Origin: Modestobacter sp. L9-4 | Lineage (GTDB): Bacteria; Actinomycetota; Actinomycetes; Mycobacteriales; Geodermatophilaceae | DNA: 64,000 nucleotides | Direction: 5' to 3' | NCBI RefSeq assembly: GCF_019112525.1 | Contig: NZ_CP077800.1 | Location: 1,736,001-1,800,000 of the forward strand | Shown here: piece by piece, positions 1-64,000 of the stretch | Position numbering within the stretch: position 1 is the first letter of the stretch | Layout of the letters: each line of letters opens with the position of its first letter | Translations under genes and position numbers: made by a program | The notes under the pieces: model-generated | Told to the model about the DNA's origin: nothing | Databases searched by the model: none | The model's input: only the letters and a program-made list of their open reading frames with translations

Positions 1-1935
1 GCGGCCGACCAGCTGCGGGCGGCCGACGTGGCGGAGGTGGCCCGGGCGGTGACCGCGGTGGCGACCCAGCCACAGCTGCTGGCCGCCGAGTCCACGCCGA
101 TCGTCTCCAGCGGGCTGGCCACGGTGCTGCTGCAGGCCAGGGAACGGCTGCGGGCGGCGCAGACCCAGGTGTCCACGCTGCTCACCGGCGTCGTCGGCGC
201 GGCCGGCCTGGTCCTGCTGGTGACCGCCGGACTGCTCGCCCGGCGGCGTCGGCCGGTGCTGGGCCTGCTCCGGGCGCGGGGGGCGTCCCTGCCGGGCACC
301 GCCCTGGAACTGCTCGTCGAGTCCGCCGCCGTCGCCCTCGTGGGGGGCGGTCTCGGTCTCCTCGCCGCGGACGTCGTGGTGCCGGGGGACACCCCGTGGG
401 CCTGGTTGCTGGCCGGGCCGGCCGTCGCAGCGGCCGCCGGCCCGGTGCTGGGCGTCGCTGCGGCGGCCGGTACGGCCGGCGCCCGGCGCCCGGCGGCCGA
501 CCGGGAGCAGCGGCGGGCGGTCCTGCGCGACGTCAGACTGCGCCGGGTCGCTGCCGAGGGGGCCCTCGTGCTGGTGGCCACCGGTGCGCTCGCCGCGCTC
601 CGCGCCCGCAGCGGCAACGCCGACCTGCTCGTCGCCGCAGCCCCGGTGCTGGCCCTGCTGACCGGCGGGGTGGTGCTGGTGCGGCTGCTGCCCGCCCTGC
701 TGGGGCTGGTGCGCGGGCGCGCGACCCGGTCCAGGCACGCAGTGCCGCTGCTGGCGGCGGTCCGCGCCTCCGCGGGCGCCCGGGTCCCGCTGCCGGTCCT
801 GGCGCTCACCGTGGCGACCGGGCTCTGCGCCTTCTCCCTCACCCTGGCCACCACGGTCGAGCGCGGCCAGGTCCTGGCGTCCTGGGACGCCGTCGGTGGG
901 GACGCTGCCGCGGTCGGCCAGCCGAGCCCCCGCTCGGACGAGCGGGCGGCGGCCGTGGCGGGCCGGCCCGGCGTCGAGCGCGCACTCGCCGGACGCGTGG
1001 AGGACCGCGTGCCGCTGCTGGGCGTCCCCGGCACCGAGCGGACGACGGTGGTGGTCGTCGACCCGGCCACCTTCGCCGGCCTGCTGCGCAGCACCCCGCT
1101 GCCCGACGTCCCCGACCTGGACCTGCTCGCCGAGGACGGCGGGACGGTGGACGCGGGGGTGCACGCCCTCCTGCCCGCGGGCGCGGTGGCGGCGGGCTCG
1201 CACCCGTCACTGATCTGGCGGCGGGAGGAGCTGCCCCTGGTACCGGTCGGGACCGTGCCACCGCTGATGGGCCGGGCAGGCGCCACGGTCGTGGTGGACG
1301 CCGGGACGCTCGCCGCAGCGGCCCCCGGGACCGCTGCGGTGGAGCTGTCGACCCCGAACACCGTCTGGGCGGTCGGGCCCGGGGCTCTCGCCGCCATCAG
1401 CGACACGCCCGGCCTCGCGACGGCCCTCGTCACCGACCGGCGCGAGCTGCTGGCCGAGCGGCAGGACGAACCGCTGGGCCGCGACCTCATCCGGCTGATG
1501 ACCGCGGCCGCGGCCGCGGTCCTGCTGTTCGCCCTGCTCGGCGTGGTGCTGGGCACGGCGGGCAGCGCGCCGGAACGGGCACGGACGCTGGCCGTCCTGC
1601 GCACCCTCGGGCTCACCTCGGGCCAGGTCCGGCGGGTCATCGCCGGCGAGCTGTTGCCACCGGTCCTCCTCCCGGCTCTGGTCGGCTCAGCGCTCGGCGT
1701 CGGTGTGGCGGCGTTGACCACGGGGGCGCTGCGTCTGCAGCAGCTCACCGGCTCCGCAGACCCGCCCCGGGCGACCACGTCCTGGCTCCTCGTCGCGGCA
1801 CCCGGAGCGCTGCTGCTGCTCGCCCTCGTCCTGATCAGCGACGAAGGTGCCCGACGACGCCGGGACAGCCTCGGTGACGTCCTGCGGATCGTGGCTGACC
1901 CAGGACCCACACGGGTGTCTCGTGGTGAGCACTGA
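1..1935 (+). CDS. FtsX-type ABC transporter permease, 5' end outside window
   Basis: The reading frame is open from base 1, so the true start lies upstream; the GTG at 28 is internal or at best an alternative start. At least 644 codons are present. Hydrophobic clusters lie near residues 55-75, 95-115, 130-150, 180-200, 210-235 and 265-285. After an extracytoplasmic stretch of about 200 residues, three more helices follow near the C-terminus (about 500, 545 and 595). A soluble domain followed by three or four helices is the layout of FtsX/MacB permeases. Such proteins do not form a pore but transmit ATPase movement to periplasmic or surface partners. The ATPase partner is not visible and may lie upstream. 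The substrate cannot be told. Confidence 0.75.
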   Translation, partial: AADQLRAADVAEVARAVTAVATQPQLLAAESTPIVSSGLATVLLQARERLRAAQTQVSTLLTGVVGAAGLVLLVTAGLLARRRRPVLGLLRARGASLPGTALELLVESAAVALVGGGLGLLAADVVVPGDTPWAWLLAGPAVAAAAGPVLGVAAAAGTAGARRPAADREQRRAVLRDVRLRRVAAEGALVLVATGALAALRARSGNADLLVAAAPVLALLTGGVVLVRLLPALLGLVRGRATRSRHAVPLLAAVRASAGARVPLPVLALTVATGLCAFSLTLATTVERGQVLASWDAVGGDAAAVGQPSPRSDERAAAVAGRPGVERALAGRVEDRVPLLGVPGTERTTVVVVDPATFAGLLRSTPLPDVPDLDLLAEDGGTVDAGVHALLPAGAVAAGSHPSLIWRREELPLVPVGTVPPLMGRAGATVVVDAGTLAAAAPGTAAVELSTPNTVWAVGPGALAAISDTPGLATALVTDRRELLAERQDEPLGRDLIRLMTAAAAAVLLFALLGVVLGTAGSAPERARTLAVLRTLGLTSGQVRRVIAGELLPPVLLPALVGSALGVGVAALTTGALRLQQLTGSADPPRATTSWLLVAAPGALLLLALVLISDEGARRRRDSLGDVLRIVADPGPTRVSRGEH

Positions 1936-2143
1936 CGGAACGCTCTCCACGGGCTGGCCGCCATCGCCTGTACGGACCACCCGAGACCCAAGCGATCTCG
2001 GGCCAGTGTGTCCGTCGGGTCCGGCAGGCCGCCCTGGCCGACAGGAGCCAACTGGCCACCCTCACTCGTGACGCCCGCCCGTTGGACGGCAGACCCCGGG
2101 GCGGTGGACCGACCTCCGGACGTCATGGCGGGGACCGTGTGCG

Positions 2144-3115
2144 TCAAGGGGTCCCGTTAGCGGCGGCAGTGACTCGCTGCGCCAGTTCGCGTACGAGCGG
2201 TCGCAGGGCATCCGGGCCCTCGATCCAGAACGGGCAGTCGATCCCGGCCAGCAGGCCGGGCACCCAGTCCAGCCGTTCGGCTTGGATGAGCACCCGGACC
2301 ATGTGCGGGCTGTCGGGGCCCTCCTCGACGGTGGCGATGCCGGAGGGGAACAGCGCACGCACGTGGTCGGCCGAGCCCTCCACCAGCAGTGAGACCGTGT
2401 GCCGGCGCGGCGCGCCCGCGATGGCGGCCAGCACCACCGCGGCGCGATCGAACCCCACGGGGACCTCGAAGGTGCCAGGCAGCGGTTGGACCCCCTCGAC
2501 GCGGTCCACCCGGAAGGCACGCACCTCGCCGTCGGCCGGGTCCGCGCCGGTCAGGTACCAGCGCCCGGAGTGCGCCACGATCCCGTAGGGGTGCACGGTC
2601 CGACTGCTCCGAACTCCACGCGAGTCCGTGTAGTCCAGAGCCAGGGCCCGGTGGTCACGGGCCGCCTCCGCCACCGCGATGAGGATCTCTGTTCCGGGGG
2701 TGGCCGGCGCGAGCGGCGCAGCGGTGAACGCGGCGGTCTCCAGTACCGCCTCCAGCCGGCGGGCCAGCGCCACCGGGAGGACGCGGCGCAGCTTGGCGGC
2801 CGCGCTCTCGACCGCCACCACCGAGGTGGTCACCAGCCCGGCCCGCCGACCGGCGACCAGGCCCAGCAGGACGGCCAGCGCCTCCTCGTCGGTGAACATC
2901 AGCGGCGGGACACGACGACCGGGGACCAGCCGGACGCCGCCGTACCGGCCGCGCAGCGACTCGACCGGGACGTCGAGGTCGGCCAGGTGGGCCACGTACC
3001 GACGGACGGTCCGCTCGTCCACGTCCAGCCTGGCCGCCAGCTCACCCACCGTGCGGGTCCCGCCGGCCTGCAGGATCTCCAGCAGGGCGAGCACACGGGC
3101 TGTGGGGCGGGTCAC
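2144..3115 (-). CDS. WYL-domain transcriptional regulator (YafY/DeoR-like)
   Basis: A 323-aa protein. Residues 5-60 form a winged helix (TVGELAARLDVDERTVRRYV is the HTH core). The middle and C-terminal parts match the WYL sensor domain and its C-terminal extension (for example HPYGIVAHSGRWYLTG, then FRVDRVEGV). The start is the GTG at 3113-3115. The gene is transcribed away from a VOC-family gene with 61 bp between the two start codons, an arrangement in which the regulator usually controls both genes. A near-perfect inverted repeat (3146-3159) lies in that gap. WYL domains often bind small molecules or nucleic acid ligands; the ligand here is unknown. Confidence 0.85.
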   Translation of the reverse strand: MTRPTARVLALLEILQAGGTRTVGELAARLDVDERTVRRYVAHLADLDVPVESLRGRYGGVRLVPGRRVPPLMFTDEEALAVLLGLVAGRRAGLVTTSVVAVESAAAKLRRVLPVALARRLEAVLETAAFTAAPLAPATPGTEILIAVAEAARDHRALALDYTDSRGVRSSRTVHPYGIVAHSGRWYLTGADPADGEVRAFRVDRVEGVQPLPGTFEVPVGFDRAAVVLAAIAGAPRRHTVSLLVEGSADHVRALFPSGIATVEEGPDSPHMVRVLIQAERLDWVPGLLAGIDCPFWIEGPDALRPLVRELAQRVTAAANGTP

Positions 3116-3145
3116 CCGATCAGTGTGGACCGATACCGGGCGGAA

Positions 3146-3159
3146 GGTGACCGGTTACC
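3146..3159. promoter_or_regulatory. candidate operator between the WYL and VOC genes
   Basis: GGTGACCGGTTACC is a 14-bp inverted repeat with one mismatched pair. It sits 5 nt upstream of TAGCGT (3164-3169), which is a plausible -10 box placed 7 nt before the VOC start codon. A protein bound here would cover the VOC promoter, and the WYL regulator is the obvious candidate. This is inferred from position and symmetry only. Confidence 0.5.
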
Positions 3160-3176
3160 GCCCTAGCGTCCTCCCC

Positions 3177-3608
3177 ATGACCCAGACGACGTCCTCGTCC
3201 GCACATCTCCCCACCCTGGTCTCGGTCCGGTTGATCACCGACGACGTCTCCGGGCTGGCCGCCTTCTACGAGCGCATCACCGACACGCCCGTCGAGTGGT
3301 CGACGCCGGACTTCGCCGAGCTGCGGACACCGGCCGGCACCCTGGCCATCGGCAGCACCCGCACCGTGGCGCTGTTCGGAGCCGGTTCCGCCCGACCCGC
3401 GGACAACCACACCGCCATCCTCGAGTTCCTGGTCGACGACGTCGACGCCGAGTACGAGCGGATCCGGCAGGCCCCGACCGAGTTCGTCAACGAGCCGACG
3501 ACGATGCCCTGGGGCAACAGGTCCCTGCTCATCCGCGACCCCGACGGCAACCTGGTCAACCTCTTCACCCCGGTCACACCCGGAGCCCGGGTCAAGTTCG
3601 GGCGCTGA
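3177..3608 (+). CDS. VOC (glyoxalase/bleomycin resistance) family protein
   Basis: A 143-aa protein of the vicinal-oxygen-chelate fold. It has the beta-alpha-beta-beta-beta start (LVSVRLITDDVSGLAAFYERITDTP) and the typical C-terminal LIRDPDGNLVNLF strand pair. The frame is open further upstream, but the ATG at 3177 is chosen because the fold begins here and TAGCGT lies 7 nt before it, which fits a leaderless transcript. VOC proteins are small metalloenzymes or binding proteins involved in detoxification; the reaction cannot be predicted. The gene is divergent from the WYL regulator. Confidence 0.85.
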   Translation: MTQTTSSSAHLPTLVSVRLITDDVSGLAAFYERITDTPVEWSTPDFAELRTPAGTLAIGSTRTVALFGAGSARPADNHTAILEFLVDDVDAEYERIRQAPTEFVNEPTTMPWGNRSLLIRDPDGNLVNLFTPVTPGARVKFGR

Positions 3609-3836
3609 CCGGAATCGGCCGTCAGCGGGCTCACCGATGACGAGGCGTTCTCAGGCCTTGGGCCCCCGGTGGCCCAGAGCGAGCGCTGCGTCCTGCTGCG
3701 GTCGCCCAATCGCCACGGGCGGCCCTTGCAAGTCGGCTGCGGTCGGCGGCGCAGCGGGGGTCGGCCTCGTCCACACCGATGTCCGCACCGGCGGGTGGTG
3801 TCGACCTGGGGCCGTCCCATCCGGTGCAGGAGGCGG

Positions 3837-4868
3837 TCAGCTCGTCGGGGGCAGTTCCACGGTCACGTCGAGGCCGCCGGTCGGCTGGGCGGTGGCCTCG
3901 ATGTGTCCGGCGTGCGCCTGGGTGATCGACCGGGCGATGGTGAGTCCGAGCCCGACACCTCCGCTGGTGTCGAGCCGGTCGCCGCGGGCCCGTCGGAAGG
4001 GCTCGAACAGCCGCGGGACGGACTCGGCGGGCACGAGTGGTCCGGTGTTGGTCACCTGCAGCACCGGCTGGTCGGCCCGCACGCGCAGGCGGACCTCCCC
4101 TCCGGGGACGTTGTACTTGATGCCGTTGTGCACCAGGTTGGCGATCAGCCGCTCCAGCAGGGCTGCCTCGCCGGCGACGGTCACCGGTGCCAGGTCGGTG
4201 TGCACCCGCACTCCGGCTGCAGTGGCCAGCTGCTGGTAGACCGCGGCGACGTCGGCGGCGATGGCGTCCAGTCGCTGTGGCGTGTGCGCCCCGACGGCCT
4301 GGTCGGTCTCGGCCAGGACCAGCAGGCCCTCGATCAGCGCCTCGTTGCGCTCGTTGGTGTCCAGCAGCTGCCGGGTGAGCAGCTCCAGCTGCTCACGGGT
4401 CGGGTCGCCGGCCATGCCCACCTCGATCAGCGTCCGTTGGACCGCCAGGGGTGTGCGCAGTTCGTGCGAGGCGTTGGCAGCGAACCGGCGCTGCGCGTCG
4501 TAGCCCTCCGCGACCCGGTCGAGCATGGCGTCGATCTCGCCGGCCAGCTCCCCGAACCGGCTCCGACGGGCCGGGAGGCTGGTGCGCTCGGCGAGGTTCT
4601 GCGGTCCGAACCGGTGCACGGTGGCGCCCAGCGCGCGCAGCGGGCGCCCGCACCAGACGATCAACCCGACCACCGCTGCCAGCACCACCAGGTTCCCCAA
4701 CGCCAGAGCGAAGACGTTGTCGGCGAGCGAGGCCTGGGCCGGTCCGTCGGGGTGCAGGGCATATCTGATGGCGTAGGCCCGGTCGAGGGTGTACGACCAC
4801 CAGGCCGGACCGATGAGCAGGCAGGCAGCGAGGCTCAGGAACATCCGGGTGCGCTGGGTGGGCCGCAC
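3837..4868 (-). CDS. two-component sensor histidine kinase
   Basis: A 343-aa membrane kinase. Helices lie near residues 9-27 and 52-73 with only a short external loop between them. A HAMP-like linker follows (about 74-125), then a HisKA box with phosphoacceptor His135 (ANASHELRTPL) and an HATPase domain with N box (NLVHNGIKYN) and G box (GGVGLGLTI). The open frame extends far upstream through the response regulator, but the GTG at 4868 starts 2 nt after the regulator's stop, giving a tight operon. The short loop suggests intramembrane sensing, as in kinases that respond to cell-wall antibiotics. It probably works with the ABC transporter and beta-lactamase-like protein encoded beyond. Confidence 0.9.
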   Translation of the reverse strand: MRPTQRTRMFLSLAACLLIGPAWWSYTLDRAYAIRYALHPDGPAQASLADNVFALALGNLVVLAAVVGLIVWCGRPLRALGATVHRFGPQNLAERTSLPARRSRFGELAGEIDAMLDRVAEGYDAQRRFAANASHELRTPLAVQRTLIEVGMAGDPTREQLELLTRQLLDTNERNEALIEGLLVLAETDQAVGAHTPQRLDAIAADVAAVYQQLATAAGVRVHTDLAPVTVAGEAALLERLIANLVHNGIKYNVPGGEVRLRVRADQPVLQVTNTGPLVPAESVPRLFEPFRRARGDRLDTSGGVGLGLTIARSITQAHAGHIEATAQPTGGLDVTVELPPTS

Positions 4869-4870
4869 GG

Positions 4871-5533
4871 TCAGCTGCTCCCGAGCCGGTAGCCGACCCG
4901 AGGCACGGTGTGCAGCACCGGGGGCTCGCCGAGCTTGCGCCGCAGGGTCATCACCGCGACCCGGACGGTGTTGGTGAAGGGGTCGGTGTGCTCGTCCCAG
5001 GCCTGCTCCAGCAGTTGCTCGGCGGTGACGATCTGGCCCTCGGCGCGCATCAGCACGGTGAGCACCGCGAACTCCTTGGGCGTCAGCGACAGCAGCCGCC
5101 CGTCCCGGGAGGCGGTGTGCCGCGGGACGTCGAGCACGATGCCGTGCTGGTCGAGCACCGGCGGGGTGGCCGCACCCGAGCGCCGTCCCAGCGCCTGCAC
5201 CCGGGCGGCCAGCTCGGCGAAGGCGAAGGGCTTGGTGAGGTAGTCGTCGGCCCCCAGGCTGAGGCCGTCCACCCGGTCCCGGATGCCACCGGCCGCGGTG
5301 AGCATCAGCACCCGCACGCCGTCCCGGCTGGCCACGATGTGCCGGCACACCTCGTCACCGGTGTGCCCGGGCATGTCCCGGTCGAGCACCGCCACGTCGT
5401 AGCGGTGCACCGACACCAGCTCCAGCGCGGCCTCGCCGTCGTAGCAGACGTCGACGGCGATCGACAGCCGGCGCAGCCCCTCGGCCACGGTCTCGGCGAG
5501 CAGCCGCTCGTCATCGGCCACCAGCACGCGCAT
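4871..5533 (-). CDS. OmpR/PhoB-family response regulator
   Basis: A 220-aa protein with a receiver domain (acidic pair at D8-D9, phosphoacceptor Asp51 in VAVLDRDMPG, KPF near 101) and a C-terminal winged helix (LTPKEFAVLTVLM to VRVAVMTLRRKLG). The ATG at 5531-5533 is supported by a strong ribosome binding site (GGGAGGGG) about 5 nt upstream. It is the first gene of the kinase operon and diverges from the beta-lactamase-like gene. OmpR-type regulators bind tandem half-sites about 11 bp apart, and such a pair (ATAAGG twice, 11 bp apart) stands in the promoters of both adjacent plus-strand units. This makes those units the probable regulon. Confidence 0.9.
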   Translation of the reverse strand: MRVLVADDERLLAETVAEGLRRLSIAVDVCYDGEAALELVSVHRYDVAVLDRDMPGHTGDEVCRHIVASRDGVRVLMLTAAGGIRDRVDGLSLGADDYLTKPFAFAELAARVQALGRRSGAATPPVLDQHGIVLDVPRHTASRDGRLLSLTPKEFAVLTVLMRAEGQIVTAEQLLEQAWDEHTDPFTNTVRVAVMTLRRKLGEPPVLHTVPRVGYRLGSS

Positions 5534-5595
5534 CAGGTCCCCTCCCGGCGCTGCCCACATCGGCAGCGCGCATCCCCAGGATGCCCAGCGCCGGC

Positions 5596-5620
5596 ATAAG
5601 GGCGGCATAAGGGGAACGCT
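5596..5620 (+). promoter_or_regulatory. tandem ATAAGG operator upstream of beta-lactamase-like gene
   Basis: ATAAGG occurs at 5596-5601 and 5607-5612, exactly 11 bp apart, followed by GGAAC. The same arrangement recurs at 6657-6684 before the ABC transporter genes. AT-rich hexamers are rare in this sequence, so two copies of the pair beside one response regulator are unlikely to be chance. It lies between the regulator gene and its divergent neighbour, so it may also control the regulator itself. Confidence 0.7.
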
Positions 5621-5658
5621 GACGTCCGCGTGATGCCCGGTCGCCGAGCCTCCTCTCC

Positions 5659-6555
5659 ATGACCCAGACCTCCCTGCAGCGCGTGTCTGCGCCGAGCCGT
5701 CGGCCCGCTGTCGTCCCGCCGGCCGGTCCCACCACCTACCGCCACGGCCGGCCGGTCCGGCGTCGCCGCACACCCGGGGTGCTGGGCCTCGTCCTCTCTG
5801 CCGTGCTGGCCGGCTGGCTGGCTGCGCACACCGAGGTGCTGGACGTGTCGGGGCTGCTGGGCGACGGACCGGTGGCCGTGGCCAGGGGGACCGTCTCGGT
5901 CGTCGTGCTCGACGGCTCGGGGGCCGAGCTGACCGCGTCCGGCGCGAGCGACGTGCACTGGACGGCGTCGCTGGCCAAGCTCTTCGTCGTCCAGCAGCTG
6001 CTGGCGCGGGACGAGGCGGGCACGATCAGCCTGGACGACGGCGACCTGGCCCGGATGCAGCGGGCGGTCGAGCTGTCCGACGACGAGGCCATGAACGCGC
6101 TGTGGGTCGAGTTCGGCGGTGCGCAGCTGGTCACCGCGGCCGCTGCGCAGTTCGGGCTGGCGGACACCGCGGCACCGGAGCGGTCCGGGCAGTGGGGCGA
6201 GACGACCACGACCGCGGCGGACTACGCGACCTTCCTGTCCCACCTCGGCGGTCACCTGTCCGCTGCGGACACGACCACGCTCACCACCTGGATGCGGTCG
6301 ACCACCCCCGACGCGGCCGACGGCTTCGACCAGTCCTTCGGCCTGCTGTCGGCACAGGCCGACACCCACGGCGCAGTCGCGGCCAAGCAGGGCTGGATGT
6401 GCTGCCTGGAGGGCCGCCGGGAGCTGCACTCCACCGGGGTGCTCACCGACGGCCGGGTGGTCGTGCTGCTCGGGGAGTTCCCGGAGGGCACCAGCTGGGC
6501 GCAGGCCCAGGCTGCCCTGACCGACACCGCCGAGCAGGTCGTCGAGGGTCCCTGA
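5659..6555 (+). CDS. membrane-anchored class A beta-lactamase-like serine hydrolase
   Basis: A 298-aa protein with a cytoplasmic basic N-terminus (RPVRRRR), one signal-anchor helix at about 40-56 and an extracytoplasmic domain. The active-site motifs of the penicillin-binding/beta-lactamase fold can be read in order: SxxK as S104-L-A-K107, an SDN-like S140-D-D, and a KTG-like K243-Q-G245. The changed second and third motifs and the lack of a clear omega-loop ExxLN make real beta-lactam hydrolysis uncertain; a peptidase or sensor role is possible. It lies divergent from the two-component operon and carries that system's putative operator. The ATG at 5659 was chosen as the first in-frame start after the operator. 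Confidence 0.8.
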   Translation: MTQTSLQRVSAPSRRPAVVPPAGPTTYRHGRPVRRRRTPGVLGLVLSAVLAGWLAAHTEVLDVSGLLGDGPVAVARGTVSVVVLDGSGAELTASGASDVHWTASLAKLFVVQQLLARDEAGTISLDDGDLARMQRAVELSDDEAMNALWVEFGGAQLVTAAAAQFGLADTAAPERSGQWGETTTTAADYATFLSHLGGHLSAADTTTLTTWMRSTTPDAADGFDQSFGLLSAQADTHGAVAAKQGWMCCLEGRRELHSTGVLTDGRVVVLLGEFPEGTSWAQAQAALTDTAEQVVEGP

Positions 6556-6656
6556 CGTCCGACCGGGGGCAGCCGACTGCGGGCCGTCGACGACCTGGAC
6601 CACGTGTCAGGCCCTCCCCGGTCCGCTGCCCTCGTCGGCAGCGTCCCCACGGGGAC

Positions 6657-6684
6657 ATAAGGACGGGATAAGGGGAACTCTTAC
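6657..6684 (+). promoter_or_regulatory. tandem ATAAGG operator upstream of ABC transporter
   Basis: ATAAGG at 6657-6662 and 6668-6673, 11 bp apart, followed by GGGAAC and CTTACG. This matches the element at 5596-5620 in 20 or more of about 28 aligned positions. It lies 36-63 bp before the ATPase start and is the probable binding site of the response regulator encoded at 4871-5533. Confidence 0.7.
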
Positions 6685-6719
6685 GCCCGGTTGAGGCCTG
6701 CCCCTCCACCCTCGATGCC

Positions 6720-7562
6720 GTGACCGAGACCTCCCCCATGCGCCTGCCCGCATCGTTCCCCGGCCGCCCCCCGCTCCCCGTCATGACCGTCCCCAGCCGG
6801 CCGGGATCGGTGTCCACCGCCGCCGTCCGCGCCACCGACCTGCGCAAGACCTACGGGTCCGGTGAGACCGCCGTGCACGCGCTCGGTGGGAGGGTGGGTG
6901 ACAGGACAGCCGGTGTCGACGTGGCCTTCGAGCGGGGCGCCTTCACGGCGATCATGGGCCCGTCGGGCTCGGGCAAGTCGACCCTCATGCACTGCCTGGC
7001 CGGCCTGGACGCCGCCAGCGCCGGGCAGGTGTGGCTGGGTGACACCGAGCTCACCCGGCTGCGCGATGACCAGCTGACCAAGCTGCGCCGCGAGCGGATC
7101 GGCTTCGTCTTCCAGTCCTTCAACCTCCTGCCCGTGCTCAACGCGCAGGAGAACATGCTGCTGCCGATGCAGCTGGCCGGCCAGCGCCCCGACCGCGCCT
7201 GGATGGACTCCGTCATCGCCCGCCTGGGTCTGCGCGAGCGCCTCGCCCACCGCCCCTACGAGCTCTCCGGTGGGCAGCAGCAGCGCGTCGCCGTCGCCCG
7301 CGCACTCCTCCCCCGCCCCGACGTCGTGTTCGCCGACGAGCCCACCGGCAACCTGGACTCCTCCGCCGGGGCGGAGGTGCTGGACCTGCTGCGCTCCAGC
7401 GTCCGCGAGACCGGGCAGACCGTCGTCATGGTCACCCACGACCCCGTCGCGGCCGCCTACGCCGACCGCGTCGTCCTGCTCGCCGACGGCCGGCTCGCCG
7501 GTGAGGTCCACCAGCCCACCACCGACTCCATCATCAACGCCCTCCGCGGACTCGGGGGCTGA
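6720..7562 (+). CDS. ABC transporter ATPase, MacB/LolD type
   Basis: A 280-aa nucleotide-binding subunit with Walker A (GPSGSGKST), Q-loop ([17 protein letters not shown]), signature LSGGQQQR, Walker B (VVFADEP) and H-loop (VMVTHD). It is about 50 residues longer than usual because of a roughly 40-residue N-terminal extension and an unusual insert between the A-loop strand (TAVHAL) and GVDVAFERG. The insert is encoded by a G-rich run near 6885-6911. The start could be the GTG at 6720 or the ATGs at 6738 or 6783; no ribosome binding site decides. It pairs with the permease starting 5 nt downstream and is probably induced by the adjacent two-component system. Confidence 0.9.
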
Positions 7563-7567
7563 CCGGC

Positions 7568-10045
7568 ATGCGCGCCGTCACCCTCGCCAGCATCCGCGCC
7601 CACCTGCCCCGGCTGGTCGCCTCCACCCTCGCCATCGTCATCGCCGTCGGCTTCGTCGTCGCCACCCTCGTGCTCAACCAGACGGTGACGAGCACCGTGC
7701 TGCAGGCCACCGGGGCCGAGTACGTCACCAGCGACGTGGTCGTGACCAGCAACGACCTCAGCGACCTCACCGACCGGGTGGGCACGCTCACCGCGCTGGA
7801 CGGCGTCCAGGCCGTCGATCCCTCCCTGGAGCTCAGCGTGACCGCCACGGTGCCGGAGCGGAGGGCATCGACCGGTCTGGTGGTCCAGGCGGTCGCCGCC
7901 GACCCGGCGCTGCGCTGGCAGCAGCTGACCGCCGGCGCACTGCCGGCCGACCTCGGCCAGATGGCGGTCAGCGAGCGCGTCGGTGCCGCCGTCGGCGACG
8001 TCGTGCCGATCTCCACGTACGACGGCGCGGGTGCGCTGATCGAGCGCGACATGACCGTCACCGGTGTGGTCGACCTGGGTGGTGACCCGACCGCGGGCTC
8101 CTCCGGTCGGGCCTTCGTCACCACGCAGCAGGCCCAGGAATGGGGTGCGACCGACGCGACCGAGCTGCGCATCGCCGGGACGCCCGGCACCGACGCCGGC
8201 ACGCTGGCGGCGGCGGTGCGCGCCGCGCTGCCCGGCGGGAACGTCAGTGTGCGCACCGGCGCCGAACAGGCCGAGCTGGCCGCCCGGTCGTTCCTCGGGG
8301 ACACCGGCATCGTCACCTCGCTGCTGCTGGGGTTCGGCGTCATCGCGGTGCTGGTCGCCGGGCTGGTCATCGCCAACACCTTCGCCGTCCTGCTGGCCCA
8401 GCGCACCCGTGACCTGGCCCTGCTGCGCTGCGTCGGCGCCACCGCCCAGCAGGTGCGCCGCAGCGTCCTCGGCGAAGCAGCGGTCACCGGGACGCTCGCC
8501 TCCGCGCTCGGCGTGCTCGCCGGCATCGGGTTCGCCGCGGCGGTCTCCGCGATCGTCGCTGCGACCGACTCCCCGGTCCCGCTCGCCGGCATCTCGGTGC
8601 CGGTGACCGCCGTCGTCGTGGGCATGGCGGTCGGGACGCTGACCACGCTGCTGGCCGCGCTGCTGCCGGCCCGCGCCGCCACCCGAGTGGCCCCGTTGGC
8701 CGCGCTGCGACCGACCGACGGTGCTCCCCTCCGCTCCCGCGGCGGGGCAGCCCGCCTCGGCGCCGGCCTGGTCCTGACCGGGCTCGGCGTCGGACTGCTG
8801 GCGCTGGGGGTCGTGTCCGCGCAGCTCCTCCTCACGCTGGCCGGCGCGGTGCTCAGCTCACTCGGGGGCCTGCTGCTCGCCCAGCGGGCGGTGCCGCCGG
8901 TCGTCGCCGCCGCCGGCCGGCTCATCGGCCGGGTCGGCGGTCTCCCGGCGCGCCTGGCCGCCGGCAACGCCACCCGCAACCCCCGCCGGACGGCAGCCAC
9001 CGCCACCGCCCTGCTCATCGGCGTCACGCTGACCACCGCGATGGTGGTCGGGGCCAGCGCCACCCGGGCCACCAGCCAGGCCGGGCTGGACGCCGCCTAC
9101 CCGACCGACGTGATCGTGGCCGTGGCCGGCAGCAACGCCGACATGCCGGCGTCGGTGCAACGGCAACTGGCGACGGTGCACGGCGTGGTCGCCTCCGCCG
9201 GGCTCCCTCAGGCCACCGTCACCGGCTCGGACGGCGTCCCGGCCCAGCTCACCGGTGTCGACGCCGCTCAGGCGCTCCCCGTGCTGCGGTCCGCGGACCG
9301 GACCACGCTGCCGGGGCCGGGCCAGATCGCGGTGCCCGGGTGGTCCCTCGGACGCTACGGCGTGCAGGTGGGCGACCCGATGACGTTCTCCACAGGAGAC
9401 CGGGCCGCCACGTTCACGGTGGTGGCTGGCACAGAAAGCGCCCTGCTGGTCACCGCCGTCGACCTGCAGAGCCTGGTACCGGATGCACGGGTGCAGACCA
9501 TGTGGCTGCGGTTGGCCGACGACATCGACTCCGACGCTGCCACCGACGAGATCACCGACGTGGCCGGGACGGCGCTGACCGGGGCCTCCGTGACCGGGCT
9601 GGCCAGCGAGCGGGCGGCGACCAACCAGGTGGTGGACGTGCTGCTGATGGTCGTCACCGGCCTGCTCGCGATCGCCGTGCTCATCGCCCTGATCGGGGTC
9701 GGCAACACCCTCGCCCTCTCGGTGGTCGAGCGGCGTCAGGAGAGCGGGCTGCTGCGGGCCCTGGGCCTGACCCGCGGCCAGCTGCGCGGGATGCTGGCCT
9801 GGGAGGCCGTCCTGGTCGCCGGTGTCGCCGCGGTGCTCGGGGTGCTGGTCGGCGGCGCCTACGGCCTGGCCGGTGCCGCCTCCGCGTTCGGTCAGGACAG
9901 CGGGACGAGCACAGTCGTCCTCAGCGTCCCCTGGCTGCAGATCGCGGCCATCGTCCTCATCGCCACCGCAGCCGGGCTGCTGGCCTCGGTGCTCCCGGCC
10001 CGCCGGGCCGCCACGACCCCGCCGGTGGCCGCGATCGCTGGCTGA
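7568..10045 (+). CDS. FtsX-family ABC transporter permease (two FtsX domains)
   Basis: An 825-aa permease. One helix lies near residues 13-35, followed by a large external domain of about 200 residues. Helices near 245-275, 300-325, 345-365, 395-420 and 425-445 come next, then a second N-terminal-type helix (about 475-495), a second external domain, and three terminal helices near 695, 745 and 790. This duplicated helix/soluble domain/three-helix pattern is typical of actinobacterial FtsX-type exporters or efflux regulators. It is encoded 5 nt after its ATPase. With the kinase-regulator pair and the beta-lactamase-like protein it forms a probable cell-envelope stress or antimicrobial resistance unit. 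Confidence 0.9.
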   Translation: MRAVTLASIRAHLPRLVASTLAIVIAVGFVVATLVLNQTVTSTVLQATGAEYVTSDVVVTSNDLSDLTDRVGTLTALDGVQAVDPSLELSVTATVPERRASTGLVVQAVAADPALRWQQLTAGALPADLGQMAVSERVGAAVGDVVPISTYDGAGALIERDMTVTGVVDLGGDPTAGSSGRAFVTTQQAQEWGATDATELRIAGTPGTDAGTLAAAVRAALPGGNVSVRTGAEQAELAARSFLGDTGIVTSLLLGFGVIAVLVAGLVIANTFAVLLAQRTRDLALLRCVGATAQQVRRSVLGEAAVTGTLASALGVLAGIGFAAAVSAIVAATDSPVPLAGISVPVTAVVVGMAVGTLTTLLAALLPARAATRVAPLAALRPTDGAPLRSRGGAARLGAGLVLTGLGVGLLALGVVSAQLLLTLAGAVLSSLGGLLLAQRAVPPVVAAAGRLIGRVGGLPARLAAGNATRNPRRTAATATALLIGVTLTTAMVVGASATRATSQAGLDAAYPTDVIVAVAGSNADMPASVQRQLATVHGVVASAGLPQATVTGSDGVPAQLTGVDAAQALPVLRSADRTTLPGPGQIAVPGWSLGRYGVQVGDPMTFSTGDRAATFTVVAGTESALLVTAVDLQSLVPDARVQTMWLRLADDIDSDAATDEITDVAGTALTGASVTGLASERAATNQVVDVLLMVVTGLLAIAVLIALIGVGNTLALSVVERRQESGLLRALGLTRGQLRGMLAWEAVLVAGVAAVLGVLVGGAYGLAGAASAFGQDSGTSTVVLSVPWLQIAAIVLIATAAGLLASVLPARRAATTPPVAAIAG

Positions 10046-10159
10046 GACGTGGCGACCTGGTGCTCTGCCCCTTCGGGCTGGGAGAGAGAGACCGGAAACG
10101 CCCCGTGACGGACTGACCGGTACCCCTGCGTTCTCGGTGCGACGAACACTGCCGATGAC

Positions 10160-10639
10160 CTACACCTGCAACTCCAGCTCACCAACGCGCTCGTCCCCGC
10201 TCATCTCGCCGGTCGGCCGGAAGCCCAGCCCGAGGTAGAAGGGCTCGGGGCTGCCGTGGCCGACGTGCCAGGTCGTCGTCAGGCGTGTGGTGCCGCGGCG
10301 ACGGAGCTCGGCGGCGACGGCGTCGACGGCGAAACGGCCATGGCCGTGACCTTGATGTCCGGCAGCGATGTTGAGCCGCCACAGGCCAGACCGGAGGTCA
10401 GGCCCGGCGGCGGGCCGGGCGACGGTGAAGTCGAAGTCGAAGAACGCCATGAGGAAGCCGACCGCTTGCCCGTCACACCGGATCAACCGCGGCCAGGCGC
10501 GCGGCCCGAACGCATGAGCCTCGGCCAGTGACTTCACGACCGGCGAGACCACGTGACTCTGGTCTGCGCGTACCTCGACGCCCAGTGCTTCGTCGATGTT
10601 CTCGGGCGTGATGACCTCCAACGATCGCTCGGCCGTCAT
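10160..10639 (-). CDS. GNAT-family N-acetyltransferase
   Basis: A 159-aa protein with the GNAT acetyl-CoA core: WRLNIAAGHQGHGHGRFAV is strand 4 plus a Q/RxxGxG/A-like loop, and EPFYLGLGFRPTGE is the C-terminal FYxxxGF motif. The open frame extends upstream, but the ATG at 10637-10639 fits the family length and has TAGCCT 7 nt before it, consistent with leaderless transcription. The substrate is unknown; the C-terminal layout resembles diamine or spermidine acetyltransferases, which is only suggestive. It stands at the left edge of an accessory region (10.1-14 kb). Confidence 0.8.
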   Translation of the reverse strand: MTAERSLEVITPENIDEALGVEVRADQSHVVSPVVKSLAEAHAFGPRAWPRLIRCDGQAVGFLMAFFDFDFTVARPAAGPDLRSGLWRLNIAAGHQGHGHGRFAVDAVAAELRRRGTTRLTTTWHVGHGSPEPFYLGLGFRPTGEMSGDERVGELELQV

Positions 10640-10724
10640 GCCGGGCAGGCTAGTGAGACGCGCCGACCGTCCCCATGGCTCAGGTGGGTCGGCCCGTGGG
10701 ACGTCTGCCTTCCCGCAGCGCTGA

Positions 10725-10770
10725 CCGAAACCGCCCGTTAAACGGGCGGCCCAATACCCGACCGTTTCGG
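10725..10770. repeat. nested inverted repeats in a divergent intergenic region
   Basis: CCGCCCGTT-A-AACGGGCGG (10731-10749) is a perfect 19-bp palindrome. It lies inside a second repeat, CCGAAAC (10725-10731) with GTTTCGG (10764-10770). The element is between the divergent GNAT gene and the unknown 466-aa gene. It could be an operator pair or a hairpin; no T-tract supports a terminator. Confidence 0.5.
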
Positions 10771-10862
10771 GCCTACAGCGGCGTCGGGGCGAGAGGCATT
10801 CACCCCCCGGCTGTGGCAGCGTGAGCACATGATCATCGACTGGAAGATCCTCACCACCAACC

Positions 10863-12263
10863 GTGGCTGATCAGCGGCGGCGGCACCTACGTCCAGGCCT
10901 GCTGGTGGAGGTCGGCGACCGCATCTGGGTCGTCGATCAGATGCAGCCGGTCGCTGTCGTCCTCGACTCCCGGACTTCCGCACAGGTGGCGACGGTCGCC
11001 TGGCCGGAACTGTCGCCGGTGGCGCAGGACAGCTGGCCGAGCGGCTGGCAGGTGCGCCCAGCCAGCGACGGGCTGTGGGTGCAGCAGGCCGGCGGCCCGC
11101 TCGCGCTGGTCACCGAGGACGGACTGCGCAGCGGCCACCTCAGCGGCGGGCGGACGCTGGGCACCGTCTCCGCCCACGGCTCGTGGTGCCTTCCTGACCC
11201 GCCGGTGCAGGACATCGCCGCCACCGAGGACACGCCGCCCCGCGGCCGCGACGGCTTCCACCAACTGTTCCTCGCCCACCCCGGCCGCACCACCGTCACC
11301 GTGCTCCTCGACGCCCCGCTGCATGCCGCCTGCTCGCAGGATGGCGCCCTGTACCTCCAGGTCGAGACCGACCGGTGGAGCCGCCGCAACCTCGGCACCC
11401 CCGACAGCTGGGACCTGAAGCCCGAGCTCTCCTGGCTGCGACTGCCGGCGGACGAGTCGCCGCCCGACCAGCTCAGCCTGACCACCCATGCATCGGCACC
11501 ACCGCGGGACGCGGAGCGCACAGAACGGGACAGCGGCCGCCGCCTCGGCGCACGCTGGCTACCGCCCGCCGACCACGACAACCCGCACTGGGGTCCCTGG
11601 GCAACCGACCCAAGTCCCATCGGGGTCGACTGGTGGGCCGGCTGGGTAGGTCACGGCCGCAACCGCCACGTCACCGTGCTGGCCCGCGATGCGGGTACGA
11701 CCATCCAGCGACATCAGGTCGACCTGGGGCCAGGAACCGCCCACGCCGCGATCGCCACCGCCGGCTGGCTGTGGCTGGCGGTTGAACGCCCCACGCGCTA
11801 CGCCACCTACGCCGACCCGCCGCCCACCGCCCTCATCCGAGTGCGCGCAGCAGACGGGGCCGTGGAGACCGTTCTTCCCGCAGACGCCGTCGACGTCACC
11901 GCTCACTGCTGGCCACTGCCACCCGAGCCCGTCGACACCGAGGACTACACGGCCTTCTGCCGGGACCGCCTCACCGATCTGGACCACTACTGGACCCACC
12001 CCGACGGTCACCGCGCTCCGCTGACCGACGGGCTCGGCGACAGCCGGGTCGACGTCGTCGGGACCTGGCCGGACACCGAACTGCACGTCACCTTCACCTA
12101 CGCACCCCGCCCCGGACGACGACTCCGGCGCATCGTCCCGCTGTTCGACGAACTCGGCCGTCAGGCCTCACCCGAATCCACCGCCATCCACCTCATGGAG
12201 ACCCTGGACACCAACGACATCCCCGAAGACGCAGCTCCTGGAGCCGACTACCTCGACGTCTGA
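10863..12263 (+). CDS. hypothetical protein, possible beta-propeller-like repeats
   Basis: A 466-aa soluble protein rich in Trp and His, which I do not recognise. There is no signal peptide and no membrane helix. Several stretches share a strand-turn-strand look with Trp or aromatic residues at the end (DRIWVVDQMQPVAVVLD, DGLWVQQAGGPLALVTED, AGWLWLAVERP), as in beta-propeller blades, but a clear repeat cannot be proved by eye. The start is a GTG overlapping the stop of a 13-codon open frame (10829-10870) that begins with ATG. This may mean translational coupling, or a frameshift near the true N-terminus. The acidic tail ends in DEDAAPGADYLDV-like sequence. Confidence 0.55.
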   Translation: MADQRRRHLRPGLLVEVGDRIWVVDQMQPVAVVLDSRTSAQVATVAWPELSPVAQDSWPSGWQVRPASDGLWVQQAGGPLALVTEDGLRSGHLSGGRTLGTVSAHGSWCLPDPPVQDIAATEDTPPRGRDGFHQLFLAHPGRTTVTVLLDAPLHAACSQDGALYLQVETDRWSRRNLGTPDSWDLKPELSWLRLPADESPPDQLSLTTHASAPPRDAERTERDSGRRLGARWLPPADHDNPHWGPWATDPSPIGVDWWAGWVGHGRNRHVTVLARDAGTTIQRHQVDLGPGTAHAAIATAGWLWLAVERPTRYATYADPPPTALIRVRAADGAVETVLPADAVDVTAHCWPLPPEPVDTEDYTAFCRDRLTDLDHYWTHPDGHRAPLTDGLGDSRVDVVGTWPDTELHVTFTYAPRPGRRLRRIVPLFDELGRQASPESTAIHLMETLDTNDIPEDAAPGADYLDV

Positions 12264-12561
12264 CCCGATCCTGAGCCGGAACGCGCACCCACCTGACGGA
12301 ACGATTCTTATCGGCGAACCAGCCGGGTCCATCCGGGGAGAAGACGCTCAGCCACAGCTGGGTCTAGAGGCGTTGATCACCGCCGGAGTTCCCTGCCACC
12401 AAGAGGAGGAGCGCCGGCCCGTCCGGCGCCCGGCATGTGGGAGTAGAGGACAACGACGCCCCGCCGCACCTCAGCCAGGCTCCTACGTGTCGCTGACTCT
12501 CGGCCTACCGGCCCCACGTTGAAGTCGGGTAGAGGAACCATCCTTCGGGCAAGGCACTGCC
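12264..12561. other. intergenic region before the APH-like gene
   Basis: Nearly 300 bp between two same-strand accessory genes. No protein with a plausible start, no RNA gene and no strong hairpin was found. It is likely to hold the promoter of the downstream kinase-like gene. A loosely repeated TAGAGG (12363, 12434 and 12529) was noted without clear meaning. Confidence 0.4.
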
Positions 12562-13602
12562 ATGGACGGCGATCACTCCGCAAAGGTCCTCCGGTACAAC
12601 TCGAGCAACCAGTCGACTGTGATTGTCGAGCGCGTGCGGACGCCGGGCGGAAGTCGGGTGCGTAAGGAGCTGCGCCGGCCGGGCCCGGTGGAGAAGGGCG
12701 GTGCGGTGCACTGGGCGACGTCAACCGACCCGGGACACTGGAACTACTGGCACCGAGAGGCCGAGGTCTACCGGGACGACAGTCTCCGAGCATCTCTGAC
12801 CGGGACAGGGCTCGAGCTTGCCGGCGCCGAGGTCGTCGACCATGAGAGCGGCACGACCCTGTGGCTGGAGGACGTCACCGGGACCGCCGGACCCAACTTC
12901 GACCTGACCGACCACGTAGCCGCCGCGACCGCCCTCGGCCGCTGGCAGGGCCGACCGCCGCTGACCCGGCCGTGGTCCTCCCAGCGGTTCTTACGCCAGT
13001 ACTCCACCAGCCGCCCAGGAGACGCGTCCGTGGTCCAGGACGATGACGCTTGGGCACAACCGCTGATCCGCGCGACCTGGCCAGCCGGGCTGCGAGAGGG
13101 CTGGAGCCGGCTGCTCACCCACCGCGATGCTCTGCTCGACCTCATGGAACAGCTACCGCGCGCCTCATCCCACCTCGACGCGTGGGTGAGCAACGCCGTG
13201 CGCCGCGGCGACGGCACAGTAGTCATGCTCGACTGGGCCTTCGCCGGCGACGGCGCGGTCGGAGAGGATCTCGGCAACTGGCTACCGGACGCTGTTTTCG
13301 ACCTGTTCTGGCCCGCCGAGCAGCTCCCGGAACTCGAGGCGGCCTGCTATCCGGCCTACCTAGCTGGGCTGCGCGAGAGCGGCTGGACGGGTACCGACTC
13401 TGACGCTCGGCTCGGTGTCGTCGCCTCGTGCGTGAAGTACGCCTGGCTCCTGCCGCTGCTGCTCTCCCAAGCCGGAGACACCGGTCATCAGGCATACCAC
13501 GAAGATGCTGACCCCGAGCGGCTCTACCGCCAGCGCGGAATGGCACTGGCGCACCTGGTCGGATGGGCCGACGAAGCACTGGACGCCGTGAGTGACCAGT
13601 AA
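12562..13602 (+). CDS. aminoglycoside phosphotransferase-like kinase
   Basis: A 346-aa protein of the APH/choline kinase fold, recognised by the catalytic loop H204-L-D206-x4-N211 (SHLDAWVSN), followed by the metal-binding LDW at D224 (VVMLDWAFAGDGAVGEDLGNW). The last part (DLGNW, then a helical C-terminus) also fits the family. The N-lobe ATP-binding region is diverged, with no clear P-loop, which is common in this group. The natural substrate may be an antibiotic, a small alcohol or a protein. It is the third gene in an accessory stretch whose neighbours are also of unknown role. The ATG at 12562 is preceded by a purine-rich stretch rather than a clear Shine-Dalgarno. Confidence 0.75.
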   Translation: MDGDHSAKVLRYNSSNQSTVIVERVRTPGGSRVRKELRRPGPVEKGGAVHWATSTDPGHWNYWHREAEVYRDDSLRASLTGTGLELAGAEVVDHESGTTLWLEDVTGTAGPNFDLTDHVAAATALGRWQGRPPLTRPWSSQRFLRQYSTSRPGDASVVQDDDAWAQPLIRATWPAGLREGWSRLLTHRDALLDLMEQLPRASSHLDAWVSNAVRRGDGTVVMLDWAFAGDGAVGEDLGNWLPDAVFDLFWPAEQLPELEAACYPAYLAGLRESGWTGTDSDARLGVVASCVKYAWLLPLLLSQAGDTGHQAYHEDADPERLYRQRGMALAHLVGWADEALDAVSDQ

Positions 13603-13644
13603 CGCCCGTTCTGGCTGAGTTGCGGCACTGATCAAAGGGTAGCG

Positions 13645-13944
13645 ATGGCTGACTTCGAGTTCACGACTACGACTGAGCATCTTCGTAGATTGCTCTTAGA
13701 CCTTGGAGTTGACGCCATTGTGACCACAGATTTCCGAGGACAGTCAGTTGCCCTTGGCACGGACAGCAACGTACGACTGGATTGGGTGCTCCGCTTGGCT
13801 CGCACTGCACTGACCCTTCACAGGCTGCGCAATCCCCACGCCTCGGTGCTCGAAGCCGAGGAAGCCTTGTACAACCAGCTTTATGCACAGCAGGTACGCG
13901 ACCGCGATGAAGCAGAGAAGTCCGCGGAAAGTCTCGACACATAG
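13645..13944 (+). CDS. small hypothetical protein (99 aa)
   Basis: A soluble 99-aa protein with a mixed N-terminal half and a helical, charged C-terminal half (LEAEEALYNQLYAQQVRDRDEAEKSAESLDT). AAAGGG 6 nt upstream is an acceptable ribosome binding site. Its codons are much less GC-biased than those of neighbours (ttagac, attgtg, agattg), which suggests acquisition from elsewhere. No family is recognised. Confidence 0.6.
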   Translation: MADFEFTTTTEHLRRLLLDLGVDAIVTTDFRGQSVALGTDSNVRLDWVLRLARTALTLHRLRNPHASVLEAEEALYNQLYAQQVRDRDEAEKSAESLDT

Positions 13945-14100
13945 ATGCGGTCGGCTACGCGCATGTCCATGCTCGAGCGAGTTTCGCCCCTGCAGCCCTG
14001 ACCGCCCGGCACGACTGGAAAGTGCGCTCGACACGCCCGCAGCGGCGCCTCGCTTCCCGAGCCGCACACCGTCCTGACCCGCCCATAGCGGACGACGGGG

Positions 14101-14142
14101 CAGATACAACATAAAGGACGTTCTGTTGTTTCCGGCTATCTG
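14101..14142. terminator. AT-richer composite hairpin after the 99-aa gene
   Basis: CAGATA (14101-14106) pairs with TATCTG (14137-14142), and ACAACA (14106-14111) pairs with TGTTGT (14124-14129). This gives a two-part stem in a locally AT-rich spot between convergent genes. It is a weak terminator or processing hairpin; function is inferred from position only. Confidence 0.35.
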
Positions 14143-14151
14143 TCGGGCCCC

Positions 14152-14195
14152 TGCGTCGTCATCCGCGCCGTTGCACCGGCTCGGATGACGACGCA
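14152..14195 (-). terminator. hairpin terminator of hrpA
   Basis: TGCGTCGTCATCCG (14152-14165) and CGGATGACGACGCA (14182-14195) form a perfect 14-bp stem with a 16-nt loop, immediately after the hrpA stop codon on the minus strand. Confidence 0.75.
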
Positions 14196-17100
14196 TCAGA
14201 CCGACACGGCGTCGATGGCCTTGTAGATGCGCTGCTCGGAGACCGGCCGCGGCGTGCCGACGGTCTGGGCGAACAGCCCGACCCGAAGCTCCTCGACCAT
14301 CCACCGCACCCGCATGACCGCGTCGTCGGGCGCACCGGTGGCCGGGACGGCGGCGCGCAGCTGCTCGTACTCCTTGGTCACCGCCTCGACCTGCGCCATC
14401 AGGAGCGCGTCGCGGGCGGCGTTGGCCGGCAGCTTGTCCAGCCGCAGCTCCATCGCCTTGAGGTACCTCACCAGGTCCGGCAGCCGCCTGCGCCCGGCGG
14501 TGGCGACGAAGCCGCGGTGCAGCAGTCCGCCCATCTGCGCCCGCAGGTCGGCGATCGCGGCCTCGGGCACCCGCCGTCCCGGCGCGGCGCCGATGGCGAT
14601 GGCGGTCTCCCGGGCCTGCGTCAGCACGGCCTCCACCCGCCGGACGGCGTCGCTGGTCAGCGTGTGCAGCTCGGTGCGGGCCGTGGCCACCAGCGCGGCG
14701 AACGCGGCCTCGGTGCGCGGCGGGCCACCGGCGGCCGCGATCAGCTCGTCGGCGGCGGCGTCCACGCAGTCGGCGACCAGGTCGGGGATCTCGCCGTCGG
14801 GGTTGAACTGCAGCGCCAGCCTGGAGCGTGGTCCGATGCCCTTGACCACCTGCTTGACCGGGGAGCTGACGACCAGCTCCAGGAGCCGTCGGGCGCCCCG
14901 CCAGCTCATCCGGGTGGCCTCGGCCTGGGTGGGCACCACCCGGACGCCGACCGTCTCGCCCTCGTCGACCAGCGCCAGGAACGCGGTGACCACGTGCCCG
15001 CCGCGCTCGACCTCGACGGTCTCCGGCAGCTCGCCGAACGTCCAGGTGGTCTGCCGGCTGCGCTCGTAGGTCGACGCGGCGCGGGCAAGGCTGGCCCGGG
15101 CCTGCGGCGCGACCTGGGTGCGCAGCGCGGTGAGGTCCTTGCCCTGGGCGAGCAGGCGCTGGGAGTCGTCGAGCACCCGGTAGGTGGCGCGCAGGTGCGG
15201 CGGCACCTCCGCCGGGCGCCAGGCGTCCGGCGGGATGACCACCGACGTGGCCCGGCGCAGCTCGCGCTCCAGCGCCGGCAGCAGCGCCTCCGTCGGGTCG
15301 ATCTTCGGCAGCACCTCGCGCACCCGGTCCGGGATCGGCACCAGCCCGCGGCGCAGCTGCTTGGGCAGCGACCGCAGCAGCTCGGTGACCAGCTCGGCCC
15401 GCTGCCCGGGCACCGTGAACGCCAGCGACTCCCCCGACGTCCGCGCGGCCACGGTGTCCAGCACGCCCAGCGGCACGTCGACGGTTACGCCGTCCTGCTC
15501 CGCACCCGGGGCGAACGCGTAGGACAGCGGCAGGGTCAGTCCCTGGGTCAGCTGCACCTCGTCGGGATAGTCCTCCAGCTGCACCTGCCCGGCGACGGCG
15601 GCGTTGGTGAGCATCTCCGGGGTGAAGGTCAGCAGGTCCGGGGTCGTGCGCCGGGCCTCCTTCCACCAGCGGTCGAAGTGCCGGGTGGAGACGACGTCGG
15701 CGGGCACCCGGGCGTCGTAGAGCTCGAACACCGTCTCGTCGTCCACCCGGATGTCGCGGCGGCGGGCGCGCTCCTCCAGCTCGGCGACCCGCTCGATCGT
15801 GCGGGCGTTGTCGGCGGCGAAGCGGTGGTGCGTCGTCCACTCCCCCTGCACCAGCGCGTGCCGGATGAACAGCTCGCGGGAGACCACCGGGTCGATCGAG
15901 CCGTACTGCACCCGGCGGCCCACCACCAGCGGCAGGCCGTAGAGGGTGACCCGCTCGGTGGCGACGACCGAGCCGCGCTTGGCGTCCCAGCGCGGCTCGC
16001 TGTACTGCCGGTGCACCAGGTGGTCGGCCAGCTTCTCGACCGTCTCGGGGTCGATCCGCGCGACGGTGCGGGCGAACAGCCGACTGGTCTCCACCAGCTC
16101 GGCGGCGACCACCCAGCGCGGCGGCTTCTTGGCCAGCGGCGAGCCCGGGGCCAGCACGAAGCGGGTGTTGCGGGTGCCCATGTACTCACGGCCCGGACGG
16201 CCGGGCTTGCCGGACCGGTCCTTCACGGGCTCGACCTGCATGCCGACCTGGGAGAGCAGGCCCGAGAGCAGGGCGGCGGTCACGCCGCGCTCGTCGGGCG
16301 CCGGCGCCAGCTCGCCGAGGGTCATGCCCAGCCGGCGGGCGGTGCTGCGCAGCTGGCCGTGCAGGTCCTGCCACTCGCGGATGCGCAGGTAGTGGAGGAA
16401 CTCCTTCTTCACGGTGCGGCGGAACTGGTTGCCCGACAGCTCCTCGGCCCGCTCCTCCAGGTAGCGCCAGAGGTTGAGCAGGCCGATGAAGTCGGAGTTC
16501 TCGTCGGCGAACCGCTTGTGCTGCTCGTCGGCGGCCTGCTGGTGCTCGGCCGGGCGCTCGCGCACGTCCTGCACGGTGAGCCCGGCGGCGATGACCAGCA
16601 CCTCCTCCAGCACCCCGCGCCGGTCGGCCTCCACGACCATCCGGGCCAGCCGCGGGTCCAGCGGCAGGGTCGCCAGCGAGCGGCCGGTCGGGGTGAGCCC
16701 GCCGGCGGCGTCGAGGGCGTCGAGCTCCTCCAGCAGCGCCACGCCGTCGGCGATCGCGCGGCGGTCCGGCGGGTCGATGAAGGGGAACTCGGCGACGTCG
16801 CCGAGGTCGAGCGAGGCCATCTGCAGCAGCACCGAGGCCAGGTTGGTGCGCAGGATCTCGGGGTCGGTGTACTCGGGGCGGGCCTCGAAGTCGGCCTCCG
16901 TGTAGAGCCGGATGGCGATGCCCTCGCTGGTGCGCCCGCAGCGGCCCGAGCGCTGCCGCGCCGAGGCCTGGCTGATCGCCTCGATCGGCAGCCGCTGCAC
17001 CTTCGTGCGATGGCTGTACCGGGAGATGCGCGCGGTGCCCGGGTCGACGACGTACTTGATGCCCGGAACCGTCAGTGACGTCTCGGCGACGTTGGTGGCC

Positions 17101-18146
17101 AGCACGATCCGCCGTCCGGTGTGCGGCTGGAAGACCTTGTGCTGATCGGCCGCGCTCAGCCGCGAGTAGAGCGGCAGCACCTCGGTGAGCGGGAACCCAC
17201 GCTCGTTGAGGGCGTCCGCGGTGTCGCGGATCTCGCGCTCACCGGCCAGGAAGACCAGCACGTCGCCGGGGCCCTCGGCCACCAGCTCGGCGCAGGCGTC
17301 GACGATCGCGGTGACCTGGTCGCGGTCGGGGTCGGCGTCCTCGTCGTCCGGGTCGATGACCGGGCGGTAGCGGACCTCGACCGGATAGATGCGCCCGCTG
17401 ACCTCGACCACCGGCACCGCGGCGCCGTCGACGGAGAAGTGCTTGGCGATCCGGTCGACGTCGATGGTCGCCGAGGTGATGACCAGCTTGAGGTCGGGAC
17501 GGCGGGGCAGCAGCCGGGCGAGGTAGCCCAGCAGGAAGTCGATGTTGAGGCTCCGCTCGTGCGCCTCGTCGATGATGATCGTGTCGTACTGGCGCAGCAG
17601 CCGGTCGCGCTGCACCTCGGCGAGCAGGACGCCGTCGGTCATCAGCTTGACCAGCGTCCGGTCGCCCACGTCGTCGGTGAACCGGACCTTGAAGCCGACG
17701 ACGTCGCCCAGCGGGCTGCCCAGCTCCTCGGCGATCCGCTCGGCGACGGTGCGCGCGGCGATCCGTCGCGGCTGGGTGTGCCCGATCCGGCCCCGGACGC
17801 CACGGCCGAGCTCCAGCAGGATCTTCGGCAGCTGCGTGGTCTTGCCCGAGCCGGTCTCCCCGGCGATGACGACCACCTGCGAGTCGCGCAGCGCCTCGGC
17901 GATGTCGTCGCGCCGCTGACTGACCGGCAGCTCCTCCGGGTAGCTCACGACCGGGACGGCGTCCCGGCGGCGGGCGACGCGCTGCTCGGCCGCCGCCACC
18001 TCGGCGGCGATCTGCTCGGTCTGCTTCGCGCGGACCGCGAGGTCCCTCGTGCGCCGGGTGCCGTCCAGCCGCCGACCGAGGCGGTGCTCGTCGCTCAGGG
18101 TCAGTGCGGACAGCCGGGACCGGAGGTCGTCGTGCGGGGTGGTCAC
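14196..18146 (-). CDS. hrpA: ATP-dependent RNA helicase HrpA (DEAH box)
   Basis: A 1316-aa protein, close to the roughly 1300 residues of E. coli HrpA. Domains in order: a short N-terminal helical part; RecA1 with Walker A (GETGSGKT, about 96-103) and DEAH (IIIDEAHERSLNIDF); RecA2 with the QRSGRCGRTSEG motif; winged helix and ratchet; OB-fold; and the long C-terminal HrpA-specific region (DUF3418). It acts on structured RNA; in E. coli HrpA resolves stalled ribosomes and processes fimbrial mRNA. The GTG start at 18144-18146 gives the canonical MTTPHDDL-type N-terminus. It is a single gene with its own terminator, divergent from the MarR gene. Confidence 0.95.
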   Translation of the reverse strand: MTTPHDDLRSRLSALTLSDEHRLGRRLDGTRRTRDLAVRAKQTEQIAAEVAAAEQRVARRRDAVPVVSYPEELPVSQRRDDIAEALRDSQVVVIAGETGSGKTTQLPKILLELGRGVRGRIGHTQPRRIAARTVAERIAEELGSPLGDVVGFKVRFTDDVGDRTLVKLMTDGVLLAEVQRDRLLRQYDTIIIDEAHERSLNIDFLLGYLARLLPRRPDLKLVITSATIDVDRIAKHFSVDGAAVPVVEVSGRIYPVEVRYRPVIDPDDEDADPDRDQVTAIVDACAELVAEGPGDVLVFLAGEREIRDTADALNERGFPLTEVLPLYSRLSAADQHKVFQPHTGRRIVLATNVAETSLTVPGIKYVVDPGTARISRYSHRTKVQRLPIEAISQASARQRSGRCGRTSEGIAIRLYTEADFEARPEYTDPEILRTNLASVLLQMASLDLGDVAEFPFIDPPDRRAIADGVALLEELDALDAAGGLTPTGRSLATLPLDPRLARMVVEADRRGVLEEVLVIAAGLTVQDVRERPAEHQQAADEQHKRFADENSDFIGLLNLWRYLEERAEELSGNQFRRTVKKEFLHYLRIREWQDLHGQLRSTARRLGMTLGELAPAPDERGVTAALLSGLLSQVGMQVEPVKDRSGKPGRPGREYMGTRNTRFVLAPGSPLAKKPPRWVVAAELVETSRLFARTVARIDPETVEKLADHLVHRQYSEPRWDAKRGSVVATERVTLYGLPLVVGRRVQYGSIDPVVSRELFIRHALVQGEWTTHHRFAADNARTIERVAELEERARRRDIRVDDETVFELYDARVPADVVSTRHFDRWWKEARRTTPDLLTFTPEMLTNAAVAGQVQLEDYPDEVQLTQGLTLPLSYAFAPGAEQDGVTVDVPLGVLDTVAARTSGESLAFTVPGQRAELVTELLRSLPKQLRRGLVPIPDRVREVLPKIDPTEALLPALERELRRATSVVIPPDAWRPAEVPPHLRATYRVLDDSQRLLAQGKDLTALRTQVAPQARASLARAASTYERSRQTTWTFGELPETVEVERGGHVVTAFLALVDEGETVGVRVVPTQAEATRMSWRGARRLLELVVSSPVKQVVKGIGPRSRLALQFNPDGEIPDLVADCVDAAADELIAAAGGPPRTEAAFAALVATARTELHTLTSDAVRRVEAVLTQARETAIAIGAAPGRRVPEAAIADLRAQMGGLLHRGFVATAGRRRLPDLVRYLKAMELRLDKLPANAARDALLMAQVEAVTKEYEQLRAAVPATGAPDDAVMRVRWMVEELRVGLFAQTVGTPRPVSEQRIYKAIDAVSV

Positions 18147-18234
18147 GGGGTGCTCGTACTTCCTGTCGAGGGCAGTGACTCCAGGGTCTCACCCCGGAGG
18201 GTGCGGTCGCGCGCCTCACACTCGGTGCACGGCC

Positions 18235-18271
18235 CAACTGGTTGCATGTATCGCGCAACGGCTTGTACCGT
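18235..18271 (+). promoter_or_regulatory. marR-mfs promoter with overlapping inverted repeats
   Basis: TTGCAT (18242-18247) and TACCGT (18266-18271), 18 bp apart, resemble -35 and -10 boxes. The -35 is covered by CAAC-N2-GTTG (18235-18244) and by TTGC-N9-GCAA (18242-18258), symmetric sites of the size MarR dimers use. Autoregulation by the MarR protein encoded at 18327 is likely. Confidence 0.55.
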
Positions 18272-18326
18272 GCACGTGTTCCTCCGGCGCAGCGCGGCGC
18301 CCCCTGCCGACCACCGGAGTGCCCCC

Positions 18327-18845
18327 GTGTCCGAGACGCTCACGTCCGAGACAGCTCCTCCACCGCTCTCGCTGCCCGAGGAGCTGGCCCAGCTCGTGCG
18401 CGTCATGCACCTGCTCAAGAACCAGCTGACCGGCGGCGCTGGCCCCGAGGCCCGCGAGCGCGCCGCGCACGTCCTGCTCTTCCCGCTCACCCGGCTGGGC
18501 CCCCTGCGCCAGGGGGCGCTGGCCGAGCTCGTGCACGCCGACCCCTCCACCGTCAGCCGGCACGTCACGCTGCTCGTCGACCGCGGGCTCGTCCGCCGGG
18601 TCGCCGACGCCTCCGACGGGCGGGCCAGCCGGCTGGTCGTCACCCCGGCCGGCGAGGCCGTGCTCGACCAGATGCGCCAGGAGCGCAGCTCCCTGTTCAC
18701 GCGGGTGACCGCCGATTGGGAGGGCGAGGAACTGCACACCTTCACCCGTCAGCTGCACCGCCTGGTGCGGCAGCTCTCCGACCACCTCCCCACCCTGGGC
18801 ACCGCCATCGACGGCGCCGCGACCACCTCCGAGAAGGACCGATGA
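18327..18845 (+). CDS. MarR-family transcriptional regulator
   Basis: A 172-aa protein with a MarR winged helix: helical dimerisation segment (LAQLVRVMHLLKNQL), recognition helix (DPSTVSRHVTLLVDRGLV) and the wing (RRVADASDGRASRLVVTPAGE). The frame is open far upstream; the GTG at 18327 is chosen because the MarR domain begins soon after and the promoter lies just before it. It overlaps the following transporter gene by 4 nt (ATGA), so regulator and exporter are coupled. It probably represses the operon until the exported compound binds. Confidence 0.9.
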   Translation: MSETLTSETAPPPLSLPEELAQLVRVMHLLKNQLTGGAGPEARERAAHVLLFPLTRLGPLRQGALAELVHADPSTVSRHVTLLVDRGLVRRVADASDGRASRLVVTPAGEAVLDQMRQERSSLFTRVTADWEGEELHTFTRQLHRLVRQLSDHLPTLGTAIDGAATTSEKDR

Positions 18846-20854
18846 CCCAGACCACCGACCGTGGCACGGGGGCCCAGCGCAGCGACGCGCGCGCCTCGGC
18901 CGCAGCGCCCGACGCCTCCGGGGCCTTCACCCACCGGCAGATCATGACCATCCTGGTCGGGCTGCTGATGGGCATGTTCCTGGCCGCCCTCGACCAGACC
19001 GTGGTCTCCACGGCCATCCGCACGATCGCCGACGACCTGCAGGGCTACGACCTGCAGGCCTGGGCGACCACCGCGTTCCTGATCACCTCGACGATCGCCA
19101 CGCCGCTCTACGGCAAGCTCAGCGACATCTACGGCCGGCGGCCGTTCTACCTGTTCGCCATCGCGGTGTTCGTCATCGGCTCGGCGCTGTGCGGCTTCGC
19201 GAACTCCATGTACGAGCTCGCCGCCTTCCGGGCGATCCAGGGCATCGGCGCCGGTGGCCTGATGTCGCTGGCGCTGGCGATCATCGCCGACATCGTGCCG
19301 CCGCGTGAGCGCTCGAAGTACCAGGGCTACTTCATGGCCGTCTTCGGCACCTCGAGCGTGCTGGGCCCGGTCATCGGTGGCTTCCTGTCCGGCCAGTCCT
19401 CGATCCTGGGCATCACCGGCTGGCGCTGGATCTTCTACGTCAACGTGCCGCTGGGCATCCTGGCGCTGGTCGTCGTGTTCCGGGTGCTGCACCTGCCGCA
19501 CACCAAGCGCGAGCACCGCATCGACTTCCCCGGCGCACTGGCGCTGATCACCTTCCTGGTGCCGCTGCTCATCGTCGCCGAGCAGGGCCGCACCTGGGGC
19601 TGGGACTCCACCCGCGCGCTGGTCTGCTACGCGATCGGCGCGGTGGGCTTCGTCCTCTTCGTGCTGGCCGAGCGGGCCTACAAGGACGACGCCCTGCTGC
19701 CGCTGCGGATGTTCAAGAACCGCACCTTCGCGGTCAGCAGCGCCAGCAGCATCGTGCTGGGCGCCGGCATGTTCGGCGGCATCCTGCTGCTCCCCCAGTA
19801 CCTGCAGATCGTGCACGGCTCCAGCCCCACCGAGGCCGGCCTGCAGATGATCCCGCTGGTCCTGGGCATCATGTCCGGCTCGATCATCGCCGGCCAGACG
19901 ATCGCCCGGACCGGCAAGTACAAGCTCTTCCCGCTGGTCGGCGTGGTCTTCATCGTCGCCGCACTGCTCTCGCTGCACTTCATCGTCGCCGCGGACACGC
20001 ACGTGTGGACCCTGGTGCCGTTCATGCTGCTCATGGGGCTGGGCCTGGGCTTCAACTTCCAGCCGGTGATCCTCGCCGTGCAGAACGCGGTGAGCCCGCG
20101 GGAGATCGGTGTGGCGACCTCGTCGGTCACCTTCTTCCGCCAGATGGGCGGCACGCTCGGGACGGCCGTCTTCCTGTCGGTGCTGTTCACCCGGCTGCCG
20201 AACGACATCGGCAGCTCCGTCCGCAACGCCGCAGCGGCCGACCCGGCCATCGCCCCGCAGCTGCAGCAGGCCGGCGCCGGCGGCAGCGACCTGTCCGACA
20301 CATCCTTCATCCAGAAGCTGCCGGCCGAGATCGCGCTGCCGTTCAAGACCGGCTTCGCCACCTCCCTCGACGCGGTCTTCCTGATCGCCGCGATCGTGGT
20401 GGCGCTCGGGTTCTTCGTGCTGCTGTTCCTGCCCCAGCTGCCGCTGCGCACCCAGTCCGGCATCCAGGCCGCGCAGGCCGGCGGCAGCAAGGACGCCGAC
20501 CCGGGCACCGCGGCGGACTCCCCCGCGCTGGCCGCGGCCAACGCGGCCGGGACGGCGGCGCCGACCTCGGTCGAGCCGCCGGTCGACGGTGTCGACCGGA
20601 CCGGTGAGAGCGCCGTCCCCGGCGCGGACCCGCACGCCGGCGTCCAGCCGGCCACGCAGCCGGCCACCGGACCGGCCGCCGGGACCGTCGTCGGCGCCGG
20701 CACCGGTGCGCACCCCGGCCGGCACGAGGCCGCGGGCGCCGACGTCGACGCCCCCGAGGGCGGGCGGCACGAGGCCACCGCCGCCGGCCAGCCCACCGGG
20801 CTGGCCAGCGTCCCGGCCGACCACCTGCCCGAGGAGCTCCGCCGGCAGGTCTGA
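18842..20854 (+). CDS. MFS drug exporter, DHA2 (EmrB/QacA) family
   Basis: A 670-aa proton antiporter with about 14 helices. The DHA2 signs are MGMFLAALDQTVVSTAIRTI in helix 1, motif A (GKLSDIYGRRP), motif C (LGPVIGGFLSG) and TGWRWIFYVNVPLG in the helix 5-6 loop. The start is the ATG at 18842, overlapping the MarR stop. After the last helix comes a roughly 125-residue Ala/Gly/Pro/His-rich cytoplasmic tail, which is longer than usual and probably disordered. It is co-expressed with the MarR regulator and ends at a strong hairpin terminator. Confidence 0.95.
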   Translation: MTQTTDRGTGAQRSDARASAAAPDASGAFTHRQIMTILVGLLMGMFLAALDQTVVSTAIRTIADDLQGYDLQAWATTAFLITSTIATPLYGKLSDIYGRRPFYLFAIAVFVIGSALCGFANSMYELAAFRAIQGIGAGGLMSLALAIIADIVPPRERSKYQGYFMAVFGTSSVLGPVIGGFLSGQSSILGITGWRWIFYVNVPLGILALVVVFRVLHLPHTKREHRIDFPGALALITFLVPLLIVAEQGRTWGWDSTRALVCYAIGAVGFVLFVLAERAYKDDALLPLRMFKNRTFAVSSASSIVLGAGMFGGILLLPQYLQIVHGSSPTEAGLQMIPLVLGIMSGSIIAGQTIARTGKYKLFPLVGVVFIVAALLSLHFIVAADTHVWTLVPFMLLMGLGLGFNFQPVILAVQNAVSPREIGVATSSVTFFRQMGGTLGTAVFLSVLFTRLPNDIGSSVRNAAAADPAIAPQLQQAGAGGSDLSDTSFIQKLPAEIALPFKTGFATSLDAVFLIAAIVVALGFFVLLFLPQLPLRTQSGIQAAQAGGSKDADPGTAADSPALAAANAAGTAAPTSVEPPVDGVDRTGESAVPGADPHAGVQPATQPATGPAAGTVVGAGTGAHPGRHEAAGADVDAPEGGRHEATAAGQPTGLASVPADHLPEELRRQV

Positions 20855-20867
20855 CCGGTCCGCACCA

Positions 20868-20914
20868 CCGACGGCCCCTGCGCCCCGCCACCCGCGGGAC
20901 GCAGGGGCCGTCGG
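20868..20914 (+). terminator. terminator of the marR-mfs operon
   Basis: CCGACGGCCCCTGCG (20868-20882) and CGCAGGGGCCGTCGG (20900-20914) form a perfect 15-bp stem with a 17-nt loop, 13 nt after the exporter stop codon. Confidence 0.85.
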
Positions 20915-21008
20915 CGTTCCCGCCCGGACACGGACGGCACCCGCGACTCCCGACGGTGAGCGCGTCGGCCGGCCGGACGCCCGTGGACGACGGGGTCCGG
21001 ACACGCGA

Positions 21009-21039
21009 CGACGGCGGCCCTCGAGGAGGGCCGCCGTCG
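21009..21039 (-). terminator. terminator of the 58-aa membrane protein gene
   Basis: CGACGGCGGCCCTC (21009-21022) and GAGGGCCGCCGTCG (21026-21039) form a perfect 14-bp stem with a 3-nt loop, about 37 nt beyond the stop codon of the minus-strand small gene at 21077. Confidence 0.8.
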
Positions 21040-21076
21040 GTGGGCGCGGATGCGTCGCAGGGCGACGCGGGAGGAG

Positions 21077-21253
21077 CTAGAGGACCGCGGTGGCTGCTGC
21101 GGTCGCGCGGGCGGCCTCGGGAGCTGCGTGCCGCAGCGAGGACGCGGCCTGCTTCTCGGCCTCGTAGCGCTTGGTGGACTGCATGCCCATCAGGACCACC
21201 AGTGCCGTCAGCACGAGGAATCCGAGCAGGCTGACTGCCGGCCACATCACCAT
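21077..21253 (-). CDS. small membrane protein (58 aa)
   Basis: Begins MVMWPAVSLLGFLVLTALVV, one membrane helix (about 3-22), then MQSTKRYEAEKQAAS and an Ala-rich helical tail. A ribosome binding site (GGAG, 9 nt upstream of the ATG at 21251-21253) and a downstream hairpin support a real gene. The N-terminal 33 residues resemble the N-terminus of the 311-aa protein at 32771-33706 (M-x-WP-V...GF-VL-ALVV...QS-T-RYE-E), so the two share a membrane-anchor module. The function is unknown. Confidence 0.7.
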   Translation of the reverse strand: MVMWPAVSLLGFLVLTALVVLMGMQSTKRYEAEKQAASSLRHAAPEAARATAAATAVL

Positions 21254-21556
21254 CTGGTCCGCTCCACGTTCTCTTCGGTGCCCGCTGGTCGCCCAGCGCT
21301 CTGCTGGTGGTCACTTCCCGCTCGCACCTGCAGTGAACCCTGCGCAGAGCGACTTCTCTGTGGACAGCGTGTGACGATCGTCGCACCGGGACGTGCCCGG
21401 CAGGTGTCCGCTGCCCGATCCTGCGGCACTGCCGCCCCAGCACGACAGGCCACCCGGACCGACCGTTGCCGGAATGCAACGTCCCCACGCGTGACGCCGT
21501 CCCGATCGGGGCACCCAACACCGACAAGCCAGCGTCCCACCCACCCGGAGGCCCCC
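21254..21556. other. divergent intergenic region, 58-aa gene and YihY gene
   Basis: About 300 bp with no further gene. It must hold the promoters of the small membrane protein (leftward) and of the YihY gene (rightward). The YihY ribosome binding site CGGAGG lies at 21545-21550. No clear operator was found. Confidence 0.5.
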
Positions 21557-22609
21557 ATGGCCGGAGCCAGTGCACGTGCCCCCCGAGAGGGATCACGCGG
21601 CGGTACCGCGCAGGACAGCAACACCCCGAACGACGCCCACGACACCGCGCCGGGCGACGACAAGATCAGCCGCGAGCGCGCCGACTACGCGCCCACCGGC
21701 GCCGACCCCAAGGCAACCACCGGCGGCACGTTCAAGCGCACGCTGAAGGAGTTCAGCGAGGACGGGCTCACCGACTGGGCCGCCACGCTGACCTACTACG
21801 GCATCCTCGCGCTCTTCCCCGCGCTGACCGCCCTGCTGTCGATCGTGGGCCTGCTCACCGACCCGCAGCAGCTCACCGACGGCATCACGCAGGTCGTGCC
21901 GAAGCAGGCGGCGGACACCCTCAACCCGGTGATCCAGCAGATCGCGGGCAGCTCGAGCGCGGCCAGCCTCGGCCTGATCATCGGCATCGCGGCGGCCATC
22001 TGGTCGGCGTCGGGCTACGTCGGCGCGTTCGGCCGGGCGGCCAACATCGTCTACGAGACGCGTGAGGGCCGGAAGATCTGGAAGCTCAAGCCGCTGCAGC
22101 TGCTGGTCACCCTGATCGGCATCCTGTTCGCCGCGCTGATCCTGGCGATGCTGGTGCTCAGCGGCCCGGTCGTGGACGCCATCGGGCAGTCCATCGGCCT
22201 GGGCGACACCGTGTTGAACATCTGGAGCTGGGCGAAGTACCCGGTCATCCTGGTGCTGCTGGCGCTGATGATCGCCGTCCTCTACTACACCGCCCCGAAC
22301 GCGAAGCTGCGCGGCTTCAAGTGGGTCAGCCCCGGCGCCGGCGTCGCGATCCTGGTCGCGGTCGTCGCCTCGGCGGCGTTCGCGTTCTACGTCGGCAACT
22401 TCGGCAGCTACAACAAGACCTACGGCGCCCTGGCCGGCGTGGTCATCTTCCTGATCTGGTTCTGGCTGATCAACCTCGCCCTCCTCTTCGGCATCGAGCT
22501 GGACGCCGAGATGGAGCGCACCAAGGAGCTGAAGGCCGGCGTCCCGCGCGCGGACAAGGAGATCCAGCTCGACGCCCGTGAGGCGCCGAAGCGCAAGCAG
22601 ACGACCTGA
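21557..22609 (+). CDS. YihY/virulence factor BrkB family membrane protein
   Basis: A 350-aa inner-membrane protein with a 60-residue hydrophilic, charged N-terminus followed by six helices. YihY/BrkB hallmarks include DWAATLTYYGILALFPALTALLS, GYVGAFGRAANIVYETREGR, YYTAPNAKLRGFKWVSPGA and YNKTYGALAGVVIFLIWFW. The ATG at 21557 has a good ribosome binding site (GGAGG). The family is often mislabelled ribonuclease BN; its transport or envelope role is not established. The gene ends at a strong hairpin shared with the convergent hemerythrin gene. Confidence 0.9.
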   Translation: MAGASARAPREGSRGGTAQDSNTPNDAHDTAPGDDKISRERADYAPTGADPKATTGGTFKRTLKEFSEDGLTDWAATLTYYGILALFPALTALLSIVGLLTDPQQLTDGITQVVPKQAADTLNPVIQQIAGSSSAASLGLIIGIAAAIWSASGYVGAFGRAANIVYETREGRKIWKLKPLQLLVTLIGILFAALILAMLVLSGPVVDAIGQSIGLGDTVLNIWSWAKYPVILVLLALMIAVLYYTAPNAKLRGFKWVSPGAGVAILVAVVASAAFAFYVGNFGSYNKTYGALAGVVIFLIWFWLINLALLFGIELDAEMERTKELKAGVPRADKEIQLDAREAPKRKQTT

Positions 22610-22623
22610 CCCCAGGCCCTCGA

Positions 22624-22669
22624 CGACGACGGCCCCCGGACTCCGCCAGGAGACCGGGGGCCGTCGTCG
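22624..22669. terminator. bidirectional terminator between yihY and hemerythrin gene
   Basis: CGACGACGGCCCCCGG (22624-22639) and CCGGGGGCCGTCGTCG (22654-22669) form a perfect 16-bp stem with a 14-nt loop. It lies 14 nt after the YihY stop and 3 nt after the hemerythrin stop on the other strand. Confidence 0.85.
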
Positions 22670-22672
22670 CGT

Positions 22673-23380
22673 TCAGCGGCTGGTCGGCGGACGGTCCCCG
22701 CGCCGGGCCAGCGGCACCCGTTCCACCCAGCCGGCGACCGCGGCCAGCCCGCGGCTGACGGCCTCGCCGGCCGGCACCAGCCGCCCGGGCGCACGCTGCA
22801 CGCCCGCGTCGACCAGGTCGCGGCTGCGGTCGAGCACCGTCAGCGGGAGAGCGGACACGGCGTTGCCCGGCGGACGGCGGGAGACGGTCGGGTGCGGCCG
22901 GGTCGGGGAGACCCGGCGGGCGAGGTCCCACTGCCGGCCCAGCCGCCGCAGCGCCGGCGCGTCCAGCGCCTGCTGCAGCCGCGGGAAGAGCACGTCCTCC
23001 TCGTCCCGGACGTCGTCCTGCAGCACCTCGACCAGCCGGGCCAGGGTCACCGCCCGGCGGGGGTCGTCGTGCCCGAGCGTCTCCAGGTCGCTGACCAGCT
23101 CGTTGACCTCCTGGTGCTCCTCCTCGACCTGCAGCGTGAGCGCCTCGCCGTCGGGGAGCACGCGGCGGACGACCGGCCAGAGCACGGTCTCCTCGGCGAA
23201 GGCGTGGCTGAACACCAGCCGGTCGATCCGGCGGAGCACCCGCTCCTGCTCGGTGCCGGTGGTGCCCTCGAGCTCGGTCAGCAGCCGGTCGAGCTGCTCG
23301 TGGTCCTCCCGCTGGCGGACGAACACGCTGCCCGGTCCGCCGAGCTCGGTCACGGTCTGGTCTGCGATGGACCTGGTCAT
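22673..23380 (-). CDS. hemerythrin HHE-domain protein
   Basis: A 235-aa protein. Residues about 20-160 form a four-helix hemerythrin-like bundle with likely diiron ligands (REDHEQLD, SHAFAEETVLWP, EEEHQEVNEL, RDEEDVLFPRL). A roughly 75-residue basic, Pro/Arg-rich extension with little predicted structure follows (RRVSPTRPHPTVSRRPPG...). The ATG at 23378-23380 is preceded by AGGAG at 9 nt. Such stand-alone HHE proteins bind O2 or NO or serve in iron or oxidative-stress handling; the precise role is open. It is divergent from the small gene at 23510. Confidence 0.85.
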   Translation of the reverse strand: MTRSIADQTVTELGGPGSVFVRQREDHEQLDRLLTELEGTTGTEQERVLRRIDRLVFSHAFAEETVLWPVVRRVLPDGEALTLQVEEEHQEVNELVSDLETLGHDDPRRAVTLARLVEVLQDDVRDEEDVLFPRLQQALDAPALRRLGRQWDLARRVSPTRPHPTVSRRPPGNAVSALPLTVLDRSRDLVDAGVQRAPGRLVPAGEAVSRGLAAVAGWVERVPLARRGDRPPTSR

Positions 23381-23509
23381 CTCGTGCTCCTGCCCTCGTG
23401 CGCGCGTCGGTTGCTGGGACGCCCGCACTGCGTGCCCGGGACCGGTCGCTCCCATGCACCGGCCGGGCCCGACGCGCGGGACCGGTGTGCGAGGGGGCAG
23501 GGTGGGCAC

Positions 23510-23734
23510 ATGGCGAACCTGGTCGGTCGGGCCCGACGAAGCGCAGACGGCAGCAGCCCGGCCGGCGAGAAGCTGGCCGGGCCGCTGCACGCGGTGCCGG
23601 AGGAGGTGGGCCGGGAGGCCCTGGAGACCCACACGGACGTGCCGGCGCTGTGCGGCGAGCACGTCACGGTGATCCCGGTGGAGGACGTGCCCGACGACGT
23701 CGGCCTGTGCCGGGTCTGCCAGCACGGCGCCTGA
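23510..23734 (+). CDS. small Cys-containing hypothetical protein (74 aa)
   Basis: A 74-aa protein beginning MANLVGRARRSADGSSPAG. Its C-terminal part, LCGEHVTVIPVEDVPDDVGLCRVC, has Cys, His and a CxxC pair in a spacing that could bind zinc, as in short actinobacterial zinc-ribbon proteins. The frame is open far upstream, but GAGGGGGCAGGG just before the ATG at 23510 supports this start. It lies tail to tail with the PIG-L gene (6 nt between stops). The function is unknown. Confidence 0.6.
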   Translation: MANLVGRARRSADGSSPAGEKLAGPLHAVPEEVGREALETHTDVPALCGEHVTVIPVEDVPDDVGLCRVCQHGA

Positions 23735-23740
23735 CCGAGG

Positions 23741-24478
23741 TCAGCCGGCGGCGACCGGGACGGCCGACGGGACGGCGATCAGGCTGCTGAGCCGGTGCGC
23801 GGGCACCAGGTCCTCGGCGGCCGCGCGGGGTGCCGGCAGCTCCGCCGCGGGACGGGGCGCCAGGTCGAGCACCATCCGCGTGGGCGCGAACGCCTCGGCG
23901 TAGCCGATCCGCGCCTGCGCGCCCCAGTGCCGGGCCGACGCCACGACGGCGTCCGGCTCGACCATCGCCGACATCTCCACCTGGGAGGCGTGCGCGCCGA
24001 GGGCGGCGAGCTTGCCCGACAGGTGCGCGGTGACGTCGACGAAGACCGTCGGGGTGAAGGTCAGCGTCGAGGGGCTCTGGTAGTGCATGACCCGGGACAG
24101 CCGGCGCGCGGCGGACAGCGTGGCTGCGGACACCGCCCGGTGGTCCTGGTGGCTGTCGTCGGGGGCGTGCACGTAGACCAGGTCGGCGTCGGTGGCCCGC
24201 AGCACGGACTCGATGATGCCGATGGTGGCCGAGTCGGGGACGACGGTGCAGTCACGCAGCCCGCCCCACTCCAGCTCCGCGCCCAGGGTGCGGGCGGCCC
24301 GCTGCTGCTCCTGGCGGCGGCGGCTGATCTGGCTGCGCTCGTCGCCGGGGCCGTTCTCCCCGCCGGTGAGCACGAGCATGGTGACCCGGTCACCGGCCGC
24401 ATGGTGGGCCAGCAGCGTGGCGCCGCAGCCGAGCTCGATGTCGTCGGGGTGGGCCCCGACCGCCAGCACGTTACGCAT
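23741..24478 (-). CDS. PIG-L (LmbE-like) family deacetylase
   Basis: A 245-aa zinc hydrolase. The metal and catalytic motif AHPDDIELGCG (about 8-18) and the second ligand motif HQDHR (about 111-115) are intact. PIG-L enzymes remove N-acetyl groups from GlcNAc-linked substrates such as GlcNAc-PI or mycothiol precursors. It is the last gene of the seven-gene exosortase/glycan operon and overlaps the previous gene by 8 nt. A role in deacetylating an amino-sugar made or attached by that operon is plausible, and the 2-epimerase encoded upstream acts on UDP-GlcNAc. The substrate is inferred. Confidence 0.85.
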   Translation of the reverse strand: MRNVLAVGAHPDDIELGCGATLLAHHAAGDRVTMLVLTGGENGPGDERSQISRRRQEQQRAARTLGAELEWGGLRDCTVVPDSATIGIIESVLRATDADLVYVHAPDDSHQDHRAVSAATLSAARRLSRVMHYQSPSTLTFTPTVFVDVTAHLSGKLAALGAHASQVEMSAMVEPDAVVASARHWGAQARIGYAEAFAPTRMVLDLAPRPAAELPAPRAAAEDLVPAHRLSSLIAVPSAVPVAAG

Positions 24479-25121
24479 CGACGGGCTCCTGGTGAGGGGT
24501 GAGGGCGTCCGCCCGGCGGCGTGCCCGGCGGACCATCAGCGCGCCGAGACCGGCGGCGACCGCGAGGGCCCCCACCACGCCCGTCCCGTTGCCGTCGGCC
24601 GGCATCTGGGTGTCCTTGGGGCAGGCCGGGGTGGACGTGCGGCTGATGGTCAGCTTGGAGTTGCCGAGGGTCCAGTAGAGGGTGCCGGAGCTGACCGCCA
24701 CCCGGAACACCCCGGAGTAGGTGCCGGGCTTGAACACCGTGGGCTGCTGGCCGTTGTAGGACGACGGCGAGATGACGTTGTAGTCACCGGTGATCGTGTA
24801 CGTGCTCGAGCTGGTGTTCCGGTAGCCGAGCACCGCGGTGTAGGCGCCGTTGGTGCCCGCCAGGACGCAGTTGAGCACCGGGGTGACGACGACGGCCCCG
24901 GTGTACCCACCGGTCGAGCCGCCGCTGTAGCCACCGTTGTAACCGCCGTCGTTGTACCCACCGTTGTAGCCGCCGTCGTACCCGCCGTAGTAGCCGGCGG
25001 CGGAGGCCGACGCGGGCAGGACCACGGGGGCGACCACCGCGAGCAGCGCGGTGAGCAGGGCGAGCGCCCCGCTGCGCAGCCGCCGGCCGGGCCCTCGGCC
25101 CGTCGGTGCGTTCTCCGTCAT
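24471..25121 (-). CDS. secreted Gly-Tyr-rich protein with C-terminal sorting-like signal
   Basis: A 216-aa protein. A signal peptide occupies about 1-41 (RRLRSGALALLTALLAVVAP...ASASA). Residues 43-73 are a run of GGY repeats with Asp/Asn spacers. Residues 76-168 look like one beta-rich domain with two Cys (85 and 167). The C-terminus is tripartite: TQMPADG at 171-177, a hydrophobic helix (about 180-197), then RRARRR at 198-203 and a 13-residue tail. Motif, helix and Arg cluster is the layout of exosortase/archaeosortase and sortase substrates, and an exosortase gene lies four genes upstream in the same operon. The start at 25119-25121 overlaps the HAD gene stop (ATGA). It is a likely surface or glycan-linked protein. 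Confidence 0.75.
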   Translation of the reverse strand: MTENAPTGRGPGRRLRSGALALLTALLAVVAPVVLPASASAAGYYGGYDGGYNGGYNDGGYNGGYSGGSTGGYTGAVVVTPVLNCVLAGTNGAYTAVLGYRNTSSSTYTITGDYNVISPSSYNGQQPTVFKPGTYSGVFRVAVSSGTLYWTLGNSKLTISRTSTPACPKDTQMPADGNGTGVVGALAVAAGLGALMVRRARRRADALTPHQEPVDA

Positions 25122-25957
25122 CGTCCTGCCCTCAACTGGGTCGTGTACGAGCTGTCCTGTCCCCATGTCATCGACAGCTCACCGCCCGTGCTGGCCACCC
25201 GCGGGCCCAAGTCACGCGAACGGGTGAGGCGCCCGTCCACGTCGGGTGGGCCGATCACGGAGAGTGCGCGGGCAGCCGCCTCCGGGAAGCTGGCGGTGAC
25301 CGCCCAGGCCGCCGGGACGTCGGGCGCGGTGGCGTACTCGCCCTGCCGCACCCGGATCGCCCGGGCGCCCACGGCGGCCGCGACGGCGACGTCCTTGCCC
25401 GGCCGGTCGCCGATCATCAGCAGCCGGTCGGCGGGTACCCCGAGCCGGGCGGCGACGGCCAGCAGCCCGGCGGGTGCGGGCTTGCGGGTGGCGCGCCCGC
25501 CGAGGGAGTCGCTCAGGACGACGAGCGGCAGCAGCCGGTCCAGCCCGGTGCCGGCCAGCTTGGCCCGCTGGATCTCCGGGGCGCCGTCGGTGAGGCAGGC
25601 CAGCGGTGCGGCCGCGGCCAGCGCGGTCAGCGCCGCCTCGACCCCGGGGTAGGTGGGCAGCCGGTCCGGCCGGTGCCCGGTGAAGGCGGCGACCAGCGGC
25701 GGCAGCAGGGCCGGCAGCTCCCCCGGGGCGACGCCGGCGGCGAGCAGCGCGCGGTCGATCGTGCCGCCGGTGTCGGAACCGGCCGCCAGCTCCGCGACGA
25801 GCGCGGCGTGCACGGCGTCGCCGTCCAGGCCGGCGGTGCCGGCCGCGGCTCCGACGGCCGCGGCCGCACCGGCGAGGTAGGCGGCCTGCGGGTAGAGCGT
25901 GTCGTCGAGGTCGACGACCACGGCCAGCGGTGGCGGCCCGGACCAGCCGGTCACCAC
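25118..25957 (-). CDS. HAD-family hydrolase (phosphatase)
   Basis: A 279-aa protein with HAD motif I DLDDTLYP (Asp nucleophile about residue 16), motif II (CLTDG), the Lys of motif III (RKPAPAGLL) and motif IV (MIGDRPGKDV). The long insert between motifs I and II fits a C1-type cap. The last 45 residues (PDVDGRLTRSRDLGPRVASTGGELSMTWGQDSS...) are an unusual, probably flexible tail. The start is GTG 25957 or GTG 25954; the latter would give the 4-nt overlap seen elsewhere in this operon. It is probably a sugar-phosphate or nucleotide phosphatase of the glycan pathway. Confidence 0.85.
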   Translation of the reverse strand: MVTGWSGPPPLAVVVDLDDTLYPQAAYLAGAAAAVGAAAGTAGLDGDAVHAALVAELAAGSDTGGTIDRALLAAGVAPGELPALLPPLVAAFTGHRPDRLPTYPGVEAALTALAAAAPLACLTDGAPEIQRAKLAGTGLDRLLPLVVLSDSLGGRATRKPAPAGLLAVAARLGVPADRLLMIGDRPGKDVAVAAAVGARAIRVRQGEYATAPDVPAAWAVTASFPEAAARALSVIGPPDVDGRLTRSRDLGPRVASTGGELSMTWGQDSSYTTQLRAGR

Positions 25958-27102
25958 GGGAGCCGGCCGTCGGTGAAGTCGGGCTCGGTGAGCTCGAGCA
26001 GGGCGTCGGTGCGCTCGTCGGCCAGGATCGCCGCGATCTGCGTGCCGGTGGTGCCGTCGCCGTAGGGGCAGGGCAGCGCGGCGGCCCGGGCCTGCCCGGC
26101 GGCGGAGGTGTGCGCGGCCGCGGCGGTGAGCACGGCCTGCGCGGCGCCGTCGTCGGTCAGCCCGGCCAGCGTCGTCGTCCCGGCCTCGACGCCCTCCCAG
26201 CGAGGTGTGGAGGAGCGCAGCACCACGACCGGGACGCCGAGGTGGGCGGCCTCCTCCTGGATGCCGCCGGAGTCGGTGACCGCCAGCTGCGACGAGCGCA
26301 GCGCGGCCATCAGCGTGTCGTGGTCGACCGGCCCGGTGAGCCGGATGCCGGGGTGTTCCAGTGCCCCGCCGAGGCCGGCGGCGGCCAGCCGGGCGGTGGT
26401 GCGCGGGTGCACCGGGAAGGTGACCGGGCCGACCTGGTCGGCCAGGCCGCGCACGACGGCCACCAGCCGGGCCAGCCGCACCGGGTCGTCGACGTTGGTG
26501 GGCCGGTGGGCGGTGACCAGCACCCCGCGGCGCTCGGCGACCGGGACCGGCGTGACGCCCCGGGCGACGAGGGTGTCGATGACCGGGTTGCCGACGACGA
26601 ACACCCGCTCGGCCGGCACGCCCTCCCGGCGCAGCGAGTCCGCGGCCCGGGCGGTGGGGGCCAGGTGCAGCTGGGCGATCGCGGCGGCGACCCGCCGGTT
26701 CACCTCCTCGACGCTGCGCATGTTGTAGCTGCGCAGCCCGGCCTCGACGTGCGCGAACGGCACGCCCGCGCCGCGGGCGGCCAGCGCGTACGCCGGGACG
26801 GTGTTCGTGTCGCCGAGGGCCAGGACGACGTCGGGGCGGAAGCGGGCGAGTGCGGTGGCGGCGTCGGCGTGCAGTGCGCCGGTGCGGGCCGACGCGGGCT
26901 CGGCCGGCAGCGTGAACCGGTGGGTCGGGGTGAGGCCGAGGGCCTCCTGCAGCTGCGAGGCCATCGCGGCGTCGGCGTGCTGCCCGGTGTCCACGACGTC
27001 CACCCGGTGCCCGGCGGCGACGAGCGCGGCGACCACCGGGGCCAGCTTGACCACCTCCGGTCGGGTGCCGAAGGGCACCAGCACGTGCCGGCTGCGGGTC
27101 AC
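25951..27102 (-). CDS. wecB: UDP-N-acetylglucosamine 2-epimerase (non-hydrolysing)
   Basis: A 383-aa enzyme of the GT-B-like WecB fold, which interconverts UDP-GlcNAc and UDP-ManNAc. Family landmarks are GTRPEVVKLAPV (about 12-23), HVEAGLRSYNMRSVEEVNRR, GNPVIDTL, TAHRPTNVDDPVRL and the UDP-binding TDSGGIQEEA. A longer open frame continues upstream, but the GTG at 27100-27102 overlaps the previous stop (GTGA) and gives the family length. The presence of this enzyme predicts a ManNAc-containing or derived glycan as product of the operon. Confidence 0.9.
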   Translation of the reverse strand: MTRSRHVLVPFGTRPEVVKLAPVVAALVAAGHRVDVVDTGQHADAAMASQLQEALGLTPTHRFTLPAEPASARTGALHADAATALARFRPDVVLALGDTNTVPAYALAARGAGVPFAHVEAGLRSYNMRSVEEVNRRVAAAIAQLHLAPTARAADSLRREGVPAERVFVVGNPVIDTLVARGVTPVPVAERRGVLVTAHRPTNVDDPVRLARLVAVVRGLADQVGPVTFPVHPRTTARLAAAGLGGALEHPGIRLTGPVDHDTLMAALRSSQLAVTDSGGIQEEAAHLGVPVVVLRSSTPRWEGVEAGTTTLAGLTDDGAAQAVLTAAAAHTSAAGQARAAALPCPYGDGTTGTQIAAILADERTDALLELTEPDFTDGRLPW

Positions 27103-28238
27103 CCGGTCACCGCGGGGACGGCGCAGGGGTCGGCGACGGAGCGGCCGTCGGGGGCGGTGTAGGTCTCGGCGAAGTACCGGCTCATCCGGACCCCGGGGGT
27201 GAAGAACAGGTAGGGCAGCTCGGCCGCCGGCTCGCGGACCCCGGCGAGGTAGGTGCCGACGACGTCGGCGCCGGCGGCGAGGGTGAGCGGCAGACCACCG
27301 CTGAACCGCGGGTTGATCTCCACGACGGTGACCGTGCCGTCGTCGGCGACGAAGCCCTGCACGTTGGCCGGGCCGGTGAGCGCGACCGCCGCGAGGGCGT
27401 CGGCGACCACGCTGGTGACGGCCTCGGAGTCGAAGGTCGTGCCCTGCACGGAGATGCCGGCCTTGGTCGCGTCCCGCCAGCGGGGGACGACGGTCAGCAG
27501 GGCGCCGTCGCGGGCGACGAGCGCGTCGGCGGTGAACTCCCGGCCGCTGAGCCGGGTCTGCACGATCAGGCCGGGGTCGGCGGTCATCGCGGCCGCGACG
27601 GCCTCGGCGGTGTCCAGCAGCTGCACGCCGCGACTGCCGCGCCCGGCGCGGGGCTTGACGATCCACGGCCCGGGCACGCCCGCCGCGCCCTCGACGGTGG
27701 CGGCGGTCGCCGGCGTCGGCACCCCGGCCTCGACCAGCCGGACGGCGAAGGCGGCCTTGTCGCAGCACAGGTCGACGGCGGCCAGCGCGGGCAGCCAGGT
27801 GGCCAGGCCGGCGGCGGTCAGCCGGTCGGCCGCGGCGGTCAGGGCGGGCAGCTCCTCGGCGACGGTGCTCACCAGTGCGTCGGCGCCGTGCTGGTGGGCG
27901 AAGGCGACCAGGGCGTCGACGAAGGACGGGTCGTCGGCGCGGGGGACGACGCCCCCGACGGTGGCCAGCGCGCTGCCGGCCGCGATCGGGTCGATGTCGA
28001 CCGCGACCACCCGGTGCCCGAGGGCGACCAGGCGGCGCACCACGGCGACGCCGGCCGGCCCGCCCGAGCCGGTGACCAGCACCGCCGACCCGGACGCCGC
28101 CCGCGCAGCCGGGGCCGGGGCGGGCGGCGTGGGCCGCGGGACGGCGGCGGCCGGCACCCCGGGACGGGGCAGGTCGCGCACGTCCACCACGGCCGGACGC
28201 GGCGGCGGGACCGGGTACGGGTACAGGGAGCGGGTCAT
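27099..28238 (-). CDS. ATP-grasp domain protein (carbamoyl-phosphate synthase-like)
   Basis: A 379-aa protein. A Pro-rich leader (about 1-50) is followed by a Rossmann-like pre-ATP-grasp domain (VLVTGSGGPAGVAVVRRL...VVAVDIDP) and an ATP-grasp domain: WIVKPRAGRGSRGV binds phosphates, and VVEINPRFSGG is the Mg2+ site. The family forms acyl-phosphates and ligates carboxylates to amines. In glycan clusters such proteins often attach amino acids to sugars or build unusual sugar parts. The ATG at 28236-28238 overlaps the exosortase stop by 4 nt, and its own stop overlaps the epimerase start by 4 nt. The substrate is unknown. Confidence 0.85.
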   Translation of the reverse strand: MTRSLYPYPVPPPRPAVVDVRDLPRPGVPAAAVPRPTPPAPAPAARAASGSAVLVTGSGGPAGVAVVRRLVALGHRVVAVDIDPIAAGSALATVGGVVPRADDPSFVDALVAFAHQHGADALVSTVAEELPALTAAADRLTAAGLATWLPALAAVDLCCDKAAFAVRLVEAGVPTPATAATVEGAAGVPGPWIVKPRAGRGSRGVQLLDTAEAVAAAMTADPGLIVQTRLSGREFTADALVARDGALLTVVPRWRDATKAGISVQGTTFDSEAVTSVVADALAAVALTGPANVQGFVADDGTVTVVEINPRFSGGLPLTLAAGADVVGTYLAGVREPAAELPYLFFTPGVRMSRYFAETYTAPDGRSVADPCAVPAVTG

Positions 28239-29443
28239 CGGGCGTCCTCGGCGTCGGGTGCTGACGGGTGCGGTGCTGACGGGTGCGGGGCTGACGGGGT
28301 CGGGGTGGGTCGGGAGAAGCTGCGCGGTGGCGGCCCGGTGCGTGGTCCGACCGTCGGCACTGCGACCGGCCCGGGGACGACCGCCGGGGCCGGGTCGGTG
28401 CGGGCCGGACCTGCTGTGACGGGCGCGGGGGCGGCCGTGGCACGGGCGGTGGCGGCCAGTCCGCGGCTGAGCAGCCAGCCCCGCGCCCACAGCCGCAGCG
28501 AGGACACCCGCTCGTTGGTGATCGGCTCCCACTGCCGGGCGGCGATGGCGCCGGCGAGGGCGTCGAGCACGTCGGCGTCCTGCTCGTAGGTGGCCACGGC
28601 CAGCAGCGAGGCGGTGTGCGCGCCCAGGCCGTCGGCGGCGAGCACGCGCACCCGCTGCACCCGGTCGTGCACCGGCAGGTGCCCGATGCGGTAGTCGATG
28701 CGGGCGGCCTCGCGGCGGGCGCCCAGCCAGCGGGACCACCGGCGGGGCAGCAGGGAGCGGTGCACGAGCCCGGCGAGGTTGCGTCCCTGCACGGGCACCG
28801 CCTGGTCGAACTCCGGCAGCCGGTAGCCCAGGCCCGGCCGGGCCCAGCTGCTGGGACGGCGGGCGGTGTGCCGGCCCGCGACGTCCTGCTCGGCCCGCAT
28901 GCGGGAGGGCAGCGTCACGCAGACCATCAGCAGGAACCCGCCCAGGGTCGCGGCGAGGTTCCACAGCGTGCCCACCCAGTCGTGGAAGAGCACCAGCGAC
29001 CCACCGCCCCACTGCAGCCCGATCACCGTCGAGAGCAGCAGCCGCAGGTGGTTGGCGACGAGCACCGCGACGACGGCGACCAGCAGGCCGGCCAGCGCGT
29101 GCCCGCGCCGGCTGCGCAGCACCGAGGCGGTCAGCGCGGTGAGGCCGACGACCGACAGGACCGACGAGCAGGAGGCGGTGACGACGGCGTTGAGCAGCTC
29201 GCCGTCGGGACGGAAGACCAGGATCCGGGTGGGGAGCACGCCGGAGACGGAGTCGACACCGACCAGGTGCAGCACGCCGACGACCCAGCTCGCCTCCTGC
29301 ACCTGCAGCCAGTGGGCGCCGTAGCGGTACCCGACCAGGCAGACCAGCCCGGCCAGCAGCAGGTCCCCGATGACGGCGACCTGGCGCCGGGTGCTGGCCC
29401 GCGGCCGGCGCGGGACCGGCGGCACGAGCAGCGTCTCAGCCAC
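28235..29443 (-). CDS. exosortase/archaeosortase-family transpeptidase with C-terminal extension
   Basis: A 402-aa protein. The first about 180 residues hold six or so membrane helices and the three exosortase catalytic residues in the expected order and setting: Cys92 (VTASCSSVLSVVG), Arg134 (VANHLRLLLS) and His154 (FHDWVG). The remaining 220 residues are cytoplasmic: a charged helical region about 190-330, then a Pro/Ala tail with tandem PSAPH units encoded by a 15-bp repeat. Exosortases cut a C-terminal motif/helix/Arg signal and pass the protein to an acceptor in the envelope. The Gly-Tyr protein at 24471 is the nearest candidate substrate. It overlaps its upstream neighbour by 8 nt and its downstream neighbour by 4 nt. 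Confidence 0.8.
   Translation of the reverse strand: MAETLLVPPVPRRPRASTRRQVAVIGDLLLAGLVCLVGYRYGAHWLQVQEASWVVGVLHLVGVDSVSGVLPTRILVFRPDGELLNAVVTASCSSVLSVVGLTALTASVLRSRRGHALAGLLVAVVAVLVANHLRLLLSTVIGLQWGGGSLVLFHDWVGTLWNLAATLGGFLLMVCVTLPSRMRAEQDVAGRHTARRPSSWARPGLGYRLPEFDQAVPVQGRNLAGLVHRSLLPRRWSRWLGARREAARIDYRIGHLPVHDRVQRVRVLAADGLGAHTASLLAVATYEQDADVLDALAGAIAARQWEPITNERVSSLRLWARGWLLSRGLAATARATAAPAPVTAGPARTDPAPAVVPGPVAVPTVGPRTGPPPRSFSRPTPTPSAPHPSAPHPSAPDAEDAR
28258..28302 (-). repeat. 15-bp tandem repeat inside the exosortase gene
   Basis: GTGCTGACGGGTGCG occurs twice without mismatch (28258-28272 and 28273-28287), with a third diverged copy (28288-28302). On the minus strand the array encodes repeated PSAPH units at the protein C-terminus. 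Copy number may vary between strains. Confidence 0.8.
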
Positions 29444-30899
29444 GCCGAACCACCGCCCCGGAGTCGGGAGCGGCGAACGAGCGCGGCGCGGCGGCCGGGG
29501 CCGGCAGCGGGACGGCGGCCGGGGCGAGGGTGGAGGTGGCGCCGGAGCGGGTGGTCTTCACCCAGGTGTAGGGGCGGCCGAGCATGCCGTCGAGGTAGGC
29601 GCGGGAGGTGATCCAGATGGACAGGGCGAAGGAGGGCAGGAAGCCGATGAGCTGCCAGGCCGCCTTCCGCTCGACCCGGCTGACCAGCAGCCCCACGCTC
29701 AGCTCGGCCAGCGGGCCGACGAACAGCAGCATCGACAGCGGCAGCAGCCCGATCAGCGGCAGGTCGCCGATGCCGAAGGCGCGCAGCACGGTGAGGGTCA
29801 GGCCGATGCCCGACAGCACCGGCACGTGGTAGGTCAGCAGGAACATCATCGACTCGGCCTTCTCGACCAGCGTGAGGTGCTCCGAGCGCATCATCGGGCG
29901 CCAGTAGTCGCGCATGCACTTCTGGTGGCCGCGCGCCCAGCGGTAGCGCTGCTTCCAGAAGCGGCGCGCGGTGACCACGGCCTCCTCGTAGTCGACGGCC
30001 GAGACGTCGTAGCGCACCCGCTGACCCGACAGCAGCACGCGCAGGGTGAGGTCGGTGTCCTCGGTGACGGTGTGCGGGTTCCAGCCGCCCAGGGCGCGCA
30101 GCGTCGACATGCGCACCGCGCAGTTGGCGCCGCCGTAGGCGGGCAGTTCGAACATCGCCTGCCGGCCGTACTCGTTGACCAGGTAGCCGGAGAGGTAGTC
30201 GACGAAGACGACCGAGGCCAGCGAGGAGTCATGACCGTTGCGGATGACGCAGCGGCCCATGACGGCACCGACCACGGGGTCGCGGAAGTGCCGCACCAGG
30301 CGGCGCAGGGCGTTGGGGTCGGGCTCGTGGTCGGCGTCGAAGACCAGCACGACCTCGGCGTCGACGGTGGCCAGCGCCTCGTTGAGGGCACCGGACTTGC
30401 CGCCGCCGGAGCCCGCCGCCCGGTGGATGACCCGCAGCCGCGGCTCACGCCGCGCCCAGGCGTCCAGCCGGGGACCGGTGTCGTCGTCCGAACCGTCGTC
30501 GACGACGACGAGCTGGAGCCGGTCGGCCGGGTAGTCCAGGGCCAGCAGCGCCCGGATCATCCCGTCGACGACCAGCTCCTCGTTCTTGCAGCCCACGAAG
30601 ACCGCGACCGGGGGCGTGTATCCCTCCAGGTCGACGTCGGCGGCGAGCAGGTCGGCCTCGGCCCAGCGGGCCGCGGAGACCGCGAAGGCCAGGTGCCGGC
30701 AGAAGTAGACGGCGAAGACGACGTTGATGACGCCGGCGGTCACGCCGAGCGTGCGGTCGACGCCGAAGAACAGGAAGGCGGTGAGGGCGAGCAGCACGTA
30801 GGCGACGAGCGCACCGACCCGGGCCTCCGGGCGGTCGGCGTGCGAGCCGACCGACGGGACGTCGGGGGTGCCCTCGACGACCGCGGGCTGTGCGGGCAC
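29436..30899 (-). CDS. membrane glycosyltransferase family 2 (processive polysaccharide synthase-like)
   Basis: A 487-aa protein. Two N-terminal helices (about 29-47 and 50-76) are followed by a cytoplasmic GT2 domain with VVVDDGSDDDT (about 131-141), the FDAD metal site (D188-A-D190), the acidic base in TVTED (E280-D281) and QRYRW (Q317-W321), the QxxRW motif of processive synthases. Three or four C-terminal helices and an Ala/Pro tail come last. The combination matches hyaluronan-, cellulose- or PNAG-type synthases that polymerise and export a beta-linked polymer. The GTG at 30897-30899 has GGAGAGGA upstream. It is the first gene of the exosortase operon and probably makes the glycan on which the operon acts. 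Confidence 0.9.
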   Translation of the reverse strand: MPAQPAVVEGTPDVPSVGSHADRPEARVGALVAYVLLALTAFLFFGVDRTLGVTAGVINVVFAVYFCRHLAFAVSAARWAEADLLAADVDLEGYTPPVAVFVGCKNEELVVDGMIRALLALDYPADRLQLVVVDDGSDDDTGPRLDAWARREPRLRVIHRAAGSGGGKSGALNEALATVDAEVVLVFDADHEPDPNALRRLVRHFRDPVVGAVMGRCVIRNGHDSSLASVVFVDYLSGYLVNEYGRQAMFELPAYGGANCAVRMSTLRALGGWNPHTVTEDTDLTLRVLLSGQRVRYDVSAVDYEEAVVTARRFWKQRYRWARGHQKCMRDYWRPMMRSEHLTLVEKAESMMFLLTYHVPVLSGIGLTLTVLRAFGIGDLPLIGLLPLSMLLFVGPLAELSVGLLVSRVERKAAWQLIGFLPSFALSIWITSRAYLDGMLGRPYTWVKTTRSGATSTLAPAAVPLPAPAAAPRSFAAPDSGAVVRRG

Positions 30900-30931
30900 G
30901 ACGGGTCCTCTCCGGGTGGCGGTACGGGATC

Positions 30932-30947
30932 GGTGCTGGTCAGCACC
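30932..30947. promoter_or_regulatory. palindrome upstream of the exosortase/glycan operon
   Basis: GGTGCT-GGTC-AGCACC is a perfect 6-4-6 inverted repeat, 33 nt before the glycosyltransferase start and within the divergent promoter region shared with the polymerase gene. It is a candidate operator; no regulator gene is adjacent. Confidence 0.4.
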
Positions 30948-31068
30948 ACTGCTCGATGGAGTGATCGGCACCGGGCCGCGGGCTCTTGAGCGCGTCCTGG
31001 ACCCTGCGGTGCCGCACCGCCGGGGAGCTGCGCCCGGTCCTGTCGGACCCGTGGACGAGACTGCGCCG

Positions 31069-32757
31069 GTGACCGACGGACCGCCCCGGAGCGCGGTCGG
31101 CACCGGGGTGGCCCGGGTGCTGCTGACGCGGCAGGGGCCCGACGCCGTCCTGGCCCGCGACCTGGCCGCCGACGGCAGCACGGTCGGGCTCACCGAGCTG
31201 CCGGCCGGGCGGCTGGCCGGGTTCGTCGCCGACCGGGAGGCCGACCGCCCGCGCTGGGTCTGGGACGACACCACGCGCTGGTACCCGCAGCTGCTGGCCG
31301 CTGGCGTGCGGGTCGAGCGCTGCACGGACCTGCGGCTGTCCCACGCGGTGCTGCGGCGCTCCCCGTTCGCCGACCCGGCGCTGCTGGCCGGCCCCGACAC
31401 CGCGGGCTGGGACTCCCTGGAGCCGGTGTCGGCCGCCGAGCCGGCCCTCTTCCCGCTCGAGGACCCTGCCGACCGCCTGGACCCCGCCGCCGAGCACGCG
31501 CGGCAGCAGGCCACCGTCGCCGCAACACCCCAGCGGGCGCGGCTGGGGCTGCTGCTGGCGGCGGAGTCCGGTGGGGCGCTGGTCGCGGCCGAGATGACGC
31601 ACGCCGGGATGCCGTGGCGGGCCGACGTCCACGACCGGCTGCTGACCGCGCTGATGGGCCCGCGGCCGGTGCGCGGGGCGCGGCCGGCCGGCCTCGAGCG
31701 GCTGGTGCCCGACGTCCGGGCGGCGCTCGGCGCACCGGACCTCAACCCCGACTCACCGCCGGACCTGCTCCGGGCGCTGCAGACCGCCGGGCTGCCGGTG
31801 GCCGACACGCGCTCCTGGACGCTGGAGCAGCTCGACCACCCGGTGGTCGGGCCGTTGCTGGAGTACAAGAGGCTCTCCCGGCTGCTCGCGGCGAACGGGT
31901 GGACGTGGCTGGACACCTGGGTGGCCGACGGGCGCTTCCGCCCGACCTGGCTGCCCGGTGGGGTGGTCACCGGGCGGTGGGCCTCCTCGGGTGGTGGTGC
32001 GCTGTCGGTGCCGGTCCCCGTGCGACCGGCCGCCCGGGCCGACGAGGGCTGGCGGTTCGTCGTCGCCGACGTCGCGCAGCTGGAGCCCCGGGTGTTGGCC
32101 GGGATGAGCGGTGACACGGTGATGGCCGAGGCCGCACGGGCCGCCGACCTGTACCAGGGGATGGTCGACAGCGGGGCGGTCGCGACCCGGGCGGAGGCCA
32201 AGATCGGGATGCTCGGGGCGATGTACGGCGCCACCCGGGGAGAGAGCGGCCGGATGATGCCGGGGCTGACCCGCCGCTACCCGCGGGCCATCGGGCTGGT
32301 CGAGGAGGCCGCCCGCGCCGGCGAGCGTGGCGAGGTCGTGCACACCCTGCTCGGCCGCGGCTCCCCCCTGCCAACCGGCGCGTGGGCCGTGCCGGCCGGT
32401 GAGGAGCCCGACGGCGCCCTGTCCCCCGAGGACCGGGGTCGGGAGCGCCGGTCCTGGGGCCGGTTCACCCGCAACTTCGTCGTCCAGGGCACCGGGGCCG
32501 AGTGGGCGCTGTGCTGGCTCGCCGACCTCCGCAACCGGTTGTGGCGGCTGGGGGCCGGCGAGCTCACCGCCCGCCCGCACCTGGTGTTCTTCGTGCACGA
32601 CGAGGTGGTCGTGCACACCCCGGCCGGGCTGGCCGACGAGGTGACCGCGGCGGTGCGCACCGCCGCGGTCGAGGCCGGCCGGCTGCTGTTCGGCACGTTC
32701 CCCGTCGACTTCCCGCTCGACGTGTCCGTCGTCCGCTCCTGGGCCGACGCCGCCTGA
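31069..32757 (+). CDS. bifunctional 3'-5' exonuclease/DNA polymerase I-like protein
   Basis: A 562-aa protein resembling the Klenow part of Pol I. Motif A is FVVADVAQLEPRVLAGMSGD, motif B region AEAKIGMLGAMYGATRGE, and motif C HLVFFVHDEVVVH. The N-terminal third is an eroded exonuclease-like domain (WVWDDTTRWYPQLLAAGV...), and there is no 5'-nuclease domain. Motif B lacks the usual RRxxKxxNFGxxYG spelling, so polymerase activity may be altered. Stand-alone proteins of this kind are widespread in actinobacteria beside a full PolA. The frame is open upstream; the GTG at 31069 is preferred, with GTG 31051 an alternative. It is divergent from the glycan operon. Confidence 0.85.
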   Translation: MTDGPPRSAVGTGVARVLLTRQGPDAVLARDLAADGSTVGLTELPAGRLAGFVADREADRPRWVWDDTTRWYPQLLAAGVRVERCTDLRLSHAVLRRSPFADPALLAGPDTAGWDSLEPVSAAEPALFPLEDPADRLDPAAEHARQQATVAATPQRARLGLLLAAESGGALVAAEMTHAGMPWRADVHDRLLTALMGPRPVRGARPAGLERLVPDVRAALGAPDLNPDSPPDLLRALQTAGLPVADTRSWTLEQLDHPVVGPLLEYKRLSRLLAANGWTWLDTWVADGRFRPTWLPGGVVTGRWASSGGGALSVPVPVRPAARADEGWRFVVADVAQLEPRVLAGMSGDTVMAEAARAADLYQGMVDSGAVATRAEAKIGMLGAMYGATRGESGRMMPGLTRRYPRAIGLVEEAARAGERGEVVHTLLGRGSPLPTGAWAVPAGEEPDGALSPEDRGRERRSWGRFTRNFVVQGTGAEWALCWLADLRNRLWRLGAGELTARPHLVFFVHDEVVVHTPAGLADEVTAAVRTAAVEAGRLLFGTFPVDFPLDVSVVRSWADAA

Positions 32758-32770
32758 CCCCGGGTGCCGG

Positions 32771-33706
32771 TCAGCGGGTGCCGACCACCACCAGGGAGCA
32801 GCCGGCCTCACCGAACGGCTCGACCTCGAAGCCCAGCTGCAGCAGGACCTCCGCCAGCGCCATGTTCATCGCCGCCTGCACCGCGGCGTGCGCCGCGGCC
32901 GAACGCACGTCCTCCGAGCTGGCCCGGTGGTGCTGGTGCCAGCTGACGACGATGCCCGGACGACCCGGCTCGGGGCTGAGGCACACCCCGCCGGCGGTCT
33001 CCTCCCCCACGCAGTCGTGCAGCGGCAGGCCCGACTCGACCAACGCCGACGCCACCTCCACGACGAGGGTCACCAGCTCGTCGTCGTCGGCGAAGTCGTG
33101 GTCCCACTCGGCCGGCAGCCGGTCGAGCTGGTCGCTGAGGTCGCTCAGCCACGCGCGCTCCTCCGGCAGCTGACGGCGCACCACCCGGCCGTCGGCCCGG
33201 CGCACCCCGTGCACCGGCTGACCCGACCCGCTCAGCCCGGCCCACTCGGCCTCGATCCGGTCGGCGAACGGCCCGGTCACGACCTGCTCCCCCGGGCGCT
33301 CGTCGGACTCGGCGACCAGCCACCACGCCGCCGTCCCCAGATCCCCGGTCCGCTTGCCCGCGGGGTGGGCGGCCAGGCCGGCGGTGCGCGCCTCCTGCGC
33401 CGTCCGCACCTCCTGCGTCACCACCGCGCGGTCACCGGCCGGCTGGCCCGCCGCCTCGGCGGACCCGACGACCGCACCGGCCGTGGCCAGCGCCGGGGCC
33501 TGCGCCGGGGCCTGGGCCGGCGCCGGCGCCGAGACCTGGGCCGACGCCTGGGCCTGGGACTGGGCCGGTGCCTGGGCCCGCTCGCGGGGCACCTGCACCC
33601 GGTTGCGCTCGAACTCGTACCGCGCCGTCGAGCTCTGCGCGAGGGCCACGACCAGCGCGGCCAGCACCACGAAGCCCACCACTGCAACCACCGGCCAGAG
33701 GATCAC
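32771..33706 (-). CDS. membrane-anchored hypothetical protein with Ala/Gln/Pro linker
   Basis: A 311-aa protein. One N-terminal helix (MILWPVVAVVGFVVLAALVV, about 3-22) is followed by QSSTARYEFERNRV, a low-complexity linker of A/P/Q repeats (about 44-80), and a soluble C-terminal domain (about 100-311) with WWLVAES, HDCVGEE, VSWHQHHR and an Ala-rich helix. No family is recognised. The anchor resembles the 58-aa protein at 21077-21253. It overlaps the upstream 87-aa gene by 4 nt (ATGA) and ends 13 nt from the convergent polymerase stop. The linker probably spans from the membrane to a cytoplasmic or wall partner; topology is undecided. Confidence 0.65.
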   Translation of the reverse strand: MILWPVVAVVGFVVLAALVVALAQSSTARYEFERNRVQVPRERAQAPAQSQAQASAQVSAPAPAQAPAQAPALATAGAVVGSAEAAGQPAGDRAVVTQEVRTAQEARTAGLAAHPAGKRTGDLGTAAWWLVAESDERPGEQVVTGPFADRIEAEWAGLSGSGQPVHGVRRADGRVVRRQLPEERAWLSDLSDQLDRLPAEWDHDFADDDELVTLVVEVASALVESGLPLHDCVGEETAGGVCLSPEPGRPGIVVSWHQHHRASSEDVRSAAAHAAVQAAMNMALAEVLLQLGFEVEPFGEAGCSLVVVGTR

Positions 33707-33966
33707 TGCCCGACCTCCGTCGCGACCGAGGCGGAACGGACGACGACGACGGCCGGCTCGGGGACGGCGCCCCAGGCGGCGGCGCGCCGGGACGACGAGC
33801 GGGCCCAGCCGCGCAGGTGCGCACCGGACCGGCGGAGGGTGCGGCGCGCCGACACGGGCGCCACGTCGGCGAAGACCTCCAGCAGCGCGTCGAGGTCCAC
33901 CTCCACGTCGAGGGCGGGGGGACGCCCGGACGAGGGGCGGGGCAAGAGGTCAAGGGGCGTGCTCAC
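33703..33966 (-). CDS. small hypothetical protein (87 aa)
   Basis: An 87-aa protein with an acidic helix (DVEVDLDALLEVFADVAPV) and a basic segment rich in Arg and Ser (RRTLRRSGAHLRGWARSSSRRAAAW). The GTG at 33964-33966 is preferred over longer options because GAGGAG stands 6 nt upstream. It is translationally coupled by ATGA to the 311-aa membrane protein, so the two likely act together. No family is recognised. Confidence 0.6.
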   Translation of the reverse strand: MSTPLDLLPRPSSGRPPALDVEVDLDALLEVFADVAPVSARRTLRRSGAHLRGWARSSSRRAAAWGAVPEPAVVVVRSASVATEVGQ

Positions 33967-34243
33967 GGGGACTCCTCGGTGCTCCGTCGCGGCTGGGGAA
34001 GTGCCGCGGACGTAGGGCGAAAGGTAGGTCCGGACAGGCCGCGCACAGGGTCCGTCCGACACCTGCAGCAGGGGCCCGTCACCGAATCGTTGTCGGGGGC
34101 ACCGGCCGGGTCGATGACCGGCCCTCCCTCAGCCGCCTTGTCGACTTGACACCGTGCTTGACCTGGGCTTTCGACGGTGACCGACGCCTGTGACGCCGAT
34201 CCGGCCCGGCGGCGCGGCATGTCGCGGCGGCGCCGGACAGGGC

Positions 34244-34593
34244 TCAGCCCAGGACGCCGAGCAGCAGGGCGGGGTCGACCGCGTGCTGGGTGACCACGGA
34301 CGCCCGGTGGGGCCGGCGCACCAGCGCCCGCGGTCCGCCGTCGGGGGTGCGCAGCGCGAGGGCCGCCACGCCCGCGGCGCCGAGGCATAGCACCAGCGTG
34401 GGCGCGAGGACCCCCGGCCGGACCACGCCCACCGCCAGCGCCGCGGCGCCGAGCAGCCGGCGGCGATCACCTGCGGCGCGGCGCGGCGGCCCGCGACAAC
34501 GGGCAGCGTCCGCCGTCCCGCCGTCTGGTCACCCGCGCGGTCGCCGAGGTCCTCGGCGCACGCCCGTCGGGAGGTGCACCCAGCCTCCGACAC
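34244..34593 (-). pseudogene. degraded UbiA-family prenyltransferase (3' remnant)
   Basis: Read on the minus strand, one frame gives AEDLGDRAGDQTAGRRTLP followed by VVAGRRAAPQVIAAG. This matches the second Asp-rich helix-loop of UbiA enzymes (N/DDxxD-type, then GRRTLP). The frame must then shift by two at about 34455-34465 to continue as LLGAAALAVGVVRPGVLAP, a membrane helix and a C-terminus ending at 34244. The first about 170 codons, including the first Asp motif, are missing, and the sequence abuts the 3' end of the UvrA-like gene. It is therefore a truncated and frameshifted relic, and no functional product is expected. Confidence 0.65.
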
Positions 34594-34617
34594 ACTCTGT
34601 GCAGCCGGAGCTGCTGG

Positions 34618-36987
<2,370 letters not shown>

Positions 36988-37099
36988 CGTGTGCTCCTCC
37001 CGTCGCCCTGACGGCATGTGTACCGGACGGGTCGGACGGTCGGTGCGGTCCACGGCGTCGTCCGTCCGACCCGGCCCCAGGACCGCCTGCCGGGGCAGG

Positions 37100-37681
37100 T
37101 CAGCTGAAGACGCCGGCCGTCGCGATGGCCACCCGCCGGCGCGCGGTGGCCTCGTCGTCGCCGTAGCGGTCGACGCCCCAGGACAGCGCGGTGGCCAGCT
37201 CGACGAGCTCGTCCGCGGTGACGTCGTCCCGCACGTCGCCTGCGGACCGGGCCGCCTCGAGCAGCAGCTCGGTGCGGACGAGCAGCGGGTTCCGGGCCGA
37301 GCTCAACGGCGAGCCGGGATCGGTGGTCACGACGGAGATGCAGTACGGCAGGTCGTGCCAGATGCGCAGCTGCCAGGTCAGCTGCACCAGCCACTCGGCG
37401 AGGGCGTCCCGCGGTGACATCGAGCGGGACAGCTCGTCGGCCGCCGCCAGCGCATCGACGACGTTGGACTCCAGGACCGCGGCGAGGAGGTCGTCCCGGG
37501 TGGGGAAGTTGCGGTAGAGCGTCGCGTTGCCGACGCCGGCCCGCAGCGCGATGCCGTCCAGGGAGGCGAGCACGCCCTCGGTCTCGAACGTCTCCCGCGC
37601 GGCCCGCAGGACGGCGTCCCGGTTGCGCTGGGCGTCGGCCCGCAGCGGACGCCTCGGGGCGACGTCGCCGGGAGTGGTCAC
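37100..37681 (-). CDS. TetR-family transcriptional regulator
   Basis: A 193-aa regulator. The N-terminal HTH reads RDAVLRAARETFETEGVLASLDGIALRAGVGNATLYRNF, with the usual YRNFPTRDDLL end, and the C-terminal domain is all helical. The GTG at 37679-37681 is chosen because AAGGAGG lies 6 nt upstream; a longer version would run into the operator region. It is divergent from the SDR gene across two GGGGA-N3-TCCCC palindromes and lies 112 nt upstream of the UvrA-like gene on the same strand. It likely represses itself, the SDR gene and the ATPase gene. Confidence 0.9.
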   Translation of the reverse strand: MTTPGDVAPRRPLRADAQRNRDAVLRAARETFETEGVLASLDGIALRAGVGNATLYRNFPTRDDLLAAVLESNVVDALAAADELSRSMSPRDALAEWLVQLTWQLRIWHDLPYCISVVTTDPGSPLSSARNPLLVRTELLLEAARSAGDVRDDVTADELVELATALSWGVDRYGDDEATARRRVAIATAGVFS

Positions 37682-37700
37682 GACGCCTCCTTGACGAACC

Positions 37701-37740
37701 GGGGAGTGTCCCCACATGCTCTACCTGGGGACAGTCCCCA
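37701..37740. promoter_or_regulatory. double palindromic operator between tetR and SDR genes
   Basis: GGGGA-GTG-TCCCC (37701-37713) and TGGGGAC-A-GTCCCCA (37726-37740) are two related palindromes with centres 26 bp apart. Together they also form an inverted pair, TGTCCCCA-N11-TGGGGACA (37707-37733). Two TetR dimers could bind side by side and block both divergent promoters. Confidence 0.75.
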
Positions 37741-37758
37741 CTTGAGCGAGGAGTCTAG

Positions 37759-38484
37759 ATGAACGCGTCACTCGATGGCCGCACCGTGCTCGTGACCGGT
37801 GCGAACGGCGGGCTGGGCGAGGAGTTCGTGCAGCAGGCGCTCGACCGCGGCGCCCGGCGCGTCCACGCCGCCACCCGGACGCCGCGCAGCTGGACCGACA
37901 GCCGGGTCACCTCCCTGGCCCTCGACATCACCGACCCCGACGCCGTCATGCGGGCCGTCTCCGCCGCCTCGGACGTCGACCTGGTGGTGAACAACGCCGG
38001 GATCGCACCCGAGGGCGACTCCATCGCAGGACCGGAGGACCAGCTCCGGCGCGTCTTCGAGACCAACTTCTTCGGCACGCTGCGGGTCGCGACCGCCTTC
38101 GCCTCGGTGCTCGCCGCGAACGGCGGGGGCAGCCTGCTCAACGTCCTGTCGGCGGCGAGCTGGCTGAGCGTGCCGACCGGCTACGCGGCGTCCAAGGCGG
38201 CGATGTGGTCGGCGACCAACGCGCTCCGGGTCCAGCTGCGCGGGCAGGGCACCCAGGTGACCGGCCTGCTCGTCGGCATGGTCGACACCCCGATGTCGCA
38301 GAAGTGGGACGTGCCGAAGGTCAGCGCCGCCAGCGTCGTCACCCAGGCCTACGACGGGGTGGCCGCCGGCGCGCTCGAGGTGCTGGCCGACGAGCCGACC
38401 CGCGACCTCAAGTCCCGGCTGAGCACGCCGGCCGAGCAGCTCTACCCCTGGTTCGACGAGCAGCTGGCCGGCTTCGTCGCCTGA
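37759..38484 (+). CDS. short-chain dehydrogenase/reductase
   Basis: A 241-aa NAD(P)-dependent SDR: cofactor loop TGANGGLG (about 13-20), DITD, NNAG motif (about 81-84), and the catalytic Ser/Tyr/Lys with YAASKAAM. The ATG at 37759 follows GAGGAG. It lies next to the TetR regulator with a shared double operator, so it is probably induced with the drug-resistance ATPase. The substrate is unknown. Its 3' end is followed by 79 nt and then tRNA-Lys on the other strand. Confidence 0.9.
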   Translation: MNASLDGRTVLVTGANGGLGEEFVQQALDRGARRVHAATRTPRSWTDSRVTSLALDITDPDAVMRAVSAASDVDLVVNNAGIAPEGDSIAGPEDQLRRVFETNFFGTLRVATAFASVLAANGGGSLLNVLSAASWLSVPTGYAASKAAMWSATNALRVQLRGQGTQVTGLLVGMVDTPMSQKWDVPKVSAASVVTQAYDGVAAGALEVLADEPTRDLKSRLSTPAEQLYPWFDEQLAGFVA

Positions 38485-38563
38485 CCCCGGCACAGCCGTC
38501 GGGCGGCCCGACCGGACGGGACGACGTCCCCCACCCGGCCGCCCGGTCTGCGAGGACCTGCGG

Positions 38564-38636
38564 TGGGCCCCGTGGGGATCGAACCCACAACCCGCGGATT
38601 AAAAGTCCGCTGCTCTGCCAGTTGAGCTAGAGGCCC
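38564..38636 (-). tRNA. tRNA-Lys (anticodon TTT)
   Basis: A 73-nt cloverleaf on the minus strand. The acceptor stem pairs GGGCCTC with GGGGCCC (one G-T pair), the D-arm is AGCTCAACTGGCAGAGC, the anticodon loop is CTTTTAA (TTT, Lys), and the T-arm is TGTGGGTTCGATCCCCACG. The discriminator is A and CCA is not encoded. The type I restriction island starts just beyond its 5' end. Confidence 0.95.
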
Positions 38637-38764
38637 GGTGGGTGCAGAGAACCCCCCACACAACGCATCAGACAACGCGTGAGACAACCGGGGGCCGCTG
38701 CGACCCGGTGCGAGGCTACCGCCCGCCGGTGGCTTGGCTCGGGCCGCTCGAGGCCGCCGACGCG

Positions 38765-40258
38765 CTACTCGGCCACGTCGGCGACCTCGAGCGGCTCTAC
38801 CCCGAGGCCGACCGCGATCTCGCCGAACTGCTTGAGGATGGCCGCCATCTCCTCATGAATCTCGGCGATGAGCACCTCGGGCGCCGGCAGGTTGTCCGGG
38901 TCTTCGAGGGAGTCGTCCTTGAGCCAGGTGATGTCGAGGTTGACCTTGTCCCGCGCGATGAGCTCCTCGTAGCTGAACCGGCGGAACCGCTCGGACTCCA
39001 CACGGTCGTGGCGCGCACCCGGCCGGTAGGCGGAGACGAAGTCGTTCAGATGCTCCCGGCGCAGCGGGTTGGTCTTCATCGTGAAGTGCTTGTTGGTGCG
39101 GAAGTCGTAGATCCAGAGCTCGCGTGTCCACGGCGCCTCGGCGGCCGGCCTCTTCTCGAAGAACAGCACGTTGGCCTTCACGCCACCGGCGTAGAAGATG
39201 CCGGTCGGGAGCCGCAGCATGGTGTGCAGGTCGCAGGTCGCCAGCAGCTTGCGCCGGATGGTCTCTCCGGCGCCACCCTCGAAGAGCACGTTGTCCGGCA
39301 GAACAACAGCTGCCCGACCGTTCGTGTCGAGGATCGTGTGGATGTGCTGGACGAAGTTCAGCTGCTTGTTGCTCGTAGTCGCCCAGAAGTCGTCCCGGAC
39401 GACGATGAGCTGCTCGCGCTCGGTGTCGCCTTCCTCGGTGACCACCAGGGCAGAGGACTTCCGGCCGAACGGCGGGTTGGCAAGTACCACCGACCACCGG
39501 CGCCCTGGGTCGGCCTTGAGCGAGTCGCCGGTGTGGATGGGGCTGTCACCGGTGGGCTGGGTGATGCCGTGCAGCACCATGTTCATGGCCGCAAGGCGGG
39601 CGGTGTCGTCCACCAGCTCATAGCCGGTGACGAACCCGGTGCGCAGGTGGCGGCGCTCATCGGGGTCGAGGTGCGGGTAGTGCTCGACGACGTACTGGTG
39701 GGCAGCGAGCAAGAACCCTGCCGTACCTGCACTCGGATCGACTGCCGTGTCGGCTGGCGTGGGCTGCACACAGTCGACCATCGCCTGGATCAGCGGCCGC
39801 GGGGTGAAGTACTGGCCGGCGCCGTAGCCACCTTCGGCGACGCCGCGGTCGAGCAGGCCTTCGTAGGCGTCACCCTTGACGTCAACGTCGAGGCCGGACC
39901 AGGTCTCGCGGTCGATGAGGTTGACGATCAGGTGCCGCAGCCGCGCCGGATCCTGGATCTTGTTCTGAGCCTTCCGGAAGATCTGGCCGAGGATGCCGGG
40001 CTGCTGGCCGAGCTCGCGCAGCACGTGCAGGTAGTGGGCCTCGAGGTCATCGCCGCTGCGCGTGAGCAGTGACTGCCAGTCCAGCCCGGCAGGCACCGCC
40101 GATGGCCGGCTGTACGGCGGCTTTGACTGCTCGTCGGCCATCTTCAGGAACAGCAGGAACGTCAGCTGCTGGACGTAGTCGAGGGTAGCGACGCCGTCGT
40201 CGCGCAGCACGTGGCAGTACGACCACAGCTTGGCGACGAGCTGCTGAGCGTTGGTCAT
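38765..40258 (-). CDS. hsdM: type I restriction-modification methyltransferase subunit HsdM
   Basis: A 497-aa N6-adenine methyltransferase. An N-terminal helical HsdM domain (LWSYCHVLRDDGVATLDYVQ) is followed by the SAM-binding motif VDPSAGTAGFL (about 173-183) and catalytic NPPF (261-264). It methylates adenines on both strands of the site defined by HsdS and so protects host DNA. It is the last gene of an hsdR-hsdS-hsdM operon in which each gene overlaps the next by 4 nt. This R-S-M order is less common than R-M-S or M-S-R. The gene appears intact. Confidence 0.95.
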   Translation of the reverse strand: MTNAQQLVAKLWSYCHVLRDDGVATLDYVQQLTFLLFLKMADEQSKPPYSRPSAVPAGLDWQSLLTRSGDDLEAHYLHVLRELGQQPGILGQIFRKAQNKIQDPARLRHLIVNLIDRETWSGLDVDVKGDAYEGLLDRGVAEGGYGAGQYFTPRPLIQAMVDCVQPTPADTAVDPSAGTAGFLLAAHQYVVEHYPHLDPDERRHLRTGFVTGYELVDDTARLAAMNMVLHGITQPTGDSPIHTGDSLKADPGRRWSVVLANPPFGRKSSALVVTEEGDTEREQLIVVRDDFWATTSNKQLNFVQHIHTILDTNGRAAVVLPDNVLFEGGAGETIRRKLLATCDLHTMLRLPTGIFYAGGVKANVLFFEKRPAAEAPWTRELWIYDFRTNKHFTMKTNPLRREHLNDFVSAYRPGARHDRVESERFRRFSYEELIARDKVNLDITWLKDDSLEDPDNLPAPEVLIAEIHEEMAAILKQFGEIAVGLGVEPLEVADVAE

Positions 40259-41688
40259 ACGGACTCCTGAGCGGGCAGCGCGCCGCCGGCGGCGCGGGAA
40301 ATGGGGATAGGGCGCGCACGACGGCGGCGTGCAGTGGACGGGGCAAAGGCACGGTCCTCGGCAATGCGCTTCAACAACAGCTCAGCCGGCTCGTCGCTAG
40401 TGTCCTGCGCTACCAGGCTGCCGGTGAAAGCCCTCTGCAGAAGTGAGCGCCGCAACACCTGCGTCTTACGGCGGACGGCCGCGAGGTCGTCACGCGCCGC
40501 CTTGATGATCGACAGGCGCCTCTGCACTTCGGCCACGATGACTGGCTGGTCCTTGAGCGGTGGCACCGGCACCGGCAGCCGCTTGAGGTTAGTCATGCTC
40601 AGCGAGGCCAGGTTGGTGGTCTGCTTGCCAGCGGCCTCGAACCAGCGCCGACCGAAAGTGTTGCCATGCCAGGACAACAGCCGGGGGTCGAGGACACCGC
40701 CGCGGACTCTGCCGCGGAAGACATGGTTCTGGTGGATGCAGTCGGCGATCTGCCCCTCCCAAACCCATCCGCGGCCGAGCTTGTCGCGGTCCCCTCCCTC
40801 GTTGAACAGCACGTCGCCGGGCTGTAGACGGAGCGCCTCGGCCTTCGCCTTTGGAACACGTATTCGGGTGACCTCATCGAGGTCGAGGCGGCCCTTCTGC
40901 ACGTTGGCGACGCGCAGGTACGGCACCTCAACGTGGCTCGCGTCGGCCTGCTTCTTGGCGTCCTTCGTGACGCCACCGGTCACGTCGCAGAGTGCGCCGA
41001 GGGTGGTCCACGTCCATCCGGCAGGCAGCACCGGGAGGTCCGGCGTGTCCGGTGCGAGTACCGCGTCTAGCGCGGCGGCGAGGTGCTCGGCGGCGGGCGC
41101 CACACCGGCGGTCCCGGGGACCAGGCGACCGAGCACCGCCGCGAAGATCACGGCCTCCTCAAGCCGCTCCAGCCGCACATCCAGCGCATGGAGGTCCTTG
41201 ACGCTGTGGTGCAGTCCGGACAGCGACTCTTCGAGCGCAGCGACTACCCGTTCCTGCTCCGCCAGCGGAGGAACCACTACCGGGATCGAGGTCATCGCCG
41301 CCTTAGTCAGCTTGAGGCGGGTCGTCCCGTTGGCCAAACCCCTGTAGTCGTACTGGTCGAGGTAGTACTTCAAGAAGGTGCCGTCCACATGTGGCCGTAG
41401 GACGTGCGCATGGTTGTTGACCCATGACGGGCCGGTGATGCAGTAGGCCTTCGGCTTGTCGGGGTCTAAGAAGGGCGCCCCGTCCTCACCGAGCAGCACA
41501 AGCGGCTCGTCGAACAATGGATGGTCGACGTAATCCACCAGTCCAGTGGCGCCGTAGTACGGCACCGGCCCCGGCCGGCTCTCGCGCTCCTTCCGGTTCA
41601 GCGGGACTCGCATGTTGTCGAGGACGTCGGCGATCTCGCCGACGGTGGCCCACGCCCAGCCGGCCGGGAGAGCTTGGGTGATGGTCAT
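40255..41688 (-). CDS. hsdS: type I restriction specificity subunit HsdS
   Basis: A 477-aa protein with two target-recognition domains. The first begins PAGWAWATVGEIADV and ends with LAEQERVVAALEESLSGL. The second begins PAGWTWTTLGALCDV and ends with KDQPVIVAEVQRRLSII. The repeated W-x-W-T-L/V-G-E/A start and the helical spacers are the HsdS hallmark. It sets the bipartite recognition sequence, which cannot be predicted here. It overlaps hsdR (41685-41688) and hsdM (40255-40258). Its C-terminal 35 residues are basic and unusual for the family (TARRRRARPIPISRAAGG). Confidence 0.95.
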   Translation of the reverse strand: MTITQALPAGWAWATVGEIADVLDNMRVPLNRKERESRPGPVPYYGATGLVDYVDHPLFDEPLVLLGEDGAPFLDPDKPKAYCITGPSWVNNHAHVLRPHVDGTFLKYYLDQYDYRGLANGTTRLKLTKAAMTSIPVVVPPLAEQERVVAALEESLSGLHHSVKDLHALDVRLERLEEAVIFAAVLGRLVPGTAGVAPAAEHLAAALDAVLAPDTPDLPVLPAGWTWTTLGALCDVTGGVTKDAKKQADASHVEVPYLRVANVQKGRLDLDEVTRIRVPKAKAEALRLQPGDVLFNEGGDRDKLGRGWVWEGQIADCIHQNHVFRGRVRGGVLDPRLLSWHGNTFGRRWFEAAGKQTTNLASLSMTNLKRLPVPVPPLKDQPVIVAEVQRRLSIIKAARDDLAAVRRKTQVLRRSLLQRAFTGSLVAQDTSDEPAELLLKRIAEDRAFAPSTARRRRARPIPISRAAGGALPAQESV

Positions 41689-44489
41689 GCGGCGAGCACG
41701 TGGTTGAGTTCGTCGAGCAGCGGCTCGAGCTGGCCGTGGAACACGCTGTACGCACCTCCGAGGCCGCCGCGCTCGGCGAACGGCGCGTCGTCCAGATCAT
41801 CAACCGTGACGGCCAAAGAGGACCCGATGACGTCACGGATGCGTTCCAGCCACTGCAACTGCTCCGCGGTGAACGCCCGGCCATGCCGCTCCTGCTGGGC
41901 AAGCCAACCGGCGAACCGCTGGTTCACGGTCTCCGTGTACGGCAACAGCTCGTTGTCCTGCTCGAGCGCGAATCGGACCAGGGACACCAGGTCGGTAACG
42001 ATGCGCTGGCCGCCGCCGTGCACCTTCGAGGCGTCGAGGGCCTCGTAGGCCTGCCACAGACGCTCCGGGGTCCAGGCGTGCGGCGGCTTGCTGATCGCGT
42101 TAGCGAGCTCTTTGACCTGCCGGAAGGTGACCCGCCGTTTGTACGGGACCCCGTAGAGCGCCTGCAGAGCGGCGAGCTGGTCGCGGTGCTCGTCCAGCCA
42201 GGCGCGGAAGTCGGCGGCGGTCTGCTTCGCGCGGGCGGTGGCGTCGGTGGAGAAACCGGCTTCGATGACCTCGTCGGTGCTGAACTCGTCGATGAGCTGC
42301 TCGGCGGCCTTCTTCAGCGCGGACAGTTTGTCCCGCAGGTGCTCGTTGGACAGCGGCTGCAGTGCGGTGCGGATGAGCTGCTCCTGCGCGGCGGCGATCT
42401 CCTCACCGGTGGGCTCACCGGGCTCCTCGCGGTCGGCGCGCGCGGCGACGGCGGCGTCGAAGGCGCGGTCAGGGTTGACCGCGGCGATCATGTCGTGCGC
42501 CAGCTCGGCGACCGACAGACCGCCGCTGACCTCGGCGACCTCGGTGCGGTCCTCGTCAGTGAGCTGCTTGTCCAGCCGGATCAGCCGGGACCCGAGGGAG
42601 GAGGCGAGGTCGGCGGTAGCGACGCCGAGGGCGGCCTGGTGCAGCAGCTTGTCGAAGCCGACCCGCGGCTGGCGTTCCAGGGGCGTGGTGTCGTTGAGGT
42701 CGGTCTCGGTGACCCCGACGGCGTCGACAAGCACGAAGTGCGTCTTGGTCGTGGCATCCGGCGTGACGGAGCGGAAGTCGGCGGGCTCGATGACACGAAC
42801 GCCGCGGCCCTTCATCTGCTCGAAGAAGTTCCTGCTTTTCACGCTGCGCAGGAACATGACGCACTCGAGCGGCTTGATGTCGGTACCGGTGGCGATCATG
42901 TCGACCGTCACCGCGATGCGCGGGTTGTAGCTGTTGCGGAAGTCCGACAGCAGCTGCTCGGGCTTGGCACCGGTGGTCTTGTAGGTGATCTTCACGGCGA
43001 ACTCGTTGGGCCGGTCGAACTCCTGCCGCAGCATCTGCACGATGCGGTCGGCGTGCGCGTCGTCTTTGGCGAAGATCAGCGTCTTGGGCACCTCGCGGCG
43101 ACCGGGGAAGATCTCGGTGAACAGCCGGTCGCGGAAGGTGCGCACCACGGTGCGCAGCTGGTCCTCGGCGACAACAGCCCGGTCGAGCTGCTTGGCGTCG
43201 TAGACGTAGTCGTCTTGCAGCGCGACCAGCCGGGTCTGCCCGGACAGTCGGTCACGGAACTGCACGACGGTCTCCCCGTCGGCCTCGACGACCGAGCCGG
43301 AGGTGCCGATGCGGGTGCGGATGCGGTACACCTCGAAGTCGACGTTGACCTTGTCGGCGACGGCCTGCTCGTGGGTGTAGCTGAAGACCAGGTTCTGGTC
43401 CATGAACCCCAGCGTCTGCTTGCTGGGGGTAGCGGTGAGCCCGACCAGGTGGGCGTCGAAGTACTCCAGTACCTGCCGCCACACCCCGTAGATGGACCGG
43501 TGGCACTCATCGACCAGCAGCAGGTCGAACGCCTCCACCGGCACTGCGGGGTTGTAGTCGACGGTGGGCAGGTCGCCGGCCGGCAGGTCCTCGATGGAGG
43601 TCTCGTCCAGCTCGGGGTCAAGCTCGGGTTCGCCGGACAGGATGCTGTAGAGCCGCTGGATGGTGGTGATGACCACCTGTGCGGCCGGGTCGATCTTGTT
43701 GGAGCTCAGCAGCTGCACCGTGTACAGGTCGGTGAACTTCCGCCCGGTGTCGGGAGTGACGAACGTTTGGAACTCCCGCAGCGTCTGCCGGCCCAGATTG
43801 CCCCGGTCGACCAGGAAGACGACCCGCTGCGCGCCGGCGAACTTCAGCATCCGGTAGGTCTCCGCGGCGGCGGTGAACGTCTTGCCCGCACCGGTGGCCA
43901 TCTGCACCAGCGCGCGCGGCCGGTCAGCGGCCAGCGAAGCCTCCAGGGCGAGGATCGAGTCGTACTGCGCCGGGCGCAGCCCCACCCTGTCCAGCGGAGG
44001 AAGGTGGCGCAGCCCGCCGCGAAAGGTGGCGGTCGCCGGCTGGGTGCGGAACCGCTGCACCCAGCGGGCCAGGGTCTCCGGGCGGTGGAACCAGTGCACC
44101 TCACGGGAGCGCGGCACCGGGTCGTAGCGGTTGGTGAAGCGCGTCTCCGCACCGGTGGACTCATAGGCGAACGGCAGCGGGCGCCCCACGGCGGGGATGC
44201 CGTCGGGCACACCGTCGGCGTACTTGCCCGACTGCGTCTCCACGCCGATGAGTGAGGTGCCGACCTTCTTGGCCTCCAGCACGCCGACGGCCTCACCGTC
44301 GACGAACAGCAGGTAGTCCGCGCGGCCGTGGCCGCGGGCCAACTCGAACTCGCGGACAGCCACACCACGGCCGGCCAGCCGGTTGATCTGCCGGTAGTCC
44401 TGCACGATCCAGCCCGCAGCGGTGAGCATCTCGTCGATGCGGCGCCGCGCGTGTCCTTCCGGACCGACGTAGGTATCAGTGGTGACCAC
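41685..44489 (-). CDS. hsdR: type I restriction endonuclease subunit HsdR
   Basis: A 934-aa protein with an N-terminal nuclease domain (D58 in GRADYLLF, E72-x-K74 in VLEAKK, the PD-(D/E)xK signature). An SF2 motor follows with Walker A MATGAGKTF (about 198-206), DECH box (LLVDECHRS), TATP, and motif VI region MKGRGVRV. A helical C-terminal domain joins HsdM/HsdS. It translocates and cuts unmethylated DNA. The start is the GTG at 44487-44489 with GGGGAGG about 13 nt upstream. All catalytic motifs are present, so the system looks functional. Confidence 0.95.
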   Translation of the reverse strand: MVTTDTYVGPEGHARRRIDEMLTAAGWIVQDYRQINRLAGRGVAVREFELARGHGRADYLLFVDGEAVGVLEAKKVGTSLIGVETQSGKYADGVPDGIPAVGRPLPFAYESTGAETRFTNRYDPVPRSREVHWFHRPETLARWVQRFRTQPATATFRGGLRHLPPLDRVGLRPAQYDSILALEASLAADRPRALVQMATGAGKTFTAAAETYRMLKFAGAQRVVFLVDRGNLGRQTLREFQTFVTPDTGRKFTDLYTVQLLSSNKIDPAAQVVITTIQRLYSILSGEPELDPELDETSIEDLPAGDLPTVDYNPAVPVEAFDLLLVDECHRSIYGVWRQVLEYFDAHLVGLTATPSKQTLGFMDQNLVFSYTHEQAVADKVNVDFEVYRIRTRIGTSGSVVEADGETVVQFRDRLSGQTRLVALQDDYVYDAKQLDRAVVAEDQLRTVVRTFRDRLFTEIFPGRREVPKTLIFAKDDAHADRIVQMLRQEFDRPNEFAVKITYKTTGAKPEQLLSDFRNSYNPRIAVTVDMIATGTDIKPLECVMFLRSVKSRNFFEQMKGRGVRVIEPADFRSVTPDATTKTHFVLVDAVGVTETDLNDTTPLERQPRVGFDKLLHQAALGVATADLASSLGSRLIRLDKQLTDEDRTEVAEVSGGLSVAELAHDMIAAVNPDRAFDAAVAARADREEPGEPTGEEIAAAQEQLIRTALQPLSNEHLRDKLSALKKAAEQLIDEFSTDEVIEAGFSTDATARAKQTAADFRAWLDEHRDQLAALQALYGVPYKRRVTFRQVKELANAISKPPHAWTPERLWQAYEALDASKVHGGGQRIVTDLVSLVRFALEQDNELLPYTETVNQRFAGWLAQQERHGRAFTAEQLQWLERIRDVIGSSLAVTVDDLDDAPFAERGGLGGAYSVFHGQLEPLLDELNHVLAA

Positions 44490-44809
44490 GGCGGACGCGC
44501 ACCTCCCCGTTGACGCAGCCGGACGCCGTCTTGGCGTTGCCGTCTGCGGCGTTGGAGGCTACCCGTCACCGGTGCACTGCTGTGCGTGCTGATGGGCCGC
44601 GTGTCCGTGGCGAGAGTCGCGGCGGTGGGTGGATCACCTCCTGTCGTGCCGGTCTGACTCTCGCCACGGTCGCGGTGCCGTGGTCCGGTCGATGTGGGTG
44701 TCGCTGTGGAGTTGTCGAGGTGCGGTGGGTCGGCTCGGTTGCGATCAGGCTTCCGGTGCCGCCCGCAGGTGAAGGTGCGCCACCGGGGGCGGTCGTCAAT
44801 CGAGGCGGG
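44490..44809. other. intergenic region upstream of hsdR containing a long inverted repeat
   Basis: 320 bp without a convincing gene. CCGTGGCGAGAGTC (44605-44618) and GACTCTCGCCACGG (44656-44669) form a perfect 14-bp inverted repeat with a 37-nt loop. The region must hold the hsdRSM promoter; the repeat may be the terminator of an unseen transcript, an operator or a small-RNA fold. Confidence 0.5.
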
Positions 44810-45451
44810 TCAGGTTGTGTCGCCTGGACGGGCGGCCAGCGCACCGGCATCGGTCAGGTCGACAATCAGCTGCTTGGTGGCCAGCGTGAGGCGCGTGGCG
44901 TCGGCGACCCAGACGACCGCAGCCAGCAGCCGTTCCTCCGGGGAGATGTTGGCCAGCCGCTGGCGGGCATCGGCGTCGGCGTGCACGAGGTCGCCGTACA
45001 GGAAGTCGCGCGCGATCTGGCGGTCGTTGCGGAACTGGCCGGCGGTGAAGTTGGGCTCCTTGCTGACCGCAACGGCCCACCGGTAGCTCTTGTCGAAGGT
45101 GCGCCAGGCCTCCTTCAAGGCCTTGATCGTGGCCTTGTGCTCATTGCCGGCGGACCGGGCAAGGCCACCGATTGCGTTGGTGACCTTGCCGTAGAACACG
45201 GGGTCGTCCTGCAGGAACAGGGGGCGGACCCGTGTGGCCGCGGATTCGATGTCGGCTTCTCGCGGTACTTGTCGCTGGATGCTCCAGCGCACTGCGCCGT
45301 CGAGTACCGAGGCGATCAACTTCATGGTAGTGCCGACGGTCGCCAGATCCTCGCGACGGGCGATCTCGCTGCTGAGCACCCGCTCAGCGCGGTCAAGGAA
45401 CTCGTCGAGCGTGTACCACCATCTACCGATCTGGATGGCCGGGCTGGTCAC
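44810..45451 (-). CDS. hypothetical protein in restriction island (213 aa)
   Basis: A 213-aa soluble, mostly helical protein beginning TSPAIQIGRWWYTLDEFLDRAERVL. It has charged helices (ARREDLATVGTTMKLIASVLDGAVRW), no signal peptide and no recognised motif. The GTG at 45449-45451 is the nearest plausible start; another GTG lies 36 nt upstream. It is on the same strand as hsdR and 320 nt upstream of it. Position between hsdRSM and the HEPN gene suggests a defence or accessory role, which is inference. Confidence 0.55.
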   Translation of the reverse strand: MTSPAIQIGRWWYTLDEFLDRAERVLSSEIARREDLATVGTTMKLIASVLDGAVRWSIQRQVPREADIESAATRVRPLFLQDDPVFYGKVTNAIGGLARSAGNEHKATIKALKEAWRTFDKSYRWAVAVSKEPNFTAGQFRNDRQIARDFLYGDLVHADADARQRLANISPEERLLAAVVWVADATRLTLATKQLIVDLTDAGALAARPGDTT

Positions 45452-45707
45452 GCCCCCACTCTGCCCGCCAGGGTCGAGCAGCACGAGGCCTGGGCGGTCA
45501 CCGACGCCGCGTGCGTCCACACCACCGACAACCCGCACCCCGGCGACTGCCGCCTGTGCCGCCGCAAGCCGGGGGACGGCAGCGCCGCGGCGTCCTGACC
45601 GTTGGCACCACGCCTCGGCCGGGGCTGCGCACCCCTTCACAGGTCCAGGTGACGCCAACGCCTGCCCAGGCCTGAGATGCGGGTACGGAGGGCGGTCTAC
45701 AAGGAAG

Positions 45708-47342
45708 TCACGTCGCCGGAAACCACTCCGCCGCCCGCACACGCCCGGCGAACACCCACTCACCGTCGACGCAGGTCGTGGCCGCTCCGGTGGAATCCAC
45801 GCGGTAGCGGCCGCCGCTGCGCCGGACCGCCCGAAGCCGCTTGCGAACCTCTTCGGCGCAACCAGCGTCGATCTGCGAGGCCAACCACGCGCCGTCGGGA
45901 TGTCTCTGGATCCCGGCCCTCGTGACGGAGTACCGGTTGCCCCCCGGCGGGTGCGGAGTTCCGATCGGGGGGTCGTTGAACTGGGTGTCTTCTGCGTCGC
46001 GCACCACCGGCCCGAGGTAGGTGAGCACCCCGTCGACGTACGTCGTGGCGTCCCCGTCGTCGTCGATCCACACCCGGCCGCCTTCAGGCCGAATCTGGAG
46101 GAACGCGTCGACGAGGCGTTCGACCTCGGGACGAGGCCATAGTTCGTCCAGCGACAGCCGCCCGTCGTAGGTGACCAACGACCGGCGGGCACGGGACAGG
46201 GTCCAGACGTCCTCGCCGCGCGGATACGGCCATTCCTTGCCCGGCGGAGGAACGGTGACCTCCCCCGCCGGGCTGTCAGCTCCTGCACCCCCCTGCGTGT
46301 CGGTGAGATCCGCAAGCAGGCTCCGCAGCTGCTCGAGAAGGTCCGCCAGCGATTCCTGATCAGGGTCGGTGAGCGCTTCACCGAACGCGACGGTTCCGGC
46401 CAGGTTCTCCCGGTCCGTCTCCGCCTCACCGGACTGCCGCTGCGCCTCCGTAATGGTTCGGTTGTGTGCCTCTAGCTGCTCTTGCAGGGCCGCGCGCTGC
46501 ATCTCGGACTCAGCCAGGCGCTTGGCCTGATCCGCCGCCTGCTTCTCGGCAACGGCGAGCTGCTGCTGCAACTCGTCCGTCAGGGTGGAGTTGGCCGCAG
46601 CTGTCCTCAACTGCGTGCGCAGCGCTTCGGCGCGGGCTGCGAGATCGTCCTGCGCGGTGACGGCTGCCTTGAGCGCGTCCTCGGTCCTCATCAGCTCGTC
46701 ATGGGTGCGTTCGCGTGCAGCGTCGGCCGACGCAAGCTGCTCGCGCAGGCGAGCCGCCTCCGCGACAGCCCGGTCGGCCTGCTCCTGTAGGTCCTGCATC
46801 GCCCGCGTCGACAGCTGCGCGCCGCTGCTACCCGCCGCGGACAGCGCCTCAGCCTCACGGGCGACAGCCTGAAGCCTGTCCCGACAGTCCAGCTGTAACG
46901 TCCTGGCCAAGAACAGCAGATGACCGATGTCGCTTTGCACGTCACGTACGTCAGCGGGCTCGTCCGGATGCGCGAAGCGGTTCCTGACCCGGACCGCAGC
47001 ACGCAGTGCGCGGTCGACGTTGGCAGTCATCGGGACACCCAACGCGGCGCGAAAGGTCGGACGTGTCTCCCGCAGATCGCCATCGCCGACGATGCACTGC
47101 GCGTAGCTCGCCATGTCCCGCCGCGCGAAGCGACCACGCTTCGCCCGTACCTGCGTTGACCACTCCGAGCCGAACTCGGCTTCAAGGTGTGGCTCGAGTC
47201 GGACCTTGAGGGCGTCACCGAGGAGCAGCAATCCCTGGTCGATCAAGGCCCGCCCACGGGCTTCAGCACCGCCATCCAGGCCGTCACGACTCAACACCCA
47301 CTGAGTGTCAGATGTCCGCACCCGGAGCCGCGCCTTCGACAC
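45708..47342 (-). CDS. Swt1-like HEPN protein with coiled coil and duplicated C-terminal module
   Basis: A 544-aa protein. Residues about 30-155 form a helical HEPN domain of the Swt1-like type (LIDQGLLLLGDALKVRLEPHLEAEFG) with the ribonuclease motif R120-N-R-F-A-H125 (RNxxxH). Residues about 160-345 are one long heptad-rich coiled coil. After a linker, residues about 400-544 contain two copies of a roughly 33-residue module (GGRVWIDDDGDATTYVDGV and GGRYRVDSTGAATTCVDGE). RNxxxH HEPN proteins are often RNA-cutting toxins or defence effectors, and location beside hsdRSM fits. The GTG start at 47340-47342 has only a weak ribosome binding site. The target is unknown. Confidence 0.75.
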   Translation of the reverse strand: MSKARLRVRTSDTQWVLSRDGLDGGAEARGRALIDQGLLLLGDALKVRLEPHLEAEFGSEWSTQVRAKRGRFARRDMASYAQCIVGDGDLRETRPTFRAALGVPMTANVDRALRAAVRVRNRFAHPDEPADVRDVQSDIGHLLFLARTLQLDCRDRLQAVAREAEALSAAGSSGAQLSTRAMQDLQEQADRAVAEAARLREQLASADAARERTHDELMRTEDALKAAVTAQDDLAARAEALRTQLRTAAANSTLTDELQQQLAVAEKQAADQAKRLAESEMQRAALQEQLEAHNRTITEAQRQSGEAETDRENLAGTVAFGEALTDPDQESLADLLEQLRSLLADLTDTQGGAGADSPAGEVTVPPPGKEWPYPRGEDVWTLSRARRSLVTYDGRLSLDELWPRPEVERLVDAFLQIRPEGGRVWIDDDGDATTYVDGVLTYLGPVVRDAEDTQFNDPPIGTPHPPGGNRYSVTRAGIQRHPDGAWLASQIDAGCAEEVRKRLRAVRRSGGRYRVDSTGAATTCVDGEWVFAGRVRAAEWFPAT

Positions 47343-47418
47343 TCGGCTTCACCCGATCGTGCCCAAGCCTTTCAGCAGCTGCCCCCCACCCGGTGTTCGT
47401 CGGTCGGAAGGCGCCCGG

Positions 47419-48003
47419 TTATTCGGAGTCCTGTACCTGCAACCGGCTTTCTAGGTCGGCCAACCGCTGTGTCAGAACCGCGACCTGCCGCGTCAGTTCT
47501 TCAATGCGCTCTGCGGCCCTGACCGCAGGGTCACTGTCCGCTGTGCCCACAGGCGCAGCTTCCGCCGGTGCTCGTGCTGACGCGAGAGCACCAATGAGCC
47601 CCAGTACCCCACCGGCCTTGCCACCAATCAGGCCGCCCACGAGTGGAGCCCCGTGGGCTACGACAGGCGAGTCCATCGCGAGGAGTGTCGCGGCGATCGA
47701 CTTCGCCCGCGTTCGGCGCTTGTCCGGATCGCCCTCGGCCGCCACCCAGCCCGCGGCGAGAAGCTCGTCTGGCGAGACCTTCAACGCCTCCGCGAGCTTG
47801 TTCAGCGTCAGTGGACTCGGGCTGCGCTCACCTGTTTCGATCTTCAGCACTGTGGAGCGGCTCATGCCCGCCAAGCGCGCGAGCGCCTCCCGAGATAGGC
47901 CGGCTCTGATCCGCGCGACTTCGAGGGCGTGCGGAAGCCCGCGCTGTGCCTCCTCGCTCTCCGGCTGGACCGCCGATCGTCGGGTGCGCGGTTCGCTTGA
48001 CAT
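47419..48003 (-). CDS. XRE-family regulator with glycine-rich hydrophobic hairpin
   Basis: A 194-aa protein. Residues 27-83 form a Cro/C1-type HTH (ALARLAGMSRSTVLKIETGERSPSP). Residues 113-142 are a Gly/Ala hydrophobic stretch (VVAHGAPLVGGLIGGKAGG...) like a membrane-inserting or glycine-zipper hairpin. Residues 160-194 form a short coiled coil. A glycine zipper in a DNA-binding protein is unusual. It is transcribed away from the 82-aa gene, and two 16-bp direct repeats lie in the gap, the first touching its own start codon, so autoregulation is likely. The HEPN gene follows 76 nt downstream on the same strand. Confidence 0.75.
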   Translation of the reverse strand: MSSEPRTRRSAVQPESEEAQRGLPHALEVARIRAGLSREALARLAGMSRSTVLKIETGERSPSPLTLNKLAEALKVSPDELLAAGWVAAEGDPDKRRTRAKSIAATLLAMDSPVVAHGAPLVGGLIGGKAGGVLGLIGALASARAPAEAAPVGTADSDPAVRAAERIEELTRQVAVLTQRLADLESRLQVQDSE

Positions 48004-48055
48004 GTCCGCAACTGTACGCGACCCTCCCGGTCAGCACTGGTCCGCAACCGTCCGC
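48004..48055. promoter_or_regulatory. direct-repeat operator between XRE and 82-aa genes
   Basis: GTCCGCAACTGTACGC (48004-48019) and GTCCGCAACCGTCCGC (48040-48055) match at 14 of 16 positions with starts 36 bp apart. The first copy touches the XRE start codon and the second ends 11 nt before the 82-aa gene. These are probable XRE binding sites for both genes. Confidence 0.65.
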
Positions 48056-48066
48056 AGGAGACCGTC

Positions 48067-48315
48067 ATGATCATCTATGAAGCGCAGCACGAGTCGGAGC
48101 CGGCCCCCAAGGGAGGCGTGGCAGCCGGCCAGCGCTACACCACCCGCATCTACGACATGCCCGTAGTGGGAAAGCCGCTGCGGCAGGTCCGTGAGCTCGC
48201 TGACTCCCTGCGCCCCACGGACGAAGACACCTGGGGTGTGCGCGCCGGCAAAAACTTGGCCCGGGGCAGCATCGTCGCCGGGACCACCGGCGTCGTCATG
48301 ATCGCCGTCCTCTGA
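48067..48315 (+). CDS. small hypothetical protein (82 aa)
   Basis: An 82-aa protein with a hydrophilic body (GQRYTTRIYDMPVVGKPLRQVRELADSLRP) and a Gly/Val-rich hydrophobic end (GSIVAGTTGVVMIAVL). AGGAG 6 nt upstream of the ATG supports the start. It is the first gene of a pair with the zinc-knuckle protein (24 nt between them) and is divergent from the XRE gene. The hydrophobic end could pair with the hydrophobic hairpin of the XRE protein, which is speculation. Confidence 0.6.
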   Translation: MIIYEAQHESEPAPKGGVAAGQRYTTRIYDMPVVGKPLRQVRELADSLRPTDEDTWGVRAGKNLARGSIVAGTTGVVMIAVL

Positions 48316-48339
48316 CGGACCGAAACGAACGGGAAAGCT

Positions 48340-48714
48340 ATGTCATCAGGGCAGCGCTGCGGCCACTGCAGGAGCGAGGGGCACAACATCCGGACCTGTC
48401 CGGGCTTCCGAGCGGAACTGCACGAGGCGCAACAGGACATCACGATCACGCGGCGCGCGGTTGCACGGCTCCGCGACATGTTCCGACAGAAGAACGAACG
48501 GATCTACGACCTCGAACTCGAGGTAGTAGATCTCCAAAGCACGGTCCGCGACCAAGAAGCAAAGATCACCAAGCTGGAGTCGGAGCTGGCCGCAGCGCAC
48601 GTGGTCGTTGCGACGCAGGACAGCCTGATCGACGCGTACGCAAACGAGGTTGAGGCCCTCCGCAACCAGTTGGTCGAAGCGAAGAGCGTCCTCGCATCGT
48701 TGAGCCGTCGGTGA
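48340..48714 (+). CDS. zinc-knuckle (CCHC) protein with coiled coil
   Basis: A 124-aa protein. The N-terminus carries a canonical CX2CX4HX4C zinc knuckle: C7, C10, H15, C20 (RCGHCRSEGHNIRTC). The rest (about 25-120) is one alpha-helical coiled coil (KNERIYDLELEVVDLQSTV...). CCHC knuckles bind single-stranded nucleic acid and are common in retroviral and eukaryotic proteins but rare in bacteria. GGGAAAG precedes the ATG. It is followed by a strong terminator, which closes the two-gene unit. The role is unknown; nucleic-acid sensing within the defence island is a hypothesis. Confidence 0.7.
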   Translation: MSSGQRCGHCRSEGHNIRTCPGFRAELHEAQQDITITRRAVARLRDMFRQKNERIYDLELEVVDLQSTVRDQEAKITKLESELAAAHVVVATQDSLIDAYANEVEALRNQLVEAKSVLASLSRR

Positions 48715-48746
48715 CCTGGCGTAGCTGTCAGCTTTGACCGCAGGTA

Positions 48747-48775
48747 GTGCCCCCGTCTCCATGAGGCGGGGGCAC
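48747..48775 (+). terminator. terminator of the 82-aa/zinc-knuckle unit
   Basis: GTGCCCCCG (48747-48755) and CGGGGGCAC (48767-48775) pair perfectly. TCTC and GAGG inside extend the stem by four pairs (one T-G), leaving a 3-nt loop. It lies 33 nt after the zinc-knuckle stop. Confidence 0.75.
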
Positions 48776-49111
48776 ACCCGGGTGAGCCAACGCCGCGGCT
48801 CTTCGACCCTTGCCGTCGACCATTAGCCAGGCTAACCAGAAGCCGTTCCAACTCGGTCGCTCCAGCGCTCCACGAAGCGCAGCTCCGCGTCCCACGAAGC
48901 GCCCTATGGACCGTCCGCCGACGACGCGAACGAGCAGGTAAGGGGATTTTCTGCATCCACCAGAGGCCCGGCCCGCCCAGTGTCCCAGAGTCACAGCCGG
49001 GTGATCAGCAGGACGACGACGGCGGTGGGCACCAGGCCGGGCAGCGGCGAGCCGAGGCAGCCCGGCCGGTCGGAAGAGGAACAGCGCCTCCGGCTGCCCG
49101 GACACCCACGG
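48776..49111. other. gene-free stretch at the right edge of the island
   Basis: About 335 bp of lower GC content than the flanks. No reading frame with a start and ribosome binding site, no tRNA and no clear repeat was found. It looks like the boundary between island and core DNA. Confidence 0.4.
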
Positions 49112-49960
49112 TCAGCCCTGGCACACCCGGCCGAGCAGGTCCTGCAGCAGGGCCCGCTGGCCGTCGTCCAGCGGCAGCGGCACGGGCACAGGCGCACCCT
49201 CCCCCACCTCGACCAGCAGCGGGAAGACGAACGGCTGCTTGGTCTCCGCGAGGGCGTGCGGGTCGCACGTCGCCGGCCGGAACACCACCGGCAGCCGGAG
49301 CTCCGCGGCACCCGCGGCCAGCGTGGCCGGCAGGGGCACCGACAGCGCGGACTCGAGGACCACACTGCGCTGGAGCGCCGACACGACGACCGGGTCGGCG
49401 CCGGGCCCCCGGGTGAGCACCACCTCGCCGGTCACCGTGTCGCCGGCGGCTGCCAGCCCCTCGACCGACACCGGGGCCGCATCGGTCACCGCCTCGACCC
49501 GGCACAGCTCGGCGTGCACCTCACCCAGCACCGGCCCGGCCAGCGGCACCCGCACCTGCTCGGCCGGCCCGCCGTCTCGGGACACCGTCAACCGGGCGGT
49601 GACCGGGTCGGGCGACGCGGAGCAGACGACGGGGCCGAACCGGGCGGTGAGGTCGTACCGGCGCCCGGGGGCGAAGTCCTGCGTCAGCTCTCGCACCGGC
49701 ACCTCGGCGAACCCGGGCGAGTCCAGCTGCACCGAGGTGACGGTGAAGGGCGTCGTCCCGGTGTTGGTCAGGCGCACCTGGAAGCTGTCGCCGATCGCCA
49801 CGTCGCTGCGGTGCCGGAACGACTCCGCGGCCATGCCGGGGACGTCCGGCACAGCCGCGGGCGGTGAGCTCACGGCCGCGGACGGAGGAGGCGCGACGTC
49901 CGCGGCGGCACACCCGGCGAGCAGCAGGACGACCGCCGCCCACCCCACGCCGCCTCGCAC
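49112..49960 (-). CDS. lipoprotein of unknown function (282 aa)
   Basis: The N-terminus is a lipoprotein signal with lipobox LLAGC (Cys about 17). It is followed by a Pro/Ala-rich spacer and two beta-sandwich-like domains (TNTGTTPFTVTSVQLDSPGF is typical of Ig-like folds). Four or so Cys in the mature part could form disulfides. The GTG start at 49958-49960 has TACGCT 6 nt upstream, a leaderless-type promoter. It is probably an envelope protein; no specific family is recognised. The gene before it (49985) is on the same strand with a 24-nt gap. Confidence 0.75.
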   Translation of the reverse strand: MRGGVGWAAVVLLLAGCAAADVAPPPSAAVSSPPAAVPDVPGMAAESFRHRSDVAIGDSFQVRLTNTGTTPFTVTSVQLDSPGFAEVPVRELTQDFAPGRRYDLTARFGPVVCSASPDPVTARLTVSRDGGPAEQVRVPLAGPVLGEVHAELCRVEAVTDAAPVSVEGLAAAGDTVTGEVVLTRGPGADPVVVSALQRSVVLESALSVPLPATLAAGAAELRLPVVFRPATCDPHALAETKQPFVFPLLVEVGEGAPVPVPLPLDDGQRALLQDLLGRVCQG

Positions 49961-49984
49961 GGAGGCAGCGTAGGGGCGGTCAGC

Positions 49985-50872
49985 TCACTTCGGGGAGTGC
50001 CGGTTCGGCAGCCGCCCGAACGCCCGGCCGGCCTCGTACTTCACCTCGAGCTTCTCCTGCGCCGACGCCGTGGGGCCGCGCCGCGGCTCACCGTTGGACA
50101 GGTCGAACGCCGAGCCGTGCCACGGACAGACCAGGCAGGCCGCGCCGCGCACCTCCTCCACCGTGCCGTCGGACAGCGGCCCGCCGACGTGGGCGCAGGC
50201 GTCGATGAAGGCGTCGACGGTCAGCCCGCGGCGGACGACGGCCAGCGCGACCGGCGTCCCCTGGCCCTCACCGGTGCGCTGGGTGGGGCGCCCCTCGGGC
50301 AGGTCGTCGAGCGGGCCCAGGTCGATCCAGTCGGTGGTGAGCTGGCGCGCCTCGACGACGGCGTGGTTCGCCCCGGAGGACTGCGCGTAGGACATGTGCC
50401 CGCCGATCGCGGCCGAGCCACTGGCAAGCAGGAGGCCGCTGTAGGACAGCACCCGGCCCATCGTCCCGTTGCCCTTGCCGCGGGCCACCAGCGAGCCGAC
50501 GTACAGACCGAGGGCCCCGATGTTGGCGACGGCGTGCAGCCCACCGAGGCGGCGCACCGCGTCGTCCTGCTCCGACCAGTCGGCCGCACCGGCCAGCGCG
50601 GCGGGGATGCTGCCGGCCACCCCGGCGCCGATCATGGCGGTGGCCGCGGGCCGGGTCGCGGGCGTCAGGTCGAGCAGCCCGGCGGACAGCCACGTGCCCA
50701 CCGGCACCATGGCCAGGATCGGGTGCAGCGGGTGGCCCAGCCAGGTGCCGTGCAGCAGGTCCTTGAACGCCTGGGGCCGCAGCGTCTTGTTCACCGCTGC
50801 GCGTGCGGCCTCCAGCTGCTTGTCGAACGTCGGCACCTCGGAGAGGCGGTCCAGCACACCGAACAGGCTCAT
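49985..50872 (-). CDS. DUF2231 membrane protein fused to a Rieske [2Fe-2S] domain
   Basis: A 295-aa protein. The N-terminal half (about 40-175) carries four helices of the DUF2231 type (LLHGTWLGHPLHPILAMVPVG, then AGAADW and GGLHAVANIGALGLY). The C-terminal third is a Rieske domain with both cluster motifs intact, CAHVGGPL and CPWHGSAF (C-x-H and C-x2-H). It probably passes electrons between the membrane and an unknown partner. The ATG is at 50870-50872. A 160-aa gene starts its operon 41 nt upstream. Confidence 0.9.
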   Translation of the reverse strand: MSLFGVLDRLSEVPTFDKQLEAARAAVNKTLRPQAFKDLLHGTWLGHPLHPILAMVPVGTWLSAGLLDLTPATRPAATAMIGAGVAGSIPAALAGAADWSEQDDAVRRLGGLHAVANIGALGLYVGSLVARGKGNGTMGRVLSYSGLLLASGSAAIGGHMSYAQSSGANHAVVEARQLTTDWIDLGPLDDLPEGRPTQRTGEGQGTPVALAVVRRGLTVDAFIDACAHVGGPLSDGTVEEVRGAACLVCPWHGSAFDLSNGEPRRGPTASAQEKLEVKYEAGRAFGRLPNRHSPK

Positions 50873-50913
50873 GCGCGGCCCTTACCCGTTGAGCGGCAGC
50901 GGAACCGGCCCGC

Positions 50914-51396
50914 TCACGAGGCCGCGGTCCAGTCGGCCCCCTCGGCGAGCAGCGCGATGGCGGCGGCGCCGACCGCGTCGACGTCGGCGGCCACCCGGCC
51001 CACCAGCGCCAGCGGGTCCATCGCCGTGGGACACGTGCACAGCAGCCCGGTGAGCCGGTCGGCCGCGGCGGCGAGGCGCTGCCGGCCGGGCAGTGCGACC
51101 TCCTCCGGGTCGCCCTGCGCGCCGGGCCAGGCGGTCCCGGCCTCCGCACACAAGCCGGGGAGCCGGCGCAGCACGGCCGCCGCGGTCGCCGCGGTGCGCC
51201 AGGCCGCCCCCTCGGCCAGCGTGGGCGCACACCCGAGGGTGGCCTCGGCCCAGCGGAGCAGCCCCAGCACCTCCGACCAGAGGACGTCGGACACCACGTC
51301 GCCGGCGGCGCCGCCGGCCGGGGAGCGGTGCGCGCGTACCAGCACGCCGCCCATGGCGGGGTCGAAGAGCCAGGGACGCCGGGGGCTGCTGGTCAT
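50914..51396 (-). CDS. hypothetical protein (160 aa)
   Basis: A soluble Ala/Leu-rich, mainly helical protein (SSPRRPWLFDPAMGGVLVRAHRS at the start, then WSEVLGLLRWAEATL). It has three Cys and no known motif. The ATG at 51394-51396 is preferred to an upstream option because the conserved-looking part begins here. It may form an operon with the Rieske gene. The function is unknown. Confidence 0.55.
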   Translation of the reverse strand: MTSSPRRPWLFDPAMGGVLVRAHRSPAGGAAGDVVSDVLWSEVLGLLRWAEATLGCAPTLAEGAAWRTAATAAAVLRRLPGLCAEAGTAWPGAQGDPEEVALPGRQRLAAAADRLTGLLCTCPTAMDPLALVGRVAADVDAVGAAAIALLAEGADWTAAS

Positions 51397-51595
51397 GCGG
51401 ACACCGTGACCGACGACCCCGACAGTTCCGTGGCAGCACGCTGTGACCTGATCGTGACCACTCTCCGTGAGCGACGTCACCGTGTGTGCGCAACGGACAC
51501 CGGGAATTCACAACCGTCCCAGTAGATTGGGGACAGAGCGGGGCTGCGCCACCCACGGCCGCGACCCTGCCCGCCCGTCCATCGAGGAGAACCCC

Positions 51596-52123
51596 GTGAC
51601 CTGCCCGTCCCTGCTCCGCCGCCCCGGCCTGCGTGCCGCGGCCGACGAGGGACGGACCGACGTCGTCACCGGGCTCCAGCACGGACACCACCTGGTCGGC
51701 GCGCTGCGGACCCGGGTGCGGGCCGACGACGCCCGGGCGCAGTTCGTCCGCTACGTCGTGGTCGGCGTCGTCTCCAGCGCGCTGTACGCGGTCACCTTCA
51801 TCGCCCTCGCCGGGTTCGGCGACCAGACCGCGAACCTGGTGGGTGCCGTCGCCTCCACCCTGCTGGCCAACGAGATGCACCGGCGGCTCACCTTCCACGC
51901 CGGCCAGCAGGTCTCCTGGCTCACCGCCCAGTGGGAGGGCGGCGGCCTGGCCGCCATCGGCCTGGTCGCGACCTCCCTGACGCTGGCCGGGGTGCACGCA
52001 CTGATCGGCGACGTCGGCACGGTGGGCCAGCTCGCGCTCATCGCCGCGGTGACCGGTGCGATCGGCCTCGTGCGGTTCGTGGCGCTGCGCAGCTGGGTCT
52101 TCACCAGCGCCTCGCACTCCTGA
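51596..52123 (+). CDS. GtrA-like membrane protein
   Basis: A 175-aa protein with a 45-residue cytoplasmic N-terminus and four helices in GtrA order. The first helix region QFVRYVVVGVVSSALYAVTF and the second with NLVGAVASTLLANEMHRRLTFH are diagnostic. The GTG at 51596 follows GAGGAG, which decides against longer starts. GtrA proteins are thought to help flip or present polyprenyl-linked sugars. No glycosyltransferase partner is adjacent, so it may serve another locus. Confidence 0.85.
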   Translation: MTCPSLLRRPGLRAAADEGRTDVVTGLQHGHHLVGALRTRVRADDARAQFVRYVVVGVVSSALYAVTFIALAGFGDQTANLVGAVASTLLANEMHRRLTFHAGQQVSWLTAQWEGGGLAAIGLVATSLTLAGVHALIGDVGTVGQLALIAAVTGAIGLVRFVALRSWVFTSASHS

Positions 52124-52189
52124 CCGCCCCGCCGTCCTGACCCCGGCGGCCTCCCCCGCGGCACGGCCGTGCGGCCCTACGCTGCCGGC

Positions 52190-52519
52190 ATGTCGATCCC
52201 GCGCGGCCGCGCTCCCCGGACCCTCGTCGGCGCCGCAGCCGGCCTGCTGCTCCTGCTGCCGCTGAGCGCCTGCAGCTCGGAGAACGTCTCCTGCTCCGGC
52301 AAGCAGTGCACCGCGACGCTGAGCGGGGCGGGCGCCGAGGCGAGCTTCTTCGGCAACGACCTGGCGTTCGTGGGCACGCAGGACGGCCGGGCCTCGATCT
52401 CCGTCGGCGACACCACTTACTCCTGCACGCAGGGCGAGAGCCTGTCCGCCGGCCCGCTGTCGCTGACCTGCACCACGGTCACCGACGACTCGCTGGAGAT
52501 CACCGCCGCCCTCGGCTGA
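52190..52519 (+). CDS. small lipoprotein (109 aa)
   Basis: The signal ends in lipobox LSAC (LLLLLPLSACSS). The mature part (about 75 residues) is beta-rich with six Cys, including the acylated one (SCSGKQC, TTYSC, SLTC), likely disulfide-bonded. The ATG at 52190 is chosen because TACGCT stands 6 nt before it; an in-frame ATG-less extension upstream lacks a promoter. The function is unknown. The tRNA cluster follows. Confidence 0.7.
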   Translation: MSIPRGRAPRTLVGAAAGLLLLLPLSACSSENVSCSGKQCTATLSGAGAEASFFGNDLAFVGTQDGRASISVGDTTYSCTQGESLSAGPLSLTCTTVTDDSLEITAALG

Positions 52520-52614
52520 GCCCCCGCGACACCCCGCTGGGGGGATGTGGAGGACCGGGTGCAGGGACGCCCCGGGCACTCATGTATGGTTCTCCCTGCC
52601 TCCAGCGAGCACGA

Positions 52615-52687
52615 GCCCTCATCGTCTAGTGGTCCAGGACGCCGCCCTTTCAAGGCGGTAGCACGGGTTCGAACCCCGTTGGGGGCA
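52615..52687 (+). tRNA. tRNA-Glu (anticodon TTC)
   Basis: A 73-nt cloverleaf. The acceptor pairs GCCCTCA with TGGGGGC, the anticodon arm is CCGCC-CTTTCAA-GGCGG with anticodon TTC, the T-arm is CGGGTTCGAACCCCG, and the discriminator is A. TATGGT about 30 nt upstream may be its -10 box. Confidence 0.95.
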
Positions 52688-52710
52688 CGCAGTACACAGC
52701 TCCACAGTCT

Positions 52711-52784
52711 GGCCCTGTAGCGCAGTTGGTTAGCGCGCCGCCCTGTCACGGCGGAGGTCGCGGGTTCGAGTCCCGTCAGGGTCG
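52711..52784 (+). tRNA. tRNA-Asp (anticodon GTC)
   Basis: A 74-nt cloverleaf. The acceptor pairs GGCCCTG with CAGGGTC, the anticodon arm is CCGCC-CTGTCAC-GGCGG (GTC, Asp), the T-loop is TTCGAGT, and the discriminator is G, an identity element of tRNA-Asp. It lies 23 nt after tRNA-Glu, probably on the same transcript. Confidence 0.95.
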
Positions 52785-52820
52785 CCATCCGGTGTCCGGC
52801 TCACGCCGGTGCGCCGGGAG

Positions 52821-52894
52821 GGGCAGGTAGCTCAGTCGGTACGAGCGCTCGCCTGAAAAGTGAGAGGTCGGCGGTTCGACCCCGCCCCTGCCCA
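52821..52894 (+). tRNA. tRNA-Phe (anticodon GAA)
   Basis: A 74-nt cloverleaf. The acceptor pairs GGGCAGG with CCTGCCC, the anticodon arm is CTCGC-CTGAAAA-GTGAG (GAA, Phe), the T-stem is GGCGG/CCGCC, and the discriminator is A. It is the last of the Glu-Asp-Phe cluster and is followed at once by a terminator. Confidence 0.95.
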
Positions 52895-52910
52895 CCCGAA
52901 CAGCACGACG

Positions 52911-52943
52911 ACGGGGCGCCACGCGATCAGCGTGGCGCCCCGT
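52911..52943 (+). terminator. terminator of the tRNA-Glu/Asp/Phe cluster
   Basis: ACGGGGCGCCACGC (52911-52924) and GCGTGGCGCCCCGT (52930-52943) form a perfect 14-bp stem with a 5-nt loop, followed by TCTCGTT. Confidence 0.85.
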
Positions 52944-52990
52944 TCTCGTTGCCGGCCCTCCGGGCCAGGGGGCCCATCGGCCCGGGACGC

Positions 52991-53027
52991 CCACGGGGCG
53001 CCGCGCGGTCGGCGCGACGCCCCGTGG
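52991..53027 (-). terminator. terminator of the xylanase gene
   Basis: CCACGGGGCG (52991-53000) and CGCCCCGTGG (53018-53027) pair perfectly. After one mismatch, CGCGC/GCGCG continue the stem to a 5-nt loop. It lies 18 nt beyond the xylanase stop. Confidence 0.8.
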
Positions 53028-53044
53028 ACTCCTGCTGCGAGCGG

Positions 53045-54244
53045 TCAGCGACCGCCGGAGCCCTCACCGGTGCGGTGCCGCGCCATGCCCGCGGCGAGCG
53101 CCAGGTCCTGCTGGACCACGGTGTACTCGCGCTTGGCCTGGTAGCTGTCGTTGAACAGCAGGGCAGCACCCTCACCCGGGAAGACGCCCGGGATCCAGGA
53201 GTTGCTGTCGGCCACGCCCCACACGGTGTAGGAGACGCAGCGCTGCACGAACAGGCAGGCCTTCAGCGACTGGTCCCAGTAGGCCTGCTGCGTCGAGGCG
53301 TGCAGGTTCGACAGCGGCTCGCTGGTGAACGTGCCGGCCGTCGCGCCGGGCTTGACCGCGGTGCGGACGTCGACCTCGGTCTCGGCGACGTTGAGGCCCA
53401 GGTCGGCGAACCGCTGCATGGTCTGCTGCAGGTCCGGGAAGCCGTACTGGGTGCTCAGGTGCGTCTGGAAGCCCACGCCGTCGATCGGTACGCCCTGCGC
53501 CTTGAGCTTCTTCACCAGGTCGTAGACGGCCTGGCTCTTGGGCCCGGTGTACTCGATGTTGTAGTCGTTGTAGAACAGCTGCGCCGAGGGGTCGGCCTGG
53601 TCGGCCCAGCGGAAGGCGTCGGCGATGTAGTCGGTGCTGTTGCCCCACGCCTTGTAGAAGATCGACTGGCGCGGGGTGCCGTCGTCGTTGAAGGCCTCGT
53701 TGACCACGTCCCAGGCCCAGATGCGGCCCTTGTAGCGGCCGGCCTCGTCCTGGATGTGCTTCTTGACGATGTCCTTGACCTGCTGGTCCGTGAACGTGGT
53801 CGTCATCCCGCCGTTGGACGCCAGCCACGAGGGCAGCTGGCTGTGCCACACCAGCGTGTGGCCGCGGACCAGCTGGCCGTTCTGCTGGGCGCTCTTCACC
53901 AGCTCGTCGGCGCCGGAGAAGTCGTAGCTGCCCCGGGTGGGCTCCACGACCTCCCACTTCATGACGTTCTCCGGGGTGACCGTGTTGAACTCGCGGTTCA
54001 CGATCTCGGTGTAGGCGGGGTCGGCACCGAGCAGGTCGGTGTTGACCGCCGTGCCGATGCGCAGGCCGGTGAAGGAGCCGAGGGCGCGCAGCGAGCCCTC
54101 GACGATGACGCCCGGCGGGCGGGCCGCCGCCGCGGCCTGGGTCCCGGCGGAGGTGGCCGAGGGGGTGGCGAGGGCGGTGGTCTGGGCGGCCAGGACCGCG
54201 GCCAGGCCGACCGTCCCGATGACCAGCGAACGACGAACGCTCAC
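53045..54244 (-). CDS. secreted endo-1,4-beta-xylanase (GH10)
   Basis: A 399-aa enzyme with a signal peptide (VRRSLVIGTVGLAAVLAAQTT...ATPSA). The GH10 TIM barrel starts about residue 45, with the substrate-binding VRGHTLVWHSQLPSW, the acid/base Glu183 in WDVVNEAF and the nucleophile Glu290 in ETEVDV. No carbohydrate-binding module follows. Longer starts (ATG 54262, ATG 54250) exist, but AAAGGAG ends 7 nt before the GTG at 54242-54244, so that is the likely start. It cuts xylan outside the cell, which fits a plant-litter or soil lifestyle. Palindromes upstream suggest sugar-dependent repression. Confidence 0.92.
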   Translation of the reverse strand: MSVRRSLVIGTVGLAAVLAAQTTALATPSATSAGTQAAAAARPPGVIVEGSLRALGSFTGLRIGTAVNTDLLGADPAYTEIVNREFNTVTPENVMKWEVVEPTRGSYDFSGADELVKSAQQNGQLVRGHTLVWHSQLPSWLASNGGMTTTFTDQQVKDIVKKHIQDEAGRYKGRIWAWDVVNEAFNDDGTPRQSIFYKAWGNSTDYIADAFRWADQADPSAQLFYNDYNIEYTGPKSQAVYDLVKKLKAQGVPIDGVGFQTHLSTQYGFPDLQQTMQRFADLGLNVAETEVDVRTAVKPGATAGTFTSEPLSNLHASTQQAYWDQSLKACLFVQRCVSYTVWGVADSNSWIPGVFPGEGAALLFNDSYQAKREYTVVQQDLALAAGMARHRTGEGSGGR

Positions 54245-54290
54245 GTGCATGCTCCTTTGCATGAGGGGTGCGACACCCCCGTCCGGCTGA

Positions 54291-54319
54291 GCACGACGTC
54301 GTGCACCGGTAACTACCGG
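54291..54319. promoter_or_regulatory. two palindromes upstream of the xylanase gene
   Basis: GCACGACGTCGTGC (54291-54304) is a perfect 14-bp palindrome, and CCGGTA-AC-TACCGG (54306-54319) is a 6-2-6 inverted repeat next to it. Both lie 47-75 nt before the xylanase GTG, where LacI- or similar-type repressors bind. They belong to a 315-bp divergent intergenic region (54245-54559) that holds no further gene. Confidence 0.5.
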
Positions 54320-54559
54320 AACCGGCCGAGGACGAAGGGAACCTAAGTCGGGCCTGTGAGCACGTCAACAGCAGATGAGACCGCCGACACACCCCGCGAT
54401 GCTGCGGCGCAGGTCACAGGCGAGCGGGTCCTGGGGACCGATAGTTTCGGAGCGCGCGACACGCCGGGGACCGGTCCGGGGCCCCCGGGAGCCCGACGAC
54501 CCAGGCAGTTCCTGTGCAGCACCCAGGAACCTCGCAGGAACCCGGGCCAAGGTCGGGGC

Positions 54560-55303
54560 ATGACCACGACCACCTCGTCCGCCTCCAGCTCCCGGACCCA
54601 GTTGACCCGGCCCGACGGCAGCGCCCTGCGGGTGCTGGTCGTCGACGACGAGCCCTCCATCTGCGAGCTGCTGTCGATGGCGCTGCGGTACGAGGGCTGG
54701 GACGTGCGGACGGCGCCCGACGGCACCGAGGCGGTGCGCACCGCGCGCGACTTCCGCCCCGACGCCGTCGTCCTGGACGTCATGCTCCCCGACATGGACG
54801 GCCTGGAGGTGCTGCGCCGGCTGCGCGCGGACTCCCCGCTCGTGCCGGTGGTCTTCCTGACCGCCAAGGACGCCCTCGAGGACCGGATCGCCGGGCTCAC
54901 CGCCGGCGGCGACGACTACGTGACCAAGCCGTTCAGCCTCGAGGAGGTCGCCGCCCGGCTGCGCGGGCTGCTGCGGCGCACCAGCCGGGCCGTGACCGAC
55001 GACGGCCTGCTCGTCGTGGGCGACCTGACGCTGGACGAGGAGAGCCACGAGGTCACCCGCTCCGGCGACGACATCCGGCTGACCGCCACCGAGTTCGAGC
55101 TGCTGCGCTACCTGATGCGCAACCCCAAGCGGGTGCTGTCGAAGGCGCAGATCCTCGACCGCGTGTGGCAGTACGACTTCGGCGGCCAGGGCAACATCGT
55201 CGAGCTCTACATCTCCTACCTGCGCCGCAAGATCGACGCCGGCCGCACGCCGATGATCCACACCCTCCGCGGCGCCGGGTACGTGATCAAGCCCGCCGCA
55301 TGA
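54560..55303 (+). CDS. OmpR/PhoB-family response regulator (second system)
   Basis: A 247-aa protein. A 30-residue Thr/Ser-rich leader precedes the receiver domain (VLVVDDEPSICELL, phosphoacceptor Asp73 in VVLDVMLPDMDG, KPF at 121-123). A winged-helix domain follows (LTATEFELLRYLM ... VELYISYLRRKID, GAGYVIKP). The ATG at 54560 follows AAGGTCGGGG; longer upstream frames lack such a site. It pairs with the kinase starting 16 nt later. The sequence is close to TcrA/MprA-like actinobacterial regulators, but the exact orthologue cannot be named by eye. Confidence 0.92.
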   Translation: MTTTTSSASSSRTQLTRPDGSALRVLVVDDEPSICELLSMALRYEGWDVRTAPDGTEAVRTARDFRPDAVVLDVMLPDMDGLEVLRRLRADSPLVPVVFLTAKDALEDRIAGLTAGGDDYVTKPFSLEEVAARLRGLLRRTSRAVTDDGLLVVGDLTLDEESHEVTRSGDDIRLTATEFELLRYLMRNPKRVLSKAQILDRVWQYDFGGQGNIVELYISYLRRKIDAGRTPMIHTLRGAGYVIKPAA

Positions 55304-55319
55304 CGTCTGCACACCCGCG

Positions 55320-56801
55320 GTGAGGCGCGGTCCCACCCGGTCGCGCCGCTCGCTGCGCACCCGGCTCCTGGTCGCCCTCGTCGTCCCGCTGGTGGCGGTG
55401 CTCGCCGTGGTCGGCGTCGTCTCGGTGACCGCGCTGCGGCACCAGCTGGTCGGCCAGGTCGACGCCCGGCTGGACGCCGCCACCGACCGCTCGCGGGACT
55501 ACACAGCCGGCCCCGGGCCGGGCCACGGCCGCCCGGGCGACGGCGGCCCGGGCCCGGCGTTCCTCGGCGCCCGCGGGCAGGGCGAGGGCACGCTCGGCGC
55601 CACGATCACCGACGGGGCCGTCACCTCGGCCGGGGTGCTCGGTGCCCGCGGCCAGGAGATCGAGCTCAGCGCCGCCCAGCAGACGGTCCTGGTCGGGCTG
55701 CCCCCGGGCGGGGGCCCGGCCACGCTCGACCTGGGCGGGGACCTCGGCAGCTACCGGGTGGTCGCCGACCCCGCACCGGGCGGCGACGTGCTGGTGACCG
55801 GGCTGCCGCTGGCCGGCACCGCCGACGCCGTGCGCAACCTGGTGCTGGTCGAGCTGCTCGCCGGCCTGTTGGCGCTGCTGGCGGCCGCCGGGGTCGCGGT
55901 GCTGGTCGTGCGCCGCACCCTGCGACCGCTGGACCGGGTCGCGGCCACCGCCACCCGGGTGTCAGAGCTGCCGCTGGCCAGCGGTGAGGTCGAGCTGGCC
56001 GAGCGGGTGCGCCCCGAGGACACCGACCCGCACACCGAGGTGGGCCAGGTCGGTGCCGCGCTGAACCGGATGCTGGACCACGTGGAGGGCTCGCTGGCCG
56101 CCCGCCAGGAGTCCGAGACCCGGGTGCGGCAGTTCGTCGCCGACGCCAGCCACGAGCTGCGCACCCCGCTGGCCTCGATCCGCGGCTACGCCGAGCTGGT
56201 GCGCCGGACCGGCGGCGAGGTCCCGGCCGACGTCGGCCGCGCGATGGGCCGGGTGGAGTCCGAGGCGCTGCGGATGACCGAGCTGGTCGAGGAGCTGCTG
56301 CTGCTCGCCCGCCTGGACGCCGGCCGCGAGCTGACCCGCGAGGAGGTCGACCTGACCGCGCTGGTGGTCGACGCGGTCGGCGACGCGCACGTGGCCGGTC
56401 CCGGGCACCGCTGGCAGGTCGACCTGCCCGACGCCCCGGTGGTCGCACCGGGTGACCCGGCGCGGCTGCACCAGGTGCTGACCAACCTGCTGGCCAACGT
56501 GCGCAGCCACACCCCCGACGGGACAACGGCCACCGTGCGGCTGCGGCTGGAGGCGGGCTGGGCGGTGCTGCAGGTCCTCGACGACGGACCGGGGGTGCCA
56601 CCGGCCCTGCGGTCGCACGTGTTCGAGCGCTTCGCCCGCGGCGACGCCTCCCGGTCACGCGCGGCGGGCAGCACCGGGCTCGGCCTGGCGATCGTCGACG
56701 CGGTGGTCACCGCGCACGGCGGCCGGGTCGAGCTGGACAGCGAGCCGGGCCGCACGGCCTTCACCGTGCGGCTCCCCGGCGCCACCGCGCTGCCCGGCTG
56801 A
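55320..56801 (+). CDS. sensor histidine kinase (second system)
   Basis: A 493-aa kinase. Helix 1 lies about 15-37, a roughly 140-residue sensor region rich in Gly and Pro follows (PGPGHGRPGDGGPGPAF is a low-complexity insert), and helix 2 is about 178-200. HAMP, HisKA with His278 (ADASHELRTPL) and HATPase with N box (NLLANVRSHTPDG), G1 (DDGPGVP) and G2 (STGLGLAIV) complete it. The GTG at 55320 is 16 nt after the regulator stop. The signal is unknown. Confidence 0.92.
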   Translation: MRRGPTRSRRSLRTRLLVALVVPLVAVLAVVGVVSVTALRHQLVGQVDARLDAATDRSRDYTAGPGPGHGRPGDGGPGPAFLGARGQGEGTLGATITDGAVTSAGVLGARGQEIELSAAQQTVLVGLPPGGGPATLDLGGDLGSYRVVADPAPGGDVLVTGLPLAGTADAVRNLVLVELLAGLLALLAAAGVAVLVVRRTLRPLDRVAATATRVSELPLASGEVELAERVRPEDTDPHTEVGQVGAALNRMLDHVEGSLAARQESETRVRQFVADASHELRTPLASIRGYAELVRRTGGEVPADVGRAMGRVESEALRMTELVEELLLLARLDAGRELTREEVDLTALVVDAVGDAHVAGPGHRWQVDLPDAPVVAPGDPARLHQVLTNLLANVRSHTPDGTTATVRLRLEAGWAVLQVLDDGPGVPPALRSHVFERFARGDASRSRAAGSTGLGLAIVDAVVTAHGGRVELDSEPGRTAFTVRLPGATALPG

Positions 56802-56803
56802 CC

Positions 56804-57841
56804 TCAGGCCGGCACGTGGTCGGCGGCCACCTGCTCGTAGACCTGGGCGTGCACCCGGCGCACCGCGGCCCGCTGCTCGGCCCGCCGGGCGGTGTCGGCC
56901 CGCGCCGGGGCCGGGCGGGTCAGCGCCGCCACCACCGCCGACGTCAGCGAGGCGGCGTCCAGCCCGGCCTGGGGGTCGTTGCCGTAGACGACGACGTCGG
57001 ACCACTGCTGGCCCTGCCAGCCGCCGGAGGGGACGACCGCGCGGGTGCCGGCGTCCCGGCACAGCTCGACCCAGGCCGAGTGCGACCCGCCCCACCACGG
57101 CAGCACCGACACGTGCAGCTCCTGCAGGTGCCGCACCCACTCGCGCGGCCCCGGTTCCCAGCTGCGCGCCAGCTCGAGCGCCCCGCCGTCGGCCAGCTCC
57201 AGCAGCTCGGGCAGCCGGGTGGCCAGGTCGACGTCGGGGTGGACGTCGACGCGCAGCCGGCCGCCACCGGAGACCGCGCCGGACAGCGTCGCGCGGACCA
57301 GCTCCAGCGGGTCGTGCACCTGCGGGCCGAGCCGGCCCAGGTGCAGACCGACCAGCCGGGTCTCCCGGCCGATGCCGGGCGTCGGCGCGGCGAGCGAGGG
57401 GTGGGCGACGACGATGGCCGTCCGCCCGAACCGGTCGGCGATCTCGTCGGCCGCCCCCGGGGTCAGGGTGAGCACGACCTCGGCGGTGGCCAGCAGCGCC
57501 CGCAGGTGGTTGCGGTGCCGGGCCGGCATGAGGGTGCCCTCGGCGCTCTCGCGCGGGACGAGGTCGTGCACGGTGACCACCAGCGGGACGTCGCTGCGCC
57601 GCACCGCCGCCGTCCAGGCCTCCATCTCGGGCACCGTGAGGTGGTCGTACCCGCCGTGCAGGTGCAGGACGTCGACGTCGGCGGCGTGGGCGAGCAGGTG
57701 GTCGGGGTCCAGCCAGGGGCTCGGCACGTCGGCCGGGCCGACCCGGACGACGTCGGCGGGCAGCACGGCGTCCAGGTAGGGCGTCGAGAACGGGACGGTC
57801 GCGACCCGGACGGGCCTGCGCTCCTCGTGCACTGCGCTCAC
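56804..57841 (-). CDS. glycosyltransferase (GT-B, family 4-like)
   Basis: A 345-aa protein with a GT-B look: N-terminal Rossmann half with HLHGGYDHLTVPEMEAW, VPLVVTVHDLVPRES and a middle VVLTLTPGAADEIADRFGRTAIVVAHPS, then a C-terminal half with LHLGRLGPQ and HVSVLPWWGG. The family 4 E-x7-E motif is not clear, so acceptor and donor are open. The GTG at 57839-57841 is chosen because the open frame upstream has no homologous features. It converges on the kinase gene with 2 nt between stops. Confidence 0.75.
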   Translation of the reverse strand: MSAVHEERRPVRVATVPFSTPYLDAVLPADVVRVGPADVPSPWLDPDHLLAHAADVDVLHLHGGYDHLTVPEMEAWTAAVRRSDVPLVVTVHDLVPRESAEGTLMPARHRNHLRALLATAEVVLTLTPGAADEIADRFGRTAIVVAHPSLAAPTPGIGRETRLVGLHLGRLGPQVHDPLELVRATLSGAVSGGGRLRVDVHPDVDLATRLPELLELADGGALELARSWEPGPREWVRHLQELHVSVLPWWGGSHSAWVELCRDAGTRAVVPSGGWQGQQWSDVVVYGNDPQAGLDAASLTSAVVAALTRPAPARADTARRAEQRAAVRRVHAQVYEQVAADHVPA

Positions 57842-57968
57842 GCGGTGGTACGCCTCCTGCGGTCGAGCACTGCGACGGCAGAGGCGGTGCTCCTCGACGG
57901 GCAGGGCACTGAGTTGTGCCCCACCGACCGCCCCTACCCCGTGCATCCGGAACCGAACCGGGTGGGAA

Positions 57969-57998
57969 CCGACGACCACCCGTCCGGGTGGCCGTCGG
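57969..57998 (-). terminator. terminator after the export-type membrane protein gene
   Basis: CCGACGACCACCC (57969-57981) and GGGTGGCCGTCGG (57986-57998) form a 13-bp stem with one mismatch and a 4-nt loop, 4 nt past the stop at 58003. Confidence 0.7.
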
Positions 57999-58002
57999 GT
58001 GG

Positions 58003-59052
58003 TCAGGCCGGGACCGGCTCGACGGCGGCGGGCACCCGGCCGGCCCCGGCCATGGTGGCCAGCAGGCCGACGACGGCGTAGGCCGCGAGCACCAGGCAGG
58101 CCCGGCCCGCCCCGGCGCCGCCGAAATAGACGATCCCGCGGACGGCGTCGGTGCCCGCGCCCGGCGGCAGCCACGGGCCGATGGCCGACCAGAACGGCGG
58201 CAGCAGCGGGGCGGGGTAGGCGCCGCCGGCGCTGGGGTTGCCCAGCACCACGAACAGCAGGATGGCCAGGCCGATGCCCACGAGCCCGGTCCAGACCTGC
58301 AGCGCCATCGTGAACGCGCCGACGGCGAACACCACCAGCGCGCCGACGGCCGACAGCGCCAGCAGGTGGCCGTCGAACACACCGAGCACCGGGCCGGTGA
58401 TCAACGCGCCCCCGACCCCGGAGACGACGGCGTAGACGGCCAGGCTGCCCAGCCGCACCGCACCCCGGGCCCGGGTGAGCGGCCGGGAGCCGGCGCTGAC
58501 CCCGATGATCGAGGCGACCAGGTAGCCGCCGACGACCCAGCCGACGGCGAGGTAGAACGCCGACAGCCCGCGGGCGTCGGAGTCCCCGGCCGGGACGGCG
58601 TCCTGGGTGGTCACGGTGCGCTGCTGGGCGGCCTCCACCTGGCCGAGCACCTGGCTCAGCGCGGTGCTCACCGCGCCGCCCTCCGCACCCGCCACCAGCA
58701 GGGTGTCGGAGGTGGCCGGGCCGACCAGCAGCACCCCGTCGACCTCGCGGTCGGTGAGCAGCCGGCGGGCGTCGTCCTCGGTCGCGGCCACCCGGGTGTC
58801 GAGCGGGTCACCGGGCAGGGCGCCCAGCTGCCCGGCCACCTGCTCGGCCGTGCCGGCCGGCGCGCCGGCGGGGGCGACCACGGCCAGCGGCACCTGCCGT
58901 GGCGTGGGGGCGTGGAAGGCCCCGACGTAGCTGAGCACGAAGCCCAGCTGCAGCAGCAGGACGCCGACCACCAGGACCACCGACCGGCGGGTGACCCCGG
59001 GCAGCAGCTCGCGGTGGGGTGCCTCGTGCTGCCCGTGTGTCGTCGTGGCCAT
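58003..59052 (-). CDS. ABC-2/YhgE-like (DUF3533-type) membrane protein
   Basis: A 349-aa protein. Helix 1 lies about 23-45, an extracytoplasmic domain of about 120 residues follows (VPLAVVAPAGAPAGTAEQVAGQL is its first strand), then five helices clustered in the C-terminal half (about 165-335) with FYLAVGWVVGGYLVAS. This is the layout of YhgE/Pip and DUF3533 proteins, linked to export of lipids or surface polymers. The ATG at 59050-59052 follows GAGGAGG. It is divergent from a TetR gene across a large palindrome and is probably its target. Confidence 0.8.
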   Translation of the reverse strand: MATTTHGQHEAPHRELLPGVTRRSVVLVVGVLLLQLGFVLSYVGAFHAPTPRQVPLAVVAPAGAPAGTAEQVAGQLGALPGDPLDTRVAATEDDARRLLTDREVDGVLLVGPATSDTLLVAGAEGGAVSTALSQVLGQVEAAQQRTVTTQDAVPAGDSDARGLSAFYLAVGWVVGGYLVASIIGVSAGSRPLTRARGAVRLGSLAVYAVVSGVGGALITGPVLGVFDGHLLALSAVGALVVFAVGAFTMALQVWTGLVGIGLAILLFVVLGNPSAGGAYPAPLLPPFWSAIGPWLPPGAGTDAVRGIVYFGGAGAGRACLVLAAYAVVGLLATMAGAGRVPAAVEPVPA

Positions 59053-59064
59053 CAGGCCCTCCTC

Positions 59065-59097
59065 GATACTGACCGGTATCCGATACCGCCGAGTATC
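59065..59097. promoter_or_regulatory. 33-bp composite palindromic operator
   Basis: The order is GATACT-N4-GGTATC, one C at 59081, then GATACC-N4-AGTATC. The inner 6-1-6 palindrome is 59075-59087 and the outer arms are 59065-59070 and 59092-59097, all symmetric about 59081. It covers the promoters of the divergent membrane protein and TetR genes; TATCCT (59094-59099) is the likely tetR -10 box, 7 nt before the GTG start. Confidence 0.8.
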
Positions 59098-59106
59098 CTC
59101 AGGTGC

Positions 59107-59724
59107 GTGGATGACGCCAGCCCCACCGGTGCGACCTCGCGCACACCCCGCCCGGGCAAGGACGAGGTGCGGGCGCGCGTGCTCCGCGCCGCCGCCGGCG
59201 TCTTCGCCGGACGGGGCTTCGCCGCGGCCAGCCTCGACCAGGTCGCGGCCGCCGCGGGCTTCACCAAGGGCGCGGTCTACTCCAACTTCGCCAGCAAGGA
59301 CGAGCTCTTCCTGGCGCTGATGGCCGACCAGGGCGCCCGCCGGGTCGACGCCGTCGAGGCCGCCCTCGCCCGCACCACCGACCTGCCCGGCGCCCTGGCC
59401 GCGGTGGGTGCCGAGCTGTCGGCCCAGGAGGCGGCCTGGCAGCTGCTCTTCCTGGAGTTCTGGCAGCGCGCGGTGCGCGACCCGGGAGTGCGCACCGCCT
59501 TCGTCGCCTCCCGCCGCGAGCTGCGCGCCCGCATCTCCGGGGTGGTCGAGCGCTTCCTGGCCGAGCACCCGGTGCGCACCGGGTGGGACGCCGGGTCGCT
59601 GACCGTCGTGCTCGTCGCCCTCACCCACGGGCTGGCCGTGGAGTCGCTGCCGGACCCCGACGCCGTCCCCGGCGACCTGCTGGCCCGGGTGCTGGCCGAC
59701 CTGGTCGATCCCGAGCAGCCCTGA
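59107..59724 (+). CDS. TetR-family transcriptional regulator
   Basis: A 205-aa regulator. HTH: VRARVLRAAAGVFAGRGFAAASLDQVAAAAGFTKGAVYSNFASKDELFLALM. The C-terminal half is helical and carries many aromatic residues for a ligand pocket (WQLLFLEFWQRAV). The GTG at 59107 is the first possible start after the operator and fits a leaderless message. It probably represses both itself and the divergent membrane protein. Confidence 0.9.
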   Translation: MDDASPTGATSRTPRPGKDEVRARVLRAAAGVFAGRGFAAASLDQVAAAAGFTKGAVYSNFASKDELFLALMADQGARRVDAVEAALARTTDLPGALAAVGAELSAQEAAWQLLFLEFWQRAVRDPGVRTAFVASRRELRARISGVVERFLAEHPVRTGWDAGSLTVVLVALTHGLAVESLPDPDAVPGDLLARVLADLVDPEQP

Positions 59725-59855
59725 CCGGCGCCGGGAGTCGCCATGTCGACCGCCGTCAAGTGGCGCAACTGGCCGCAGTTGGCCCCTCAGCTACGTGGAC
59801 ATCTGCCCTGCGTGGCCGCCGACGCGGACCGGTCCCCACCACTAGCTTCTGGATC

Positions 59856-60065
59856 ATGCTCTCGACGCTCTTGGTCATCGCCGGCGTGCTCGGAGGGCTG
59901 CTCGTGCTGCTCACCCTGATCGTGCACCTGTCCGCCCGGCCGGCGACCCGGGCGCACACCCCCGGCGCCCGGACGACGCCCTGGGTGGCCGACGCCGGGC
60001 AGCCGCACCCGGACGCGTGGTCCCCGCTGCAGGTCACCGGCACCCACGGCCGCGTCGTCCGCTGA
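59856..60065 (+). CDS. small single-pass membrane protein (69 aa)
   Basis: A 69-aa protein. One helix (MLSTLLVIAGVLGGLLVLLTL, about 2-24) is followed by a hydrophilic, His/Thr-rich tail (PDAWSPLQVTGTHGRVVR). The ATG at 59856 has TAGCTT 7 nt upstream, a leaderless-type promoter. No family is recognised. Confidence 0.6.
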   Translation: MLSTLLVIAGVLGGLLVLLTLIVHLSARPATRAHTPGARTTPWVADAGQPHPDAWSPLQVTGTHGRVVR

Positions 60066-60097
60066 CCCCGGCGGGAGGCCCCGCTACGCTCGCCGCG

Positions 60098-60718
60098 ATG
60101 ACCAGCGACGCGCCTGCGCTGCAGGTCTACCCGATCGGCCAGCTCATCGGCGTGCGCGCGGTCGTCGACCAGTTCGACGTCCGGGTGGGCGCCGACCTGC
60201 ACAGCCTGACCGCCGCCGAGTTCGGCGTCTGGGCGATGGCCCACGGCCCGGCCGACCACGTGCCCCGGCCCTGGACGCCGGCCGCCCTGGCCGAGCAGGC
60301 CGCCGCGGTGGGGCTGACCGGGTTCGACGAACGGCTGGCCCGGCTCGAGGCCGACGGCCTGGTCGCACTCGCCGCCCCCGGCACCCCCTCGGCCCGCGAG
60401 CTCGCGCTGCGGGTGCGGATGGTGCCGCTGGTGATCGGCCTGGGCAACAGCGCCGCCGCCCCGGACGCCTACTCGGTGGGCCTGCCCGGGCGGCCGCTGG
60501 CCGTGCTGTCCGCGGCCGCCTACGACCTGTTCGAGTGGGCACACATGGAGACCAGCCTCTGGCGGGCCTGCGAGGGCGCGGCCGCCACCGCCGCACGGGT
60601 GGGCATCGCCGACACCCAGTCCACCGACCCCGAGGGCCTGCTGACCTCGCTGCTGGGCGACCTGCACCGACTGCTCACCCCCAACGCCGTCTGCCTCGAC
60701 ACCTGGGCGGTGGGGTGA
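60098..60718 (+). CDS. hypothetical protein, first of two tandem paralogues
   Basis: A 206-aa soluble protein. About residues 40-110 look like a winged-helix fold (TAAEFGVWAMAHG, then FDERLARLEADGLVALAAPG). A helical part follows with LFEWAHMETSLWRACEGAAATAAR and the tail LLGDLHRLLTPNAVCLDTW. It is about one-third identical to the next protein over its whole length. The ATG at 60098 has TACGCT 7 nt before it. The stop overlaps the next start (TGATG), so the pair is coupled. The function is unknown; a DNA-binding or partner-binding heterodimer is possible. Confidence 0.65.
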   Translation: MTSDAPALQVYPIGQLIGVRAVVDQFDVRVGADLHSLTAAEFGVWAMAHGPADHVPRPWTPAALAEQAAAVGLTGFDERLARLEADGLVALAAPGTPSARELALRVRMVPLVIGLGNSAAAPDAYSVGLPGRPLAVLSAAAYDLFEWAHMETSLWRACEGAAATAARVGIADTQSTDPEGLLTSLLGDLHRLLTPNAVCLDTWAVG

Positions 60719-61368
60719 TGACCGAGCCGCTGGTGTTCCCCCTGGGCCACCCGATGGGGCCCTTCCACCCCTCCCCCGGTGCGCCGCCCAGCTACTGGGT
60801 CGTGCGGCTGGGCTGGGACAGCCCGCTGCTGCACGACCGGGCCACCGCCGACGTCTGGGCGCTGGCGCACGGGCTGCCCGACCGGGTGCACGGCACCCCG
60901 TGGACCCGCTCGGTGTGCCGCTCGATCGCCCTGGAGGCCGGCGTCCCCGACCTCGACCGCCGGCTCGACGGCCTGGTCGCCCGCGGGCTGGTCGCCGAGG
61001 TCGCCCCGGGCACCCCGGCGGCCGAGCAGTTCGCCCGCACCCACCGCGTCCAGTCGCTGCTGCTGGGGCTGGGCGCGCAGCCCGACGCCCCCGGCGTCGA
61101 CGGCATCGGCCTGCTCGGCCGCCCGCCGCTGGCCCGGGTGCGCCCGGACACCTACGAGGCCTGGCAGTGGGCGCACCTGTGGCCCACGCTGTTCGACGCG
61201 GCGGCCGGGCTGGCCGACATGGCCGCCCAGGCGCCCGGGGCGACCCCGGAGGAGACCGACCCGGCGGCGGTGCTGCACCGGCTGCTCAGCCAGCTGCACA
61301 CCCTGCTGTCGGGCAACGCCGTCTACCTGGACCGCTCCCTCGCCGTCGCCGACGCCGCGCGCGGGTGA
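60718..61368 (+). CDS. hypothetical protein, second of two tandem paralogues
   Basis: A 216-aa soluble protein aligned with the preceding one: ATADVWALAHGLPDRVHGTPWT, DLDRRLDGLVARGLVAEVAPGTP, GLLGRPPLARV, YEAWQWAHLWPTLFDAAAGLADMA and LLSQLHTLLSGNAVYLD match its equivalents in order. The start at 60718 overlaps the previous stop by 1 nt (GTG 60715 is an alternative). The pair looks like an old gene duplication kept as an operon, so the two may form a heterodimer. No family is recognised. Confidence 0.65.
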   Translation: MTEPLVFPLGHPMGPFHPSPGAPPSYWVVRLGWDSPLLHDRATADVWALAHGLPDRVHGTPWTRSVCRSIALEAGVPDLDRRLDGLVARGLVAEVAPGTPAAEQFARTHRVQSLLLGLGAQPDAPGVDGIGLLGRPPLARVRPDTYEAWQWAHLWPTLFDAAAGLADMAAQAPGATPEETDPAAVLHRLLSQLHTLLSGNAVYLDRSLAVADAARG

Positions 61369-61375
61369 ACCCGGC

Positions 61376-62242
61376 TCAGCACAGCTCCGCCCGGTCGCCG
61401 GCCACCCGCACCCGGTCCCCGGCGGCCAGCGACACCAGCGTGGCCCGGGTCGACTGCGCCGCCGCCGGCAGCACCGCGGCCGCGACGTCGGGGTAGACGG
61501 CCGCCACCAGCTCCGGCACCGTGCGCGGCCCGTCGGCCAGCAGCTCCAGCAGCTGCCGCGCCCGGTACGCCCGGTGCTCGAGCAGGAAGCGCAGCACCGC
61601 CGAGGGGTCGACGGTCAGCTCGGGCCCGTGCCCGCAGTAGAGCGCCGACGGGCCCAGGTCGTGCACCCGGCGCAACGACTCCAGGTGCGCCAGCAGGTCG
61701 CCCTCGGGGTGGCTGACCACCGACGTGCCGCGGCCGAGCACCGAGTCACCGACCAGCACCGCGCCCGAGGCCAGCCGGAAGGCCAGGGAGTCGGCGGTGT
61801 GCCCGGGTGCCGGGACGACGTCCAGCGTCGTCCCGGCCAGGTGCAGCCGCTCACCGCCGTGGAGCAGCCGGCCGCCGGGCCCGGTGACCGCGGGCGAGGC
61901 CGCCGCGACCGGCACGCGGAAGCGCCGCCCCCACGGCCGGGCCGCCGCGGCGTGGTCACCGTGGTGGTGGGTGACCAGGACGGCCACCACGCGGGCACCG
62001 CGCGCGGCGAGCGCGGCCTCGACCGCGGCCAGGTGCGCCGGGTCGTCCGGGCCGGGGTCGACCACCACGGCCTGTCCCGACCCCGGCTCGCCGACCAGGT
62101 GGGTGTTGGTGCCGTCCAGGGTCATCGGCGAGGCGTTGGGCGCCAGCACCCGCGTGACCAGCGGTTCCGGGTCCGCCACCGGCGCCATCGCCCCCGGTGC
62201 GGGCAGGCCCCAGGTGCTCCGCGGGTCCACCGGCGCGCTCAC
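61376..62242 (-). CDS. MBL-fold metallohydrolase
   Basis: A 288-aa protein of the metallo-beta-lactamase fold. The metal motif HxHxDH is intact as THHHGDH, followed by APGHTADS, LVGDSVLG and the last His in YCGHGPEL. A C-terminal winged-helix-like segment of about 80 residues (LLELLADGPRTVPELVAAVYP) resembles the LACTB2-like group. It probably cleaves an ester, thioester or nucleic acid. The GTG at 62240-62242 follows TAGCGT by 8 nt, a leaderless promoter. It is divergent from the lipoprotein gene. Confidence 0.9.
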   Translation of the reverse strand: MSAPVDPRSTWGLPAPGAMAPVADPEPLVTRVLAPNASPMTLDGTNTHLVGEPGSGQAVVVDPGPDDPAHLAAVEAALAARGARVVAVLVTHHHGDHAAAARPWGRRFRVPVAAASPAVTGPGGRLLHGGERLHLAGTTLDVVPAPGHTADSLAFRLASGAVLVGDSVLGRGTSVVSHPEGDLLAHLESLRRVHDLGPSALYCGHGPELTVDPSAVLRFLLEHRAYRARQLLELLADGPRTVPELVAAVYPDVAAAVLPAAAQSTRATLVSLAAGDRVRVAGDRAELC

Positions 62243-62305
62243 GGGCGCCCACGCTATCGCCGTCCGGACGGCGGCCGCGCGCTGCCCGCCACTAGCGTCG
62301 ACGTC

Positions 62306-62875
62306 ATGCGTGCACCCGCGACCCTGCTCAAGGCCGGCCTCTCCGCCGCGGCCGCCGTCGTCCTGCTGACCGCCTGCGGCGGATCGGGGGACGACGCCGC
62401 CGACGCCGCGGCCTCCGCCGCCCCCACCTCCAGCTCCGCCCTCGCCTCCAGCTCCGCCCCGACCTCGGGCTCCGCCCCGAGCACCGGTGCGGCCTCCTCG
62501 AGCGCCGCGTCCACCGACGCCGGCTCCTCCGGCGGGTCCGACGACCCCGAGGTGAAGGCCTTCTGCAGCCAGGCCGAGCAGGTGCTGACCCAGGTGAGCA
62601 CCAGCCTGGACACCAGCGACCCCGCGGCGGTCGGCCCCGCCCTGGACAAGGCCGTCGAGGACCTGAGCGCGGTGCAGGCGCCCGCCGACATCAGCGCCGA
62701 CTGGGAGACCGCCAAGACGCTGTTCACCGGCCTGCGCGACGCCGTCAACGGCGCCGACCTGAGCACGCCCGAGGGCCAGACGTCCGTGCAGCAGGAGGCC
62801 GCCCGGCTGCAGGGCGAGACCGGCGACGCGCAGACCCGGCTCGACGCGTGGACCAAGGACAACTGCGGGGCCTGA
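62306..62875 (+). CDS. lipoprotein with Ser/Ala low-complexity linker (189 aa)
   Basis: Signal peptide and lipobox (LLTAC, Cys about 24). A Ser/Ala/Thr-rich linker (about 30-75) acts as a spacer through the wall. A helical domain follows with FCSQAEQVLTQVSTSLDTSDP and a second Cys near the end (DNCGA). This pattern is common among actinobacterial lipoproteins of unknown function. The ATG at 62306 has TAGCGT 7 nt before it. The gene ends at a bidirectional terminator. Confidence 0.75.
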   Translation: MRAPATLLKAGLSAAAAVVLLTACGGSGDDAADAAASAAPTSSSALASSSAPTSGSAPSTGAASSSAASTDAGSSGGSDDPEVKAFCSQAEQVLTQVSTSLDTSDPAAVGPALDKAVEDLSAVQAPADISADWETAKTLFTGLRDAVNGADLSTPEGQTSVQQEAARLQGETGDAQTRLDAWTKDNCGA

Positions 62876-62882
62876 CACCGCT

Positions 62883-62910
62883 CCCCGGGCGCCCCACGGG
62901 GCGCCCGGGG
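62883..62910. terminator. bidirectional terminator between lipoprotein and M23 genes
   Basis: CCCCGGGCGCCCC (62883-62895) and GGGGCGCCCGGGG (62898-62910) form a perfect 13-bp inverted repeat with a 2-nt centre, between two convergent stop codons. Confidence 0.8.
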
Positions 62911-62914
62911 CCGC

Positions 62915-64000
62915 TCAGCAGCCGCGGACGGTGACCCCGCGGGCGCGCAGCCACGGCACCGGGTCGACCTGGCCGCCGTACATCAGGCCGTTGGGGTGCA
63001 CCTCGAAGTGCAGGTGCGGTCCGGTCGACTGACCGCGGTTGCCCACCTCGGCGATCCGCTCGCCGGCCCGCACCCGCTGCCCGTCGGCGACGGAGTAGCG
63101 GTTCACGTGGCCGTAGACGGTCACCGCGCCGTCGTCCCCCCGGACGTAGACGGCCAGCCCGAAGCCGGTGGCCGGCCCGGCCCGCTGCACGACGCCGGCG
63201 GTCGCCGCGTAGATCGGCGTGCCGATGGGGGCGGCGATGTCCACGCCGTAGTGGGTGACGCCCCAGCGGGCGCCGAAGCAGCTGCTGGTGCGGCCGACCG
63301 CCGGCCGCACGTAGCCCGACCCGCCGGCGTCCTGGTCGCCGGTGTCGACGTCGGCCTCCGACGTCGACACCTCCGCGGCGGCGGCCGCCCGCGCGCGCCG
63401 GTCGTCCTCCTCGGCCTGCGCGCGGGCGCGGGCCTCCTCCTCACGGCGGGCCGCCTCCTCGGCGGCCTTCTGCGCCTGCCACGTCTCGTAGGCGTTGCGC
63501 GCCCCCTGCAGCTCCAGCAGCCGGACCTGCGCGTCCTGCAGCTGCTGCTGCAGCTGCTGCTCCTGCGCCGCCGCCTCCTCCAGCGCGGTCTGCTGGGCGG
63601 CCAGCTGCTGGTCGGCGGCCACCTTCGCGGCCTCGGCAGCTGTCTCGGCCGCCGCCTTGGCGTCCCGGGCGTCGCGGGCGGCGGCGTCGGCGGCGGCCTG
63701 CTGCACGCGCGCGTCCTCCATCAGGCCCAGGACGTCGACCTGGTGGTCGCCGACGTAGTCGAGCATCGCGGCCTTCTCGATCAGCTCGGCGGGCCCGTCG
63801 ACGTCGAGCAGCGCCATCTCGCTGGTGAGCTCGGAGCCGTTCTTGTAGGTGTCCCGGGAGAAGTCGGCGATCCGGGCCTGCGCCGCGGTGACGGCGTCGG
63901 CGGCCGCCTGCAGGTCACGGGCGGTCTGCTCGGCCGCGGCGTCGGCCAGCTGCCGGGCCTCCTCGGCCGCCAGGTAGGCGGTGCCCGCGGCCTCGGCCTG
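62915..64000 (-). CDS. M23-family peptidoglycan peptidase, 5' end outside window
   Basis: The reading frame is open to base 64000, so the N-terminus is missing; at least 361 residues are present. The first about 200 are a long Ala/Gln/Glu-rich coiled coil (AADQQLAAQQTALEEAAAQE and similar). The C-terminal domain is a LytM/M23 zinc peptidase with WGVTHYGVDIAAP (H-x3-D) and the HLHFEVHP motif (HxH). Coiled coil plus M23 is the layout of envelope-splitting enzymes or their EnvC/NlpD-like activators, and both metal motifs are intact. It should be secreted; the signal peptide would lie beyond the window. Confidence 0.85.
   Translation of the reverse strand, partial: QAEAAGTAYLAAEEARQLADAAAEQTARDLQAAADAVTAAQARIADFSRDTYKNGSELTSEMALLDVDGPAELIEKAAMLDYVGDHQVDVLGLMEDARVQQAAADAAARDARDAKAAAETAAEAAKVAADQQLAAQQTALEEAAAQEQQLQQQLQDAQVRLLELQGARNAYETWQAQKAAEEAARREEEARARAQAEEDDRRARAAAAAEVSTSEADVDTGDQDAGGSGYVRPAVGRTSSCFGARWGVTHYGVDIAAPIGTPIYAATAGVVQRAGPATGFGLAVYVRGDDGAVTVYGHVNRYSVADGQRVRAGERIAEVGNRGQSTGPHLHFEVHPNGLMYGGQVDPVPWLRARGVTVRGC

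What the first reader, a model, noticed from the sequence alone, without database searches (positions are those of the whole stretch)
23741..30899. Seven-gene exosortase operon that includes its own probable substrate
The minus-strand genes run glycan synthase, exosortase, ATP-grasp, UDP-GlcNAc 2-epimerase, HAD phosphatase, Gly-Tyr-rich secreted protein, PIG-L deacetylase. Every junction overlaps by 4-8 nt. The exosortase shows Cys92, Arg134 and His154 in the right order. The Gly-Tyr protein ends in a short motif, a hydrophobic helix and RRARRR. Known exosortase systems are mostly Gram-negative (PEP-CTERM) and act beside polysaccharide genes. A dedicated actinobacterial version with one substrate in the same operon, and with 2-epimerase, ATP-grasp and deacetylase, could attach a protein to a custom ManNAc-type glycan. 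The link between enzyme and substrate is inferred.
Basis: partly seen in the sequence, partly recalled or inferred. Interest (0 to 1): 0.85.

Follow-up and report, generated by a model that had tools for sequence, protein, structure and literature searches.

The report
Actinobacterial exosortase operon with matched substrate
A soil actinobacterium carries a seven-gene kit that appears to cut the tail off a small secreted protein and fasten it to a purpose-made sugar, and in its relatives the cutting enzyme and the target protein are almost always found together.

Summary
Seven overlapping minus-strand genes (GT2, exosortase, ATP-grasp, UDP-GlcNAc 2-epimerase, HAD, secreted protein 'SUB', PIG-L) form a conserved module. 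The exosortase passes the general model TIGR04178 but no named subtype; its Cys/Arg/His triad is invariant (33 of 33 aligned). Among 96 Geodermatophilaceae genomes the exosortase is in 33; SUB is in 32 of those and in 0 of the other 63; sortases are in all 96. The module also occurs in Micromonosporaceae and MAGs (46 loci in all; SUB found in 41). SUB ends in a conserved [LM]PxxGNG-type motif, a hydrophobic helix and basic residues.

Corrections: the substrate is not single (three SUBs in this genome, two unlinked); the Gly-Tyr stretch is not general; a Gram-positive exosortase with its own substrate and glycosyltransferases is already reported (XrtG/Firmicu-CTERM). New: an unnamed subtype with a conserved helical domain, probably cytosolic; a new sorting signal; and sugar genes suggesting that the unknown acceptor could be an aminoacylated amino sugar, as proposed for the unrelated type IX system. 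Processing and acceptor are inferred.

The parts
29436..30899 (-). GT2 membrane glycosyltransferase (487 aa), first gene of the operon; motifs DxD, TED, QxxRW
   Evidence: Pfam PF13641 91 bits; PgaC model 134.9 bits, below its cut-off 422; TED and QxxRW in 47 of 47 rows
28235..29443 (-). Exosortase (402 aa), unnamed subtype; triad C92, R134, H154
   Evidence: TIGR04178 32.4 bits over cut-off 23; 33 of 33 homologues match TIGR04178 at E 0.01; triad invariant
28424..28903 (-). Conserved C-terminal domain of the exosortase (about residues 181-340), helical, probably cytosolic
   Evidence: invariant blocks with WA, PG, GYR, RQWEP, RLWARGW; pLDDT about 88-98 per block for residues 251-340 but under 50 for about 184-220; no Pfam match there; cytosolic side inferred from four hydrophobic segments
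27099..28238 (-). ATP-grasp ligase (379 aa)
   Evidence: PF02655 56.8 and PF15632 60.7 bits, both over cut-off; orthologue (65% identity or more) in 32 of 33 exosortase genomes and 0 of 63 others
25951..27102 (-). Non-hydrolysing UDP-GlcNAc 2-epimerase (383 aa)
   Evidence: TIGR00236 wecB 249 bits over cut-off 210; D98, E120, E133, H199 in 45 of 45 rows (their role is recalled)
25118..25957 (-). HAD-family phosphatase (279 aa)
   Evidence: PF00702 62 bits; DxDxT in 45 of 45 rows
24471..25121 (-). SUB, probable exosortase substrate (216 aa): signal peptide, Gly-Tyr linker, Ig-like beta-sandwich, C-terminal sorting signal
   Evidence: co-occurrence
24996..25121 (-). SUB signal peptide (about residues 1-42)
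   Evidence: hydrophobic segment 19-37 followed by PASASA
24579..24605 (-). SUB sorting motif MPADGNGTG (residues 173-181)
   Evidence: P174, N178, G179 in 34 of 34 rows of alignment A3
24528..24578 (-). SUB C-terminal hydrophobic helix (about residues 182-198), followed by RRARRR
23741..24478 (-). PIG-L family deacetylase (245 aa), no signal peptide seen
   Evidence: PF02585 91 bits; BshB1 model 96.4 bits, below cut-off 182.5; HPDD and HxDH in 46 of 46 rows; no hydrophobic segment

Best explanation
The operon is a self-contained protein-sorting module. SUB is exported by its signal peptide and held by its C-terminal helix. The exosortase cuts at the [LM]PxxGNG motif through Cys92 (with Arg134 and His154), leaves the helix behind, and joins the new C terminus of the SUB beta-sandwich to an amine-bearing surface glycan or glycolipid. 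The other genes make that acceptor: the 2-epimerase gives a ManNAc-type precursor, PIG-L removes an acetyl group, the ATP-grasp enzyme forms an amide, HAD removes a phosphate, and the membrane GT2 builds or transfers the sugar. Shown here: the genes, conserved catalytic residues, conserved tail, and tight co-occurrence of exosortase, SUB and ATP-grasp. Inferred: cleavage, transfer and all substrate chemistry.
For: TIGR04178 over cut-off and invariant triad. EXO in 33 of 96 family genomes, SUB in 32 of those 33 and 0 of 63 others; five genera each show the split internally. DNA pattern for P[AE][DE]GNGTG in 21 of 96 genomes, all 21 EXO-positive; reversed-pattern control 0 of 96. ATP-grasp orthologue in 32 of 33 and 0 of 63. 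Nine unlinked SUB copies from eight EXO-positive genomes were read and 9 of 9 keep the tail. Motif more conserved (0.75) than the SUB domain (0.49). All seven genes, in the order SUB-PIGL-GT2-EXO-ATPG-EPI-HAD, in 8 of 8 Micromonosporaceae loci and 3 MAGs, at 27-33% SUB identity where aligned. Of 49 database relatives of SUB 46 have the tail; two of the other three look truncated before it.
Against: No biochemical evidence. One of 46 loci, the Frankiales MAG L104, has the six other genes but no SUB by BLAST and no tail in the 16 kb held. The tail was not seen on a protein without the SUB domain, so it is not shown to be a portable signal; only this genome was searched for that. The motif is not absolute: Pro is Ser in 3 of 54 database proteins, L090 has GNST, Klenkia and one Blastococcus have ANG for GNG. 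The tail resembles LPXTG (one of 34 aligned copies reads LPATG) and the genome has 7 sortases. In each genome only the best first-look candidates were scored (up to 19 for EXO, 36 for SUB), so absences are absences at that sensitivity.
Confidence: 0.7

Rival explanations
1. A sortase (class E or F), not the exosortase, processes the LPxxG-like tail; the exosortase acts on something else.
For: Tail is LPxxG-helix-basic; one SUB copy reads LPATG; the genome has 7 sortase-family genes; 2 of 34 SUB rows weakly touch the LPXTG model, best E 0.043.
Against: Sortases are in 96 of 96 family genomes yet SUB only in exosortase-positive ones. Thr stands at the LPXTG position in 1 of 34 aligned rows, while N178 and G179 just behind it are invariant there. 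No sortase in the operon.
Confidence: 0.08
2. The exosortase attaches SUB to a lipid or glycolipid anchor (as modelled for archaeosortase A), and the GT2 makes that lipid-linked sugar rather than a polymer.
For: ArtA is modelled, as its authors say speculatively, as a Cys acyl-enzyme resolved by an ethanolamine amine (passages). The closest solved relative of GT2 by sequence is a family-2 transferase (6yv7), whose polymerising activity I did not check.
Against: QxxRW and TED in 47 of 47 rows and similarity to PgaC and cellulose synthase fit a processive enzyme.
Confidence: 0.3
3. The exosortase only cuts SUB free (protease), and the sugar genes make an independent exopolysaccharide that SUB binds non-covalently.
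For: The acceptor of bacterial exosortases is called unidentified (PMC7468200, section read); one SUB homologue carries an F5/8 type C domain of a galactose-binding type (P0169).
Against: The ATP-grasp orthologue is in 32 of 33 EXO genomes and 0 of 63 others, and its gene follows EXO in 44 of 44 loci whose contig reaches it whole, which fits direct coupling better.
Confidence: 0.2

Closest known systems
XrtG / Firmicu-CTERM system (Lactobacillaceae)
   Same: Gram-positive exosortase with a CTERM protein and two glycosyltransferases on neighbouring locus tags (passage of PMC12854382); GT2 here matches the XrtG-associated model TIGR03111 at 61 bits
   Different: 61 bits is below the TIGR03111 cut-off 364; no XrtG exosortase model is among the families listed; no epimerase, ATP-grasp, HAD or PIG-L is named in that passage
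PEP-CTERM / EpsH (XrtA) and other named subtypes (XrtS, R, T, P, H, X)
   Same: TIGR04178 superfamily, C-terminal motif-helix-basic signal, polysaccharide genes nearby (passages)
   Different: the window protein is below the cut-off of each subtype listed for it: XrtS 28.9 of 145, XrtR 15.7 of 150, ArtF 18.2 of 150, ArtC 16.4 of 100, Pfam EpsH 18 of 25.7; no PEP motif
Archaeosortase A / PGF-CTERM
   Same: Cys enzyme and amine nucleophile in the published speculative model (passages); signal with helix and basic tail (recalled)
   Different: archaeal lipid acceptor in that model; no sugar-modifying genes mentioned in the passages seen
Type IX secretion with the Wbp/Vim linking sugar
   Same: logic: a deacetylated amino sugar carrying an amino acid receives the cargo C terminus
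   Different: different enzymes: there a CE4-type putative deacetylase VimE and VimA (related to a femAB family), here PIG-L and ATP-grasp; outer-membrane system

Membership tests
Exosortase/archaeosortase superfamily (TIGR04178) | curated model score over cut-off | tested here: met
   32.4 bits, cut-off 23; 33 of 33 homologues match at E 0.01
Exosortase/archaeosortase superfamily (TIGR04178) | Cys, Arg, His triad in order (feature recalled) | tested here: met
   C92, R134, H154 in 33 of 33
Exosortase/archaeosortase superfamily (TIGR04178) | co-occurring protein with C-terminal motif, helix, basic tail | tested here: met
   SUB in 32 of 33 EXO-positive against 0 of 63 other genomes
Exosortase/archaeosortase superfamily (TIGR04178) | cleavage and transfer of the target | not testable with these tools
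   needs mass spectrometry
XrtS (NF033767), closest named subtype | score over cut-off 145 | tested here: not met
   28.9 bits for the window protein; bit scores of the other 32 rows were not printed (best E 1.6e-13)
PEP-CTERM / XrtA | Pfam PF09721 over cut-off and PEP motif in the target | tested here: not met
   window protein 18 of 25.7 bits; SUB has [LM]PxxGNG. Against this: many homologues carry a precomputed PF09721
XrtG / Firmicu-CTERM | match to NCBIfam models of exosortase and target | tested here: not met
   no such model among the families listed (5 for EXO, 0 for SUB; 13; 15), at the E-values used
LPXTG sortase substrates | LPXTG-type motif matching TIGR01167 | tested here: not met
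   2 of 34 rows match at E 0.1, best E 0.043
LPXTG sortase substrates | tracks sortase presence | tested here: not met
   sortase in 96 of 96, SUB in 32 of 96
Wbp/Vim linking-sugar pathway | VimA/VimE-type genes beside the enzyme | tested here: not met
   the operon has PIG-L and ATP-grasp instead; the rest of the genome was not searched for them

The most novel reading that the evidence does not exclude
The module makes and uses the unknown exosortase acceptor: a 2-amino sugar (ManNAc series) deacetylated by PIG-L and given an amino acid by the ATP-grasp enzyme, whose free amine resolves the exosortase acyl-enzyme. That would be the same solution as the type IX linking sugar, reached with unrelated enzymes, with the exosortase's cytosolic domain docking the sugar-making enzymes.
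Probability: 0.3. Interest if true: 0.88.

Novelty: new variant of a known kind. Interest (0 to 1): 0.72.

Why it matters
What bacterial exosortases attach their targets to is unknown (called an unidentified compound in PMC7468200, section read). Here the enzyme, its targets and a short list of sugar genes travel as one seven-gene unit in named, cultured soil actinobacteria, and 31 of 32 SUB-positive genomes have only 1-3 SUB matches. That makes the acceptor question testable with one or two gene deletions and mass spectrometry of one protein. It also adds an exosortase subtype and a sorting signal that the Pfam and NCBIfam copies searched here do not name.

Tried and rejected
The longest ATG of SUB (25166) was rejected for 25121 by the overlap pattern. 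The weak exosortase hit in G004 (E 1.9e-4, query residues 301-401, the Pro-rich tail only) was dropped before counting, so the 34 genomes's tally became 33. The fourth tail-pattern hit (L108) did not read as a short C-terminal tail and was not counted. Fold searches of both models against the PDB gave nothing at E 0.001 or better, so no structural relative is claimed; pTM is only 0.53 and 0.50, so the placing of domains is unsure. Pfam and NCBIfam gave no convincing family for SUB. P0022, an in-frame exosortase/ATP-grasp fusion on one metagenome contig, was not used as evidence because one indel at the overlap could create it. Antisense ORFs listed were ignored. Correlated distances of the module's genes were not used as evidence, since the genes are linked.

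Not done: class-wide search (one search failed and was not repeated); sortase substrates of this genome were not listed; no complex was predicted. Literature searches: 10 papers; 12; 0; 32, of which 30 listed; 22, of which 20 listed; 22, of which 8 listed; 1; 1; 1. None of the listings names this module; I saw titles and abstract starts, and for PMC7468200, PMC7157517, PMC12188702, PMC8951740, PMC12854382 and PMC11631085 the passages or sections. The 2012 archaeosortase/exosortase paper is not held, so subtype lore is recalled.
Full report
WHAT IS THERE. The window lies at C1:1736001-1800000 of a 4.22 Mb single-contig genome. In the exosortase tree it groups with two Modestobacter loci (100/99 support), family Geodermatophilaceae. 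Seven minus-strand genes overlap by 8, 4, 4, 7, 4 and 8 nt: GT2, exosortase (EXO), ATP-grasp (ATPG), 2-epimerase (EPI), HAD, secreted protein (SUB) and PIG-L. EPI passes the wecB model (249 bits, cut-off 210). GT2, ATPG, HAD and PIG-L have Pfam domains over cut-off, but no NCBIfam model listed for them reaches its cut-off. EXO passes TIGR04178 (32.4 bits, cut-off 23) and no named subtype; the nearest is XrtS at 28.9 bits of 145. SUB has no NCBIfam match and only two sub-threshold Pfam matches.

THE ENZYME. Aligned with 32 relatives, EXO keeps C92, R134 and H154 in 33 of 33. All 33 match TIGR04178 at E 0.01. Four hydrophobic segments and the AlphaFold2 model (mean pLDDT 78, pTM 0.53) give a short exosortase core, followed by a helical domain (helices between residues 223 and 337) on what should be the cytosolic side. 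That domain holds many invariant residues (RQWEP, RLWARGW and others) and has no Pfam match. No PDB sequence matched at E 1 and no fold at E 0.001.

THE SUBSTRATE. SUB has a signal peptide, a low-confidence Gly-Tyr linker, a beta-sandwich (strands within residues 79-159, pLDDT mostly over 90; mean 68 and pTM 0.50 for the whole chain), two cysteines invariant in 34 of 34 rows (C85, C167), then [LM]P-x-x-[GA]-N-G, a hydrophobic helix and arginines. In 34 diverse SUBs P174, N178 and G179 are invariant. Outside that set L090 has GNST, and three database proteins have Ser for Pro. Mean column identity is 0.75 for the motif, 0.49 for the domain and 0.06 for the Gly-Tyr linker. Of the 54 database proteins have the tail; two of the three others look truncated before it and one (P0174) is a remote relative with a PKD-like domain. 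Extra N-terminal domains occur, for example F5/8 type C in P0169 and a like one in Klenkia, in front of the SUB domain.

THE LINK. In the same 96 family genomes: EXO in 33 (after dropping G004), SUB in 32, ATPG orthologue at 65% identity or more in 32. The SUB and ATPG sets both equal the EXO set minus G129, a MAG of 84% completeness with EXO in two pieces. None of the 63 other genomes has SUB (E 0.001) or the ATPG orthologue (E 1e-30); 12 of them have a 38-41% ATPG paralogue. Only the best first-look candidates of each genome were scored, so these are absences at that sensitivity. Fisher's exact test for EXO and SUB gives 1.1e-24, uncorrected for kinship; the split recurs inside five genera (5 of 18, 2 of 9, 17 of 20, 3 of 16 and 2 of 18 with EXO), so a single split between clades does not explain it. 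A DNA pattern for the tail hit 21 of 96 genomes, all EXO-positive, with 0 of 96 for the reversed control. Sortases, the obvious rival, are in 96 of 96.

MORE THAN ONE TARGET. This genome has three SUBs: the operon copy, one at C1:1931685-1932206 and one at C1:1301144-1301653. Nine unlinked copies from eight genomes (two here, and one each in G010, G013, G026, G034, G055, G110, G119) were read and 9 of 9 have the tail. In G026 the operon lacks SUB and a copy sits on another contig. SUB-positive genomes have 1-3 SUB matches, except G138 with 4 pieces.

SPREAD. A scan of a collection with one genome for each of 84,980 species, using two EXO peptides, gave 46 loci: 34 Geodermatophilaceae by title (one a MAG), 8 Micromonosporaceae and 4 other MAGs. 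It sees only relatives that keep those peptides. GT2-EXO-ATPG-EPI-HAD adjoin in this order in 44; the other two contigs end. SUB was found by BLAST in 41; in three of the five others the contig ends before its usual place, one (L086) is G026, and one (L104, Frankiales MAG) has none in the DNA held. SUB lies next to PIG-L in most loci, but in L069, L072 and L073 the two are at opposite ends of the module; in the 8 Micromonosporaceae loci and in L092, L093 and L102 the order is SUB-PIGL-GT2-EXO-ATPG-EPI-HAD. In the EXO tree of 44 rows both families form single clades.

HOW IT MAY WORK. The catalytic motifs checked in the six enzymes are kept across the loci. From general knowledge of these families: the epimerase supplies UDP-ManNAc, PIG-L enzymes remove N-acetyl groups, ATP-grasp enzymes often form amides, QxxRW GT2 enzymes are often processive. 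In Porphyromonas a putative deacetylase and a putative aminoacyl-transferring enzyme are proposed to complete the linking sugar that joins cargo C termini, and its authors speculated that exosortase systems use an amino acid-modified sugar (sections read; passages in 71). The archaeosortase model, called speculative by its authors, also ends in attack by an amine. The present operon holds different enzymes with the same predicted chemistry. That is an inference from gene content, not a result.

KNOWN OR NEW. Exosortases next to polysaccharide genes are known (passages), and a Gram-positive exosortase with its own CTERM protein and glycosyltransferases is named in PMC12854382. So the kind is known. 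The subtype, the signal, the C-terminal domain and the acceptor-type gene set were not named in the Pfam and NCBIfam copies searched or in the paper listings seen.

Noticed in passing
P0022 (metagenome protein): Exosortase and ATP-grasp read as one 698-aa protein; a real fusion would support physical coupling, but an indel at the overlap could mimic it.
   Followed up: partly
L076:13395-13949 and P0169: A Klenkia SUB and a database relative carry an F5/8 type C-like domain in front of the SUB domain, and their tails read LPxLANG instead of LPADGNG.
   Followed up: partly
G000 C1:1301144-1301653 (L110): An unlinked SUB gene lies close to genes that look like galT/galK and an acetyltransferase (judged from the translations, not searched).
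   Followed up: no
L079, L081, L083, L087: Several Blastococcus loci have two PIG-L genes in tandem after SUB.
   Followed up: no
window 30868-32757, plus strand: The upstream divergent gene looks like the actinobacterial DNA polymerase I-like protein (recalled, not searched); not part of the operon.
   Followed up: no
G000: Seven sortase-family matches in a 4.2 Mb genome.
   Followed up: no
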